NCBI GenBank assembly: GCA_951799405.1
Contig: OX637342.1
Coordinates: 17,469,298 to 17,533,297 of the forward strand
DNA: 64,000 nucleotides
Direction of reading: 5' to 3'
From: Agapetus fuscipes
Lineage: Eukaryota > Arthropoda > Insecta > Trichoptera > Glossosomatidae
Positions within the stretch are counted from its first letter, which is position 1, and every line of letters starts with the position of its first letter. Of the stretch, positions 1 to 64,000 are shown piece after piece. The position numbers and the translations under genes were made by a program. Under the pieces are notes generated by a model. The model did not search any database and was not told where the DNA came from. It saw nothing but the letters and a program-made list of their open reading frames with translations.

Positions 1-150
1 AAGTTGCAGGGCTTATATTCATTTGACGTTTGGGTTTTAATTTTTAATTATACATGCAGCATTAGTAAGCGAGAACTTACGTGTACTATCTATTTGTAGG
101 CATGCATTTAATATGGATTTTAAATGTTAAAATATTTTGTATCTTAGAGT
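1..150 (+). repeat. Family A repeat (LINE1 3' end), cut by window edge
   Basis: This matches the second half of the dispersed family A: gttgcagggctta, a cattTGA..gggtttt block, a catgcagcat block and the conserved tail region ending in ttgtatcttagag. The head is missing because the window starts inside the copy. It is a degenerate copy with no coding capacity. Confidence 0.75.
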
Positions 151-168
151 TCTGAATTCTTTTATGCC

Positions 169-350
169 TTAGAGCCCGATCCCACTTGTCGGGTGTCGGA
201 TCCGTATATTGATCGGAGGTTCCAGTAGCAGAAAATTATGTATGGAGCAATTCACACTTGTCGGAAACCGACTTTGTCCGAAATGCCATTCAACTGGAAC
301 CTCCGATGAATATACGGATCCGACACCCGACAAGTGGGAACGGGCTCTAA
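169..350. mobile_element. Foldback MITE, 58-bp inverted arms
   Basis: The arms 169-226 and 293-350 are inverted copies of each other with only a couple of mismatches. Both ends read TTAGAGCCCG and its complement. The 66-bp middle itself contains a shorter cttgtcgg/ccgac inverted motif. There is no ORF. The superfamily is unclear: TTA/TAA at the tips could be part of the TIR or a Harbinger-type target site. Confidence 0.8.
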
Positions 351-984
351 GACGTCTTCATTGAAGGCAATATAAAAACCGATAAAAAAAAATACTGGGA
401 TTTTTTTTATTTTCTCAACAAATTTTAGAAGAGAGATAATTTTTGGTATTATTGTTTTGTCTGACAACTTACATATCTTCAGCAATGAAATTTTATGATT
501 ATCAGTAGGTTATTTTTAGCTAATCAACTAATGCACAAGTTTTGGAAAAGAAAATAAAAACGTAGACTATTTTGCTTACACATGTAAAATGTATAAATAC
601 TTCAATAACATTTAGTAAAATGTGCAGGAGACGAGTTTTAGTGAAAATGTGCACTTTTTTAAACCATCATAACTTCTAAACTAGACGAGATATTTTTGAT
701 CTGTAAAAACTGTTTATCTTCTTTTATTGATATTTATTTAATGTGTAGTATTGTGAACAACGTATGTGGAGCTTCCGTGGTTTATGCTCGCACTTTTATG
801 TGCATCCCATATTTATTACACTTGATATCTCAGTAACTATGAGTCCGAGGACTCCAATATTATTACCACTTATAGAACAGCTAATTATAATAATTTCTGC
901 ATTATTAACTCAAAAACGCAAAAAAGTGGACTTCCGTTGTTTATGCTCTAAGTTACAGATATTAAAACAGGTAGGTGTACGCTA
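351..984. other. AT-rich spacer, nothing recognised
   Basis: Only short AT-rich open frames are present on either strand, with no domain, repeat family or RNA gene that I can support. Confidence 0.5.
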
Positions 985-1040
985 AACGCTGCTAAGCTTC
1001 ACGTATAGTGTAACTTCTTGCCGCAAGGGGTTGCATGTAA
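985..1040 (-). repeat. SINE C 3' tail fragment
   Basis: The words agcttcacgtatagtgtaac and cttgccgcaaggggttgcat are the reverse complement of the conserved SINE C end (ccttcggggataacgcaggc followed by aagttacactatatgtg). Only the last ~55 bp of the element are kept. Confidence 0.65.
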
Positions 1041-1330
1041 TGAGTGGAGCCAACGTCACCTCACATGCACATTAACTTTGCAACTCCTTCCGTATGAGTC
1101 TGACACTGCACGCTGTAAAAACTTGGTTCACTTTTGCCAATACCACCCCGTAACAGGGAAAGGCGACGGGGGTTGCAAAATTTATGTTCATGTGAGGCTT
1201 GGTTTATTTCGTATGCACACATGCAGCATGCACAAACGCGAATAAACATGTGCCTGTTTGTGGGCATGCATTTCATATGAGCATTAAATTTCAGAACATT
1301 ATTGTAACCTAGATTATAGATAAAGACATT
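1041..1330 (+). repeat. Family A repeat, diverged copy
   Basis: Contains the head signature (gctgtaaaaacttggttcac), the ccaataccacc..aacagggaaagg block, the gcacacatgcagcatgc block and a short tail ..aacctagattatagata. The first ~50 bases hold an extra piece of A-like sequence in the other orientation (cacatgcacattaactttgcaactcc), so the copy is rearranged. Confidence 0.7.
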
Positions 1331-1429
1331 CAATATTAATGTTTCAACTTTTAAGATACGCAATTTTTTGTTCAAAGCTGTTTTGATTAAATTTAGTCTC
1401 TAATAAATATTTAAAAATAGAAATGGTAA

Positions 1430-1520
1430 AACATGGTTTTAATTCACTTTATTCTTTTTGTTTTTGCTCGAACATTTTCGCCTAATGAGGCATCTTCAGG
1501 AGCAGAATGGTTACCTAATG
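1430..1520 (-). repeat. Hairpin repeat P (CTGAAGAT..GAAA motif)
   Basis: On the minus strand the order is CTGAAGA, T, GCCT, catt, AGGC, GAAA. The left flank (aattcactttatt) is shared with the copy near 38.65 kb, and a decayed relative lies near 42.8 kb, so this is a dispersed repeat. The function of the hairpin is unknown. Confidence 0.55.
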
Positions 1521-1834
1521 GTTAGTCTCTAATATTTTTTCAACACAATTGATAACAAATATATCTCTCTGAAAAAACATTATTAAATTCCTTATTGAAA
1601 CGTTTTCCTATCTACTTAGGTATATCAAATGTCCCATGTATAAGAAGAACAAAGCATAAGACGATATTTTTTTTCTCTTTCGCTAATCCTGACCTGTGTC
1701 AAACACAGATAGTGACCTACTGTCAACCATAGAGAGAGATGATCAAACTCTTTTTTGTGCCCTCTTTCAAAATTACTACAGCCCTCAAATATTGTTTCAA
1801 AAAACGACTTTAGTTAAATTTGCGTCTTAAGATA
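1521..1834. other. AT-rich spacer
   Basis: No gene, repeat family or RNA was recognised in this stretch. Confidence 0.4.
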
Positions 1835-2070
1835 TCAGCTCAACAGATAGTTAAGTTGGTAGAGTGCTTGCATTCTATGCCGACAGCTCGTCTTAGAATC
1901 ACACCGAGGGTGTCAGAAAAGATTTCCCCGGCAGGGTTTACTCAGCCTTCACAAAAAAAGAGTACAAGCCCGCTCGGGAGCTGGGAAACCTCCACTTCAA
2001 TGGAAGTGGGTGGCGTAAGGCTGGCCCCCTTACTTGTAAAAATAAATAGGGACCATTCGCTACAAACGTT
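1835..2070 (+). repeat. SINE C copy
   Basis: The tRNA-like head is degraded but readable (agttggtagagtgcttgcat, then tatgccgacagctcg). It is followed by the body landmarks ccgagggtgtcag, actcagccttcacaa, gggagctgggaaacc and acttgtaaaaataaatagg. It lacks the usual end and runs straight into the 5S-headed SINE B. Confidence 0.8.
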
Positions 2071-2073
2071 TTT

Positions 2074-2192
2074 GTCAACGACGTTAGCCATGTTGAAAGC
2101 ACCGGTTCCCATAGATCACCGAAGTTAAGCAACATTGGGCGTGGTCAGTGCTTGGATGGGTAACCGCTCAGGTACACCGCGTGTCGTTGGCA
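2074..2192 (+). pseudogene. 5S rRNA-derived SINE head
   Basis: The segment is ~119 bp, the size of a full 5S rRNA. Signature stretches are gatcaccgaagttaagcaac and tgcttggatgggtaaccgct, which cover the box A and box C internal promoter regions of 5S genes. The 3' end reads cgttggcat and pairs with gtcaacg at the start, as in the 5S terminal stem. It continues without a T-run terminator into a tRNA-like unit, so it is a SINE promoter, not a working rRNA gene. Confidence 0.85.
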
Positions 2193-2485
2193 TCTTGGAC
2201 CGGTCCGTAGTCCGTAGTGGCAACACTTCGGACTCGTAATTGGAAGGTTGTGGATTCGGATCCCGGCGGAGCACATAAATATACCATTTATATTTCGAAT
2301 GTGCTCTTCGCTGGGTTGAAAAATTCATAAACCTTTACCAATGACCGGTCACCAAAGGTCCATCCAGCCTTACAGCAACTGGATCTTGCTTGAGTATTGG
2401 CTCGTACACCTCTGCGGCACTACAACAAGTGTCATAGACCCCTAGAGTCTCTAGAATCTAGGGAGTCTCCCGCACAGGATTTCTT
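2074..2485 (+). repeat. Chimeric 5S rRNA-tRNA SINE B with tail type 2
   Basis: Order: a 5S rRNA-like head (2074-2192), a tRNA-like head with box A (tccgtagtgg) and box B (ggattcggatccc) at 2202-2274, the SINE B body (gctcttcgctgggttg ... ggtccatccagccttac), then the type-2 tail (cctctgcggcactacaacaa, gggagtctcccgcacagga). A second 5S-headed copy with the same junction lies at 56,570-56,986 on the minus strand, so the fusion is a mobile unit rather than a chance neighbour. The internal pol III promoters of both heads are recognisable. Confidence 0.85.
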
Positions 2486-2820
2486 AAAAAAAACAATAGG
2501 GTTTTACCATTTTTGATTTTTTTTTTCAGTTTTCTATCTGTCCAATTACTTAAATACCATCATTTGAGTTTGGAAAAACACGTGAATATTTTATAAAAAA
2601 ATATTGAGGCATCCTGCTCAAATGTCCGGATGTAATTGAATGAATGTCGGTAGACAGAAATTTTCCGGACAATTCGGCTCTCCGGTCTTTTCGGAACGGC
2701 TTCCTTAAGCCTAGGGCTGTTTAGAACGGCATAGTGGCAAAACGACACATGAAATAACGTCACATAACAGAATGCCAAATGACAGAGCAACATGTAACAA
2801 AACATCACAACAGTAGGTAC
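2486..2820. other. Spacer
   Basis: Low-complexity AT-rich sequence plus short words related to atgtcattttgtcatgtgtcg strings seen again near 3.4 kb and 42.55 kb. No gene was recognised. Confidence 0.35.
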
Positions 2821-3085
2821 ATAAGTTCCTTGACTTTTAGGTTGGTATGCGGCTGACCACCCATGCTGTAAAAAAGGTTCACTTTGCCAATGTCACCCCT
2901 GTTTCAGGGAAGGACGGCAAGAATTGCAGGGTGTATGTCCGTTTGAGATTTGGGTTTTTATGTTGTATGTAGGTTCACATGCGGCATGCGCAAGCACGAA
3001 ATTGTGCGTGTCTGCTTGTGAGAATGCATATAATATGAATCACCAATGTAACATATCTTTGCAACTTAGATTAAATTAGATAAGA
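2821..3085 (+). repeat. Family A repeat, near full length
   Basis: Starts at the recurrent family A boundary (ccttgacttttaggttggta), includes ctgaccacccatgctgt, ctttgccaatgtcacccctg and acatgcggcatgcgcaagc, and ends ttgcaacttagattaaatta. Confidence 0.85.
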
Positions 3086-3179
3086 CATCACATAACTAAA
3101 CATCACTATGAAAAAAAAGCAAGGACAAAAAATTACATACAATAAACGGTGCATGAAAAAACATCACAAACATTTATTT

Positions 3180-3250
3180 TGCTTTCACACGCCATGTGCA
3201 ACTCCTCCGGAGATAACACGGTTAGAAGTTGCATCTTATGTGCAGCTTAG
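3180..3250 (+). repeat. SINE C tail fragment
   Basis: The words cgccatgtgcaactcctccg, gagataacacggttagaagt and gtgcagcttagtta match the last 70 bp of SINE C. Confidence 0.65.
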
Positions 3251-4326
3251 TTAGTTATTTTTATAATCTACTACTGATAATCGGGGGTGCTTATTATTTT
3301 ATAAGCTTTACCAAACAATGTAGACATGAGTTCCATTTTCTCATGTCTCTTATGCCGCGCTTTTTTTGTCATACAGTTTTCCGTTATGTGATGTTTTGTC
3401 ATTGTAATGTTATGCCATGTGTTGTTCTGTCATGTGTCGTTTAGTCAATATGTTGTTCTTCCATGGATCTCCTTAAGCCTACGGGTAGACAAAATCGATG
3501 TTTTTCCAGAAAAAAAACTGTTAGGCCAAATGGCGACTCTGGATTAGAAGAGATCATGGATTGCCTCAGTAAAAGGCCTCACATTTAGCCGAAAGACATG
3601 TCTATCTAAATTGATCTTAACAATGTGTCTGGCAATCTGATTTAATAATCATTGGCACAGTAAATATCTCATTGGTAAAACTTCTATGTAGGTAGATACT
3701 ATTCCAAATTATTTATAGCTATTGCAGAAAAAATAAGTACCCAATACCTGGTTTTTGGTTAAAACTCGTACTCGAGTAAATGAATTTCTAAAGATGATGG
3801 GTGTGTGTATTGGCATTGAGAAGATACATTTAAAATAAATAATGTAAAAATGAAGTATTTTCCACGAGTTGATTTATTTCCTCGGGCGCTTTTGGTGTTA
3901 TCACACCATTGTCAATATAAAAAACTCTTGGTTATTTTATTGTTCTCTTGATAATGATCTTATAACAGCAAAAGCGCTTAAAGAAATGACCCAACCTTTG
4001 AAGAAAACCTTTGTGTTTTATTGTTACATTGTTAAAGTAAGAAAAAGTTAAGGCTGTTTATGGACAGCGGTTGGTGTAAGGCTGCTTCCTCAAGTGTGAA
4101 TATGATAAGGTACCTCAAACTATCCCTCATGTGACGCAAGTTAAGAAATTAAATTAAAATAAACCATGCCACAAAAAAGAGTTATGGTAATAATTGAAAA
4201 AATTAACGACACGAGTAAGTTATTTTTCATTATGATACGCAAGAGTAGACATTCCTCTATTAACTGAGATGAAGGCTTAGATTCAAAACCTAAAAGTCGA
4301 CGCTATGGTCAAGTGGACAAAGCTAT
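3251..4326. other. AT-rich spacer with a SINE C scrap
   Basis: No gene was recognised. A ~35-bp scrap near 4068-4105 (cggttggtgtaaggctgc) resembles the SINE C body. The rest is AT-rich. Confidence 0.4.
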
Positions 4327-4680
4327 TGTCGCGAACTTGAAATACATGCGCTTATACACGCATACATCATATGACGGACTATGAAATCAAAATGACTACG
4401 CACACATATGCACGTACTATAGAACCATCTAGGAGTAGTCCATGATTGTATTCGTGCCTTGGAATGACGTTCTAGTGATTGGGTGTGTACATAACGTTCT
4501 GGTGGTAGAATGATCTATTGAATGAGAGAAAGACCCCTCTGGTTCCCTATATAAGAGATCAAAATGGTACAGACAGTAGAGTCGCAAGAAAGCAACACCT
4601 ATAGACAGTGATTGTCAAGTTGTGAAATAAATTGTGAAAAATAAATACTCCAAAAATAAATTACGGCATTTTAAGTAACA
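4327..4680 (+). mobile_element. Solo LTR, TGTCGCG...TAACA
   Basis: This segment aligns with the reverse complement of 50,345-50,780: tgtcgcgaacttgaaatacatgcgc (versus tgttgtgaacttcgaatac), catcaaaatgactac-type words, then tatataagagatc followed by a caga..gtagagtcgc block, and gaaataaattgtgaaaaata near the end. The ends are TG..CA and a TATA box sits mid-element, so it is read as an LTR. No internal retroelement region adjoins it and no clear target duplication is visible. Confidence 0.6.
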
Positions 4681-4971
4681 AATTAACAGCAGAAAACGTA
4701 ACACCATATATTTTCTCAAACGGCAGAAAACCTTTCCGTAAAGTGAAAAGCAACGGCACAACAAAACAATAAGCTTAAGGTCAGAGGCGTGCACAATGCA
4801 CATAGCTCTAAAGGTAAGTAGATCGATGTTACTGAAGCATATAGCATCCCTCGGGTGGCAAAGAATATTCTTCATTCCTTCAGGAACATGGAAAACCCTC
4901 GCTTTTTAAATGATAAGATTATAAAAGCTCCTTTTATGACAACCGCCATTTTATGATTTTATTTTTTCTTC

Positions 4972-5450
4972 GTCCGGTCCGTAGTTAAGTGGTAACACTT
5001 CGGACTCTGAATGGAAGGTTGTGGGTTCGAATCCCAGCGGAGCACAAAAAATATTTCATTTATATTTTCAAATTTGCTCTTCGCCGGGTTGAAAAATTCA
5101 TACACCTTTACCAATGACCGGTCCCCAAAGGTCCATCCAGCCTTACAGCAAGTGGGTCTTGCTTGAGAATTGGCGCTTTGTAGCGACGACGACCAAGCTC
5201 GTAAAAAGGTCGAAAGCAATATTGGTAGAATGCTTGCATTCCATGCCGAGAGCAAGGGTTCGATTTCAAGGTTTAAACAGCCTTCACAAGAAATGAGAAC
5301 CAACCCCTCCGGAAGCTAGGAAACTCCCACTTCAACTGAAAGAGATTGGTGTGAGGCTGGCCCTCTTACCCGTAAAAATAAATAGGTCCCGAATCGCCAC
5401 ATGTGACCCCTTCGGGGATAACGCAGGCAAGAAGTTACAGATGCTAGTAC
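4972..5450 (+). repeat. SINE B-SINE C dimer
   Basis: A SINE B unit (tRNA head 4975-5045 with box B ggttcgaatccc, body to ~5207) continues through gaccaagctcgtaaaaa into a SINE C unit (head agaatgcttgcattccatgc, body with ccggaagctaggaaac, end cttcggggataacgcaggca). The same B-to-C junction is present on the minus strand at 7,195-7,600, which argues that the dimer spread as one element. Confidence 0.8.
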
Positions 5451-5810
5451 ATGGATACATTAATCAGGCAAACGCTGAAGGCAAAACAATTAATTTAATT
5501 TCTGCAATTTGGCACAGACCTAATGAATTAAAAATATGCAAAAAAACATGTCGGTTCGTTAAGATATCGTCGGTAATACATCATAATTTATTATTATTTA
5601 AATCAAAATGACCACATCATAAAAAACATTAGACACGAACTTTTAATCTATTTTAAATAAACGATTGGTGTAAGTTTGACTTTTGTTTATTTATTGACTT
5701 ACTTGTAAAACTCTTGATTGAATACGCTCAAGTAATAGACCTCAAAAATTAGCATGGAACATGTACCTACATTTTTTTCTGATACAAGGAATTGATTTAC
5801 TTAATTAATA
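5451..5810. other. AT-rich spacer
   Basis: Nothing recognisable. The short open frame that runs out of the SINE C end here has no domain. Confidence 0.4.
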
Positions 5811-5852
5811 GGCTTGTATGCGGCTGACCACCCATACTGTAAAATTGGCAAC
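5811..5852 (+). repeat. Family A head fragment
   Basis: The sequence aggcttgtatgcggctgacc followed by acccatactgtaaaa is the first ~40 bp of family A. The remainder is absent. Confidence 0.6.
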
Positions 5853-5929
5853 AATTATCTTGAAGTGAATTTTTTTTAGAAGAAACGTTAAAACACATAC
5901 AGATACAGAAAAAAAATTGTGTTACCTTT

Positions 5930-6178
5930 ATCAGGAATCCTGTGCGGGAGACTTCCTAGATTTCAGAGAATTAGGAGGAACACTTGCTGTAGAGCCGCAG
6001 AGGTGTAGTCGTTGCTTATCGACTTACCAGGAGTTTCGAATTCACGCAAAGTTTTATATTGTTGTATTTCGTGGAACACTCAAGACACACCTTTTCAAAA
6101 GTTTTATCCGTACTCGGACAGGGTACTTGAAGAGTGACACACATAAAAACAGCACTCTCTTATCATGTGTAATATAAA
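5930..6178 (+). pseudogene. Tail type 2 fragment plus L2/CR1-like LINE 3' end
   Basis: Bases 5934-6012 repeat the reverse complement of SINE tail type 2 (cctgtgcgggagacttccta ... gccgcagaggtgta). From ~6066 the plus frame reads FRGTLKTHLFKSFIR, which matches the FKGALKTHLYKKSYP end of the LINE at 41.2 kb. It is followed by a 3' UTR (ttgaagagtgacacacataa, aacagcactctct) of the same type. Only the last few codons survive. Confidence 0.6.
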
Positions 6179-6231
6179 ATGAATTAACTTACTTTTTCTG
6201 TTATAACGCCTTTGTGGGGTAAAAGTTCCGA

Positions 6232-6404
6232 CAACCGTCGGTAGATCTTACCGTATTTATTTGAAGATAGGACGCAACTAAACATGGTGGCGTATCAACA
6301 GCTGATCCATTTTTTATGGAGCAAATATCAGTTGTTTCGGCACCGCCATGTTTTATTTCGTCCTATCTTCAAGTAGGTACGGTAGGATCTACCGACGGCC
6401 GTTG
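6232..6404. mobile_element. Foldback MITE, ~75-bp arms
   Basis: The left arm (caaccgtcggtagatctta, ttgaagataggacg, acatggtggc) and the right arm are imperfect inverted copies that fold through a short centre near 6310. There is no ORF. Confidence 0.75.
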
Positions 6405-6867
6405 AGATTTCTACCTTTGGATTTGAATTTGGGATCGCGCTATAGACGCGGTGTGCAAGGTATCATATATTTTCAAATCCTGTATTTATTCAAAATCATA
6501 AGATTTTCCTTGAATTGACCAATGAAAACAAAAGAAAACTCTTGAAATAATAGAACCGATAAATATTTTGCTGATCTAAATTCTTGATCTATGAAAGCAC
6601 CGTGGAATAACGAAGTGTGAGGTGGTACGCGAATGAAATGAAGACTTAGAAATAACAAACAAAGGAACATCTAAATATAAATATTATATTAGACAAAGAT
6701 TTTCTATGTAGCCTTAAAACAGATTGTACTTTTTAGAATGTGTTTTGAAAGAAAATCAACTTTAGTTAAAATAAATGGATAACATGATTACAGACCTGCA
6801 AGGCTTAAAATGAACGTGTTAAAAATTGGAACTAACGCTGCCATCTTGTATTACGTCATTTTTTATA
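6405..6867. other. AT-rich spacer
   Basis: No repeat family or coding signal was recognised. Confidence 0.4.
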
Positions 6868-7128
6868 GTAGGTAGTTCCTTGACTTATAGGTTGGTATGC
6901 GACTGACCACCTATACTGTAAAAAATGGTTCACTTTGCCAATGTCACCCCTGTTCCAGGGAAGGACGGCAAGAGTTGCAGGGCTTATGTTCATTTGAGAT
7001 TGGGTTTTTATATTGTAGGTCCACATGCGGCATGTGTTAGCGCGAATTATACATGTCTGCATGTGGGAATGCATTTAATATAAATCTTAAATGATATATA
7101 TCTTTGCAGCTTAGATTAGATTAGATTA
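6868..7128 (+). repeat. Family A repeat, full length
   Basis: Runs from ttccttgacttataggttgg to the tail cagcttagattagattagat. All landmarks are present: cactttgccaatgtcacccc, gggaaggacggcaagagttg and cacatgcggcatgtgttagc. The pentamer tail (GATTA)n is typical of a LINE-mobilised end. Confidence 0.9.
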
Positions 7129-7194
7129 GGTACAACGTGAAGTTAACTATTTTATCTAATTAGAATTCAGCGCATGTAGTGCAACTTTTTACAT

Positions 7195-7600
7195 GCATTA
7201 CCCCCGAAGGGGTCGTACGTGAAGATTCGGGACCTATGTATTTTTATAAGTAAGGGGGCCGGCCTCACGCTAACCACATCAGCTTATTTTGGGTTTGAAA
7301 TAAACACTGAAACAGGAAATCATTTCTGACACCCTCAGTTTGGATTGAACCCTTGCTCTCGGCATAGAATGCAAGTATTCTATGAACTGAGCTATTTACC
7401 GGAATTTTTACGAACTTGGTCATCGATACAAAGCGCCAATTTTCAAGCAAGACTCAAATGCTGTAAGGCTGGATGGACCTTTTTCAACCCAGCAAAGAGC
7501 ATATTTGAAAACATAAATGGTATTTTTTTGTGCTCTGACGGGATTCAAACCCACCACCTTCCATTAAGGAGCCTGAAACGTTTGCACTAGAGTCTAGACC
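7195..7600 (-). repeat. SINE B-SINE C dimer, second locus
   Basis: Read on the minus strand, a SINE B copy (box B region gggtttgaatcccg at ~7540, body to ~7430) passes through gaccaagttcgtaaaaatt into a SINE C head (aatagctcagttcatagaat) and body ending at cccttcgggggtaatgcatg. The joint is the same as at 4,972-5,450. Confidence 0.8.
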
Positions 7601-7603
7601 GTT

Positions 7604-8160
7604 TTGAATTCAAGTCAATCAGATATCAAAATCAAATTTCAGTTTTATTTTCATAACTTTTTTACGGTTATCGTCCTTCTGAACATTAAGGCTCATCTTG
7701 ACGCAATTTCCATCCACAGGAAAATACGTCTGAGAGTAAAATTTCAGATGCCATCTCACCGACGAGAATGGCAATCTTTGATTCGCGACTTAGGCCGTGT
7801 ACCTACGTTCTTCGCCAGTCTTCTTCGCTCTTATTCCAGCTGGTTTTTGCAGTCAAGATCCGAGGATAAGGAGACGAGATGGTTTGACGATCGTATCGGT
7901 GAATCTATACGAACACCATACGGTCTCTGCAAATGAAGACAGACTAAAAGCTGGAGATTTTTTCTAGCAACTACTTGTGTATAATTTTTTGGAAATATAA
8001 TGTGACTTTTGAATGTGATTTTGATTTAATTTTAAGCGAATGACTGGTATTTTAATTGATAATAATACAATTTTAATCATTCACGAAAAATACAGTTTTG
8101 TAAAAATAAAAAAAATAAAAATCGTATGGTGCAAAAATATATTAGTTCATTTTCACCGTA
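7604..8160. other. Spacer with an unassigned 110-codon ORF
   Basis: An open frame at 7604-7936 (+) has a moderately protein-like middle (IRDLGRVPTFFASLLRS) but no recognised domain, no splice context and repeat DNA on both sides. I do not call it a gene. Confidence 0.3.
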
Positions 8161-8164
8161 GGCG

Positions 8165-8290
8165 TTTTCTAAAGTGACGAACAAGCTAGCAGAGAGCTCT
8201 TGAGGCGTGATTCACACAAAAACAGCGCTCACCAAACAAATCATTACATTATTATTATTAATATTATTATTATTATTATTATTTATACAA
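8165..8290 (+). repeat. SINE B/LINE tail with (ATT)n
   Basis: Has agctcttgaggcgtgattca, cacaaaaacagcgctcacc and aaacaaatcatt followed by an ATT-rich run. This is tail type 1, shared by SINE B and the L2/CR1-like LINE at 41.1 kb; which one it came from cannot be told. Confidence 0.7.
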
Positions 8291-8544
8291 CTTAGATTAT
8301 GGTAGACCCACAAGGGCCACATGTAAGTTCACGGTTATACGGACTGCATTTACACTTAAAAAACTGTACAAATGCCTATTTAAAAGTGATATTTTCATAT
8401 AGGTAATAGATGAAAATGTGTATTTAATTTTTGTGAATTCATGTGAACAATTTTTAGCGTGTATAATAATCAGTACAAAAACATTTACAATGTGTAATTA
8501 TGCGAATTAATTTTCTCATTTTTTTTATCAATTTCTATTAAAAT

Positions 8545-8720
8545 AATAAATCTTTATTCCAGCCCGGTGACTCGGAGGTTGCAAAACGTGACCAGCCAAA
8601 AGATACTTATTATTTATAATGATACTTATTAAGAAAAAAAAAAAAAAAAAATAAACCGAGAAGGAAAAATAGAGAGAGAGAAAGAAAATAAAAACAAAGA
8701 AAGAAAATAAAAACAAAATA
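8545..8720 (-). repeat. SINE H: pyrimidine tract plus ggtcacgt-tail
   Basis: On the minus strand a long pyrimidine-rich tract (ttctttctctctctcta) is followed by gctggtcacgttttgcaacc, tccgagtcaccgggctgg and aataaagatt. The same order is found on the plus strand at 44,440-44,632 inside another repeat, so this is a short retroelement family. The head is not identified. Confidence 0.6.
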
Positions 8721-9205
8721 AGAATGTTTTGAAAGCACAAAGTTGATTGGATTCTGTATGACAATACATTTATTTTCATTTTTAGTTCAACTTAGGTACC
8801 ACATTTACTCAGAAAGTATGGTGACCACGTTAGTCAATACAAATTCGCTGCCTTCAAAGCGACCGCGGCGTGTCATATGGTTCCAAATAAAAAAACTGCG
8901 AGACGTCCTTAGACAGAGATGTGACTCTCTGATCAGATACGGACTCTATTCCAAGTCCAACAATTCGCAAATCTGTGTCTGAAGTATATAATTAATCGTG
9001 TATACTCGATTTCAGAGTTCACAAAAAAATGTATAGAAAGATAAGTCCTCACAAGAGGTGCTGTGTTAGTTTACTAACATTTTTTTCCCGTAAAAGTTTT
9101 ATAGAAAGTCTTTGTAAAATGATGAGATATTTTCCTGGAATGTTTATATTTATTATATTTTTAAGGGTATCTCTATTCACACAGTGAGAGTCCATTATAT
9201 ATTTT
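8721..9205. other. AT-rich spacer
   Basis: A short ORF (8743-8982) has no recognised domain. Nothing else was supported. Confidence 0.35.
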
Positions 9206-9207
9206 TA

Positions 9208-9435
9208 ATAATCTAATCTAATCTAATCTAAGTTGCAAAGATATGTAACACTGGGGATTCACATTACATGCATTCTCACTACCAGACACGTACAAGTTCG
9301 CGCTTGCGCATGCCGCATGTGGTCCTACAATATAAAAACCCGAATCTCACATGGACATTACACCCTGCAACTCTTTCCGACCTTCCCTGAAAACAGGGGT
9401 GACATATACAAACCTATAAGTCAAAGAACACTAGA
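9208..9435 (-). repeat. Family A repeat
   Basis: Minus-strand copy: the tail (taatctaatctaatctaag) is on the left and the head (ctataagtcaaag) on the right, with tgccgcatgtggtcctacaa and ccctgaaaacaggggtgaca between. Confidence 0.85.
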
Positions 9436-9479
9436 AGATGAAAACTGATATTTGAATCAATTGGTGGAAATTAATAATA

Positions 9480-9757
9480 TTAGGATGATTTATTTGGTGA
9501 GCGCTATTTTTGTGTGTACCACACCTTAAGAGCCCTCTGCGAGCTTGCTCGTCGCTATAGAAAGCACCAATTCTTAAGCAAGACCCAGTTGCTGTAGCGC
9601 TGGACGGGTCTTTGGTAAAGTTACATGAATTTTTCACTCAGCGAAGAGGATATTTGAAAATATAAATGGTATATTTTTGTGATCCGCTGGGATTTAAATC
9701 AACAACCTTCCATTTACGAGTCAGAAGTGTTAACCACTAGACTACGGACCGATAAGA
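9480..9757 (-). repeat. SINE B, tail type 1
   Basis: Left to right it shows the tail (attaggatgatttatttggt, gagcgctatttttgtgtgta), the body (agacccagttgctgtagcgc, cagcgaagaggatatttg) and the tRNA-like head (ccactagactacggaccg) of the minus strand. Confidence 0.8.
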
Positions 9758-10036
9758 ATTGTGAAATTAGTTTGAAAGTGATAAAGTTTGTTTTGTTGTT
9801 GTGGCATCTAGTACTACGGGGTGTAACTCTCGAAGAGCATATTTGTAAACATAAATGGTATATTTTTTGTACCGCTGGGATTTGAACCAACAACCTTTCA
9901 TTTACGAGTGAGAAGTGTTAACCACTAGACGACGGACTGATAAGCCAAACAAGCATCGGGATGACGAGTTGTGAAATTAGTTTGAAAGTGATAAAGTTTG
10001 TTTTGTTGTTGTGGCATCTATAGTACTACGGGGTGT
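9752..10036. repeat. Tandem duplication containing a truncated SINE B
   Basis: A ~70-bp sequence (ttgtgaaattagtttgaaag, tgataaagtttgttttgttg, tggcatcta..gtactacggg) occurs at ~9759-9826 and again at ~9970-10036. Between them is a truncated minus-strand SINE B (ctcgaagagcatatttgtaa ... accactagacgacggactga) next to the same gataag word. This fits a local duplication of about 210 bp. Confidence 0.75.
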
Positions 10037-10039
10037 AGC

Positions 10040-10700
10040 TGTCAAGGTTTCGCGTCCGTTGATCATATCGGGAATAACAATGCTTTGAAAATGTCAATGA
10101 CAAATTGATATTTAAACTATTTCATAAGGTACGTGCTTTAAAAATAGCTTGCAAAATAATTTGAATGGATTCTTATAATCAATTCATCAAATCAATTTAA
10201 AGTTCACTAAATGCATCTTTAAGACTTGTAAACGTTTTAGGGTTTAAATTAAGAACTGGTCTTCTTTACAGGATATTTATTTTACACTTAGATTTATTTT
10301 TACAGTTGTATTTCTTTTTTACAATTCAAATTTATGGTTTAGCAATTTACATTTATTTCACAGATGGTTTGTGTTTACTTATACTGTCTTTCGTGTTTAA
10401 AAGTAGAGTGTCGTATGAAGACTGACTCCTGCAAGCCGTTCGCGGCTTTTTTTATACTCCAGCAAAAGTAGTTGCTAGAAGCCAATTTTGCTGGAACCTT
10501 CGAGAGAACGGTCTTCTAAAAGCTTCGAGTACATAATGGTGATGATTGCTAATTAATCCCCTATAATATAAAATTCAACGGCCTCCCCATACAAAATAAT
10601 TGTGCGTTAATGGCATTCAAACTGAAGAACTCCTGAACAGATGCACGTCATATTCACAACAAATATTGTTCAGGACTTGGGATGTGCTTCCTCATCATTA
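10040..10700 (-). mobile_element. Probable decayed solo LTR
   Basis: On the minus strand, TATAAA at 10,456-10,451 is followed 33 bases later by an AGTCAGTC initiator-like word at ~10,423. The LTRs at 57.9 and 60.4 kb have the same pair with the same spacing, and a similar tttattttaca-rich stretch lies on the far side. The ends were not located, so the limits are approximate. Confidence 0.4.
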
Positions 10701-11040
10701 GTAGATTTTAAATTGTTGTTTTTTAAATAAATAAACATGATCAATCACAACACATTTTTATGTAAAACCTATGCGAGAAACAAAACTCATTTTGACATTC
10801 GAATTTCAAATAAATTGCCAGCCCTTCAACATAGGCTTCAAAGTTGCCATCGTTGCCATTGCCAAGTCGATTCTTTTTCGGTTGAATTCCGTTGAGTACC
10901 TACCTACCTATATTTTTTATTCATTTCAAAATTATACTTCAACCAGTTATAACATGTATTTTTTAGAAATAATGACGATCGATTAGGTCAACTTTTTATA
11001 TGAAACCATACTTATTGCGGCATTTAATTTTTTTTAAGTA
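10701..11040. other. AT-rich spacer
   Basis: Only short AT-rich frames; nothing recognised. Confidence 0.4.
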
Positions 11041-11044
11041 TTAT

Positions 11045-12900
11045 TACAATATACAATCTAAGTTGCATAGACGCATTAACATTTATAATTCATATTCAAT
11101 GCACTCCTGCACGGAGACACGAGTGAGTTTGCGCTTACAAATGCTGCATGTGTATTTACAAATAAAATTTTCAGCCTCTCATGACCATAAGACCTGCAAC
11201 TTTTGCTGACCTTTTCAGAAACAGGGGACACATTTGTTAAGTGAACCCATTTATGCGATATGGGTGGTAAGCCTCATACTAACCCTTAAGTCAAGGAATT
11301 TGAGTTTGAAAAATCCTTAAACAACGGTAATCTTAATTTATAATCTAAAGTTGCAAAAAAAGTAATTTGATGATTCAAATTGAATGCACGCCCACAAACT
11401 GGCAAATGTCATTTCACGCTAACATATAGTTGTGGCGCTTGATTTTTTTAATATTAGAATATAAATCTAAGTTGCACAGATACAATAACTTTTATAATTC
11501 ATATTCAATGCATGCCCCCCTGGAGACACGAGTGGATTCGCGCTTATAAATGCTGTATGTGAACTTACAAATTCAAATTAAGGCCTGTAATGAACATGAG
11601 CCCTGCAACTTTTGCCACCCTTTTCAAAAACAGGGGAAACATTTTTAAAATGAAACATTTTTCAAATGAACCATTTTTTGCTATATGGGTATTCAGGCTC
11701 ATACTAACCCATAAGTCAAGGAATTTCTAATTTAATCTAAGCTGCAAGGATATATATCATTTAAGATTTATATTCAATGCATTCCCACAAGCAGACATGT
11801 ATGATTTCGCGCTGGCACATGCCGCATGTGGACCTACATTATAAAGCCCAATCTCAAATGAACATAAGCCCTGCAACTCTTGCCATCCTTCCCTGAAACA
11901 TGGGTGACATTAACAATGTGAACCATTTTTCACAGTATGGGTGGTCAGCCGCATACCAACCTATCAGTCAAGGATTTGAGTTTGAAAAATCCTTAAACAA
12001 CGTTAATCTTAATTTATAATCTAAAGTTGCCAAAAAACTTATTTGATGATTAAAATTAAATGCACACCCATAAGCTGGCAAATGTCATTTCACGCTAACA
12101 TATAATGGTGGCACTTGATGTTTTTAGTATTAGAATATAAATCTAAGTTGAATAGATACATTTTATAATTCATATTCAATGCATGCTTCCATGGAGACAC
12201 GAGTGAGTTCCCGCTTAAAAATGCTGCATGTGAACTTACAAATTAAAATTAAGGCCTCTCATGCACATAAGCTCTGCAACTTTTGCCGACCTTTTCAGAA
12301 ACAGGGGGAACATTAGTTAAGTGAACCCATTTATGCGATATGGGTGGTGAGCCTCATACTAACCCTTAAGTCAAGGAATTTGAGTTTGAAAAATCCTTAA
12401 ACAACGGTTATCTTAATTTATAATCTAAAGTTGCACAAAAGAGATTTGATGATTCAAATACAATGCACACCCACAAGCTGGCAAATGTTTTTTCACGCTA
12501 ACATATAATTGTGGCACTTGATGTTTTTAATATTAGAATATTAATCTAAGTTGCATAGATACATTTTATAATTCATATTCAATGCAAATCAATTCAAATA
12601 TAATTCACACGCTCAGGCTGGCAAATGTTTTTTCACGCTAACATTATAATTGTGGCACTTGATGTTTTTAATTTTAGAATATAAATATAAGTTGCATACA
12701 TACATTTTATAATTCATATTGAATGCATGCCCCCAAGCAGACATGAGTGAGTTTGCGCTTACAAACGCTGCATGTGTAATTACAAATAAAAATTTCAGCC
12801 TCTCTTGACCATAAGCCCTACAACTTTTGCCGGCCTTTTCAGAAACAGAGAAACATTCGTTCAGTGAACATTTTTTTAAGGTACCTATGGGAGGTCAGAC
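11045..12900 (-). repeat. Cluster of family A copies in a higher-order array
   Basis: Four diverged A-like units (tails at ~11,050, 11,467, 12,145 and 12,680) alternate with a spacer that starts gagtttgaaaaatccttaaa and continues acaacgg..atcttaattta. This spacer is seen at ~11,299, 11,975 and 12,379, with a partial at ~12,600. A more typical, younger A copy at ~11,735-11,965 interrupts the array. The pattern suggests tandem duplication of a ~410-bp A-plus-spacer block followed by a fresh insertion. Confidence 0.75.
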
Positions 12901-13059
12901 TCATACCTCATGCTTCATACAAGATACTCAGAACATGAAAGAACTAAATAACCCTTTTACCGCAATTTTTTTTCAAATTACTTCTTAAAGCATTTAATTA
13001 CTATGAAGGAGGTGTGAGGAAAAATTATTGCGAAGCCAGACTTACACTGCCCGAAGGAC

Positions 13060-13097
13060 CTAGCAGACAGCCGTGCGCAGCACGGTCAGTCTGCTAG
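13060..13097. other. GC-rich perfect-stem hairpin
   Basis: ctagcagac at the left pairs with gtctgctag at the right, and gccgtgc pairs with gcacgg around a 3-base loop, with one small internal mismatch. It stands out in AT-rich DNA. It could be part of a MITE or a terminator-like structure; too little is visible to choose. Confidence 0.45.
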
Positions 13098-13468
13098 TTT
13101 CTTATAAAATCTCTTTACCCCAGGTACTTATAATAATTAATCCTACTTATATACAGCTCCCATAAGCTACAAATGTTACATCTACCTACCTAAATTATTA
13201 TTATCTGTATTTGCTATTTATGTACATAACAATACATAATATATTAAATACTCTTTGCTAGTTTAACAAATCATCTACCTTAATCAAAAAGAGTAATCAC
13301 AAAGGTTCAGCCAAACAGCAACTGTATGTAGCGTGTGAAATTGGCCCCACTAGCGACATCCTGATATGACGATACACGGCCGAGTTGCTAGGGAAAAGTC
13401 GCATCAATATTTTGCTATTGGTTTCTAAAGACCAATGCCTTGAGATGTACTATTTTTCAATATAAGAT
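13098..13468. other. Spacer
   Basis: AT-rich; no repeat family or gene recognised. Confidence 0.35.
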
Positions 13469-13469
13469 G

Positions 13470-13700
13470 TTGCATAAGATGCAACTACCGGCAAGGTTTC
13501 CTCAGCCAACACAAGAAATGAGAACTAGCCCCCCCCCGGGAGCTGGGAAACCCCCACTTCAACTGAATGTGGTTGGTGTCAGGCCAGCCCCCTTACCTGT
13601 AAAAATAAATAGGTCCCGAAGCGCCACATGCGACTCCTTCGGGGATAACGCAGGCAAGAAGTTACACTATATGTGTAGCTTAGTTGCGAAGCTATCATTC
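13470..13700 (+). repeat. SINE C, head missing
   Basis: Begins at the body (ctaccggcaaggtttcctca), passes cgggagctgggaaaccccca and ttacctgtaaaaataaatag, and ends with the full tail (ccttcggggataacgcaggc, aagttacactatatgtgtag). The short ORF reading through it is not a gene. Confidence 0.85.
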
Positions 13701-14520
13701 AATAAACCGTCCGGTATTTTATGTATTCATATAAAAAGCTTTTATCTTAAAATTCTTACATTTCAAAAATCTTGCTTATCAGTTGTAGTCCAATTTTTTT
13801 TCAACAAAACCCCTTTCATACGAATTATAAACAGCTTCGAACCTTGTTTCGCCTGAGGTGCTTTTCAAGTTCACATACATTTTTCTCGAATACTCAATAC
13901 TTCGCGTATTGTGAAAAAACTCGTACTACGGGTACGGGCACAAAATAAAATAATCTAAAAATGCTCAAACTGAAAAATGCGGTTGTACATAGCGCTTCAG
14001 TAGAATAAAATGCTTTCGCTTTTCAGCGTCACCTTGAAAAGGAAATTCTCCATCCTGTCCACGGCCATGCCTCTTCAGGCAGATCAGTAAAGTTTGCAAC
14101 TGCCAGTCTCAAGTTCAGTACCCCGCTGGTCTCTCACGCGTGCGGTCGCGTGCGGTCCGCAGCTTTCTGACGCAAGAAAAGCCTTCGCACGTGCGATAGG
14201 GTACGTTCCTTGCACCCTAAAAACTGACAATTAAACGCGTGAATTTTTTGTGGAAAATTTAAATCATTTTTTTTTATGTTGAGTGCTGGTTTATGCTGTG
14301 TTTCTGAGTGGTAAAATTTTCATATTTTTGTGTTGTGATTATAAACTTTTTTTTACATTTTCAGACGTATTTCTAAGCCTTTATTTTCTTCTATAGAACT
14401 CTAACATTGAAAAATTAATAGTTGGAATGTTGCTTGATGATTATTTTTTTTTACAAATATTAGTTTTTCTGAATTTCTATCAAAGATGCGTTACAAATCC
14501 TAAGGAACTTTTTAAAAAAA
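13701..14520. other. Spacer with a GC-richer pocket
   Basis: At 14,030-14,210 the sequence is noticeably richer in G and C (cacgcgtgcggtcgcgtgcg) than its surroundings. A promoter or untranslated first exon is possible but nothing confirms it. The rest is AT-rich. Confidence 0.3.
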
Positions 14521-14521
14521 A

Positions 14522-14822
14522 AATTAAGAAATCCCGTGCGGGAGACTCCCTAGATTCTAAAGACTCTAGGGGTCTATGACACTTGTTGTAGTGCCGCAGA
14601 GGTGTACGAGCTTGGTCGTCGCTACAAAGCGCCAATACTCAAGCAAGACCCACTTGCTGTAAGGCTGGATGGACCGGTTATTGGTTAAGGTTTATGAATT
14701 TTTTAACCCAGCGAAGAGCAAATTTGAAAATATAAATGGTATTTTTTTGTGCTCCGCCGGGATTCGAACCCACAAACTTCCCATTCAGAGTCCGCAGTGT
14801 TACCACTGAGCTACGGACCGGT
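14522..14822 (-). repeat. SINE B, tail type 2, full length
   Basis: Tail type 2 is on the left (cccgtgcgggagactcccta, tgccgcagaggtgtacgagc), then the body in reverse (aagacccacttgctgtaagg, cagcgaagagcaaatttg), then the tRNA head (cgggattcgaacccac, gagctacggaccggtc). It shows that this tail belongs to the same body that elsewhere carries tail type 1. Confidence 0.85.
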
Positions 14823-14971
14823 CAAATATTATTGGTCTTTGCATTTTTTTTATGCAAAAAGATTTCTTAGGTTCTTTATCTCGACAAATTAATAGAATTA
14901 CTTACAAAGTATTTAACACCTTTAAAAAAGCATTTCAAGTGTCGAAAAAAGAAAATAATTCTGCATCTAAA

Positions 14972-15475
14972 AATCTAAATCTAAGCTGCAAAGATATGTA
15001 TCATTTGAGATTCATATTAAATGCATTCCCACAAGCAGACATGCATAATTTCGCGCTTACACATGCTGCATGTGGACCTACAATATAAAAACCCCAATCT
15101 CAAATGAACATAAGCCCTGCAACTCTTGCCGACCTTCCCTGAAGCAGGGGTGACATTGGCAAAGTGAACCATTTTTTACAGTATAGGTGGTCAGCCGCAT
15201 ACCAACCTATCAGTCAAGAAGTACAAGCAATTAATACAATCAAATATATAAAACAAATAAAGTCTAAGCAATTAAACAGTAAAAAATTTAAAAAAACTAC
15301 AACACATATTTTTTAAATTTAAAAGCCTTAGCTTTAACCGCCAGCATTACATTTCTTTCGATCCTTGCATACTTCTTTCATTTCATCCAGAGCCATAACC
15401 TTTTTCATACAAGCTCTCCTTTTATTATGACTCATGAAAAATTATATTCCTCGTTTCCTGCAATTGGTAGATACA
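14972..15475 (-). pseudogene. LINE1 3' end: C-terminal codons, 3' UTR and family A
   Basis: On the minus strand, codons related to HNKRRACMKKVM and EVCKDRK (15,440-15,340) are followed by an AT-rich 3' UTR and then a complete family A block (15,222-14,972). This is one of three places (with 32.3 and 63.2 kb) where the LINE C-terminus is directly continuous with family A. Confidence 0.75.
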
Positions 15476-15479
15476 TTAT

Positions 15480-15990
15480 CAAACTCATTATGCCCTTGCA
15501 ACATATCTATTTTTACAATCTGTAGTGCCTTTGGGATGACCAGGGGTCATGAAAATCAATAAACATTCAATAGAAAATATAAAGGAAAAAGATATTTACA
15601 TTATAATATATTATTTGACAAATTGACCAAATATATCCAAATAATATATCCTTGGATTTTCTTTTATACAAATAAATTACAACTACAATTTTTTTAAATT
15701 GTAACAATAATTAACGATTATTTTTTATGGCTACTAAAAACTATCAATATTCAAATCAAACATTTAAAATGATGAAAACAAAACGTAGCACATTTTTTTC
15801 TCGAGCTGTTTTCTGCCATTATCAATCATACTTTATTTCGCTAAGCGTCGCTTGATTTCCGCTTGGAATCGCCTAGATTTACCGTTCCGCCCCAAGGAAG
15901 TTTCCAACTTACACACGAGCGGCAAACTTTTGAAATATTGAGAAATATGAGACTTTAAATATTTAAAATTTGTGCCGATATCTGATGGCG
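15480..15990. other. AT-rich spacer
   Basis: No gene or known repeat recognised. Confidence 0.4.
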
Positions 15991-15999
15991 GACAAAACG

Positions 16000-16170
16000 A
16001 AGTCTGTACGCGGAGTATAAGACATTTACATAGATTCCCATCGTTCGCGTAAATTTTAAAAGTATGGAATATACGACAACACTCCTAGGGAGCGTTTTAG
16101 TTTTTCTACATTTTTTTCGATTTACTTGATCGAGGGGAGTTTATGTAATGTTTTTATACTCGGGGCAATT
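16000..16170. mobile_element. MITE M copy (..GAGTATAA ends)
   Basis: The tips gcggagtataagacattt and gtttttatactcgggg are inverted partners. The inner words (tttctacattttttt, cgatttacttgatcgagggg) recur at 22.15, 31.4 and 44.2 kb. Confidence 0.6.
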
Positions 16171-16311
16171 TAGCTTGTGCCAATTATAATTTATAATTGT
16201 TGGCAACTGTTACGGTCAAAAGCTATAATTCGACATGTAAAGATACTCGAAGATCAAAGCAGCTAAATAACCAATCGATTGTAAATTTATAAAGTTTGTA
16301 ACAAAACACAG

Positions 16312-16570
16312 CTTAAAGATTTTAAATTATGATTACGGTCGTTAGACATTTTATAGAATGAACAAAAACAGATTTTACTGACCGTGCAAAAGAGAAGAAC
16401 GATTTTCTCCACGTTTCGTCGGAGTCATATCTGACGTCCTCAGGAGGCGTGTGTCTTCTACAAAGAAGAAGCATGAACTGTTGAATGATTGCTGTTTGAT
16501 CGAGGCCGAAGGTTGTAGGTACTTTTATTAACCTTCGGTGACGCATCCATAGATGTCGCAATAGCTCCAC
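16312..16570 (-). repeat. Repeat F with CTGANGAN hairpin
   Basis: Shares attttaaattatgattacgg and tcgttagacattt with the copy at 24.6 kb. The minus strand reads CTGAGGA, C, GTCAGA, tatgac, TCCGAC, GAAACG. The family also occurs as a palindrome at 29.0 kb. Confidence 0.7.
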
Positions 16571-16817
16571 TTGTACAGAAGGACGATATTATGTCTTCCT
16601 AAAAACACAGTTTTATTTGCGTTGTAGTAAAAATTATGAAAAATTTATTTATCTTGACAAATGTGTACTTACCCTAAGTATAAAACACTGCGTGAATACT
16701 TAACCATAAGTGTTAACAAAATATGTATTTGGTATATTCATTAACGTCTCTAAAGATTTTTTTGGTTTACGAGATACTTGAGTATTTACGCAATACCTAC
16801 TCAACGTAGAGATCAAT

Positions 16818-17005
16818 AATCTAAGCTGCCAAGACATGTTAAATGCATGCCCACAGACAGACTTAACAAATAAAAACTCACATGAACATAAACATTGCAA
16901 CTCCTGCCGCCTGCCTTTCCCTGAAACCGGGGGGGCGTTGGCAAAAGTGAACCAATTTTTACAGCACGGGTGGTCAGCCTCATCCCAATCTATCAGTCAA
17001 AGAAA
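16818..17005 (-). repeat. Family A repeat, shortened
   Basis: Tail aataatctaagctgccaaga, then catgcccacagacagac; the middle is deleted, and the head ends at caatctatcagtcaaag. Confidence 0.75.
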
Positions 17006-17169
17006 ACATATGCTAGGATATATTGTGTGTTTTATAATCTCAGGATTTTTTTTTTTTTAATAAAAGTATGAAATGCATGCGCAATGTATTCCTACTGACC
17101 CTTATAACAAACAAACCTAGGTTCTACAAAAATACATTATTTTAGTAATTATATCAACAGATATCTTAA

Positions 17170-17285
17170 AAAACTTGTTTGGTTAAAGGATTTTGTAACG
17201 AATTCAAAAATAAATTTGGCACATCTGTACCGTTTCGGGGTAAACGCGGCGAGAATAAGACACTATATGAGTAGCTTAGTATTGT
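17170..17285 (+). repeat. SINE C tail fragment
   Basis: The words ccgtttcggggtaaacgcgg, cgagaataagacactatatg and agtagcttagta match the SINE C 3' end. Confidence 0.6.
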
Positions 17286-17828
17286 TAGCGTCTCATATAT
17301 TATATTTTGAAAGCTCTCAAATAGTGTGTATTCTAACACAATATATTTTATTAACACTGTAAAATTGCTTTCCAGTATCTGTATTTTTTTTTAAGTAAAA
17401 CGTTTATTCTATCTTATTAACATTCATGTGTGAAATAAGAGGATAAAAATAAGATCACACTCTTGTACAATTCTAAAATATAGCACCGGAAACTTCACGT
17501 TCCGACCAGTGCATGTGTTGTCGGTGGCATTTTAATGAAATTGATCTGCGAACATTTCCGTTTGGATTATAAATCAAAAACAATCCTAACGGCTCTCCAG
17601 TGGTCGCCAACGCCAAATAAATTAATTACTCCCGCCAAAAACTTATCATTAATAGGCGCAAATAAATTACGTGGAGGGGGCAGGGCTGGTCAAACATGAT
17701 CTACATATTTGCAGTTATTAAACCTAGTTACATGTTCTTCTCTTATTGCCGCTTCCATATGAAACGGAACGAGTATGAGGCTAGGTTTTCGCAATGGTCC
17801 AATTTTTGCATACCTATATACAGGACGG
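17286..17828. other. AT-rich spacer
   Basis: No supported feature. Confidence 0.4.
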
Positions 17829-18115
17829 GTATGATGATGATGATGATGATGATGGATGATTTCTTTCCTGTGGCGCCATTTAATGGTCCAGGACCATCTC
17901 AAGGGCGCCATGGCTTCTGGAGAAAAGCAGTGTCTTCAGTTCCTTTCTGAAGGTGGTGGTAGGCTGGTTCGCGCGAACACCGACGGGCAAATTGTTCCAG
18001 GCAACCGGCCCGGCCACCGCAATGAGGAGGGTTTGGTCCAATTTCTCCGATTCCTTTTGCCAAGCCGCATTCGCAGCGGATTCACAGTAATCCTATCATT
18101 AGTCTTCTTCTTGTT
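17829..18115 (-). pseudogene. L2/CR1-like LINE C-terminus with (ATC)n tail
   Basis: On the minus strand the frame reads LLIAVAGPVAWNNLPVGVR then FRKELKTLLFSR, the usual end of L2/CR1-type reverse-transcriptase ORFs (GDRAF..AP..WN.LP ... F.K.LKT.LF). It is followed by a 3' UTR and an (ATC)8-type tail at 17,829-17,853. Only the last ~70 codons remain. Confidence 0.8.
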
Positions 18116-18479
18116 ATTATTATTTTTATTAAATTCCTCATGCTATCTGTGATTGAGAGTGCAACAAGAGGTATGATATTAGCAACAGTACAATTGAACC
18201 GCTTACTTTTAGAGTCATGGGCGCGTCTCTGGCACAGAGGTTCTTATTTTGTCGTGCCGTTGCTTTTACTTCGCACGAAGATCTTCCGCTACTTGAGAAA
18301 ATATACAGCTTTGTATGAGTGTTCAATGTGCTGTGGGTCCTTCTAGCACATACATACAGGATGAGCATGAGGTGGGTCTGAGCATACCGTGGTGAGCATA
18401 GAAATCTTAAATCTAAGTTGCAAAGATATATATTTAACTGATATACAGAGTAACTATTTGCCGAGCTCTCTAAAGAGGC
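18116..18479. other. Spacer with a family A tail scrap
   Basis: aaatctaagttgcaaagata at ~18,410 matches the reverse of the family A tail. Nothing else was recognised. Confidence 0.4.
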
Positions 18480-18718
18480 CTTTTTTTATTTTTACAAGCA
18501 AAAGGGTGGCCATACGCCAACCACTTCAGTTGAAATCGGGGTATTTCCAGCTCCCAAGTACTCATTTCTTGTGAAAGCTCAGGAAACCTTACAAGTATTA
18601 TATTTAAATTGGACACACTGAAACAGAAATCATTCCTGACACTCTCAGTCGGAATCGAATCCAAGCTCTCGGCGTGGATTGCATGTATTCTACTAACTGA
18701 GCTGTCGACTGAACAATG
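18480..18718 (-). repeat. SINE C copy
   Basis: Left to right: caaccacttcagttgaaat, tttccagctcccaag, ctcatttcttgtgaaagctc, tcctgacactctcagtcgga and tctactaactgagctgtcga, which is the full minus-strand SINE C body and tRNA-like head. The conserved tail is absent. Confidence 0.8.
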
Positions 18719-19025
18719 AACATATCGGACCACCGAGAGTTTTTTTCTAAAATATGTATAAAAGACTTTATGGTATTAGTAAACAGTGATATAAATATAA
18801 AAAACCAGGTGTGTTTATCGATCATTTATCTAAATTATCCAATTAAAAAAACGTGTGTCTTAAAAAAAGGTCAACAAAAAAAAATGGAAATATTTCGGAA
18901 ATGTTTTTTTCTTTTCAATTGCAGAATGATTCCATGTTTTAATTTTAAAATTGAAGCATACGTATTTTTAAATGAAAAAATTTGGAAAAAGTTTTTCCAA
19001 GAAATTTAATTAATCACAGAGTTTT
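18719..19025. other. AT-rich spacer
   Basis: The 97-codon open frame here is lysine/phenylalanine-rich low-complexity sequence without a domain. Confidence 0.35.
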
Positions 19026-19029
19026 CAAA

Positions 19030-19118
19030 TTTTGCGCCCTTCCCTGAAATAGGGGTCACATTGGTAAAGTGAATGGTTTTTTACAGTATGGGTGGTCAGC
19101 GTCGTACAAAGCTAAAAT
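19030..19118 (-). repeat. Family A head fragment
   Basis: gcccttccctgaaatagggg and ttttacagtatgggtggtca match the reverse of the family A head. Confidence 0.65.
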
Positions 19119-19309
19119 AATATTGTTTTTAAATACAGCGGATGGCTTGGCTATAAAAATATTAATAAGTAATTATGAAATGTTATTAAATTTCCAGAGC
19201 GGAAATTAGATTTTAATGATGTGCCAAAGATACAAATTACAATCAAAGCAAAAAGATACAACTTAATATTTAATATAAATACTTCAACATAAAGATACTA
19301 TCATTTAGA

Positions 19310-19582
19310 CCAGTCCGTAGTCTAATGGTTAACATTTCGGACTTGTGATTGGAAGGTAGTGGGTTCGAATCCCAGAGGAGCACGAAGAAATGTTTCATTT
19401 TTCAAATTTGCTCTTCGCTGGGGTGAAAAATTAATCTGCCTTTTCCAAAGACCGTTCACTAAAGGTCCATCCAGCCTTACACCAACTGGATCTTGATTGA
19501 GAATTGGTGCTTCTTCAGCGACGACCAAGCTCGCAGAGGGCTCTTCAGGTGGGATACAAAAACAGCACTGTAAAAAAATGGT
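19310..19582 (+). repeat. SINE B, tail type 1, truncated end
   Basis: The tRNA-like head has an excellent box A (tagtctaatggttaac) and box B (gggttcgaatcccag). The body and start of tail type 1 (ctcgcagagggctcttcagg) are present; the end is cut by the next element. Confidence 0.85.
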
Positions 19583-19584
19583 TC

Positions 19585-19860
19585 GAAATCTAAAGCTAAG
19601 CTGCAAAGATATATATATGATTTACGATTCATATTAAACGCATTCCCACAAGCCGGCGTGTATAATTTCGCGATAACACATGCCGCATGTGGACCTACAA
19701 AATAAAAACCCAATCTCAAATTAACATAAGCCCTGCAACTCTTGCCGACCTTCCCTGAAACAGGGGTGACATTGTTGCCAATTTCACCCCTGTTGAACCA
19801 TTTTTACAGTATAGGTGGTCAGCCTCAACCAACCTATAATTCAGGGAATAAGTCAAGGTT
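19585..19860 (-). repeat. Family A repeat
   Basis: Tail aaatctaaagctaagctgc on the left, tgccgcatgtggacctacaa, cttccctgaaacaggggtga, then a short internal duplication of the noncoding gttgccaatttcacccctgt word before the head. Confidence 0.8.
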
Positions 19861-19900
19861 CACTTTATTAATATATCTTTGCAACTTAGATTATACAAAT
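19861..19900 (+). repeat. Family A tail fragment
   Basis: atatctttgcaacttagatt in plus orientation abuts the head of the preceding minus-strand copy. Confidence 0.5.
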
Positions 19901-21280
19901 ACATAAAAATACATACCTACGTACAGCTATTTTTAAAAATAATACTGACATAACTCAAATCAGCTGATTGGCTCTTAATTTACTCGCTACAAAAAAAAAC
20001 ATACGTCAAAAAAAACGTACTTGGTATTAATTTATGTATGAAAATCGTGTCTTCTTTTTGACGTGTGGTCCAAAAAAAAAATGTGCAAAATAATGCCGTT
20101 GACCTCTAGAGCAGATTTTTGTCAGTCCTGTACCTCAAATACAGCATTTAGTTTATACTTTTTTTTTAAATGTATGAAAACTTTAACGCTCTATAGAGGC
20201 GCTGTTTGTATATGCATACTAAAATGAGATTGATCTTAATTGGGTCGGCAGATCAGTGGTACATTCTCATCGCCCACCGCCAAACAACGCGGACCATCAG
20301 TGCGTTTGGAATTTTATATTCTAATCACGCACACGCCAAAAAACGGGACAGGATTTGGTAACATTTTTTATTTTGTTCAATTTACGTTGTAGTCATTTTA
20401 CTTGTAAATAATTTTAAGAACGCTTTATAACCCATCGTTTTTGTTTCATTAACTTTATGATCTTCGTAAAAGAGTAAAAGTAATGGAAAAAATCAAGCGT
20501 GTTAACTACTCATTTACTCAAATTATAAAAGTTACAAAATATTTATAACTTTAAAATGATAACCACAAAAAAATATTTTAAACATACGTTTTTTTTACAT
20601 TTTGTACTGTTTTTTTTCATGTGCTATTGTTGTAAATGTTTTTTTTATTTTTTTTAATAACTGAATTATACATTATTTTAGTGTCACAATAAACCGATTT
20701 TTGATAATGTCAATGGTTGTAGAGAAACTATAGAAAAACTGTTTACAAGAAATTTTAATGAAAGAGTTTTCTTTTTTTTCAGAAGCATAATTTTTTGAGC
20801 AAAAAATTAATCAAAGCAAAAGTAAATTAAAACTTTGTTTGTTTTCTATTTGATTATAAAAAATAAGTAGAATATATCTTCTCAAAAACATTTCATATTA
20901 TCAAAAATCGGCTTGTTATAATTTAATAGAACTTGAGACATGTTCAAAATAATAATATAATTCAGCAAATGCAGAATATCGTAATGCCAATTTTAAATAA
21001 GCCACCGTTGCTCTGAATCTGTCAAATCTTTCAGGATGCTGTCATTAATCGAATATTGTTTTCGTTTGAGTTTTCACACATTTGACGTTAATGTGGTCAC
21101 AATAATTTTCCCAGCATTCTTTAAGTATTGTATCTAGAATTTGTGAAAATATGTATTAATAGTGAACATTATAGATGTGAAGGTACCTACGTTAATTTGA
21201 TCATTAAAACTCATTATATTTTACTACTTATAGAGAGATCAAAAGTCAAAAGTATACAATATTTGAGAATGACTGTAACT
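19901..21280. other. Long AT-rich region, no feature seen
   Basis: About 1.4 kb without a recognisable repeat family, coding motif or RNA. It is the longest such stretch in the first half of the window. Confidence 0.45.
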
Positions 21281-21284
21281 GTTA

Positions 21285-21440
21285 CTCCGTCACCATCTCA
21301 ATAGTAGTGACCAGAGCCTCTGCAGATTAGCCTAATTTGTTTTACTATCCTTTCATATCTCTTTTAATTTATTCATATCCATCACCTTTTTCATACATTT
21401 CTTTAGTTCACGTTCGCGTTGTATATCCCATCCTTTCACA
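21285..21440 (-). pseudogene. LINE2 C-terminus fragment
   Basis: On the minus strand the codons correspond to the KEWDIQ..ERK..KCMKKVMDM end of LINE2 (compare 61.9 kb). The 3' end reads ggagtaacagttacag, the same microsatellite-like tail as the copies at 55.0 and 62.05 kb. Confidence 0.6.
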
Positions 21441-21514
21441 ATTCTACCAATCTGAGAAATGTGCTAATTACGGCAAGGTATGTATGTATTTGCCGCCAAA
21501 TTAAAATAGGAAAG

Positions 21515-21600
21515 TTTGTTTATCGACGATCAAGCTAGTAGAGGCCTCTTTACTTATAATTCCCCCGAAACAGCGCTCTTAAAAAAAAGAAAATTTTCAT
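21515..21600 (+). repeat. Tail type 1 fragment
   Basis: gatcaagctagtagaggcct and gaaacagcgctct match the SINE B/LINE tail. Confidence 0.5.
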
Positions 21601-21654
21601 TTATTTCATTTACTAACAAAGAAAAAAATCATTACCTGGAAGCATTTTTTTAAT

Positions 21655-21960
21655 TCGGGCCGTAGTCTATTGGATAGCGCTTCGGTCGTGGGTTCGATTC
21701 GCGGCTGAGCACAAAGATAAATAATTTATATTTTCAAAAAAGCTCTTCGCTGGGCTTAAAAAATCATATACCTTTACAAAAGACTGGGCATCAAAGGTCC
21801 ATACAACTTTACAGAATTCCTTGAGAATTAGCGTTGTCTTAAGCGGCGGACAAGCTCGCAGAGGGCTCTTGAGGAGTTATTCATACAAAAACAGCGCTAA
21901 CAAAATAAATTATTATTAACTATTATTATTATTATAATCTTTTGTATTCATCACTTATCT
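21655..21960 (+). repeat. SINE B, tail type 1
   Basis: Head ggccgtagtctattggatag, box B gtgggttcgattcgc (the D-arm to anticodon part is shortened), body aaagctcttcgctgggc, tail cgcagagggctcttgaggag and aaacagcgctaacaaaataa, ending in an ATT-rich run. Confidence 0.8.
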
Positions 21961-22144
21961 GACTCATCCGAAAACTCTAAAATAGATTCAATAATAAAAC
22001 ATGACAAGATACTATCTCTAATATCATATTTCACGTCTAGAAAATCTCCTGTTCCTTACTCCAGTTCTGTTCATCCATATATTATTAATAATAATAATAA
22101 TATTCAGTACAAAATAAACAGGTAATTGTGAGTTGGTACAAAGT

Positions 22145-22320
22145 TACCTGTACCCGGAGTATAAAACACTGAGTAAACTCTTCTTGATGGCGTAAATCGC
22201 AATAATGTATTAAAACTAAATCACTCACTCGGAGAGCCGCCGTATAATACATACATTTTCGATTTACGTAATCGAGGGGAGCGTATGTAGATGCTTTATA
22301 CTCGCAGTACCTGTTCTCTG
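22145..22320. mobile_element. MITE M copy
   Basis: Tips acccggagtataaaacact and gctttatactcgcagtac are inverted. The inner words actaaatcactcactcgg and cgatttacgtaatcgagggg are shared with 16.1, 31.5 and 44.3 kb. Confidence 0.65.
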
Positions 22321-22439
22321 GACTGACAGGTACCAGAGCAAGGTGAAAACCGATCTCGTACAAATTTATATTAAATGATGTAAGACAGTGATCGACAACA
22401 ATTTGAAGCGAAAACTTATCTTTTCATAACACCCTATCT

Positions 22440-23080
22440 AAATCTAATCTAAATCTAAGCTGCAAAGATATGTATCATTTGAGATTCATATTAAATGCAT
22501 TCTCACAAGCAGACACGCGTAATTTCGCGCTCACACATTCCGCATGTGGACCTACCATATAAATAAACTCAATCTCAAATGAACATAAGCCCTGCAACTC
22601 TTGCCGACCTTCCCTGAAACAGGGGTGACATTGGCAAAGTGAACCATTTTTTACAGTATGGGTGGTCAGCCTCATACCAACCTATAAGTCAAGGAATCTG
22701 TACTGTACTGTACTGTACTGTATCCTGCCGCCGTTCCACTAGGGGTGGCCGGTACCTCCGCAGATGCGCCTCCACTTTTTTCTGTCCTTACAAACCACTT
22801 TCATTTCCTCAATATTCATCACCTTTTTCATACATACTCTTCTCTTATTCTCACTCTGCAGTTTCCATTCTTTCGCAATCTCACAAGCAGACATGCATAA
22901 TTTCGCGCTTACACATGCCGCATGTGGACCTACAATATAAAAAACCTAATCTCAAATGAACATAAGCCCTGCAACTCTTGCCGACCTTCCCTGAAACAGG
23001 GGTGACATTGGCAAAGTGAACCATTTTTTACAGTATGGGTGGTCAACCTCATACCAACCCTTTCAGTCAAGGAAAATATA
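22440..23080 (-). pseudogene. Chimera: family A - LINE2 C-terminus - family A
   Basis: On the minus strand: an A copy (23,080-22,877) breaks off at cttgtgag and continues as LINE2 coding sequence (attgcgaaagaatggaaac ... ggccacccctagtggaac, 22,875-22,735). This is followed by (CAGTA)n and then a complete second A copy (22,700-22,440). The junction bases gag/att are shared by both partners, which fits template switching during reverse transcription. Confidence 0.7.
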
Positions 23081-23169
23081 GGTATATCATGCAACTTAAT
23101 CTAAGTAGGTAAGTAGTTTGATTTTGAATTTGATTTACCATTGATTCGTACGCTAAGACCACTTTTCGC

Positions 23170-23432
23170 TTATTTATGTACCTTGACTTATACGTTGGTA
23201 TGAGGCTGAACACCCATACTGTAAAGAATGGTTCACTTTGCCAATATCACCCCTGTTTCAGGGAAGGTCGGCAAGATATGCTGGGCTGATGTTCATTTGA
23301 GATTGGGTTTTTATATTGTAGGTCCACATGCGGCATGTATTAGCACGAAATTATACATGTCTGCTTGTGGAAGTGGGTTTAATATGAATCTTAAATGATA
23401 TAGATCTTTGCAGCTAAGATTTAGATTAGAGA
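23170..23432 (+). repeat. Family A repeat, full length
   Basis: Head ccttgacttatacgttggta, ggtcggcaagatatgctggg, cacatgcggcatgtattagc, tail gcagctaagatttagattag. Confidence 0.85.
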
Positions 23433-23880
23433 TCACACAGTTTTGTATCACTGTCAAGTCTACACTCGACAAAGGTTGTGTGTGTTATGCTAATGTCGGC
23501 AGTTTCTTAAACGTCAGGTTGTGTGGCGTGCGCCGCTGGCATTCGTCTTATTCAAAAACGTCTAGGATGAATGAAATAAATCAGAACAATGGCCGCACAT
23601 CAGTTGTACAGTTAATTTTGCAAATACATTCGCGAAAAAAAATTGTATCATTCGTCAACTGAATGGTGAATCAAAATAGAAGAAAGATCAACAAAAAAAA
23701 ACGAATAAGGCTATTCATGATTTTTTTATTGTTCAATATTTGATTTGAAATACATATGTAGGTAGGTACGTCATTTTATATGTAACGCTTTGAAAAACAC
23801 TGTACAGTCATTTAAGCACGTACATAAAAGTTTTTCAAACGACGTTCGAGAATATATTATAATGGAGCTTATTCGAAGTT
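23433..23880. other. Spacer
   Basis: A short open frame (23,408-23,662) has no recognised domain; nothing else seen. Confidence 0.35.
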
Positions 23881-23884
23881 GAAT

Positions 23885-24235
23885 GTCTAATCTAATCTAA
23901 TCTAAGTTATAAAAATATGTAACATTATAGATTCACCTTATATGCATTTTTACAATCAGACACGTAGGTATAAGTTCGCGCTTAAACATGCCGCATGTTA
24001 AAGGAAATCATTTATTAAATTAATACATAAAGAATGATGCTTACAACCCATGCTGTACACAATGGTTCACTTTTCAAATGTCACTCCTGTTTTAGGGAAG
24101 GTCGGCAAGAGTTGCAGTGCTAATGTTCATTTGAAATTTGGGTTTTTATATTGTAGGTCCAAATGAGGCATGTCGAAGCTCCAACTTAAACGTGTCTGCT
24201 TATATCAATACAATATAATATCTTAAAATTCTATC
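23885..24235. repeat. Two partial family A copies, opposed
   Basis: A minus-strand tail half (taatctaatctaatctaagt ... aacatgccgcatgtta, 23,885-24,000) is followed by a plus-strand head-to-middle copy (cccatgctgtacacaatggt ... ttgtaggtccaaatgagg, 24,045-24,200). Confidence 0.7.
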
Positions 24236-24597
24236 TAAAAATTGCTCATTTTCCGAGAGCATTGCTACATGCAGTTTCACTCTTATAACTTCCTAGAAGA
24301 TAAAAATAACGTTTATTGTGTAGCTAAGTACATCTTTACAGCTTCATACCTGAGAAAGAAGAAAACATCTATACTCGTACAAGTATATAGAGAGCCATAT
24401 CGGAAAACGAACCCTAACATTCCACTTAGCGAGCGGACGTTTAGCAATTATTAGCTGCACTTGACGGAAGCTTTTAACCGTTCTAACCGTTTATTCTACA
24501 CGTGGAAAAACAATGTAAAATTGATTTTAGAGCTGACCGGTAGATTTGTTGTTAGTTCCTTGAAATGACCCTTTTTGTAAACAAACTAACAGTGATT

Positions 24598-24800
24598 GCA
24601 AGATTTTAAATTATGATTACGGTCGTTAGACATTTTTTTAAATGTAAATAAAAACGGATGTTACTGACCGTGGAAAGAGCAGAACGATTTTCTCTACGTT
24701 TTGTCAGAGTCATATCCGACGTCTTCAGGAGGCGTGTGTCTTCTACGATGAAGAATCAAGAACTGATGAACTGTGGTTTTTTTGCTCTAGGTCGAAGGTT
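24598..24800 (-). repeat. Repeat F with CTGANGAN hairpin
   Basis: Shares ttaaattatgattacggtcg and ttactgaccgtgg with 16.3 kb. The minus strand reads CTGAAGA, C, GTCGGA, tatgac, TCTGAC, then AAAACG in place of GAAACG. Confidence 0.7.
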
Positions 24801-25024
24801 GTACTTTTTTTGAAACTAATAGTACCCGGCGTGTTTCACTTCGCCATTCGGACATGTGGAATCAATTTATTTCCACAGATAAAAGAGGCAGCCTTTACGC
24901 AACAACAGAAGCACAAAAAGATTCCAATCCAATCGGATTCAAAATTCACAATTCTTTTCTAGGTTAATCTTCACATTTCCTTAAAAAATTGACAAAATCA
25001 GTTCAGCGGTCCATACTATAATAA

Positions 25025-25275
25025 ACTATAATCTATAATCTAAGTTGCAAGGATATATTCATTCAAAGCTCTCGGATGTATGCCCACAAACAAATACGTG
25101 TAGTTCGCGCTTACAAATGCTGATTGTGTACTTACAAATAAAATCCAAACCTCAAATGAACATAAGCCCTGCAACTCTTGCCGACATTCCCTGAAACAGG
25201 GGTGACATTGGCAAAGTGAACCATTTTTTACAGTATGGGTGGTCAGCCTCATACCAACCTATAAGTCAAGGAATA
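25025..25275 (-). repeat. Family A repeat
   Basis: Tail ataatctaagttgcaaggat, then cttgccgacattccctgaaa and the head caacctataagtcaaggaa. Confidence 0.85.
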
Positions 25276-25279
25276 AAAA

Positions 25280-25968
25280 TACTAATATAAATAGGAATAG
25301 GAATATAATACGAGATATATAAACGTCCGTTTGATTTTATTTATATTGAAGATGAATGTTTAAACGGTGGATTGCGTTCAAATCAAATGGCTGAGGCAGG
25401 CCTGTTCAACATACGGCCCGCGTATGTCTTTCATCCTGCCCGCGACGACATCAATAGTTATTGCGCAATAAGTTGATCACTTAAAAAAATATCCATCATT
25501 AGGTACTCAGTTCAATCAAAATAAACTTCTAAAATTGCGTGCCTACACTCCCCCCCGTCGACAGAGTTTTGCGGGCGAAATTTACCTACCAACGACAGAT
25601 TATTTGTTTTGTTGCCCATTTTATTTGACCACACAAAAAACTTGTGGAAATTACGTGCCTACCCCCCTCCCCTCCGCCCCCCCCGTCGACGCTTTTTCTA
25701 GCCCGCCACAATTACAAAAGAACTATGTAAATCTGGCCCGCCACGATATTGTGTCGGTATTGCATTTAGCACCATCAAGGTTCACTTCACAAGAGATGAT
25801 TAACCCTGTCGACCGCGCAATTGTGACGCAACCGAAGAGACTAGACGCGTCTTTTCACATTCGAGAATAAACAAGCATTGAAGCATTGAACTGGCATCGT
25901 TATATTGTAACAAGATTCGGTAATGATAGACAGTGCTAATATTGGCTAGAGGATTAAGGAATTTAAAG
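25280..25968. other. Spacer with C-rich runs and an unassigned ORF
   Basis: The 111-codon ORF at 25,535-25,870 crosses two C-rich stretches and contains repeated ttgcgggcgaaat/ggcccgccac words that look like degraded transposon sequence. I could not assign it to a family. Confidence 0.3.
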
Positions 25969-25976
25969 GCCTGCAA

Positions 25977-28489
25977 TAAGGTGGATCGCTGTATGTATGG
26001 AAAAAATTAAAAATCATTTTTTCGTAATTGCGTTGTGCAGAACAGTTGCTCTATGGGGTGAGTATCTGATTTAAAAAAAAATCTTATCAAAATATTAATT
26101 AGTTATACTGCCCCAAGTCATCAGAAAAATAAAAAAAATACATAAAACTACTCATTTTTACCCCTGTGTTTAAGAATCAAGAATAAGATAAAATCAAACG
26201 AAATAAAATTTTGTTTCTTTAAAATGAATGAAATAGTTATTATTACGTGTTGGTATCTTGTTATTTGAGAGGGGTGGGTGGGGGCACCCCCTAACTTTGT
26301 TACTCCGCGCAGACGCGCGTCACCAATTCGGTGCTCTCAGAGATGTAACTATAGTTGTACGCTACTCATATTTTTTGCGCATACAAATTTGCGAGAGATC
26401 CTTAGTGTATTTTTGATATATCAGCGTGTTAATGCAACAGATTGGCTTCATTTAACTATGAAAAAAATCTTAAAGTACCGATAACTGAAAAATATTCTGA
26501 TTGATCAAAGAACCAAAAGATAAATGATCATAAGGAGTGTTGATTTGAAAACTGCTGCGGGAAATTAAAAAAAAGCTGAACCGGAAACAGAAATATGAAC
26601 CATACGAAGAAAAAGCTACAAGTTTATTGCCAAATCTGTCTGACCTATGAACTGATGTCTCTCAACAGTAATAGAAAAACTAGCACTTCAGAGAATGCTA
26701 CCTCAAACTTCGTATTCATATTCATTAAAAAATATTGACCTTGGCATACTGGAAACACCTGTGGATCAATTTGGCATTTCCAATAAGGCTGAAGCTGCTC
26801 TTGTTTTGGCAACAAAGCGTTGGTATTATTTCAGACAACAATTCATCCAAAGTTTTCGATCAAAATAAAATTAGAAGAGTCCGTGAAAAGTAGAGAACTA
26901 AGTTCAGCGGTGTGACCATTGATTCTAAATACTAAGATTTGGGTTTATACTTTGATGGACGTAAAAATAAAACCTTTAATATGGTGGATCATAAGAGAAA
27001 TATAATTAAAGAGGAGCATATTAGTTACTTAAGGACGCAAGGTCACAGTACATTGGTCATATTTCTTTAAGCACTGATAAAGCAGCAATAATAACAAGAA
27101 AAATTATGGATATTTTAATCAGTAAAGATATCAATGACATCCTTTTTGCTGGAATCGGACGTGATAGAACTATCGTTAATACAGATGAAATTGGTAAATT
27201 TATTCCAAAAAAAATAAAATATCTAGTAAAACCGCTGCAGTGGTGTATTTGTCAACTCCATGCCGACAAACTGCCGCGCCAATTATTTGAATATACTGAT
27301 GGTTGTACAAGTGGACCAATAAGTTACTCTGAACCCATAAAAAAGGTATTAAAAAGTTGTGAAGAGCTTCCAATAGTCTCGCTTCTAACTATCCAATGTG
27401 ATCTACCTATTGGACGAAGAATAACTATAAAGTCTGGATATTGTTCTCAAAGCTTATTAAAAAGAAACCCTGGAAAACTAGTGCATTCAAGATGGCTCAC
27501 AGAATACTACGGCTTTATGTTCTTTTTTTTAACCAACTGGCAAGCTGTTAATATTATCAATTATAAAATGGAAGTGGATGCTCTTATGTGGTCTTACATC
27601 AAAACTAACCACATTGCATTAATGGTGCTAGACACTTACACAAGACAATCTAGCTGTCGCGATATTTGACAGATAATTTAAAGCAGATACTACATCCTGT
27701 TATAAAAGAAATGGATATTTCAATCATACAAAATACATCTTACTTGCTTTGCCTTTTTATGAGTTCTAGCCTTGTGAAGAATATTGAAACGCGACAGGAA
27801 ACAATTTTGAGAATTCGAACTACGATTGGCCAAAACTTGATTTTGATGCAAACAATTATAAAAAACCTTATAAACTGGCACGAAAATAATGTGACCAAGC
27901 CCCTTGTTACAAAATTTATGAACGGTGAATTAACATCACGTTGTTAAGAAAATCCACTGCTTGTTGACGAACTAATCTCAAGCCATTTCCATTTTCCTTG
28001 CTACACGTTAGCCACTGAAAGATTAGTAAAAATTGTAACAGAAACTTCAGCTGCTGTTTGCGGTCTGATCAAAAGAGATGGATTCATTAAAACAAACTTG
28101 GAATCACGACAAATAATGTTTTTTTTTCAATTTAAAGAAAGATTACCAATTCTCTTAAAATCACTTTTTTCTAGACTTCTGTTGATTGCCATTTTTTCAT
28201 ATTTTTTGCCATAAAAGGGTCTTTTTTCTCTCATTTATAGAAAATCATGCTTTGTGCTTAAATTTGAACTTCATTATACTTCAATTATTTTTTTCTTAAT
28301 AAACAAAAAAAAAAATTAAGTATATAGCAGTTTTTATGATTTTTATTAACTTTTCGAGTCTTTGGGGCAGTATAAGATCAAATATTTCGACCTTATGATG
28401 GTATAATTTATTGTTTGTATTGATATAGAGCAGCTTTTGGTTATAACGCGAAATTGAAATTCCCAAAAAAACGATTTCGATCCACCTTA
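25977..28489 (+). mobile_element. DNA transposon, 12-bp TIR, 8-bp TSD
   Basis: The left tip TAAGGTGGATCG (25,977-25,988) is repeated inverted as CGATCCACCTTA (28,478-28,489). Both are flanked by the identical 8-mer GCCTGCAA (25,969-25,976 and 28,490-28,497). Imperfect symmetry extends further inside: tgctctat at ~70 bp and tatactgcccca at ~115-127 bp from each end. An 8-bp duplication fits the hAT or P superfamily, and the TAAGGTGG tip is reminiscent of part of the P-element TIR, but the superfamily is not settled. The decayed gene inside reads in the plus direction. Confidence 0.85.
26690..28120 (+). pseudogene. Decayed transposase-like gene
   Basis: Recognisable blocks, in order: NKIRRVREK (~26,870), LYFDGRKNKTF (~26,950), IKEEHISYL (~27,010), RDRTIVNTDEIG, LQWCICQLHADKLPRQLFEY, TDGCTSGPISYSEPI (27,106-27,669), then in a shifted frame HPVIKEMDIS ... 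(from 27,666), an in-frame TAA at 27,945, and FPCYTLATERLVKIVTE, VCGLIKRDGF up to ~28,110. I recognise these blocks from a repetitive, otherwise unnamed protein family of arthropods. The two conserved Asp positions (FDGRK, and the GCDGT-like GRDRT) suggest an RNase H-like DDE core; that is an inference. At least one frameshift and one stop make it non-functional. Confidence 0.7.
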
Positions 28490-28497
28490 GCCTGCAA

Positions 28498-29025
28498 CCA
28501 TATACAAAATACACTTTTTACCAAATTCCTCACTATTGTTATATCTCTAAATCTACCAAATTTTAAATTTCAACCAGATTGCTTTTGAGACACTTTTTAT
28601 TGCAAAGAACTAAACTGCATTAGATCAATATGGTCAGATAATTTCAGAAATGGTTATCTTTTCACAGTACCAAATAGACGCCTGTCAGTTCTGCAGTTGT
28701 AAGCTAATATCCCGTCTCACCTTCTGATGTTGCAAATTTGCAATCTCACAGCTGGCAGATCAAATTTATAATCTCACGGCTTGCAGATTAAATTTGAGAT
28801 AATTACGTCGCTATGAATATAAAGCCTGGATTATTCTGTCTACCTTATAAGTAGAGGTACTTGTCATTCCATTGATTAGGTATGAAATGCATAAAAGACA
28901 CTTTATCTTGATAATTGTGGTATTAAACATTGCAAAATTTGCACGGATAATGCATCAGTATTTTTGCAGTGTAACTTATTTCCCAGATTGGTGATGTTAT
29001 GGGCGCTATGGCATTTTTTTAAGGA
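28498..29025. other. AT-rich spacer
   Basis: Contains a local repeat of gcagatcaaatttataatct-type words near 28,750-28,800; otherwise nothing recognised. Confidence 0.35.
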
Positions 29026-29029
29026 ATAA

Positions 29030-29300
29030 AAAAAAACGGATGTTACTGACCGTAAAAATAGAAGAACGATTTTCTTTACGTTTCGTCATAGTCATGTCCG
29101 ACGTCTTCAGGAGACGTGTGTCGTGTTAGGTACATTTAAGGTTGTAGGTACAACCTTCGACCTCGAGCAACAACAATAATTCAACAGTTCGTGTTTCTTC
29201 TTCGTAGAAGACACACGCCTCCTGAAGACGTCGAATATGACTCTGACAAATCGTTCTTTTCTTAAGTAACATCCGTTTTTCTTTTTCATTTCAAAAAATG
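29030..29300. mobile_element. Palindromic copy of repeat F
   Basis: Left arm (aacggatgttactgaccgta, acgtcttcaggagacgtgtg) and right arm (acacacgcctcctgaagacg, taacatccgttttt) are inverted copies with a centre near 29,150 (ggttgtaggtacaacc). Each arm encodes the CTGAAGAC hairpin. The 16.3 and 24.6 kb copies contain only one arm plus other sequence. Confidence 0.8.
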
Positions 29301-29404
29301 TCAATAATAATTTATTTATTTTTTAAGGATATAATTTTCTTTACATTGACGAGTAAAACATTCCATAAACTCTCCTCGGTAGAAAAAGATTAGTAAAATA
29401 CATC

Positions 29405-29482
29405 AGGATCCTAATACACCCTACAACTTTTGATGCCTTCCCTGAAACAGGGGTGACATTGGCAAAGTGAACCATTTTTGCA
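29405..29482 (-). repeat. Family A fragment
   Basis: accctacaacttttgatgcc, ttccctgaaacaggggtgac and gcaaagtgaaccattttt match the family A middle-head. Confidence 0.6.
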
Positions 29483-30130
29483 ACAAAATGAGATAAACGG
29501 AAATCCGCTTTTAATGCAGATTGAAAATCTTTGGCCGTACATACTCGTACATTGCTTTTCCCTGCCACAATGGGCTCGGCAGAAATTACATAGAAAAGCA
29601 AGTTATTACATCTCACGCCTGAATTGCTGTGGAATTACAAACATATATTTATTTAGGGTTGCTAAGGACCTTCGCTACGATGATGTGTGACGTTTGCGCG
29701 CAAGGATTTTTTTTTAATTTGTCTCCATTGATGAGTTGATGATTTCTTTATAGCGCCGTATCGTGATGAAGTCGCTCCAATATAGCATTGTTTATTGTGT
29801 CATTATTTGAAATTCACATTAAATCTTATAGGTCATGAAATATGACGATTATTCTGATCTTGCAAGGCGTAAATCACACAATCCATAAATATTTAAGAGA
29901 AATTAATTCACATACGCAACAGGAGTCGTTTATTTTTAGTGTCCCATTGTTTCACTTAGACTTATGGTCATCCTTGTTCAGACAATGGTGACAACATGCA
30001 TTAGCATCTATGTGAGCTTAGTTATGATATATATAGCACTTTTATTAGTAAATCAAATATTTAATCTTTGTATGAAATACAACTAAAAATATGGGTGTTC
30101 GAAAATAATTCCAGTTCAAAATTTTCAGAA
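29483..30130. other. Spacer
   Basis: No supported gene or repeat. Confidence 0.4.
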
Positions 30131-30134
30131 TCTA

Positions 30135-30400
30135 CATCCCTTGACTTGTAGGCTGGTATGAAGCTGACCACACAGACAGCTTAAAATGGTTTAGATGCTA
30201 TTGCCAAAATCACTCCTGTTTTAGGAAAGATCGGAAAAGTAGCATGGGTAGGTGCTCATTTGAGGTGTTCATTTGACGTTTGGATATTAATTTCTAAGGG
30301 CACAAGAAGCATTTGACTTTTTAAAGGTAAAACTGAATTAAACTAGGATGGGTTTCTCAGATAAAACACGTGTATCTTTGCAACATAGATTATTATAGAA
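30135..30400 (+). repeat. Family A repeat, diverged
   Basis: Head ccttgacttgtaggctggta, agctgaccacac; the middle carries a small duplication (ctcatttgaggtgttcattt); tail tgcaacatagattattat. Confidence 0.75.
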
Positions 30401-30447
30401 TATAGATTGTACATCCAAAAAGTTATATCTTTTAATCACTCACTTGT

Positions 30448-30772
30448 CCTGTCGATAGCTCAGTTGGTAGAGTGCTTGCATTCGATGCCGAGAGCATAGG
30501 GTTCGATCTCCACCGAGGGTCAGAAACTATTTCCCGCTATGGAGTGTATTTCAAACCCAAAAATAAATACCGGCAAGGTGTACTCAGCCTTCACAAGAAA
30601 TGAGAACCATCCCCTCCGGAATTTGAGAAAACCCCACTTCAACTGAAAGTGGTTGGTTTGAGGCCGGCCCCCTTATCCGTAAATATAAATAGGTCCCGAA
30701 TCGCCACATGCGACATCTTCGGGGATAACGCAGACAAGAAGTTTCACTACATATGTAGCTTAGTTAAGCTCA
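30448..30772 (+). repeat. SINE C, full length
   Basis: The best SINE C in the window: tRNA-like head with box A tagctcagttggtagagtg and box B gggttcgatctcc; body ccgagggtcagaaactattt, cgcccct-type CT blocks, acttcaactgaaagtggttg; tail ttcggggataacgcagacaa, tatgtagcttagtt. Confidence 0.9.
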
Positions 30773-31088
30773 CAATTGCATCCTTTCTTCATAGGGTGCC
30801 AACTCAACATAGTTTCTGGCGCTGAACCAATAAGTGTCCAGTCAGATTGTATCTTAGTTAGTCTCAGAGACAGCCTCACAGCTGTTCAAATACCTAAAGT
30901 TGTTAGCATGCCTACATGTCAAAAACAGGTTCCAAAAAATAGACATGTTTTTGAATTCACGTCAACTTGTGACAGCTCGTTTAAAATTGAGACAACAAAC
31001 AATTAAAAATCGTACCTAACTAGAACTAAAAACTCCCCATTAACTTGGAATATAGAAGCTTACCGGTAGTCTAAGATTTTTCCAAGAG
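30773..31088. other. Spacer with an unassigned 76-codon ORF
   Basis: The ORF at 30,776-31,006 begins inside the SINE C end and has no recognised domain. Confidence 0.3.
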
Positions 31089-31089
31089 T

Positions 31090-31338
31090 ATTTCTTGACT
31101 TATAGGTTGGTATGAGGTTGATCACCCATACTGTAGAAAATTATTCACTTTGCCAATGTCACCTCTATTTGATGGAACGTCGGCAAGAGTTCCAGGGTGT
31201 ATGTCCATTTGAGATTTGGGTTATTATATTTTTGGTCCGCATGCGAAAAGTGCAAGCTTGAGCTTATACGTGTTTGCTTATGAAAATGCATATAATGTGA
31301 ATCCTCAATGTTACATACTTTGCAACTTAGATTAGACT
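31090..31338 (+). repeat. Family A repeat
   Basis: Head tcttgacttataggttggta, then cactttgccaatgtcacctc and the tail ttgcaacttagattagact. Confidence 0.8.
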
Positions 31339-31374
31339 CTAAATGACGTGCTTTCTCCAACAAGGTTCATCTCA

Positions 31375-31605
31375 TACTGAATCTTTTATTGCATTTTTGA
31401 TACTTTAACCACGTACCAGGAATGTATGCATAGAGATTATTGGTTTTACTTAAGACAACCCAATACATAAATTCCCCTCGATTGCATACACAATAAAAAT
31501 GTATCAGAACTAAATCACTCACTAGTTGTGCTGTTATACCTTTCATACATTTTTCTATTAACGAAATTGAGAGGAACTTACGCAATATTTAATACTCGAG
31601 GCGAA
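31375..31605. mobile_element. MITE M copy, diverged
   Basis: Shares actaaatcactcactag, catacatttttctattaacg and tttaatactcgagg with the copies at 22.2 and 44.2 kb. Confidence 0.5.
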
Positions 31606-31769
31606 GAGTATGGGTGGTATATTTTAATTATACGAACATAATTTTGCGACGTTTACGTAAAAACTAACATTGCCTTTAAAGGATGAACACACATTTTTTG
31701 GTGTCGGAGCCTCGTTTGTGTTTACTAACGATTTACGATTAAAATTTACGATTTCGTTACATTGTAATT

Positions 31770-31880
31770 GTCTCCTTGACGGATAGGTTGGTATGAGGCT
31801 GACCCTCCGTGCTGTAAAAATTGATTCACTTTTGCCAATGCAATGTTTCAGGGAAAGGTATATGTTCAAATGAGGTTTTG
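31770..31880 (+). repeat. Family A head fragment
   Basis: ccttgacggataggttggta, gaggctgaccctccgtgctg and a shortened agggaaagg block; the tail half is missing. Confidence 0.65.
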
Positions 31881-31980
31881 TTCATATGAAGTTTTGTGTA
31901 CTAAAAACAATCGTAAAACATTGTTAAACCACATTAATAGGAATGTCAATAAATTCCTTAATTTTGTTAATTTTAGAGCT

Positions 31981-32236
31981 CGCTCCCCCAGTTCTTGTTT
32001 GCCGTATAGACCAATTCTGTCAAACATGACTTTTTAATGCAGTTGTCTTAAGAATCAAATTCTACACAATGTAAGCTAAGAAAAAAACGTAAAACTCGAT
32101 AATGTGAGAGTTGTTTTAAATATTTTTTTAATCAATTTCCTGTTTTCATAAGACACATTGGTCCAGTACACATGCAAACATTGTTCATGTGAAATTAGCT
32201 TAATGGTCTATACGGCAAACAAGAACTAAGGCAGCG
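31981..32236 (-). mobile_element. MITE G, intact copy
   Basis: The 256-bp element has inverted ends around agttcttgtttgccgtatag. It is an inverted relative of the 254-bp copy at 43,411-43,664; internal words match throughout (acaactctcacattatcaag in the other copy). The outer 10 bp differ between the two ends (CGCTCCCCCAG versus CGCTGCCTTAG) and the difference is conserved in both copies. Confidence 0.85.
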
Positions 32237-32260
32237 CTGCTTTGATTTTAACGAAATGAT

Positions 32261-33727
32261 CTAATCTAATCTAATCTAATCTAAGTTGCAAGGATATGTT
32301 ACATTGAAGATTCACATTACATGCATTCTCACAACCAGACACGTACAAGTTCGCGCTTGCACATGCCTCATGTGAACCTACAACATAAAAATCAATATCT
32401 CAAATGGACATACACCCTGCAACTCTTGCCGTCCTTCCCTGAGACAGGGGTGACATTGGCAAAGTGAACCATTTTTACAGCATGGGTGGTCAGCCGCATA
32501 CCAACCTATAAGTCAAGGAACACACACACACGACAAATTACATTTTATACATCATTAAATAATAATATTCAAATACAAAATATCCATTTACAAACAAAAA
32601 CAAATTCCAATTTAATAAACCCTATTCGCCAACATTACAGATCAACCGCCATTTCTTTCTGTCCTTACATACTTCTTTCATTTCCTCCAGAGTCATAACC
32701 TTCTTCATACAAGCTCTTCTTTTATTATGACTCTGGATATTCCATTCATTCGCAATTTCGGATATTTGGTCCATCCATACCTTTCTCGGTCTTCCTCTAC
32801 CACGACATCCATCTATTCTACCAACATATACTTTCTTCGTCAGTCTTTCCTCATTCATTCTCTCCATATGCCCAAACCATCTTAACAAACTTCTTTTAAT
32901 CTTCACTTTCACACTTTCTCTTGCACCACATTCTTCTCTAACAAAATCATTCCTCACCCTGTCACTCCGTTTTTTCCCAATCATACTTCTTAGAAAGTCC
33001 ATTTCAACAGTATGGACTTTACTAATTTCACTTTCATTCACCGTCCAGGCCTCGCTTCCATACATCAAGGTGGGTAAAAGTATGCCACTGCGTACCGCCA
33101 ATCGAGCATTTTTTGATATGTTTTGATTTTTGGCGATACAAGCTGTGGCACCCAGTACACACCTGCCCTTCATTACTCTTCTTTCAAATTCACCGGTCAT
33201 TCTTCCATCTTTTTCAAACTTACTTCCCAGGTATACAAACTCATTTACGACATCAACATTCATTCCATTAATTTTAAATTCATAATTCATACTTTCATCA
33301 TCTCTTTCAAAAATCAATACTTTCGTCTTACTTGCATTCAACTTCAGATGGTTACCTAACAAAGCTTCATTCAATCTAGAGAGCATTGTTTGCAATTCTA
33401 CTGCTGAATCAGATACAAGAACTGCATCATCTGCATACAGTAGAACACTCACTTTGCTCTCTCCTATCATCAATCCACAATCATTAAGTCTAGCATCTCT
33501 GACACACTTGTCCATGACTATGTTAAATAGCCATGGACTCATCACACATCCTTGCCTCACACCCTTATAAACTTCAAACCACTCGCTATACTCACCATCA
33601 ATACGAACACATGCCTTACTATTTTCATAGTTGGCATGCACCGCACCTAGGAGAGCCCCATTCACTCCGTATGCTTTCAAAACATCCCATAACATACCTC
33701 TGTCTACTGAGTCAAAAGCCTTTTCCA
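32261..33727 (-). mobile_element. LINE1, 5'-truncated, with family A as its 3' end
   Basis: The insertion is flanked by the 8-mer GAAATGAT on both sides (32,253-32,260 and 33,728-33,735), so everything between arrived in one event. On the minus strand it holds a reverse-transcriptase C-terminal half, a short 3' UTR (~32,620-32,520) and then a complete family A block ending in (GATTA)n. This proves that family A is the 3' terminus of this LINE. The clade is uncertain (CR1/L2/RTE-like range). Confidence 0.9.
32622..33727 (-). pseudogene. LINE1 reverse transcriptase, C-terminal half
   Basis: The frame is open for ~368 codons. It starts in the finger/palm region (EKAFDSVDRGMLWDVLKAYG) and passes the conserved YKGVRQGCVMSPWLFNI block. 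It then shows the catalytic LLYADDAVLVSD box, followed by the thumb and the connector motifs PTLMYGSEAWTVNE, LLRWFGHMERMNEERL and GRGRPRKVW, ending DRKKWRLICNVGE. The endonuclease and N-terminal palm are missing through 5' truncation at 33,727, so it cannot be autonomous, but the remaining frame has no stops, which suggests a young insertion. Confidence 0.9.
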
Positions 33728-33739
33728 GAAATGATGAAA

Positions 33740-34000
33740 AACAAAACAAGTTATGGCGTTATTCATCAATGTCAAACTTTAAACTGCTCTCCTGAGCAAT
33801 TTAGTTTTGGTCGGCTATGCCCCATTGCCTTTTAACCGTCGATATTTTTAACACATCTTTGATACATGATTCCCAAACTTTTTTTAAATCATTTAATTTT
33901 GTTGTGTTTTAAGTGTGTAAGTGAGTGTCGTTCAAACCAAAATGGATGAAACAATAATCCACTCATACAAGGAAACTGGTTGAAAAAAAAAAATCTGCAT
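33740..34000. other. Spacer upstream of the SLC16 exon
   Basis: AT-rich, no motif recognised. If the SLC16 exon is a first coding exon, its promoter or 5' UTR intron would lie here or further left. Confidence 0.35.
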
Positions 34001-34145
34001 GTCTTCACTTTGTCGCGCGCGGTCATGGCCGCTGCTTCATCCTCCTTCTGGAATCATCCATCATCCGAGCCGAAGGTCACGACAGGATACAGTCCAAGGT
34101 CACTCGCCATGTCACCAAGGTCACAAGGTGCAAGCTGCAGCAGTC

Positions 34146-34341
34146 ATGCATCCTCTGACAGCCCAGGCTCTGGCGAGGAGGTTGCTGAGGAGACGCTACT
34201 ATCCTGAGGGAGGATGGGGATGGGCTGTCTGCGTCTGCGCAATGCTGGTGCAGCTCTTGGTGCACGGCTTCCAGCTGAGCTATGCAGTGATGGTCAAGAC
34301 GGCGCAGAGAAAGTTTAATGTTACGCCACTGCAGGCTTCAG
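34146..34341 (+). CDS. SLC16-type monocarboxylate transporter, N-terminal exon
   Basis: The frame contains YYPEGGWGWAVCVCAMLVQL, the PDGGWGW signature that opens the first membrane helix of SLC16 monocarboxylate transporters. This is followed by a hydrophobic stretch (VCVCAMLVQLLVHGF) and LSYAVMVKTAQRKFNVTPLQAS, the usual helix-1/loop-1 layout with a charged loop. The exon ends at CAG|GTATGT (34,341/34,342), a strong splice donor, in phase 1. The start shown is the nearest upstream ATG in frame (34,146); an earlier ATG at 33,999 is also in frame. The overlapping frame starting at 34,025 (MAAASSSFWNHPSSEPK) also looks protein-like up to ~34,204, so the true start or an indel needs care. No further exon was recognised in the window; the rest of the gene is probably beyond repeat-filled introns. 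Confidence 0.7.
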
Positions 34342-34399
34342 GTATGTTCTGTTATTTATTCTTGTTATAATTGAAGACAACAGCGGTAAAACAAGGAAT

Positions 34400-34612
34400 T
34401 TCTAATCTAATCTAATCTAAGCTGCAAGGATATATATCATTTAAGATTTATATTAAATGCATTCCCACAAGCAGACATGTATAATTTCGCGCTAACACAT
34501 GCCGCATGTGGACCTACATTATAAAAACCCAATCTCAAATGAACATAAGCCCTGCAACTATTGCCGTCCTTCCCTGAAACAGAGGTGACATTGGCATTCC
34601 ACAAAAATAATC
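34400..34612 (-). repeat. Family A repeat inside putative SLC16 intron
   Basis: Tail taatctaatctaatctaagc, tgccgcatgtggacctacat and ccttccctgaaacagaggtg; the head is cut after gacattggca. Confidence 0.85.
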
Positions 34613-34689
34613 TACTAATGTTATCTGCAAAATTTGTAATGCGACAACGGTCGCTATCACAGTTTATTTATATATTATTATTATTTTTT

Positions 34690-34918
34690 TTAGGATGATT
34701 TATTTGGTGAGTGCTGTTTTTGTGTGTATCACACCTCAAGAGCCCTCTGCGAGCTTGGTGGTCGCTGTAGAAAGCGCCAATTCTCAAGCAAGACCCAGTT
34801 GTTGTAAGGTTGGATGGACCTTTCAGTGGCCGGTCTTTGGTAAAGGTTTATGAATGTTTCAACCCAGCGAAGAGCACATTTGAAAATATAAATGGTATAT
34901 TTTTTTGTTACCTTAAAC
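34690..34918 (-). repeat. SINE B, tail type 1, tRNA head lost
   Basis: Tail aggatgatttatttggtgag and tgtgtgtatcacacctcaag, body aagacccagttgttgtaagg and caacccagcgaagagcacat; breaks off before the tRNA-like head. Confidence 0.85.
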
Positions 34919-35310
34919 AGGAATGCGAGCAAACGCTTTTCCGATACAAATTTTCATTTCCGTTTTGTAATTTTTGACTCACATTTAAAGTACAAAAACT
35001 ATAATATTAAGGGTCATTAGTAAAGCAACTCACGTTTTAACTATCTTGCTAATTTCCAAATAATTTGTTTTAACTTTCATTTCCGAAATAAAGAAATTAC
35101 TTTTTTTCACTGAGCAATTTTTATATTTTTTCTTCTTAACTTTTTCCACTTACCATTAAAAACGAGAAAAAATTAAACCGACTTAAAAATATGTGAAAAA
35201 TAGTGTTATTTGCAAATCTCTTCATATTTTATTGAAGGGCTTATTTTGTTCAAAAATAAATTAATATTCCGCTCCGTTAGATTTTTATGCTTCTATTCTA
35301 TTATATAACA
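34919..35310. other. AT-rich spacer
   Basis: Nothing recognised. Confidence 0.4.
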
Positions 35311-35314
35311 ATCT

Positions 35315-35715
35315 ATAATCTAAGTTGCAAATATATACAAAATAAAAATTCATATAAAATGCATGTCCACAAACAGACGCATGTAAGTTCGCGCTTACAA
35401 ATGGTGCATGTGTACTTACTTACAAATTAAAATCGAAACCTCAAATGAACACAATAAAACCTGTAACGTTTGCCGACCTTCCCTGAAACAGGGAAGACAT
35501 TGGGAAGTGAATTATTTTTTAACAATTTTATTGATTGTAGAGGCATTAACTTTGTAATCGTTCATCATTAAGGATAAAAGAAAAACAGCTTTGTTTTCGA
35601 ATACGTGAGTATATATATTTTTTTACCACAACCGGTTTCGCAAACATCCGTTTGCATCCGTTTGCATTGTGTGGCCAGCCTCGTACCAACCTAGAAATTA
35701 TAAGTCAAGGAAGCG
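35315..35715 (-). repeat. Family A copy split by a ~140-bp insertion
   Basis: The tail and middle (aatctaagttgcaaatatat ... ttccctgaaacagggaagac, to ~35,520) and the head (gtgtggccagcctcgtacc ... ataagtcaagga, from ~35,668) belong to one A copy. The inserted piece ends in ccggtttcgcaaacatccgt and gcatccgtttgca, which on the minus strand gives a GCAAAC..GTTTGC stem followed by GAAACCGG. Confidence 0.65.
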
Positions 35716-36113
35716 AACCCAAAAATGTAGTTTTATTTTTTTCAAAATTTAGTTAAATATCAGGAAAAGCAAGAAAATAGTTTTCTCATCATTTCAATAT
35801 TTTTTATCTTTTTTGAAAAAAATAACATTGTTATTTTTTTATTCCAATGGGCTAATTTAAAGTCCTCCAACCTCACTCCATAAATCCTGAAGGTCCATGA
35901 TGTACCTAGTAGTTCATCATATCGCACTCTGCGCAGCCAGGCGCAAATGAGGACCTCGCTTTAGTACTTGTACGACTTTTCGTATTTTGATTTATTGTTA
36001 ACGGTTACTTGTTATAAATACCTACTCACTAGAATATCACGCGTAAGGGGAGTTCTCGTGAACGAGGGTAGGGTAAAAAAATCAGTTGAAAATAAAAATT
36101 AGGACATTGTATG

Positions 36114-36281
36114 AAATAAAATTACTTTTTCTTTAACGTAGTTTAATTTTCACAATAATATTTTATATCTCGAGCACTTTCGACCATCAATATTCAGGTC
36201 ATTATCAAGAGTCGAAAGTGCTCGAGATATAAAATATTATTGTGAAAATTAAACTACGTTAAAGAAAAAGTAATTTTATTT
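36114..36281. mobile_element. Perfect palindrome, 71-bp arms
   Basis: The arms 36,114-36,184 and 36,211-36,281 are exact inverted copies separated by 26 bases. On the minus strand across the centre the order is TTGATAA, T, GACC, loop, GGTC, GAAAG, the same hairpin logic as the other CTGANGAN repeats. There is no ORF. Such perfect arms imply a recent origin or ongoing conversion between arms. Confidence 0.9.
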
Positions 36282-36439
36282 TTAAAAAATGAATTTTCAC
36301 TGTGCGAATACACAAACCCTACAAAATCTAATTTTATGAAATGTTTCAGCTGAAACTTTCTTAGTAGAACTCCATTTTAAATTAAAAAAATGAAAATAAA
36401 CTTTGTTTTATTCTACTATTGTTCATATTTTCATTGTTA
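36282..36439. other. AT-rich spacer
   Basis: Contains a ttttcactgtgcgaatacac word repeated as tattaacactgtgaaaattc near 36,645; not otherwise recognised. Confidence 0.3.
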
Positions 36440-36500
36440 AACAAACAAACAAAATAACGAATTGACCGGTTTCGGCCTCTTGGCCATCTTCAGAGTAACT
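36440..36500 (-). repeat. Hairpin repeat, CTGAAGAT-GGCC-GGCC-GAAACCGG
   Basis: The minus strand reads CTGAAGA, T, GGCC, aaga, GGCC, GAAACCGGTC. Words of this type (GAAACCGGTC after a short stem) are common in arthropod retroelement ends, possibly Penelope-like; no reverse transcriptase is adjacent here. Confidence 0.55.
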
Positions 36501-36749
36501 AAAGTCTTCAAAATTGGGCGAGGCTGTATAAAGCAAAATGAAATATTATTAAATAAAGTAGAATAAGGGAGAAATATGAAAATTTAGTTTGTTTACTAAT
36601 TGAAATATAAAAAATAGTAGAATATATTTTGTATTGTTTGTGTATTAACACTGTGAAAATTCATATTGCTTAATTTTATAATTTTTGAATGAATTCAAAC
36701 AAAACACTGTTTATTTTCACTATAAAATTTATTTAAAATCTTTAAACAA

Positions 36750-36795
36750 ATTACACTAACGTTTTCAACCTAGTAGGTCATCGTCAGGTAATACC
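36750..36795 (-). repeat. Hairpin repeat, CTGACGAT-GACCT-AGGTT-GAAA
   Basis: The minus strand reads CTGACGA, T, GACCT, act, AGGTT, GAAAACG: same architecture as 36.47 kb with different stem bases. Confidence 0.5.
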
Positions 36796-37595
36796 TGATG
36801 GAAATATTTGTCAAATATATCAAGAAAAATTGGATGGTACTCTCGATTTTTCTTTGTAAAAGGTTCCAATTTTTTACCCGTATCATCTGACCCTCCCGCA
36901 TCTTAAATTCATACAAAAAAGGTTCTTGACGCACAAAAAAAGAATGTATGTATTGGCTGTGTTGGAAACCGAAGTAAATAAAGTGGAATATCAGGGGGGC
37001 CTAATGGCGGAAGCAAACTCTGATTTATCTCCCTGGAGACCCCGCGTTCCCCTGTCCTCTGAACAAATATTCAATTACATACAGAGAGGGTACGACAAAA
37101 AATGGTGGGCCTTTCATTCCATCAATTTTTACCCACATTAACTATCCGAGATGTCTTTTTCAGCGAATCCTGAAAGATGTTTTTCCAACCAAAAAATGTC
37201 TGTCCGTAAAAGTAATGTCTCATATTATTTTGTTAACTCTTAAGAGTTAACTTATTGGTATTTTTATGTTAGTTAACTTGTTTTTAATTCTCTATCTACC
37301 AAGCAATATTTTTGGATTCGAAACATTTGCTTTCCAAGTAATACTTGAACATTACGTAAATCGAAAACACTTATGGAACTCAATCGCCAACAACTAAATA
37401 TTTTGTTAGTACCTATACGAGTAAGTGAACAAAGCGTACCTACTTACTTGTAAACATGCATTAAATAAGAATCTTTAATTTTAAAGATTCTGTTTAACTA
37501 AGATTGTGGGTAAAAAAAACCTTCTTTTAATTACAATTTTACGAATTTCCTAAGATTGTTTAATACAAATATTATGAGCTTTTTAACTATTTGTT
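36796..37595. other. Spacer with a short hAT-like C-terminal scrap
   Basis: Near 37,130-37,240 the plus strand reads words such as NPERCFSN.KMSVRKSNVS (with a frame break), which resembles the end of transposase-like proteins, but it is too short to assign. The 71-codon ORF before it (36,926-37,141) has no recognised domain. Confidence 0.25.
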
Positions 37596-37599
37596 GTAC

Positions 37600-37792
37600 T
37601 ATTTGCAATCTCTACTCTAAATTGTACAGAGATATTAAAATTAAAAATCGGTATGAAATGCATGCCCACAAAACGGCACGTGTAAGGTCGCGCTTACAAA
37701 TGTTACATGTGTACTTACAAAATTCAATCAAAACTTCAAATGAAGATAAACCCCGCTGCTCTAGCCGGCCTTCCTTATAACAGAAATATATC
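37600..37792 (-). repeat. Family A repeat, diverged
   Basis: ctaaattgtacagagatatt, gaaatgcatgcccacaaaac and taaaccccgctgctctagcc align to the tail, middle and head of A. Confidence 0.6.
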
Positions 37793-37929
37793 GCTTTAGA
37801 CATCTTAAAAGGGGTTTTCTTACGAAAATACAACGTAATTATCTTTTATAGTTTTCTCCACTAATTGGTAGAAGCCCATTTATAATAATTACGTTCATTT
37901 TCTTACTACGCACCTTATTCTCAAACACC

Positions 37930-38315
37930 CCCCGCAGGCACCTTTACAATCAACAAGGCAAAAGAGAGGATAGGATTTTCGCTGTCTAGCCATAAAAAAA
38001 ATGAAAAAAGATTTTTGTACTTGAAAAATAAACGAGTGACCTAAGAAAAACCTTTTGTATTTCAAATTGATGTTCGAGAAAAAGTTTTCTATGTTACATT
38101 TTAAAGTATACTTTTGCGGCCAGTTTCAGTACATTAATTCAGTTTCCCTTATCACGTAAATCATTAAATAAAAAGAAGATCCTTAAAACGTAACTCGTTT
38201 ATGAAAAAGTACAAAAAAAATCTCAAAAAAATAAAGGTTTATTTAATGGCAATACAGCGAAAATCATATCCTCCCCTTTGCCACGTTGTTTGTAAAGACG
38301 CCTCTCGCGGGGCTC
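37930..38315. mobile_element. MITE T, copy 1
   Basis: The left end (acctttacaatcaacaaggc, gaggataggattttcgctgt) is inverted at the right (acagcgaaaatcatatcctc, gttgtttgtaaagacgcct). Inner words (atgttacattttaaagtata, cttttgcggccagtttca) recur at 43.05 kb. Confidence 0.7.
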
Positions 38316-38635
38316 TATGCCAAAAACCCTTGTTAGGGGAAATTCGCAATGAATACGTGCTTTCTAATATTTTCACACTAAATTGTTTACTTGCTTTAAT
38401 ACTTTAAAACCATAAAACGTGATAAATTCATTAAATTTAAATTCACTTAAAAGGGTTCGCGCTGTGCCGGGTTGAATGAGGTCAGTGACCGGCCTGTGTG
38501 ACCTTGGCAATCAGCTTTCAAGGTCAAGGGATGGAGGAGAGTGAAAGTTTGAAATGTTTTTCCCGTGGTCAAAGCTTTCATATTCATTTCAGTGCAATAA
38601 AATATGTTTTTTTTTGTTAATTCAATAGGAAAAAC
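38316..38635. other. Spacer
   Basis: No supported feature. Confidence 0.35.
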
Positions 38636-38639
38636 AAAG

Positions 38640-38718
38640 TTTCAATTTACTTTTATTTTAATTTTTTCCTCAAACTATTTCGCCTAGTATGGCATCTTCA
38701 GGAGCATAATTGTTAACA
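38640..38718 (-). repeat. Hairpin repeat P (CTGAAGAT motif)
   Basis: The minus strand reads CTGAAGA, T, GCC, atacta, GGC, GAAA; the flank ttttattttaattttttcct is like that at 1.44 and 42.78 kb. Confidence 0.55.
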
Positions 38719-39120
38719 ATGCCTTATTATGCGAAAACTTTTGAGCAAAAAAATTCTAAAAAAAATATTAAAATGTTATTTTGCCTATTGAATTTATAAA
38801 AAAATATAATGGACTTTCACTATGTTCACAGAGATACTCTTAAAAATACAATAAAATATTGACTTATTTTAATAAAAACAATATGTATTGTTACGAATGT
38901 GTGGTTGAATGTGTGTGTGTTTTTACTTGTGCGGGTGTGTCTTTGTGTGTCTGAGTCTCTAGGTGTAGGTATTTGTGTTTGTTTGATTTTGTTTCGCGTG
39001 TGCCAGAATAACTTTTATACACCAATAAATAGAGGCCAAAATGCTTTACAGAGAAACGTGTATCGGAGCCGTCCAGCTAATAGTCAAGCGACCGTGGTGT
39101 AAAGTTAACTCTTTGAACGA
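38719..39120. other. AT-rich spacer with a GT-rich patch
   Basis: An impure (GT)n stretch lies at ~38,897-38,965. No gene recognised. Confidence 0.4.
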
Positions 39121-39124
39121 AGCA

Positions 39125-39328
39125 TTTTTTTTAAAATAGATTTGTGGAAAGGAATGCAATTCACCAACCTATTTTGCCTGGCCAGTTGTCTTCATGCAAA
39201 AGCAGAAGCTTGTGTGCATGCAATGGCATCTGTTGAACCAGGGTCGAAGTTATCGTCGCGGGATTCGAACCAACGTTATCCGGTTCCAAGTAACCCGACT
39301 TGATCCCCGCGGCCATAACATCAAATGT
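39125..39328 (-). repeat. SINE D copy
   Basis: The tail (aatagatttgtggaaaggaa, aattcaccaacctattttgc) is on the left. The class-II tRNA-like head is on the right (cgcgggattcgaaccaacgt as box B; gatccccgcggccataac as the start). It matches the plus-strand copy at 49.2 kb. Confidence 0.75.
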
Positions 39329-39484
39329 GGACAGAATCATCAATAAATTGTTTAAAATCAATTCACCGAAGTTTAGTATCTTCTAATACGAGAAGATTTT
39401 TGGATATTCTTCCGTTCCATCAAGGCTTTTCTTCTGAGAAATATTCTAGGGATTCAAACATTTCACGAAATTCAAAAGCTTTGT

Positions 39485-39780
39485 GCAAGTCCTCTCGATA
39501 GCTCCGTTGGTAGAATGCTTGCGTTCCATGGCAGAAGGCTAGGATTCCATCCCGCCAAGGGTGTCAGAAATGATTTTCCGTTACTTAAAATAAAAATACC
39601 GGCAAGTTTCCCTCACGCTTTACAAAAAATCAGAAGCAGCCCTATCAGGAGCTGGTAAACCCAAAGTGAAGTAATTTGCCTCAAACCTTGTCTGTTTCTT
39701 GTGAAAAAAAGTAGGTTTTACAACGCATTTAAAATTGCACTGTACGTGCAGCTTAGTTGCAATTTTTGCATTCGCCTGCA
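39485..39780 (+). repeat. SINE C, diverged
   Basis: Head ctcgatagctccgttggtag, box B-like gctaggattccatcccg, body gggtgtcagaaatgattttc, taccggcaagtttccctcac, tail aaaattgcactgtacgtgca. Confidence 0.8.
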
Positions 39781-40425
39781 AAATTTCTTCCGTATATTTA
39801 TTTATAATTTTTATAAGGTATCAGATGCTTGTTTCTTTATTTTGTTTGTATATATATTTTAAAATAAAGATATTTTTTACACAGAATGCCAAAAATATGA
39901 CATTAGAAATCCAACAAAAAAACCATCACTCACAAATAAATACTTGTATCATGTCGTGAAACATCCAAAAAATAAACCTTAAATTAACAAATGAGCGAAA
40001 TAGAAAAATTCAATCCTTTTTTTTCACGTACCAAATATTCTCATATGCGAGACGAAAACATATGAAATGCCTTCAATAAAACAAACGAAGAAATAATAAA
40101 ACACAGACAACAGTTGTCTGCCGTCACGTACTAACAGATTTTATATCTCTCCGACGAATCGTTTGCAGCACACTCCAATCTAATTAATTATATCGACTTG
40201 TGAAAGAGCAAGAGATTTTAGTGTCCCTTGGGTAGGACGCGCATTCTTGTATAAATGTGGTGATAAGATACGAGTAGGAAGGTACAGTGACTAAACGACA
40301 CAGAAAATGACGACACATGTCAGAATAACAAATGACAAAAATCACTAGGATCAGGACAAAACAGAGCATACCATAATTTTTCATCACTTGCTTGTAGCGC
40401 CCCACGACAGAAGCAACAATTCAAG
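39781..40425. other. AT-rich spacer
   Basis: No supported feature. Confidence 0.4.
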
Positions 40426-40429
40426 CAAC

Positions 40430-40512
40430 GCGATTGCGGCACCCTTCCAGGGTGATATAGACCTCCCAGTCTTTCAAGAAATGGGGATCCTCCCACACAG
40501 GATTCCTTAACA
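40430..40512 (+). repeat. Tail type 2 fragment
   Basis: gattgcggcacccttccagg, gtgatatagacctcccagtc and tcccacacaggattccttaa resemble SINE B tail type 2, diverged. Confidence 0.45.
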
Positions 40513-40860
40513 AAACCTTCATAATTAAAAGTAAAACAAATATGTCAACACACAATAAAATAAAATAAATTTTATGTCATAAAAACATTTTATAAATTCA
40601 AAATAACTTACATTATTCTGGAACCTCCCGGCCCCTGAAACACACTATACATTTTACGCAAGTATTAATGAATAACAATTTACATGTGTAACCGCAAGCT
40701 CCCGGCTGCTGCTCCTATATCTTGGCTTGCACATGGCACTTTATTTTATTTCAAGTAATCCATTTAAAATATTTTTAAACACACTTAATTCCTATCACTT
40801 TGATTTAAGATTTAAAATATTTTATAGCCCTACGTGTTATTTTAATAAGAAAAAGATTAT
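40513..40860. other. AT-rich spacer
   Basis: Nothing recognised. Confidence 0.35.
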
Positions 40861-40864
40861 TGTA

Positions 40865-40950
40865 AGTGGTTGGCGTAAGGCAACTTCCCTTGCCTGTAAA
40901 AAAAAATAGGTTCACTTGCAACAAGACGTTCCACTTAATGTAACTAAGTT
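40865..40950 (+). repeat. SINE C fragment
   Basis: agtggttggcgtaaggcaac, ttgcctgtaaaaaaaaatag and cacttaatgtaactaagttg match the last third of SINE C. Confidence 0.6.
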
Positions 40951-41121
40951 GTTTTATAAAAAAAATATGAGAAAAATATTGTGTTTATTTCTGTATATTT
41001 TATTTCATTTTCAAATAATAAATCTTAATTGCCGCCTTTGTTCACAAACGACTCATTCATTCACATCTCATTTTGCTCTGATTATATGTTCATTACAATC
41101 GACTCATTTAATATATATATA

Positions 41122-41640
41122 AGGATAATTTATTTAAATGTACACATAACTAAAGAGCGCCGTTTTTGTGTGTGTCACACCTCAAGGGCCCTCTCAAATC
41201 ACGGATAAGATTTCTTGTAAAGATGTGTCTTTAGTGCTCCTTTAAAGACACCAACAGTCTTTGCCTTCCTCACATTAGGTGGCAGTCTGTTCCACTCCAT
41301 TGGTCCCGCAAACCGGAAAGCACGGTCCCCAAAATTAGTGCGTGTCTGACGGTGTGGCTGAACCAAGTCCACCACGCCATCCCCTGCAGATCTGAGCGTT
41401 TGGCGCCTCAAATCCCTCTCAACGGGTGTAAACATGTCAGCCAAATATGAAGGAGCTGTACCATTTACAGCCTTATACACCATCAGACAAACACGGTAGA
41501 CCACCCTCTCCGGAAAACGAAGCCAATGCAGTTTCCCTAACAATGGAGTAATGCGAGTAAATTTAGACATCCCGAATATGAGTCTTGCCGCTGAATTCAG
41601 CACAGACTGAAGACGGTTGAACTGCTGCTAATGATTACGC
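41122..41640 (-). pseudogene. L2/CR1-like LINE C-terminus with tail type 1
   Basis: The minus strand encodes FNRLQSVLNSAARLIFG, LHWLRFPERVVYRVCLMVYK, GDRAFRFAGPMEWNRLPPNV and FKGALKTHLYKKSYP, the standard C-terminus of L2/CR1-type reverse-transcriptase ORFs (41,200-41,630). It is followed by agagggcccttgaggtgtga, cacacacaaaaacggcgctc and aaataaattatccttat, which is the tail type 1 of SINE B. This LINE is therefore the likely mobilising partner of that SINE. It is 5'-truncated. Confidence 0.85.
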
Positions 41641-42108
41641 GAAGTATTATTTCACATTTTTCTATTCGACTTGATTTATCGTTTGCACTTTTTCATTTTA
41701 TATCACTTTTCAACATTTCAAAAAACGCGTTGAACAAAAATTAACATTAGACCCGCGAACTTTAAATTTACAAAATTGAGCGCGGAAACACCGCACTTGC
41801 TTGGCGTACCCGCACAGACTGCTGACAAAGCGATCGAGAATCTATTTAAGTACTTTCTCTTCCTCAGACACTTTCTCTCACTGTGATTGGTTGGGGGCGT
41901 GTCTTAACGAGTGTGGGGCTTATATCACACATGGTGGGAGGGTTTTTTTTATTTGTCATGCTTACAATAAGAAGGCTTGTTTACTTATTTTAAGCTGACC
42001 GAAGAGATCAACAGTTGATATCGCCCCACTTAAGAACCAAAGTACCAGATTTATTTTTCTTGTGACCAAAGTGAAAATACAAATCATCACAGTGATACAA
42101 ACGTACCT
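41641..42108. other. Spacer
   Basis: No supported feature; the short ORF at 41,801-41,998 has no domain. Confidence 0.35.
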
Positions 42109-42109
42109 A

Positions 42110-42422
42110 AGCCACACATATAGTGTAACTTCTTACCGAAGAGGTCAAATGTAGCGAAATGAACCATTTACTTTTACCGGTAAGGGAACCGGGCTTTAGT
42201 CAACCACTTCAATTGAAGTGGATGTTTTCCAGCTCCCGGGGGGGGCTGGCACTCATTTCTTGTGAAGGCTGAGTAATTCTTGCAGGTATTTTATTTTGGG
42301 TTTGAAAGAAACACCGAAACGAGAAATTCTTTCTGACAACCTCGGTGGGATTCGGACCCGAGCTCTTATGCATGGAATGCAAGCACTCTACCAACTGCGC
42401 TGTCGACCGGACAATCAATACG
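42110..42422 (-). repeat. SINE C, full length
   Basis: Tail cacatatagtgtaacttctt, body ccaacttc-type block (tcaaccacttcaattgaagt), ttctttctgacaacctcggt, box B gtgggattcggacccgag, head ctctaccaactgcgctgtcg. Confidence 0.9.
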
Positions 42423-42439
42423 AAGATAAATTGATAATA

Positions 42440-42532
42440 TCAAGAACCCTCTACAAGCTTGATCGTCACTAGTCGGGCATATTTTTCAATCAAGGCCTAT
42501 TTGCTATAAACCTCGTCTTTGATAAAAGTACA
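42440..42532 (-). repeat. SINE B fragment
   Basis: aagaaccctctacaagcttg, atcgtcac and tcaaggcctatttgctataa match the reversed SINE B body/tail. Confidence 0.5.
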
Positions 42533-42629
42533 ACTTATGCGCCGTTCTGTCATGTGTCATTCTATCATGTGTAGTTATGTCATGTATCGTTTTGTCACTG
42601 TGTCATTCTACCATGGAACCATAAATGTC

Positions 42630-43290
42630 TGGAATTATTGCGTCAATAGAGAGGATGTGAATTTCGCTGTCTAGTTAAAAAATCTTTTTTTTTTATAAGT
42701 TGTTGTCATTTTAAATAAACGAGTAACCTATGAATAAATTTCTTTATATTTAGAAAACACGCACTATTAATTCACTTTTAATTTTTTTGTAGATTTATAT
42801 AAGGCATTCTTAAGAGCATAACTGTTACCTATTTCACTTTGTGAACCGAAAACCCCTCAAAAATATATACTTCTTTATTAATAAATGATCTTGTGAAAAA
42901 GGAAACTCAATTGAATTGCATTACAACTGGCCCCAAAATATGTTTTTAAATGTAAAATAAAAAAAACCTTTTAAAATACATCATTTAATAATAAATAAAT
43001 AAAATTTTGTGTAACTCATTTATGCATAAAAGAGTTTTGTACGTTACATTTTAAAATATATTTTTGCGGCCAGTTTTGATGCTATTGAATTCAGTTTGTT
43101 TTATCGCATACGAGTAAATCATCAATAAAAAAAAAGATAATCGTTTATAGGTTACACGTTTATTTGAAAGTACAAAAACTTCGCCAAAAAAAAAATTGGA
43201 TTTTATATGACCAGACAGTGAAAATCCGATCCTCCCTTTTGACTTATTGATTGTAAAGGCACATCCGAGTTTCTCGCCCTTTCCCAAGCA
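42630..43290. mobile_element. MITE T, copy 2
   Basis: Ends atagagaggatgtgaatttc and gaaaatccgatcctcccttt are inverted. It shares ttacattttaaaatatattt and tttgcggccagtttt with copy 1. A diverged P-type repeat (aattcacttttaattttttt, gcattcttaagagcataact) lies inside at ~42,770-42,840. Confidence 0.65.
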
Positions 43291-43410
43291 AGCCACTAGT
43301 GCGACCAGTTCGTTGATCTTGAGTTTCCTAGAAGGCACTAGAACTTTTATTGATTTATTACCTACGCATACAGTGTCACCACAAAATCATAAGGCGTCGT
43401 TTTTCTATAA

Positions 43411-43664
43411 CGCTGCCTTAGTTCTTGTTTGCCGTATAGACCATTAAGCTAATTTTACATGAGCAATGTTTGCATGTGTACTGGACCAATGTGTCTTATG
43501 AAAACAGGAAATTGATTTAAGAAATATTTAAAACAACTCTCACATTATCAAGTTTTACGTTTTTTCTTAGCTCAGATTGTGTAGAATTTGATTTTTAAGA
43601 CAACTGCATTAAAAGTCATATTTGACAGAATTGGTCTATACGGAAAACAAGAACTGGGGGAGCG
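43411..43664 (+). mobile_element. MITE G, intact copy
   Basis: 254 bp, inverted relative to the copy at 31,981-32,236, with the same asymmetric tips (CGCTGCCTTAG and CTGGGGGAGCG). Confidence 0.85.
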
Positions 43665-43689
43665 ATAATCTAATATAATGTTATCTAAC

Positions 43690-43910
43690 TTGCGAAGATA
43701 TTGCTGGAGAGATGTTTTCCGGAATGTGTTGCCATGGTCTATGGGAGCTGGAGCTTCCGTACGTTTCGCCCATGTCAAGATAATCTTCATCATCATACTT
43801 CACGCTGAAGAAGCCCATCGTAGACATGGGCGAAACGTCCGGAAGCCCCAGCTCCCATAGATCACGGCAAGAGATCCTGGAAAACATCTCTCCAGCATCA
43901 TCAGCCGGCC
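43690..43910. mobile_element. Foldback element with GAAACG hairpin
   Basis: Left arm (gctggagagatgttttccgg, ctatgggagctggagcttcc, acgtttcgcccatgtc) and right arm (gacatgggcgaaacgtccgg, ccagctcccatagatcacgg, gaaaacatctctccagc) are imperfect inverted copies of ~75 bp. The plus strand also reads CTGAAGA, A, GCCCAT, cgtagac, ATGGGC, GAAACG. Confidence 0.8.
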
Positions 43911-44175
43911 GTGTTAGCCTAAAACTCTTGTGATTTTTTAGATTTAATTGATTATTAGATGACTTAATAATACATTTTTGCGTAAAACTTTCGCACGAAA
44001 AAATATCCTAAAAATAGAGCACTCGCTCTAGTCTCACCCAATGTCCTTATTACACTTTCTCCACCCACCGGCCGTAAATAATCCGGATGTCTTTTGCAGT
44101 ACTCACGCAGCCTCTTACAAGGAGTTAAGCGTCGCTTACCGAGAGAGTTACGGCCACCTTCACATGTACTATATG
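43911..44175. other. Spacer
   Basis: The minus-strand ORF here (43,964-44,209) has no recognised domain; it includes a GC-richer block (ccacccaccggccgtaaata) of unknown origin. Confidence 0.3.
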
Positions 44176-44179
44176 TAGG

Positions 44180-44325
44180 CCGAATATAAAACATCGAAGA
44201 TAAGCTCACTTCAGTAACGTAAACATAAAAATGTATAGAAAATAAAACGGCACCCGTAGTGAGTGAGCTAGTTTTCTACATTTTTCTATTAAAACAATCG
44301 AGCGGAGTTTATCGTTGCTTCATTG
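44180..44325. mobile_element. MITE M copy
   Basis: Left end gccgaatataaaacatcg; inner words aaaatgtatagaaaataaaa, agtgagtgagctag and tctacatttttctattaaaa are shared with the other M copies. Confidence 0.5.
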
Positions 44326-44780
44326 CTTGTTCGGCTTATCTACCATTAAATTCAAAGATGACTTTTAACTGAAATTGTATGAAAGTGTATGAAATATGGT
44401 GGCATCGGGTAAGGAATCTACGGCTTAACTATCCACCGCTTTGATTCCTTCCCTGTTTCTCTGTTTTATTTTGAGTATATTTTCTTTCTTTGTCTCTATT
44501 TTTTTCTCTGTTCCTATATTCTTTCCCTGTTTTTTATTTTCTTTCAATCATTTTTTCACATTGCTGGTCACGTATTGCACCCTCCGCGTGACCAGGATGG
44601 AATAAAGATGTCTTTTTATTATAAGTACTTATTAAGAATCATATTCTACACAATCTGAACTCAGAAAAAAAAGTGAAACACGAAAATGTGAGAGTATTTT
44701 TTTAGTATTTTCGAAATCCGTTTCTAGCATTCATAAGACCAATTGATCCAGTAAACGTAAAAGCATTGCTCATTTTAAAT
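44326..44780 (-). mobile_element. MITE G interrupted by SINE H
   Basis: The two halves of a MITE G copy (cttgttcggcttatctacca ... gatgacttttaactg, then agaatcatattctacacaat ... gtaaaagcattgctcatttt) are separated by a SINE H insertion at ~44,388-44,632 (pyrimidine tract, gctggtcacgtattgcaccc, aataaagatgtc). Confidence 0.7.
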
Positions 44781-44876
44781 TACCTCTCATGGACATAAGA
44801 CAGACAAGCACGAAGGGGAAGCTATGTAATGTTTTATACTGTTCCAGAGAGCCCACTTACATACATTACACACATC

Positions 44877-45010
44877 TTCCCAAGTATAAAACTCAAACAC
44901 AGAGTTTACCAGGAATATACGTGCTCAATAGAGGCGCTGTTTTAGTAAGCATACACTTTTTGTTTAATGCTACGGTTGAGTTTGAACGTAGGGTTGTATA
45001 CTTGGGGTAT
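44877..45010. mobile_element. MITE M variant, CCCAAGTATA ends
   Basis: Left tip cccaagtataaaactcaaac and right tip gttgtatacttgggg are inverted. The centre has agaggcgctgttttagtaag. A longer relative is at 54.2 kb. Confidence 0.65.
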
Positions 45011-45129
45011 CTACAGGCCTAATCTTCACTATTTTTTTCATGTGGAAAAACCTGAAGGGTTGTCTGGTACAACGCGTTGGTTTTTGATAAAATCATATTT
45101 TATTCTGAGACACTTTGAATTTTTATTTG

Positions 45130-45225
45130 TTAAAAATATGTCTGTCGCAGTGTAGTGGTTACGCTACGAGATTGTAATCGGAATGCAGTGAGTTTGATTG
45201 CAAGAAAAAATATTTTTATGACGCT
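45130..45225 (+). repeat. tRNA-like SINE fragment, unassigned family
   Basis: tgtagtggttacgctacgag and agtgagtttgattgcaag resemble a box A and a weak box B at tRNA-like spacing. No other copy was seen in the window. Confidence 0.35.
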
Positions 45226-45299
45226 ACCGGGTTCAATTTGATAAAAATTGCGGTTGTTATTTTTTACACAATTTATTTTAGATACGTTTCACATCCTGA

Positions 45300-45840
45300 G
45301 TCATCATCATCATCATTGGCAAAACAACCCGGGGTGGGTCTTGGCTTCCCTCATTAACCGCTACCAGCGCTGTCTACCCAACGTCTACCTCCTCTAGTCC
45401 CATTTCCCACTGCACGGTAATCCGCCACCACTCCATCCAGCCATCTTACTCATGATCTTCCCACTGTCCTGCATCCTTCTGGGTTCGTCATCACAACCGT
45501 ATTCTCCAGGCTCCGATGGTCCATCTGCTTAATGTATCCTAGCGAATGCAGTCTGTTGACCTGTACCTATACTGTGCGGACTACATCAGCGTCCTTGTAC
45601 AGCTCATACAATTCGCAGTTATATCTTCTTCGCCATATGTTTCTGTCCTGTATTGGACCAGAGACGTACTGAATAATCCTTACACCTATTCGATACAACA
45701 GTCGCTGGACTTTTCTGACGCTACAGACAGGTTTGGCCGCTTTTATAGCAAGAATAAGGACTACTCTCGAATCACTGAGAATTGACATATGCGAGACTTT
45801 ACTAGAACACTCGAGCAATTTCAACCAATATAAATACAAT
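45300..45840 (-). pseudogene. LINE fragment, third type, (ATG)n tail
   Basis: The minus-strand frame reads VQRLLYRIGVRIIQYVSG, IWRRRYNCELYELYKDADVV, then after a stop NRLHSLGYIKQMDHRSLEN and VRWLDGVVADYRAVGNG, and ends in a (gat)n-type run at ~45,303. This is the typical thumb/C-terminus layout (RRR..EL..LY....VV....RL..LGH....) of I/R1/RTE-range LINEs. At least two stops make it dead. Confidence 0.65.
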
Positions 45841-45944
45841 TATATAAGTACTTAAAATCTAGTAAATTCAAGAATTTTATCAGGCTCTTACACAGACAAG
45901 CGTTAGCACACAATTAAATATTCAAAGCAATATTTTGAAAAATG

Positions 45945-46065
45945 TATTTTTCTGGGTTGAAATTTTTTTGTTCCTTTTCAAATACCTGTCACGTAGGTTC
46001 ATCCAGCCTAACTTGACACGAGTGGCAAACAAGCCTGTAGAGTGCTCTTGAGGTGGGATTATTTT
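45945..46065 (+). repeat. SINE B body fragment
   Basis: ttctgggttgaaattttttt, aggttcatccagcctaactt and gtagagtgctcttgaggtgg follow the SINE B body and the start of tail type 1. Confidence 0.6.
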
Positions 46066-47145
46066 TTTTCAACTGACCTACACATTTAATGTAACTTCTT
46101 ATTGCGTTCTGTCCTAAATATATGAAGTCTAGCGAGTGACACCTATTTCATTCACATAAAAAAACGCCCACCAAATTCAGATTGAAAATTATCTTGAAAA
46201 AAAAAACTTAATTAAGCACAAATATGAACCTTTTTCCAGTTGGTGACTAAATGATTAAAACATTTTTCATTATATTGATTAAAAAATTGCTTTTTGGACC
46301 CCAATTAGCAATTCGTTTCACTCCCTGAAAGCAGGCAAAAAAAAATCCTGAATATTTTTGTAAGCTTTTTTATTGGATATTAAAATATCTTTCAACACAT
46401 CAGCAACAAAAATGTATTAGATATTTTCGTGTACAGAATAAACTTTATCATCATCAATCACTTTTGAATAAATTGACGTAAAAAAAAATGTATGAAAGTT
46501 TTCGAGACACTTTGCCTTGCCCTTTAGTCCCCATACCTTAATATTCCTAAAAGGCCTCTCACGTATATTTCACCGACTTATCTAGGCTCAGAAAAAAATG
46601 GCCAAAAGTAAAATAATTGAATATCTCTGTCGTAGTTTGTTTCCGCCTGTTTATTTATGATATTGGCAACACTACTCTTGTTTCTTATCAAATCTTTCAC
46701 TCGAGAAATTTTCCTTTTTTTCCTATTCTAGCTTTTTTTTTTCCTTTCCCGGCCTTTTATGGTCTCACTCTTACAGCTCCACGTCATGCTTCAAAATTAA
46801 TTTCCTTAAAAATATTCCATGTCTTACATTATTTTTGCTGTTTTTTCATTTTATTTATTTTATTTCCTCGTGTATGTTATTTTTTTGGGAAGATGTGAAA
46901 GTAAAAGTTTTCGTCTTTGCTTTTCGAGAATCACGTACAGAGAGAAAAATTGAATTATCAAATAACCTTTCGGGTAGTTTCTTAGAGTACGTGAATAAAA
47001 AAGTTTTTCTCTTACAACTGCTAGGGAATATGAAGAACATTTTAGCAAAAAGAAAATAAGCCCCTTAATATATTAACGATTATAAACTTTTTTTTCTATT
47101 ATTGCAGATTAATTGAAATTATCTCTTGAGTTGCTTTTTAATTGA
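46066..47145. other. AT-rich spacer
   Basis: About 1.1 kb without a supported feature; several overlapping short ORFs are low-complexity. Confidence 0.4.
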
Positions 47146-47149
47146 CGGT

Positions 47150-47472
47150 CGATAGCTCAGTTGGTGGAGTGCTTGCATTCCATGCCAAAAGCTGGGGTTT
47201 GCATCCCATCGAGGGTGTCAGAAATAATTTCCCGTTTTGGTGTGTATTTCAAACTCAAAATAAATTTATAAAAAAACGGCAAGGCTTACTCAGCATTCAC
47301 AAGAAATGAATACCAGCCCCCTCGGGAGCTGAAAAACTCCCACTTCAACTGAATTGGGTGGCGTTAATCTGCCCCTCTTACCTGTAAAAATTAATAAGTT
47401 CCAGTTGTTACTTGTGACCTCTTCGGAGAAAACGCAGGAAGAAGTTCCACAATATGTGTAGATTAGCAGTGT
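47150..47472 (+). repeat. SINE C, full length
   Basis: Head gtcgatagctcagttggtgg, body cgagggtgtcagaaataatt, aggcttactcagcattcaca, ccctcgggagctgaaaaact, tail ctcttcggagaaaacgcagg. Confidence 0.9.
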
Positions 47473-47580
47473 TTTTTTTATACTTTGCTAGATTGTCCAC
47501 TGTTCACTTAGCAAGCAAAGTTCCAGTACCGTCAGACGTAAAAAAAAACTTCTGGTTCTTGCATCGTTCAAATACATTTG

Positions 47581-48226
47581 AAGGGTACAGGGGAAAAAGG
47601 ATCACTGTCAATTTTTCAGCAAAAAAAACTAACAATGCCATCTAGTGCAAAATAAAGGTAGCTTCTTGTCTAGATTTCCGAAAAACGCTTAAAACGATCA
47701 TAGTCTACAACAGACTCAAAAATAGATTGTGTGACTGTATCATAAAAAGATCAATGTCACCCTTGTTGCAGAAAGAAAGATCATTGTCTAATGGACATTG
47801 ATCTTTTTTTTCATTTTGACAGCCGGCTGTCAGTCAGTTCACAGATTCTTATTAGGCTAATTTAAATATTAGCTTTTAAATTTGTCAATAATTATAATAT
47901 TTTTATTACTTATAACTAGAATATTTTGAGTAAATAGTGTTACAATTAAAATAAATGAATACTAAAATTAGAAAAAAGATCAATGTCAATTGACTATGAT
48001 CCTTGTTGCAAGTAATATTTTCTAAATATTCTTTATTGTTATGGTTACTCAAAGAAAATAAATAATTAAGAATTCAAAACCAAATTATTTAATAAGCTAT
48101 AAAAAACAGTTTTAATTGCTACTATAGTAAGTTGTTTCATAAACAGTTATACAAAGTAAATAATGTTTTTTCCTTTTTCTCACAATGATTTACTTTTGAC
48201 AGTGATCCTTTTTCCCCTGTACCCTT
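47581..48226. mobile_element. Nonautonomous TIR element, 31-bp perfect TIRs, 6-bp TSD
   Basis: The ends aagggtacaggggaaaaagg (left) and cctttttcccctgtaccctt (right) are exact inverted copies over 31 bp, and the hexamer CATTTG flanks both sides (47,575-47,580 and 48,227-48,232). The motif GATCAnTGTC recurs inside (near 47,600, 47,748, 47,780, 47,800 reversed, 47,984), twice followed by a ccttgttgca word. There is no ORF of note. The superfamily is not assigned. Confidence 0.85.
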
Positions 48227-48239
48227 CATTTGTGTAATA

Positions 48240-48912
48240 AAGAGGGAATGCTTTTTAATTGGTAGGAATAATACATTTTTTATTAAAAAAAATGCCGCTC
48301 TTGAAAAGTCCTTAGAAAAAAACATGATTCGCATACCAATGCTACCTTTTGATGATGATGATGATAATTGAAAAAAAAAAACAAAACGAAAAGATGATTA
48401 AAAAAAATTCCAAACCACTGAAAAAACAAATTCGTAATCGTGAATGAATAAAAATAAGATTTATGAATGAACAAGACATTATTTTTTTATTTCTTTCATA
48501 TAATTATGTAACGGCATCCGTTTCTTTTTATTTTTACTGCCAGAATCACAAATACAACGAAAAAAACTGTTTTAGTAAACAAAATGTACTAAAATTTTAT
48601 ACCCACTTACCATGATTTTTTATAGTCATTTTTATGAAACTGAAATTTTATTCAACATGTTCTCTACCGCAATATCACGAGACTGGCTATCACGGGTTTC
48701 ACTATAAAATTATTATCATACTGACAATATGGGCTGTCAATTTATCAACCCACCTACGTCAGATATTGTGGCTTATGGCATTATTGTAGGGAAAACTAGG
48801 ACGCATGAAAACCGTTAGAAAAGTCATTTCCTTCCTGAAAATCAGTCACATAATTAATTTTCATTTAAATACAAATTCTTTAAATAAGATAATCTATTAT
48901 TTGTATATGAAA
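48240..48912. other. AT-rich spacer
   Basis: A short (GAT)n run lies near 48,350. Nothing else was recognised. Confidence 0.4.
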
Positions 48913-48914
48913 TT

Positions 48915-49172
48915 GTTATTCCTTGATTTATAGGTTCGTATGAGGCTGACCACCCATACTGTAAAAGAATGGTTCGCTTTGCCAATGTCACTCCTGTTTC
49001 ACGGAATGTCAGAAAAAGTTCAGGGTTTATTATATGTTCATTTGAGGGTTGGATTTTAGTTTGTAAGTATACATGCAGCATGTGTAAGCACCAACTAATA
49101 CGTATCTTCTTGTGAGAATGCATGTACTATAATTTTAAATGTATATAATATATCTCGTTGCAACTTAGATTA
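48915..49172 (+). repeat. Family A repeat
   Basis: Head ccttgatttataggttcgta, ctgaccacccatactgtaaa, middle acatgcagcatgtgtaagca, tail ttgcaacttagattatat. Confidence 0.85.
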
Positions 49173-49194
49173 TATATTAATCAATGCAAGATTG

Positions 49195-49462
49195 TGGGTG
49201 TTATGGCCGAGGGGGCTAAGCACGCTGATCATTCTAGCGTATTTGGAATAGAATAACGTTGGTTCGATCCCCGCCTTGGTCATTTGACCATAACTTTGAG
49301 CCTGGTTCAACAGATGTTTTTGGGTGATTATTGATTACTAATTAATTCATTAAAACAAACAACAATGAATTATTCAATGAAGATATCAATACTTGTTTCT
49401 AGCCAGGCAGAATACGTTGGTGAATTGCATTCCTCTTCACAAATATATTTAAAAAAAAAAGA
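49195..49462 (+). repeat. SINE D, full length
   Basis: The head resembles a class-II (Leu/Ser-type) tRNA: gttatggccgagggggctaa (box A region), an extra arm, and box B ttggttcgatccccgcc. The body runs gagcctggttcaacagatgt to cttgtttctagccaggcaga. The end is gaattgcattcctcttcaca then an A-rich run. Confidence 0.8.
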
Positions 49463-49960
49463 TGCAATTTCTTCACAACTAGCATCAATAAAAAATCTTT
49501 ATACAACTTCTGCGACAAAGTTTTGACATTCTAAAAATTAATATGTTTTTTTTTTTATATTAATATAAATAGTCGTTTTCATGACGTCGCAGGCTCTAAG
49601 GGTCATTCAGGATCTGACAGTTCCTGGTCCAATTATTTCTCAACCATAAATCATAAACGTCAGCCAAGAAGATTCCAGAACTCCAAGTATACAACTTAGA
49701 AGCAGCTTATTACCAATAATTTATATGAAAACTAAAACGCTCACTGGAAGCGCTGTTTCAGTTTCCAAGCATTTTTGGTGAACACAATAATTGAGTAATT
49801 ATGCTTTATACTTGGGGTACAAAAATACAACCCCTTAAAGTGATGGATATAAAAATAAATCCTTCCCTAGGTTGGATCCTTTTACGAGTCTGTGTGACCT
49901 TGGATTGTGTTCCTGAGTCTGGCTTAACTTTTCGTCATCTAAGTGCTTGTTTGTCTTATC
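49463..49960. other. Spacer with a MITE M-like fragment
   Basis: At ~49,735-49,820 the words acgctcactggaagcgctgt and atgctttatacttggggt match MITE M variants. The rest is unassigned. Confidence 0.4.
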
Positions 49961-49964
49961 TCCT

Positions 49965-50142
49965 TGTCTTGTCTTGTATACTGCCGCCATTCCTTTAGGA
50001 GTGGCCGGTACCTCCACACAAGTGCCTCCACTTGACTCTGTCCTTGCATACCTCTTTCATCTCATCCAATTTCATCACTCTTTTCATGCATGCTCTTTTC
50101 TCGTTTCCACTCTGTAAATTCCATTCATTCGCAATCTCACAT
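49965..50142 (-). pseudogene. LINE2 C-terminus fragment
   Basis: The minus strand gives codons of the NEWNLQSGNEKRAC.KRVMKL type and the end ggaggtaccggccactccta, followed by a cttgt-type pentamer tail. Same family as 22.8 and 61.4 kb. Confidence 0.65.
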
Positions 50143-50144
50143 TC

Positions 50145-50935
50145 AACAGAGGTAATTTCACATGAGCAATGTTTGTATATGTACTTGTAACTAGACCAAA
50201 TGTGTCTTGTGAATGCTAGAAGTTGATTTTGAAAATATTGAAAACAACTCTCATCCTCTGCGGCACCACAATAAGTGTCATATACCCCTAGAGTCTCTGA
50301 AATCTAGGAAGTCTCCCGCACAGGGTTTCTTACAATATATACATTGTTACGTTCTTTACTGGATTCTTTTATTGGATATTGGATATTTAAGCGCCCTTGC
50401 AGTGACAGTAGTCACGAAACGGCGCTGTAAAAATCATCATCATCTTCATCATTTTAATTTAAAATGCCGGAATTAAATTTTCAGGATTTATTTTTCACAT
50501 TTTTTTTTTACCAATGTACAATTTATTTCACACTTGAGAATAAATAACTGGTGTTTGTGTTATCTCGCAAAGGGCTTTATTGCAACTCTTCTCTGTCCTA
50601 CCATTCTGACCCCTTATATACTAAGATGGAGAGATCATTCTCCCAAGTTCTGGACTATTCCATCACCAGAATATTTCCGCACACTACCTACTAGATGATT
50701 CTTTACTACGTGCTTTGGTGTGTGTAGTCATTTTGATGTATCCATCTGTGTACGAGCGCCTGTATTCGAAGTTCACAACAATATATTAGGGCGTTGCATG
50801 TATTTTTCTTAGCTCAGATTATGTAGAATGTGATTCTTCTAAGACTATTTAATTTAAAGGTCATCTTTGAATCAAATGGTAGATAAGGCAAATAAGCACT
50901 GGGTGGACGAGTTGTTTACGATGTAATAATTACAA
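50145..50935 (+). mobile_element. MITE G split by later insertions
   Basis: The first part (cagaggtaatttcacatgag ... gaaaacaactctcat, to ~50,262) and the second (ttttcttagctcagattatg ... taggcaaat-type end, from ~50,795) form one MITE G. Between them sit a tail type 2 fragment (50,263-50,335) and an LTR (50,345-50,780). Confidence 0.7.
50345..50780 (-). mobile_element. Solo LTR with a nested LINE tail
   Basis: Ends TGTTACG and CAACA. Reverse complement of the LTR at 4,327-4,680, with a minus-strand TATATAAG box near 50,622. An L2-like LINE tail (aagcgcccttgcagtgacag, agtcacgaaacggcgctgta, atcatcatc) is embedded at ~50,388-50,460. This tail is the same as at 62.36-62.43 kb. Confidence 0.65.
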
Positions 50936-51044
50936 GAAAAAATAAAAATGTCGTTTAAGATTTGATTACGAAATGAGTTTTGTAAGCAGCCCCTTAATTT
51001 TGACGAGGTTCTTAGAAAATAATAATAGTATGTGCTTAAGTAAG

Positions 51045-51372
51045 CAAAGTCAACTAAGCTTCACATATAGCGTAACTTCTTGCCACGCTATTCCCGAAGG
51101 GGTCGCATGTGGCGAGTTGAACCTATTTATTTTTACAGGTTAGCGGGCCAGCCTTACGCCAACCACTTCAGTTGAAGTGGGGGTTACCCAGCTCCCGAAA
51201 GGGCTGGTACTCATTTCTCGTGAAGGTCGAGTAAGCCTTGCCGGTATATTATTTTGGGGTTTGAAATAAACACCGCATTGGGAAATCATTTCTGACACCC
51301 TCGGTGGGATTCGAACCCGAGCTCACGGGGCGGAATGCAAGCACTCTACCAACTGAGCTATCGACCGGACTC
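51045..51372 (-). repeat. SINE C, full length
   Basis: Tail cacatatagcgtaacttctt, body acgccaaccacttcagttga, tcatttctgacaccctcggt, box B gtgggattcgaacccgag, head ctaccaactgagctatcgac. Confidence 0.9.
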
Positions 51373-51900
51373 ATATAAAAAAAAAACACTAAGTAAAAGA
51401 ATAAAATTTAAATGTACTACAACAAATTATCATAACATCATGTATTTACTACGTATTGAGAGCATTCAAACAAAGATCGTATTTTACAACACAAATCGTG
51501 CAAACTTTCGGGCATAAAAAAGTGAAACAAACCCGAGTGTAAGTAGTACAAAAACCGGCTAACTTTGTCAAATAATCTTCTCTCTAGTAGCCTAATCTCG
51601 TCGTGGAAGTGCTCTTTTATCATTTCTTCTGTGTGTGAGAAGGCAGATATCCTCCGAATTAATGTATTTTTTTTACAACTGCTATAAAGATATTGTTTTA
51701 TCACTCGCCCTTGCTGATAAGTTTTTACGTTACTAAGTAGGAAGTTAAGCAACTTAAAAAGAAACCATTTTTATGAAAATCCTGACAAACGTTTTTAAAA
51801 TCGTATTCAAATACCATCCCCTTAATGCTTGTTAGTCGTATATCCAACAGAGGTAATTTCACATTAGCAACGTTTGTATGTGTCTTATGGAAATTATATT
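51373..51900. other. Spacer
   Basis: The minus-strand 104-codon ORF (51,438-51,752) has no recognised domain. A short MITE G scrap (caacagaggtaatttcacat) lies at ~51,845. Confidence 0.35.
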
Positions 51901-51904
51901 TAAA

Positions 51905-52157
51905 TTAATTATTATCTAAGCTGCAAAGATATGTTAACATTTAAGGCTCATATTAAATGAATGCCCACAGACAGGCACATGTAGGTTCGCGCCTGCACAT
52001 TCCGCATGTGTGCGTACAAATAAAAAAAACCTCACATGAAACTCCTCACCCTGCAACTCCTGCCGCCTTTTCCTGAAACCGAGGTGACATTGGCAAAAGT
52101 GAACAAATTTTTCAGCACAGGGGGTCAGCCTCATACCAACCTATCAGTCAGGGAGCA
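51905..52157 (-). repeat. Family A repeat
   Basis: Tail attatctaagctgcaaagat, cattccgcatgtgtgcgtac, ttttcctgaaaccgaggtga, head accaacctatcagtcaggga. Confidence 0.85.
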
Positions 52158-52970
52158 ATGGAAATTGATTTGGAAAATTTTATGTAGTATATAAATGAAT
52201 CCACAATTTTCATTGAAAATTACTCCTTTTACTGGATATACCTAAGTATACGAATTGTTACATTTTGCTTTAAAAACAATTATCATAACATTTGGTAACT
52301 TTTTGGATAAATAAAATATATTACAAAATTAAACATTGTCTTCGTTTGTATGAAAATAGCTTTTCGTTATTTCCAGTCTTATTCACAAAAAAAAATCCGT
52401 AGCTAACCTACTGATTGTAGCTAACCTACCTACGGAAAATTTACTGTAAGCTGCGCATGAGCCATTGAATAGCTGTTTGAGAATAACACCGTTTCAAATT
52501 AATAACGAATTTAATTCCAACTCGAGCTTTCATGTTTATAGAATCTTCAGGACATGTTTGTTTTTCAGGAAACTTGTGAACAGGCGTGACTGTCAGGGAG
52601 TTCCTGAAAGCCTATATGGAGGAGTAAACACTTCCTGTCTGATGACATAAAAGTTAACCAACAGAATAAACATTATTTATTTACGCAGAAATAAAAAAAA
52701 AAAAAACGTGTGTGGTAGTGACAAACTTGATAATGCAAAGAAACGCGTTATGTATGTTTAAAAATAAACATAAATTGTATTGACTAATAAAAAAATATTA
52801 AACTTATATAACGTTGGCTTTGTAGTCAATGTCTTCAGTGGGCACTATTGTTGCGTAACGAACAAAGGATGAACTGAATCACGCATTTTGTTTGTATCGT
52901 TTTAAATTAAATGTGAAAATAAACAGTACTACGAGTGAAGATTTTATTTATTAAATCACTAACGGGGCTA
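52158..52970. other. AT-rich spacer
   Basis: No supported feature; attgaatagctgtttgagaa at 52,465 recurs as tggctttgctgtttgaaaat near 57,677, hinting at an old repeat. Confidence 0.35.
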
Positions 52971-52978
52971 TTCTAACG

Positions 52979-53222
52979 GGACTATTCTTAGGCATTTTAG
53001 TCGTCGGTTGAGCCCACGCTTTGACGAACTAATGATGCCTGGGCCGGAAGTTTCATCACCATGGTAATTCTTGTCTACCGAATTTTGGTAATACTATTCG
53101 TATGAAGATTAATCAGCTGTTCTCTTGCGGCCATCTTGGATTGACAGGTCTTCATACAAATGCATCATTAGTTTGTCAAAGCGTGGGCTCAACGGACGAC
53201 TAAAATGTCTAAGAATAGCACC
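52979..53222. mobile_element. MITE, ~57-bp TIRs
   Basis: The left arm (gactattcttaggcatttta, gagcccacgctttgacgaac) is inverted at the right (gtttgtcaaagcgtgggctc, taaaatgtctaagaatag). There is no ORF. Confidence 0.8.
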
Positions 53223-53339
53223 GTGTGAATTTCAATAATGTTTATTTGTCTGTAAATTGGAAAGAAAACCAAATTGACAATGTGCGTATTGATTTTTCTC
53301 TTAAACAGATGCTACACATATTATTTGGAGGTTTATTCA

Positions 53340-53530
53340 TTTTTTTGTACCCATTGTCTACAAAGCCCAATCAAGTGAAGACAACAGCAGACACCTCGGT
53401 GGTTGGAGCGCAGTCAGGAGAGAACTTGAGAAAAGTGGTTGCTTCCGCATATATATATATATATGGGTCACAACCCTCAGCAATGAGTAGATAAACGAGA
53501 TTGAGAAGAAGTCCACAAAAAAAAATTAAA
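53340..53530 (+). repeat. Unassigned short repeat with (AT)n
   Basis: ggttggagcgcagtcaggag, a (TA)n run at ~53,452-53,464 and ggtcacaaccctcagcaatg look like a retroelement 3' end, but no second copy is visible here. Confidence 0.3.
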
Positions 53531-53624
53531 GCCATTCCACGACACTAAAAATTATTGCTTTGAAAATACTCCAAGGATCACAATCCCTTCATGCTTCTAA
53601 CATTTCTCTTATAATGTGTAATAA

Positions 53625-53918
53625 GGGGCCGTCCATAAATTATGTCATCGATTTTGGCCGATTTTCGACCCCCCCCCCCCTTACAATCATCCTATAGTCA
53701 TTATCTAATGACCTTCCCCCCCCTCTTGCTGTAATAATGTATAAGCTTAATAATTAGTTATGTTATATTACTTACATAATCTTTTGTATATTTTGTAGAA
53801 ATTGGTATTTACAAGAACGACGTCACTTTTAACACTCGTAAATCATTTGCCATCATCCGCAGACCAGACCCCCTCCCCCCCCCCCTTAATGCGAACGACA
53901 TAGTATATGGACAGCCCA
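53625..53918. mobile_element. MITE with ggccgtccat ends and poly-C arms
   Basis: Tips ggggccgtccataaattatg and catagtatatggacagccc are inverted. Inside each tip, on the plus strand, lie C-runs of 10 or more (53,671-53,682; 53,715-53,723; 53,870-53,885). Confidence 0.7.
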
Positions 53919-54204
53919 AATAGTAAAAAAGCCCAAAAAAAAAAAGTAAAAGGACAGTAAAAAATAAGTCGTACAAATAAGCAACAGAAAAAACTGTTTT
54001 TTTTAAATAACCTACAATTTTATAAGTGGAAGATAAAAAAATTAAAAATAACATCTTGTAAGATGTCATAAGTAAGCTGGTTTTAATTTCAGATAAGGCC
54101 GTAACCCTCTTTTGTAACATCGCCCATAAGTTTAGCCCTACTAAGTGAATCTTTGGGCTCATCTAGATTACTCGAGTGATTTTTAGGCTACTCCCTTTTC
54201 GTGT

Positions 54205-54365
54205 ACTCCACCCCAAGTATAAAGTTTCACGTTTAAACTCAACCCTAGCGTTTCTGCAAAATGTAAAGCAACCAAAACACTCAGTAGAAACGCTGTTAAA
54301 ATTTCCATGATTTTTTTGGTTTACGCTACGTTGATGTTTAACGTTTTTTTTTATACTTGGGCTGC
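54205..54365. mobile_element. MITE M variant, CCCAAGTATA ends
   Basis: ccccaagtataaagtttcac on the left and cgtttttttttatacttggg on the right. The centre actcagtagaaacgctgtta resembles that at 44.94 kb. Confidence 0.65.
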
Positions 54366-54700
54366 TGGCTCGGTACCATTACGTAGATTTATTCCATATA
54401 ATGCCTAAATTTATAGAGCCATTATGACGTAGATCAAAATATTCAGACCCACGCTAGCTTGTAAGGAAACGTAAGGTTTTTAAGGTTTTTTTTAAAGTTT
54501 AAAAAAGTTTCTTGGTCTAAAAATAAATTGTCGAAACGATGTTTCGTTTTTTTTTAAATATCTGTTGTAAAAAATCTCTCCTTTTTATGAACTCTTAATA
54601 ATTTTACTCTTCATTTTTGTATGTGCTTGTAGTTATTAAATTAGCATGATATGATTCATGGAATTGATAACTTGATTTTTAATTACAAGTACAAAAGAAT

Positions 54701-55005
54701 GTGATGAGATGGTTTGGGCATGTGGAAAGAATGAATGATAATAGACTGACAAAGTATGTATACAAAGAAAGTGTGAAAGGAAAAAGAGGGAAGGGACGAC
54801 CGAGAAAAGTATGGAGGGATCAGATTGAGGAGATTGTGAAAGAATGGGATATACAAAGTGAGCGTAAAAGAAGAAAATGCATGAAAAAGGTGATGGATAT
54901 GAAGGAATTGAAGGAGGTATGTCAGGATAGGAAAAAATGGAGGCAACTCTGCAGAGGCTCTGGCCACCCCTAGTGGAATGGCGACAGAGTAACAGTTACA
55001 GTTAA
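54701..55005 (+). pseudogene. LINE2 C-terminus fragment
   Basis: Reads MRWFGHVERMNDNRLTKYVY, GKGRPRKVWRDQIEEIVKEW and LKEVCQDRKKWRQLCRGSGH; nearly identical to the end of the 61.4 kb copy. The 3' end is aacagttacagtt. 5'-truncated to ~90 codons. Confidence 0.9.
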
Positions 55006-55190
55006 TTAAGAAAACAAATGTAGGAGTCAAATAATATTTCAAATAATACATGGATGACATCGTTAAGTTACACTGCCGGGTAGCTGGGGAAAAAGCCAAC
55101 AAATACTTAATAGAAATCTTCAGCGCTAATTTTATATATTTTTACATGGAAAATTGGCATGTAAATTGAAAAACTTTTTTTTATTTGTTC
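55006..55190. other. Spacer
   Basis: Nothing recognised. Confidence 0.3.
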
Positions 55191-55194
55191 ATTC

Positions 55195-55302
55195 ACACTT
55201 CAAGTGAAAGTGGTCGGTGTGAGGCCGGCCCCCTTACCTGTAAAAATAAATAGGTCCCGAAGCGCCACATGCGACTCCTTCATGCCACATGTGTAACTTA
55301 GA
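55195..55302 (+). repeat. SINE C 3' third
   Basis: tcaagtgaaagtggtcggtg, aggccggcccccttacctgt and gccacatgcgactccttc. Confidence 0.8.
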
Positions 55303-55640
55303 TTGCGTTTTTTTTTCCTAACAACTAAAGTCCATACAAGCGTGACGTTTGCCCGCCGAGAACAAAGTTGCAAATATAAATTTTGTTATGAGTCCATGGT
55401 CGTTCATCTTGCAATATTGCAACAAGATTTTTTAAATTCTAAAATTGGTGAAGCAATAACCTCTTTTGAATATCTCGCAAAACTATTTCAATACTTAGTA
55501 AAGAAACGAACCCGAAGTGTGATAAAACCTGATTTTTCTATTGCGTACGTATTGCAGTACTAGAACTATCAGGCGCGCTCTAGTTCGTACATACGCTATC
55601 AGCCAATAGATGGAGCCTACTACCTCCCCATATAATAACG
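55303..55640. other. Spacer with an unassigned ORF
   Basis: An 86-codon ORF (55,303-55,563) includes FLNSKIGEAITSFEYLAKLF but no domain that I recognise. Confidence 0.3.
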
Positions 55641-55644
55641 CAAA

Positions 55645-55938
55645 AAAATACAGCTAAGCTACACATATACTATAACTTTTTGCATGTACTTTCCGAAGGG
55701 ATCGCATGTATCTAGTGAGCATATTTATTTTTACAAATAATGGGGCTGGGCTCAGTTGATGTGGGGGTTTTCTAGCTCTCGCATGGTTCTCATTACTTGT
55801 GAAGGCTGAGTAAACCTGGCCGGTATTTACTTTGGGTTTAAGATAAACACTGAAACGGGAAATCACTCTCGGTGGGACTCGAATCCGAGCTCTCGGCATG
55901 GAATGCAAGCACTCTACCAACTGAGCTATCTTTTTGCT
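55645..55938 (-). repeat. SINE C
   Basis: Tail cacatatactataacttttt, body ttttctagctctcgcatggt, box B gtgggactcgaatccgag, head ctctaccaactgagctatc; about 30 bp are missing in the body. Confidence 0.85.
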
Positions 55939-55949
55939 TTCATACAATT

Positions 55950-56192
55950 TTCACACTTGCTAATCACCCATGCTGTAACAAAATGTTCACTTTGCCAATG
56001 TCGCCTCTGTTTCAGGGAAGGTTGGCAAAATTTGCATGGTGTATGTGTGTTCATTAGAGGTTTATATTTTAATTTGTCAATACACATGAGTATTTGTTTG
56101 TAATCGCGAACGAACACGTGTCTGTTTGTGGGTGTGCATTTAATATGAATTTTAAATGTTAATATATCTTTGCAACTTAGATTCTAGATTAT
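55950..56192 (+). repeat. Family A repeat
   Basis: Starts near cacccatgctgtaacaaaat, then ctttgccaatgtcgcctctg, and ends ttgcaacttagattctaga. Confidence 0.8.
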
Positions 56193-56568
56193 TTCGATCG
56201 TAAAAGATTTTTTTTTGCATACATTGCCTTTCAGTTCAGTCCATTCAAGTCGAAACGATTTTCTATGATAGCCTTTCACCTTTCAGCACAGATTTCACGG
56301 TTCTCACCCCCGATTTGCTGCCATCATTCATCCAGAGGTCTCCCAGATAGACGGACAGGCACTTAGACTTGCTGGTCTGTAAATGGTTTTTTGATGGGAT
56401 TGTGAGATGATGTGGGGAAAATGCAAAATATGGGGGATGATAGGAAATGATAAATGAAGGGGTGTATTTACATACACTTAAACTATGAGGTTGATCATAG
56501 GATATTGATATTTCCTGAAAGTTTCATACAACCAATGGGGTAGTTCGAACTTAAATCATAATAATAAC
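56193..56568. other. Spacer
   Basis: No gene or repeat supported. Confidence 0.35.
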
Positions 56569-56569
56569 A

Positions 56570-56986
56570 ATATTAGGATGATTTATTTGGTGAGCGCTGT
56601 TTTCGTGTGTATCACACCTCAAGAGCCCTCTGCGAGCTTGGTCGTCGCTGTAGAAAGCGCCAATTCTCAAGCAAGACCCAGTTGTTGTAAGGTTGGATGG
56701 ACCTTTCAGTGACCGGTCATTGGTAAAGGTTTATGAATTTTTCAACTCAGCGAAGAGCACATTCGTAATATAAATGGCACATTTTTTGTGCTCCGCCGGG
56801 ATCCGAATCCACAACCTTCCACTTACGAGTCCGAAGTGTTGCCACTGGACTACGGACCGGTCCAAGATGCCAACGACACGCGGTGTATCTGAACGGTCAC
56901 CCATCCAAGAAGCATTCGCGCCCAATGTTGCTTAACTTCGGTGATCTGATGAGAACCGGTGCTTTCAACATGGTATCGTCGTTGAC
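56570..56986 (-). repeat. Chimeric 5S rRNA-tRNA SINE B with tail type 1
   Basis: From the right on the minus strand: 5S-like head (56,986-56,868), linker tcttgga, tRNA-like head (56,862-56,790; box B tggattcggatcccgg), body, and tail type 1 ending caccaaataaatcatcctaa. Together with the 2.07 kb copy it shows that 5S heads occur with both tail types. Confidence 0.9.
56868..56986 (-). pseudogene. 5S rRNA-derived SINE head
   Basis: The minus strand contains gatcaccgaagttaagcaac and cttggatgggtgaccgttc, closer to a genuine 5S than the 2.07 kb head (it keeps ctcatcagatcacc). It has no terminator and runs on into the tRNA-like unit. Confidence 0.88.
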
Positions 56987-56999
56987 TAAATTAATAAAT

Positions 57000-57720
57000 A
57001 TTGATGCTATTAGTTATCAAAATTTAATGCAATTCTTTTCCTTTTTTCAGGTAAGTCATCCATAACTCTCTGCAACCTAAAATACTTACAGCTTTTGGTA
57101 AGTCCATAAAAATAAAATAACATACTTATAATTATCAAGAAAAAACTATTTTCTTAAAAAACCTCCTTCAAAGACTTCAAGATTAGAGCCTTCTTTCCGC
57201 ATGGACCCCTTAGGGAGCCCAAAAACTTTTCCTTAATTGAATGTTCAGATACAAATCAGCTCTCTCTCTCTCTTATAAGACTCGTCCTGCCAGTCTGCTT
57301 AGATAAAATAAATTGGAGAATCTAAGAGAATGGTTTAACTTACAAGTATGGAGCTGTATGAGAGTTCTCCCATATAATTGTAGACTGTGCAGTATACAGT
57401 CTGATAAATTAGTATTGCGTCTGCGAGTTGTATGCATTTGTTAGGGCTAAAGGATATTTTTGCCGATTGATCTTTTTAATTGTTGAAAACGATGTAAATG
57501 TATTAACAAATTTGCTGTTACTTAATTTTACTCTATGTACCTTACTACGTTTTTTTCTTTATTTTATGAACATCTCTAACACAGTGCTATTTAAAAAAAC
57601 ATTTGATTCATATCTGGTCTATAAGGATAATTGATTGTTTTGTATGAAAAATTCATTGTAGGCTGCGGATGAGCCATGGCTTTGCTGTTTGAAAATAACA
57701 CTGCTACAGTATTATACATT
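57000..57720. other. AT-rich spacer
   Basis: No supported feature; the short ORF at 57,428-57,634 is low-complexity. Confidence 0.35.
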
Positions 57721-57875
57721 TTCTTGTCGTTCATTTTGCCAATGCCACCTCTGCTTTAGGATAGTTCGTCAAGAGTTGCAGGGCTCATGTTCATTTGAGA
57801 TTGAGTTATTATGTTGTAAGGTCACATGCAAACTTATTCTTATAGGAATGCATGTAATTTGAACATTAATTGTAT

Positions 57876-58329
57876 TGTTACGTTTTTCCTGGGTTCTTTT
57901 AATTAAAACACAAGTTTAACACAAGTTAGCCATACAGTTTATTTACACAGACTTTCTTACAATAGATTTATTTTAACAGACTTATTCTAACAGATTTATT
58001 TTAACACACTTATTTATTTCGCACAGATTACATTTATTTTACACCATATTGGTCGCCCTAGTAACTAGATATTCCACTGTGTGAGTGCTTCGAAAGACTG
58101 ACTCGCTTCAGCCGATTGTCGCCCTTCTTATAGCGGAACCTAGGGGCCATTCCAGCCTGCCCTAGAAGGTTCCACTACCACAGTTGTATAGACGGTTCTG
58201 GACATATTTATTTCATGAAGAGTCCATGTCCTACCTACATACACACCTTACAATTACAATCGTCTGGGCCAAAACATTCTCTCAAAACACACGTACACCA
58301 ATAAACATCTACCAGTGTATTTCGTTACA
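57876..58329 (-). repeat. 3' LTR
   Basis: 454 bp, 3' with respect to the minus-strand element. It differs from its partner by about six substitutions and no indels that I can see. Confidence 0.92.
58127..58132 (-). promoter_or_regulatory. LTR TATA box (3' LTR copy)
   Basis: TATAAG on the minus strand, followed 33 bases later by an AGTCAGTC initiator-like word. The same pair is at 60,631-60,636 in the 5' LTR and, with the same spacing, near 10.45 kb. Confidence 0.6.
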
Positions 58330-58342
58330 TTATCCCCCCCTT
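58330..58342 (-). promoter_or_regulatory. Polypurine tract
   Basis: The minus strand reads aagggggggataa immediately before the LTR. The stop codon of the SAP-DEK frame (TAA, 58,332-58,330) is its last triplet. Confidence 0.8.
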
Positions 58343-60027
58343 AGACTGTTCCGCCCCGGAACAGTCTTTTCTTTAAGAAGGTACGGGCAGTTTGACCCAC
58401 AGTTGCATCCAGTGGTCAGGAAAAATGACGTTCCACGAAATTTTCCCCTTAGGGTTTTGCCCGTCATTGCTGGCTGGTGTGGGGGGGGGTGCTTTCCTCT
58501 TGGCGGCCGGCATGGGCGCCTTTCCTTGGCTGGGGGCACCGCTTTGCGTCCCCGGGCGGCCACCGCTCCTAGGCCCCGCTTGCTCGCCGGCGTCAAAGGA
58601 TCAGAATCCTTGGTCGTCGGAGCCGCTCTCCTGCTCGGAAGCGAAGTTCTCACTCTCGCTCTAGTCCTCTGACTCGCTGAGTGGCTTCCTGCCGCGCCAT
58701 GCTTGGGTCGTCCCTTCTGCTTGCTCTGCTTGGCTGAGCCCCTGCGGGCGGGGGCGCGGCGCCTGCGGGAGGGAGCGCCCCCCTCCCCCACTGACGGGTC
58801 AAAGTCAGAGTCCGCCTCCTGTCCGGAGCCACTCGGGTTGTACGAGCCATCTAAATCCCCTAATTCATCCCTGCTGACTTTGGGTCCCCGCACTTTGGTT
58901 TCCGGATCTGTTTCATACTCCTCGTTAGAGTAACCTCTCTTGACAATAGCAGCAGCGGACCTTCTGGGCCTGCCTCCCGTGGCCTCGCCGCGGTCAGTCA
59001 CCGGCCTCTCCTTCATCAGCCCCCTGGCGTGCGAGGAGACCTGCTTTGGCAGCAGCAGGAAGCCCATTACCCTGCTGACCAGCTCCGTGGGCGCGCCCCT
59101 CTTGTCCAAGCCCAGCTTCTCGCACAGCGTCCGCAGCTGCTTGGGCTCCAGCTTCTGCACCTCCTCCAGCTTGGCCTTGTGCTCAGGCGTGTCCTTCTCA
59201 AACTCGTAGCCCTTGAACTTCTTTTTGTTGCGCTTGATGAGGTTCGTGCGGCACAATTGATTGTACCGGAACTTGAGGTCCTCCATCTTGAACCTGGAGA
59301 TGGCCACCTCCACGTCGGGGATGTGGTCGATGGGGATGCCCCGGCCCGCGGGCACGGGCACCGGCGGCTCCACGGCCTTCTTCTTCTTGGGAGCCTCCTC
59401 CACGGCCTCCTCCGCCTTCTTCTTGGGCGCGGGCTTCTTCTTCACACTGTTGGCCTTCTTGGCCTTGCCCTTCTTGTCCTTGGCGTCCTCATCCTCCTCC
59501 TCCTCCGTCTCCTCCTTCGCATCCTTGTCAGCCTTCACCTCGGCCGAGTCACTCTTGCCGTTTTCAGCCGACTTGACATCATCTTTGTCATCTTTGCTGT
59601 CAGCTGCGTCCTCAGCCTTGAGCTGGCCGTTGTTTTTGGCCTTCAGGTCTCCCTTCCCCAACTTCTGAGACGACTCATCTTCAGTTGACATATCGGCCTT
59701 TTTGTCATCCTGATTATCACTTAATTTTACACTATCAGTGTCCGCCGACATTTTTAAGGCTAGGTTTTTAGCCCTCTCCTCCTTCCAACCAGCTAGGTCT
59801 TCCCTCAAGCTCTTGAAGTTGGCAGCCATCTTTGTTTTAAACTCTTCCACGGCTCGATCCCCTCCAGACGCCATGACAAAATATGCCGGGTCTTCGCCTG
59901 ACTGTTCCAAGGCCTCCATGAGGCGTGCTTGTAAGGCCGCCTTCCCTCCTGAGGTCTCCAGGTCCCTCTCCAGAAGCTCATTCTTAAGCTCATAGGCTTT
60001 GAGGTCCTTGATGTTCACCTTAGCCAT
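58330..60027 (-). CDS. Dek: SAP-DEK fusion protein in an LTR element
   Basis: 565 residues. Residues ~6-40 form a SAP domain (LETSGGKAALQARL core), followed by a short basic/coiled stretch. A probable native DEK start (MSADTDSV) is at residue 93. Residues ~105-220 are acidic and Lys-rich (EETEEEEDEDAKDKKGK, KKKPAPKKK). Residues ~237-328 hold the conserved DEK core with its SAP-like DNA-binding fold (LCEKLGLDKRGAPTELVSR, MGFLLLPK). RPRRSAAAIVKRGY follows at ~353. DEK is a nuclear chromatin-architecture protein that binds DNA and histones. From about residue 443 the frame differs from what looks like the native acidic tail (another frame reads KPLSESED then SESENFASEQESGSDDQ), and the C-terminal DEK_C domain is absent; residues ~522-565 are retroelement 3' sequence (GRNSLRGG next to the polypurine tract). 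No introns, so it derives from a cDNA. The N-terminal SAP part may come from the element's gag; that is an inference. Confidence 0.82.
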   Translation of the reverse strand: MAKVNIKDLKAYELKNELLERDLETSGGKAALQARLMEALEQSGEDPAYFVMASGGDRAVEEFKTKMAANFKSLREDLAGWKEERAKNLALKMSADTDSVKLSDNQDDKKADMSTEDESSQKLGKGDLKAKNNGQLKAEDAADSKDDKDDVKSAENGKSDSAEVKADKDAKEETEEEEDEDAKDKKGKAKKANSVKKKPAPKKKAEEAVEEAPKKKKAVEPPVPVPAGRGIPIDHIPDVEVAISRFKMEDLKFRYNQLCRTNLIKRNKKKFKGYEFEKDTPEHKAKLEEVQKLEPKQLRTLCEKLGLDKRGAPTELVSRVMGFLLLPKQVSSHARGLMKERPVTDRGEATGGRPRRSAAAIVKRGYSNEEYETDPETKVRGPKVSRDELGDLDGSYNPSGSGQEADSDFDPSVGEGGAPSRRRRAPARRGSAKQSKQKGRPKHGAAGSHSASQRTRARVRTSLPSRRAAPTTKDSDPLTPASKRGLGAVAARGRKAVPPAKERRPCRPPRGKHPPPHQPAMTGKTLRGKFRGTSFFLTTGCNCGSNCPYLLKEKTVPGRNSLRGG

Positions 60028-60363
60028 TTTTTTATTTTAACAAAAATTTAAATTTACTTCAAAACAAATTATTTTACAAAAAAAAATATTTTTAAATTTC
60101 AAATAATGATATTAGATAATGATTATTTACTTTGCTTCGTCAGATCGGCTAGCTTTACTAACACTAGCACAATATTATTAACACGTTATCTATGCACACT
60201 TCAATCAAATTTTTAGCGGGTAACCACACGATCGTTTTTAATTCAAGTTTAATCAGTTTTATTTAAAACTTTTTTTTTTTTTATTCATTAGTTTTTATTA
60301 TGTTGTCCAGAAATATTTTTCAATAGTCTTAAGCACAGATTTTTTTGGTACTTGGTTTTAAAT
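60028..60363 (-). other. 5' leader of the LTR element
   Basis: AT-rich, about 335 bp between the primer-binding site and the ATG of the SAP-DEK frame. No ORF or packaging signal could be recognised. Confidence 0.5.
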
Positions 60364-60378
60364 CTCACACCGACACCA
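60364..60378 (-). promoter_or_regulatory. Primer-binding site
   Basis: The minus strand reads TGGTGTCGGTGTGAG one base after the 5' LTR. It starts TGG, complementary to the CCA end of a tRNA; the tRNA species was not identified. Confidence 0.7.
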
Positions 60379-60379
60379 T

Positions 60380-60833
60380 TGTTACGTTTTTCCTGGGTTC
60401 TTTTAATTAAAACACAAGTTTAACACAAGTTAGCCTTACAGTTTATTTACACAGACTTTCTTACAATAGATTTATTTTAACAGACTTATTCTAACAGATT
60501 TATTTTAACACACTTATTTATTTCGCACAGATTACATTTATTTTACACCATATTGGTCGTCCTAGTAAATAGATATTCCACTGTGTGAGTGCTTCGAAAG
60601 ACTGACTCGCTTCAGCCGATTGTCGCCCTTCTTATAGCGGAACCTAGGGGCCATTCTAGCCTGCCCTAGAAGGTTCCACTACCACAGTTGTATAGACGGT
60701 TCTGGACATATTTATTTCATGAAGAGTCCATTTCCTACCTACATACACACCTTACAATTACAATCGTCTGGGCCAGAACATTCTCTCAAAACACACGTAC
60801 ACCAATAAACATCTACCAGTGTATTTCGTTACA
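60380..60833 (-). promoter_or_regulatory. 5' LTR with promoter
   Basis: 454 bp. Minus-strand TATAAG at 60,636-60,631 and initiator AGTCAGTC with its A at 60,603 should drive transcription into the SAP-DEK frame. Confidence 0.85.
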
Positions 60834-60862
60834 GTATCATAATTTTGCAACTTAGATTATAG

Positions 60863-61280
60863 AAAAAGTTTTATAAATTAATGAAAAAAGCACATAACCG
60901 GTGTTGCCAGTTCATGAAGCATTTATTTTTCAATATTCCATAAAACTACATACAAGACTCGATCCACTAACCGACTGCGTACGCCATTTGGCATCGGGTA
61001 AAACAGATGTACTTTATTGGAAAACTTTGTTCAACACGGCAATCGATCATGGACATTAAAGAGTATGCCAAACGATGAATGAGAAAATATGTGTGACCAC
61101 CACTGACCGTTATGTAGTAACTTCAGCGGAAGCAAAATTCCGCTTCAGCTTCAGCCTGAAAAAAATGTTTCACCAATGAAAGATGTAAGTGCTTTTTTTA
61201 ACAGTCATTATCACATCAAGGCAATATTATTTTGCAATAGTACCAAGTCTTAACTAGTCATAATGCTTTTATATCAGTTT
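60863..61280. other. Spacer
   Basis: No supported gene or repeat. Confidence 0.35.
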
Positions 61281-61374
61281 TTTTTTAAATAGATTTGTGA
61301 AGAGGAATACAATTTCCCAACCTATTTTACCTTGCTAGAAATAGATATTAACATTTTCTAATTATTATTCGTTA

Positions 61375-62093
61375 AACACATGGATTTATCCATTTTAATA
61401 ATAATACATATCTTTGCATACTTGGGAAGTATGTTTGAGAAGAATGGAAAGATGACAAGAGAACTTGAGAATAGGGTGTGTAAGGGCAAGCAAGTGGTCG
61501 GTGCAATAGGAAGAATAGCAAAGAACAAGCGATTGACGATGGATCTGAGAATGGCGGTACACAATGGCATATTGTTACCGACTTTGATGTATGGAAGTGA
61601 AGCATGGACAGTGAACGATAGCGAAATGAGTAAAGTATGTACGGTGGAAATGAAGCATTTGAGAAGCATGACAGGAAAAACTCTGAGGGATAGAGTTAGG
61701 AACGAATGGGTAAAAAAAGAATGTAATTTGAAAGAGGATGTAAAAGTTAAAGTACAAAATAATGTGATGAGATGGTTTGGGCATGTGGAAAGAATGAATG
61801 ATGACAGATTGACAAAGTATGTATACAAAGAAAGTGTAAAAGGAAAAAGAGGGAAGGGACGACCGAGAAAAGTATGGAGTGATCAGATTGAGGAGATTGT
61901 GAAAGAATGGGATATACAAAGTGAGCGTAAAAGAAGAAAATGCATGAAAAAGGTGATGGATATGAAGGAATTGAAAGAGGTATGTCAGGATAGGAAAAAA
62001 TGGAGGCAACTCTGCAGAGGCTCTGGCCACCCCTAGCGGAATGGCGACAGAGTTACAGTTACAGTTACAGTTTTGCAACTTAGATTAGATTAG
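61375..62093 (+). mobile_element. LINE2 insertion ending in a LINE1-type tail
   Basis: Flanked by the 8-mer ATTCGTTA (61,367-61,374 and 62,094-62,101). After the LINE2 stop and its own tail (agttacagttacagttacag) the insertion ends ttttgcaacttagattagat, the terminal ~25 bases of LINE1/family A. The insertion is thus a LINE2-LINE1 chimera that integrated as one unit. Confidence 0.8.
61420..62036 (+). pseudogene. LINE2 reverse transcriptase C-terminus
   Basis: Open for ~205 codons: YLGSMFEKNGKMTRELENRV, GILLPTLMYGSEAWTVND, VMRWFGHVERMNDDRLTKYV, GKGRPRKVWSDQIEEIVKEW and KEVCQDRKKWRQLCRGSGHP. Same layout as LINE1 at 32.6-33.7 kb but a distinct subfamily. The catalytic domain is missing through 5' truncation. 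Confidence 0.88.
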
Positions 62094-62199
62094 ATTCGTT
62101 ATCTTATATTTTAAAGAATTATTAGTAACCAATTACCCAATGGCATCTGTTGAACCAGGGTTAAAGTTATTGTCGATAGGACACGGCGCGGGCTAATAC

Positions 62200-62432
62200 C
62201 ATCTCTGTCAGCACAAAATGCAGAAAAAGAAGCACAGTGCTCGGAGACCGCGCTTTCGCCGTTGCGGGACCGTCCACTTGGAATCAGCTGCCTCCTGAAG
62301 TGCACGCCAAGGAAGGGATCGGGTGCTTCAAGAAGGGAATGAAGACCCATTTCTTTACCGCCGCGTCAAGCCTGAAAGCGCCCTTGCACTGATAGTGGTC
62401 ACGAAACGGCGCTATACAAATCATCATCCTCA
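62200..62432 (+). pseudogene. L2/CR1-like LINE C-terminus and (ATC)n tail
   Basis: The plus frame reads VLGDRAFAVAGPSTWNQLPP and GCFKKGMKTHFFTAASS, then the 3' UTR (gtggtcacgaaacggcgcta) and atcatcctcatcatcatc. The same 3' UTR is nested in the LTR at 50.4 kb. Confidence 0.8.
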
Positions 62433-62542
62433 TCATCATCTGATATACGGGGCTAGAACCGGCGATTGTTTTAATAACGCAAATTTGAGTGTCGACTCCT
62501 ATCTCCTTAATCATACCAAGGATAAGAAAAATCTATGTATAT

Positions 62543-62762
62543 AATCTGAGTTGCAAAGATACATTTAAGAATCAAATTCAATGCATACCTTTAAGAGAAA
62601 CCGCGTAAATTCGACTTTCAAATGGTGTATGAGTACTTAGAAAATTAGAAAAAAAGAAACCTCAAATGAACATAATAACCTATATATAAGCCCTGCAACT
62701 CTTACTGCTCCTCCCTGAAACAGAAGTGGCAATAGCAAAGTGAACCAATATGAGTGGGCAAT
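62543..62762 (-). repeat. Family A repeat, diverged
   Basis: Tail ataatctgagttgcaaagat, gccctgcaactcttactgct, cctccctgaaacagaagtgg, head fragment aagtgaacc. Confidence 0.7.
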
Positions 62763-62810
62763 GTAAATTGCAATAGTGAATTATTATTTAATTTTTATGT
62801 AAATTTGGCA

Positions 62811-62915
62811 ATAATTATAGTCTAGTGGTTAACATTTCAGACTCTTTAATCAGAAAGCAGTTGGCTCGATACCCAGCGAAGCAAAAAAATTACATTTGGC
62901 TCTCAAAAATCATCA
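62811..62915 (+). repeat. SINE B head fragment
   Basis: tagtctagtggttaacattt (box A) and ttggctcgatacccagc (box B), then a truncated body. Confidence 0.65.
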
Positions 62916-62984
62916 AATATCGGTGATAGAGATTCATCCACTTTTACATAAGAGAGGAAATGGATCTTAAAAAATTAAAAAATA

Positions 62985-63135
62985 GCCTGATTTATTTGGT
63001 GAGTGCTGTTTTTGTGTGTATCACACCTCAAGAGCTCAAGAGCCTCTTTCTTGTAGTAACATTCAGATATGCACAAAGGACTGAGGTGATCTTGAGGTGT
63101 GATTCAAGACAAGAAAAGCGCTCATAAATCCAACA
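62985..63135. repeat. Two tail type 1 fragments in opposite orientation
   Basis: Minus: tgatttatttggtgagtgct, tgtgtgtatcacacctcaag. Plus: gatcttgaggtgtgattcaa, aaaagcgctcataaatcc. The first carries a small ctcaagagctcaagag duplication. Confidence 0.65.
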
Positions 63136-63224
63136 AAAAATAACGGCAATATGTTAAATGTAACAAGAACTTAGTTTTATAATATGTCGCTAAATTCAAG
63201 AATCTCAATGAAATGAATGAATGA

Positions 63225-63950
63225 ATGGAATATCCAGAGTCATAATAAAAGAAGAGCCTGTATGAAAAAAGATAATGACTCTGGAGGAAATAAAAGAAGT
63301 ATCTAAGGACAAAAAGGAATGGCAGTTGATCTGTCATGTTAGCGGCTAGGGTTTATTTAATTGGAATTTGTTTTCTGTTTTAGTTTTGATGTCCATAGAT
63401 ATTATTATGTATTGATTTAAAAAATGTAATTTGTCGTGTATGTTCCTTGACTTATAATCTTATATGTTGGTATGCGGCTGACCACCCATGCTGTGAGAAT
63501 GGTTCAGTTTGCCAATGTCACCCCTGTCTCCGGGAAGGACGGCCAGAGTTGCAGGGTGATGTCCATTTGATATTTGGTTTTTATGTTGTAGGTTCACATG
63601 CGGCATGTGCAAGCGCGAACTTGTACGTGTCTGGTTGTGAAAATGCATGTAATGTGAACCTTTAGGGCCTGTTGCACCAAACTCCAATCTGACGAAAATC
63701 AAAATTCAGTGTGATTTCTCCCTTTCAAATCAAACAATTGATTGCATATACGTAAGTCAGCTGATGTGAATCATATTTCCTGTTCAAATTCCACCACATT
63801 TTTACCAACTTTCGAGAAATATTTAACCGAGGTCCTTCCCAGAACTAAGCAATCAAATTTGATGTTTCAATCAAATATTGATTGGAGGTTGGTGCAACAG
63901 GCCCTTAATGTAACAGATCTTTGCAACTTAGATTAGGTTAGATAAGATCA
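63225..63950 (+). pseudogene. LINE1 3' end with family A, interrupted by a MITE
   Basis: Codons of the WNIQSHNKRRACMKK and EEIKEVSKDKKEWQLICHV type (63,228-63,345) are followed by a 3' UTR very similar to that at 32.55 kb (aattggaatttg, aaaaatgtaatttgtcgtgt) and then family A (63,442-63,950), split at 63,664 by the MITE below. Confidence 0.85.
63665..63904. mobile_element. Harbinger-type MITE, TTA duplication
   Basis: 240 bp. Tips gggcctgttgcaccaaactc and the inverted gttggtgcaacaggccc give 25-bp TIRs with one mismatch. TTA is duplicated on both sides (63,662-63,664; 63,905-63,907), as in PIF/Harbinger elements. Removing it restores family A. Confidence 0.88.
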
Positions 63951-64000
63951 ATAAAGAAAGTGGTTTTATGTGGATCGTTAAGTATTGTTGCATATTTTAT

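What the first reader, a model, noticed from the sequence alone, without database searches (positions are those of the whole stretch)
57876..60833. A young LTR retrotransposon that carries a DEK chromatin gene instead of gag-pol
Paired 454-bp LTRs differing at about six positions, a GTAT target duplication, a primer-binding site, a polypurine tract and an LTR promoter are all on the minus strand, in the same orientation as a 565-codon frame encoding a DEK core. LTR elements that transduce host genes are known (retroviral oncogenes, maize Bs1), but I know of none carrying DEK. If expressed, it could supply a shortened chromatin protein from a mobile promoter.
Basis: partly seen in the sequence, partly recalled or inferred. 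Interest (0 to 1): 0.92.

Follow-up and report, generated by a model that had tools for sequence, protein, structure and literature searches.

The report
Jumping gene carrying captured DEK gene
A retrovirus-like jumping gene in an insect, probably a moth, has captured the spliced message of the host's DEK chromatin gene, fused it to the start of its own coat-protein gene, and copied the fusion around the genome, with many copies looking brand-new.

Summary
"DEK instead of gag-pol" needs correction: the frame is a gag-DEK fusion. Codons 2-61 are 57 of 60 identical to the SAP-domain start of a gag in the same genome; DEK begins at codon 93. The parental DEK gene, with introns, lies on contig C11; the element carries its spliced cDNA (92-95% nucleotide identity in 7 of 9 exons) without the DEK_C domain. 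The window copy belongs to a large family: 77 of 77 scored places match at 97% protein identity or more, 73 without a stop (ranked by likeness); 33 of 37 LTR pairs have no mismatch. Parent and copies differ with Ks about 0.14, Ka/Ks 0.18-0.26: capture is old, mobility recent, constraint on the frame likely but not proven (within-family test not significant). Precedents exist (maize Bs1, Parnassius RPLP2 chimeras, Plutella Pxyfem). A new variant of a known kind: a long-lived gag-host fusion that looks still mobile. Protein function is untested.

The parts
57872..57875 (.). target-site duplication GTAT (left)
   Evidence: 35 of 37 family pairs have equal 4-bp duplications, all 35 with central TA
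57876..58329 (-). 3' LTR, 454 bp
58334..58342 (-). polypurine tract AAGGGGGGG
58344..58366 (-). perfect 10-bp stem with 3-base loop just before the polypurine tract (GACTGTTCCG GGG CGGAACAGTC)
   Evidence: read directly; function unknown
58330..58473 (-). 3' end after the DEK breakpoint, taken as element-derived; its first 3 bases (CCA) are shared with the next parental exon, its first 10-12 bases are not found in the 19.8 kb parental stretch; holds the end and stop of the fused frame
58474..59758 (-). captured DEK cDNA: from 7 bases before the DEK ATG (59751) to the end of a parental exon; introns absent; frame shifts and small deletions in the tail; DEK_C domain absent
59752..60027 (-). 5' part of the frame, codons 1-92, SAP domain at codons 6-41; codons 2-61 are 57 of 60 identical to a gag in the same genome, codons 62-92 only weakly matched
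58330..60027 (-). gag-DEK frame, 565 codons plus a TAA that abuts the 3' LTR
60028..60379 (-). A+T-rich 5' leader (24% GC); about 100 bp shorter than in 25 of the 36 other frame-bearing or broken copies listed (10 others are as short or shorter; L011 not comparable)
60362..60378 (-). primer-binding-site-like TGGTGTCGGTGTGAGAT, tRNA not identified
60380..60833 (-). 5' LTR with TATAA (60632-60636) and TCAGT (60601-60605)
60834..60837 (.). target-site duplication GTAT (right)

Best explanation
This is one copy of a high-copy, non-autonomous LTR retrotransposon family whose only long frame is a gag-DEK fusion. Inferred steps: (1) during reverse transcription in a particle of a SAP-gag LTR element, reverse transcriptase switched between element RNA and a spliced DEK mRNA, once near the DEK start codon and once about 3 bases beyond an exon junction, leaving LTRs, PBS, leader, gag start and polypurine tract from the element and DEK without its last exons between them; (2) the chimera is transcribed from its LTR and mobilised in trans by gag-pol of related elements; (3) the fused frame has been kept largely open since capture, so a nuclear, DNA-binding gag-DEK protein (two SAP-like modules) is probably made at least at times and may help the element reach or stay on chromatin. 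Shown: fusion structure, intron loss, parental gene, a many-copy family with mostly identical LTR pairs, related gag elements. Inferred: mechanism of capture, trans-mobilisation, protein production and its role. The confidence given is for the structure, origin and steps 1-2; for step 3 it is about one half.
For: LTR, duplication and frame. Gag origin of codons 2-61: 57 of 60 residues identical to a gag with SAP, Retrotrans_gag, zinc knuckle and a following protease frame; leader plus gag start 87-91.5% identical at nucleotide level in 8 of 8 gag loci. Parental DEK gene with exons separated by introns on C11, spliced junctions reproduced in the element. The DEK_C search of the genome gives 3 places, one taken as the last exon of this gene (96-98% to moth DEKs over 51-53 residues), none in an element; none in the window frame. 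Family: 77 of 77 scored of 2725 first-look candidates (window copy included) match at 97% or more, 73 without internal stop, but ranked by protein likeness. 37 complete LTR pairs in 42 loci; 33 with no mismatch. Copies chosen by LTR likeness: 12 read, 10 complete, 9 of these 10 with a frame of 550-572 codons from the gag ATG. Parent versus 16 copies: Ka/Ks 0.18-0.26; 27 synonymous against 20 non-synonymous codons, p 1.6e-7 against equal rates, no transition bias allowed for.
Against: Within the family the frame is not clearly constrained: in 10 LTR-chosen-plus-window frames, codons 1-330, omega is 0.57-0.68, p 0.06-0.14. Polarised replacement changes fall mainly on the element (11 element, 2 parent, 7 unresolved of 20), several at residues the compared moths share; a 4-residue deletion lies in a stretch conserved in parent, moths and human, and the tail is read out of the DEK frame for stretches: signs of relaxed constraint. 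Parent-element Ka/Ks cannot exclude a neutral element if a quarter or less of Ks lies on its branch. No autonomous element with the same LTR was found: 0 of 8 gag 5' ends examined share the DEK-element LTR beyond its last bases. No RNA or protein data.
Confidence: 0.85

Rival explanations
1. Passenger only: the DEK part is cargo without function. Packaging and priming signals in LTRs, leader and gag start suffice for trans-mobilisation; the frame looks intact because sampled copies are very young and were partly chosen by likeness.
For: 33 of 37 LTR pairs without mismatch, so little time to decay; within-family omega 0.57-0.68 not significantly below 1 in the LTR-chosen set; changes at conserved DEK residues and out-of-frame tail.
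Against: Capture is old (Ks about 0.14) yet the frame over about 340 compared codons is open, and replacement changes are about half of the neutral expectation if Ks is split evenly (26 seen, 53.5 expected, P 2e-5); with all 36 frames, protein-chosen ones included, omega is 0.48-0.56, p 0.002-0.012.
Confidence: 0.45
2. Capture through read-through and splicing, as proposed for retroviral oncogenes (recalled), rather than template switching in a mature mRNA.
For: Both breakpoints lie close to DEK exon boundaries: homology begins at CTTAAAAATG, a few bases after a possible splice acceptor, and ends at ACACCAG(CCA) at an exon junction.
Against: CCA of the next exon is shared, as a switch in mature mRNA with short homology could give; the element's LTR has no match in the 19.8 kb of the parental locus that was read.
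Confidence: 0.25
3. The element captured DEK in another species and entered this genome by horizontal transfer, which would put most synonymous changes between two native DEK genes and mimic constraint on the element.
For: Low Ka/Ks with Ks 0.14 would also arise this way; the sampled copies are very recent.
Against: The copies are far closer to this genome's DEK (94-95% nucleotide identity) than either is to the three moths compared (55-60% protein identity), and relatives of the leader and gag are abundant in the same genome. Neither excludes transfer from a near relative.
Confidence: 0.15
4. Solo LTRs around the only, native DEK gene, or assembly artefact.
For: None found.
Against: Separate parental gene with introns on another contig; equal target duplications at 35 of 37 elements on many contigs.
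Confidence: 0.01

Closest known systems
Parnassius glacialis RPLP2 gypsy chimeras (PMC10713551, passages read)
   Same: Butterfly gypsy LTR element carrying a processed host gene, amplified to hundreds of copies (433 processed pseudogenes, 381 likely in one gypsy family); the paper reports mean Ka/Ks 0.36 and a few expressed copies
   Different: There described as pseudogenes showing intron absence, start loss or early stops, with 5' LTRs generally shorter than 3' LTRs; here equal, mostly identical LTRs, a gag fusion and a mostly open frame of about 565 codons
Maize Bs1 (PMC13317346 and PMC5408686, passages read)
   Same: LTR element with transduced host-gene segments giving a chimeric frame
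   Different: Plant; segments of three genes; here one chromatin gene over most of its coding length
Plutella xylostella Pxyfem (PMC9674220, passages read)
   Same: Moth mRNA next to gag fragments, explained by LTR-element template switching
   Different: Pxyfem lies in W-linked arrays, its LTRs could not be identified, and it acts through small RNAs; here complete dispersed elements
LTR-mediated retroposition of Tan et al. 2016 (paper not held; seen only as cited in PMC9674220, PMC5408686 and PMC10713551)
   Same: Template switching between LTR-element RNA and mRNA
   Different: As cited, a route to retrocopies; here the chimera itself became a propagating family
Gag-oncogene transducing retroviruses (recalled)
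   Same: gag start fused to host coding sequence, helper needed
   Different: Insect genomic retrotransposon family; no env seen in the element

Membership tests
LTR retrotransposon | paired LTRs with TG...CA ends and target-site duplication | tested here: met
LTR retrotransposon | primer-binding site and polypurine tract | tested here: inconclusive
   PPT clear; PBS-like site at the right place and similar in 8 of 8 gag loci, tRNA not identified
LTR retrotransposon | own gag-pol (autonomous) | tested here: not met
   only long frame is gag start plus DEK; the element is non-autonomous
Ty3/gypsy lineage of the gag donor | Retrotrans_gag, CCHC knuckle, aspartic protease | tested here: met
   one locus (L051)
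Ty3/gypsy lineage of the gag donor | reverse transcriptase and integrase order in pol | not tested
   an 1880-codon open frame exists at C33:22143721 but letters could not be fetched
Transduced host gene (processed mRNA inside an LTR element) | parental gene with introns, introns absent in the copy | tested here: met
Transduced host gene (processed mRNA inside an LTR element) | element sequence on both sides of the host segment, no poly(A) tract at its end | tested here: met
   gag on the 5' side; PPT and LTR on the 3' side; junction bases read
DEK protein family | DEK core including SAP | tested here: met
DEK protein family | C-terminal DEK_C domain | tested here: not met
   absent by Pfam; the exon taken as the parental last exon has it

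The most novel reading that the evidence does not exclude
The captured DEK is no passenger: gag-DEK is a working protein of the element. A SAP-tipped gag fragment joined to the DEK chromatin-binding core tethers or shields the element's nucleic acid on chromatin, or blunts silencing, and selection on that protein has kept the frame open since capture while the family expanded.
Probability: 0.3. Interest if true: 0.95.

Novelty: new variant of a known kind. Interest (0 to 1): 0.78.

Why it matters
Host-gene capture by LTR elements is mostly known from broken or single copies. Here the parent gene, the gag donor lineage, the chimera and many apparently recent copies sit in one genome, so one can test whether a retroelement keeps a stolen chromatin gene because it helps the element. 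It also gives the host dozens of possible sources (77 scored places; probably hundreds, an extrapolation) of LTR-driven truncated DEK and of DEK-matching RNA.

Tried and rejected
Rejected: unrelated solo LTRs around the native gene (parent is elsewhere); DEK 'instead of' gag; the idea that low identity to moth DEKs proves long residence in the element. I first suspected the last because the element is 59-62% identical to moth DEKs that are 81-90% identical among themselves, but with human DEK as outgroup 4 columns have the element equal to human and all five moths different (9 the other way), and the parental gene itself carries those four residues.

Led nowhere: viral-contig scans with P0007, the gag part and the DEK alignment found no relative; genome-contig scan none; protein search for longer relatives of residues 1-97 none, and the earlier one for residues 1-100 gave one gag fragment, P0007, 47% over 75 residues; structure prediction poor (mean pLDDT 52.5), so no fold search was run. 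An early neutral simulation on 221 codons against the moth consensus gave 0 stops seen, 3.5-4 expected, P about 0.02-0.03; superseded by the parent comparison, since the moths are not the parent.

Rows dropped: L011 (broken frame) from all codon counts; copy L009 has a shifted frame that misaligns codons 331 onward, and those figures are not used; one search uses 16 of the 36 aligned frames, namely 9 of the 10 LTR-chosen-plus-window frames (L009 dropped) and 7 of 26 protein-chosen ones, picked by me without a rule; in it the alignment of the acidic repeats is partly arbitrary. Copies chosen by LTR were the pairs visible in the list (six) and the last six single hits of that list.

Papers: PMC9674220, PMC11675541, PMC5408686, PMC13317346 and PMC10713551 were seen as passages found by terms; others only as listings. 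Searches for such an element. The one paper holding DEK, retrotransposon and Lepidoptera is about homeobox genes; no listing named a DEK-carrying element. Most subscription papers are not held, so this is weak evidence of absence.
Full report
What is there. The window holds a complete LTR element on the minus strand: 5' LTR 60380-60833, 3' LTR 57876-58329, each 454 bp, six mismatches, no gaps, flanked by GTAT. Leader, gag-DEK frame of 565 codons plus stop, a hairpin and a polypurine tract lie between them. No other copy was found in the window.

The frame is a fusion. Pfam finds a SAP domain at its start, and PDB chains named Protein DEK (human, recalled) match codons 169-344. Against moth DEKs the start codon of DEK is codon 93 of the frame. 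Codons 2-61 are 57 of 60 identical to a gag frame in the same genome that continues with repeated coiled-coil-like units, Retrotrans_gag, a CCHC knuckle and, in the next frame, an aspartic protease. The 5' leader and gag start are 87-91.5% identical in all 8 gag loci compared; the LTR end plus PBS-like site are recognisably related in 8 of 8 by pattern, but the rest of the LTR is not found by BLAST. Codons 62-92 match that gag only weakly, so their origin is less certain.

The parent. A DEK_C search of the whole genome (618 Mb, 148 contigs) gives three places; one, on C11, is 96-98% identical to moth DEK C-termini over 51-53 residues and is taken as the last exon of the native gene; of the other two, L053 matched DEK only through acidic repeats and L054 not at all in that comparison. 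Upstream on C11, same strand, nine exons match the element: seven at 92-95% nucleotide identity, two acidic-repeat exons at 76% and 81% where the element has deletions; introns lie between them that the element lacks. Homology starts seven bases before the DEK start codon and ends at an exon end plus three bases of the next exon, CCA. The element therefore holds spliced DEK cDNA without the last exons.

The family. The LTR finds 1094 first-look candidates; the 40 scored are all 98% identical or more. The frame finds 2725 candidates; 77 were scored (window copy included), all 77 at 97% or more, 73 without an internal stop. That list is ranked by protein likeness, so the share of intact frames is biased upward, and candidates need not be separate copies. 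Of 42 loci read (L009-L050), 37 have both LTRs complete, 33 of these without a mismatch (three of the 33 have gap columns); 35 of 37 have equal 4-bp duplications, all 35 with TA in the middle, against a TA frequency of 8% in the window. The window copy is the most diverged pair. Of 12 places chosen by LTR likeness only, 10 are complete elements and 9 of these 10 have a frame of 550-572 codons from the gag ATG, one does not; the other two (L045, L048) showed a single LTR. These 12 are the nearest to the window's LTR, so they are not a random sample of the family either.

Age and selection. Parent against 16 copies: Ks 0.137-0.160, Ka 0.029-0.038, Ka/Ks 0.18-0.26; where the family majority differs from the parent, 27 codons are synonymous and 20 not, p 1.6e-7 against equal rates. 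If Ks is split evenly, a neutral element branch should show 53.5 replacement changes, against 26 seen in all between parent and a typical copy (P 2e-5); if a third of Ks lies on the element, 35.9 (P 0.05); if a quarter, 27.4 and no signal. Of the 20 replacement differences, 11 are on the element, 2 on the parent, 7 unresolved. Within the family, codons 1-330, constraint is not significant in the 10 LTR-chosen-plus-window frames (omega 0.57-0.68, p 0.06-0.14); in all 36 frames, 26 of them protein-chosen, it is 0.48-0.56, p 0.002-0.012. The fair reading is a frame under partial or past constraint, not a fully preserved DEK: a 4-residue deletion sits in a conserved stretch and the tail is read out of the DEK frame in places.

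Host. The five named relatives of the frame are from moths and butterflies (only Scirpophaga was looked up, the others are recalled). The parental DEK is only 57-60% identical to three of them over 335-386 residues, although the exon taken as its last is 96-98% identical. At four core columns the element and its parent agree with human DEK against all five sampled moths, so the host may branch off before the sampled moths; no tool named the species.

How it most likely works. Template switching between element RNA and DEK mRNA, then trans-mobilisation by gag-pol relatives, of which many gag frames exist (94 of 1715 candidates scored; all but 4 of 137 match rows list no stop). Both steps are inferred; no element with the same LTR and its own pol was found among the 8 gag 5' ends examined. 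Capture by read-through and splicing is not excluded because both breakpoints lie close to exon boundaries.

Against what is known. Passages read in PMC10713551 describe 433 processed RPLP2 pseudogenes in Parnassius glacialis, 381 likely within a gypsy family, with mean Ka/Ks 0.36 and a few expressed copies: the nearest precedent. PMC9674220 describes Masc retrocopies next to gag fragments in Plutella. PMC13317346 and PMC5408686 describe Bs1 and LTR-mediated retroposition. PMC11675541 finds lepidopteran retrocopies mediated mainly by non-LTR elements; its main text does not hold the word DEK. The present case differs by complete equal LTRs, a gag fusion, a mostly open long frame, an old capture and very recent copies.

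Noticed in passing
window 56868-56986 (-) and 2074-2192 (+): Two full-length 5S rRNA-like matches (82 and 77 bits), 54 kb apart and inverted; 5S genes or a 5S-derived SINE.
   Followed up: no
window 32622-33758 (-) and 61362-62036 (+): Non-LTR retrotransposon-like frames; the first has RVT_1, the second looks like a related C-terminal part by eye but gave no significant Pfam match.
   Followed up: partly
   Followed up: no
G000, gag places: Gag copies fall into groups with identical scores on several contigs, suggesting several separate recent bursts of SAP-gag elements.
   Followed up: no
L014 (G000:C6:20505000-20510300) and L013 (G000:C14:15518900-15522900): Insertions of about 1.7 kb and 0.26 kb, relative to other copies, in the leader of gag-DEK copies whose LTRs show no mismatch.
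   Followed up: no
window 27025-27669 (+): A 214-codon frame without a Pfam match.
   Followed up: no
gag of L051 (G000:C22) and P0007: SAP domain followed by repeated coiled-coil-like units of variable number at the start of an insect gag; a search for SAP domain, Gag and retrotransposon gave one unrelated paper.
   Followed up: partly
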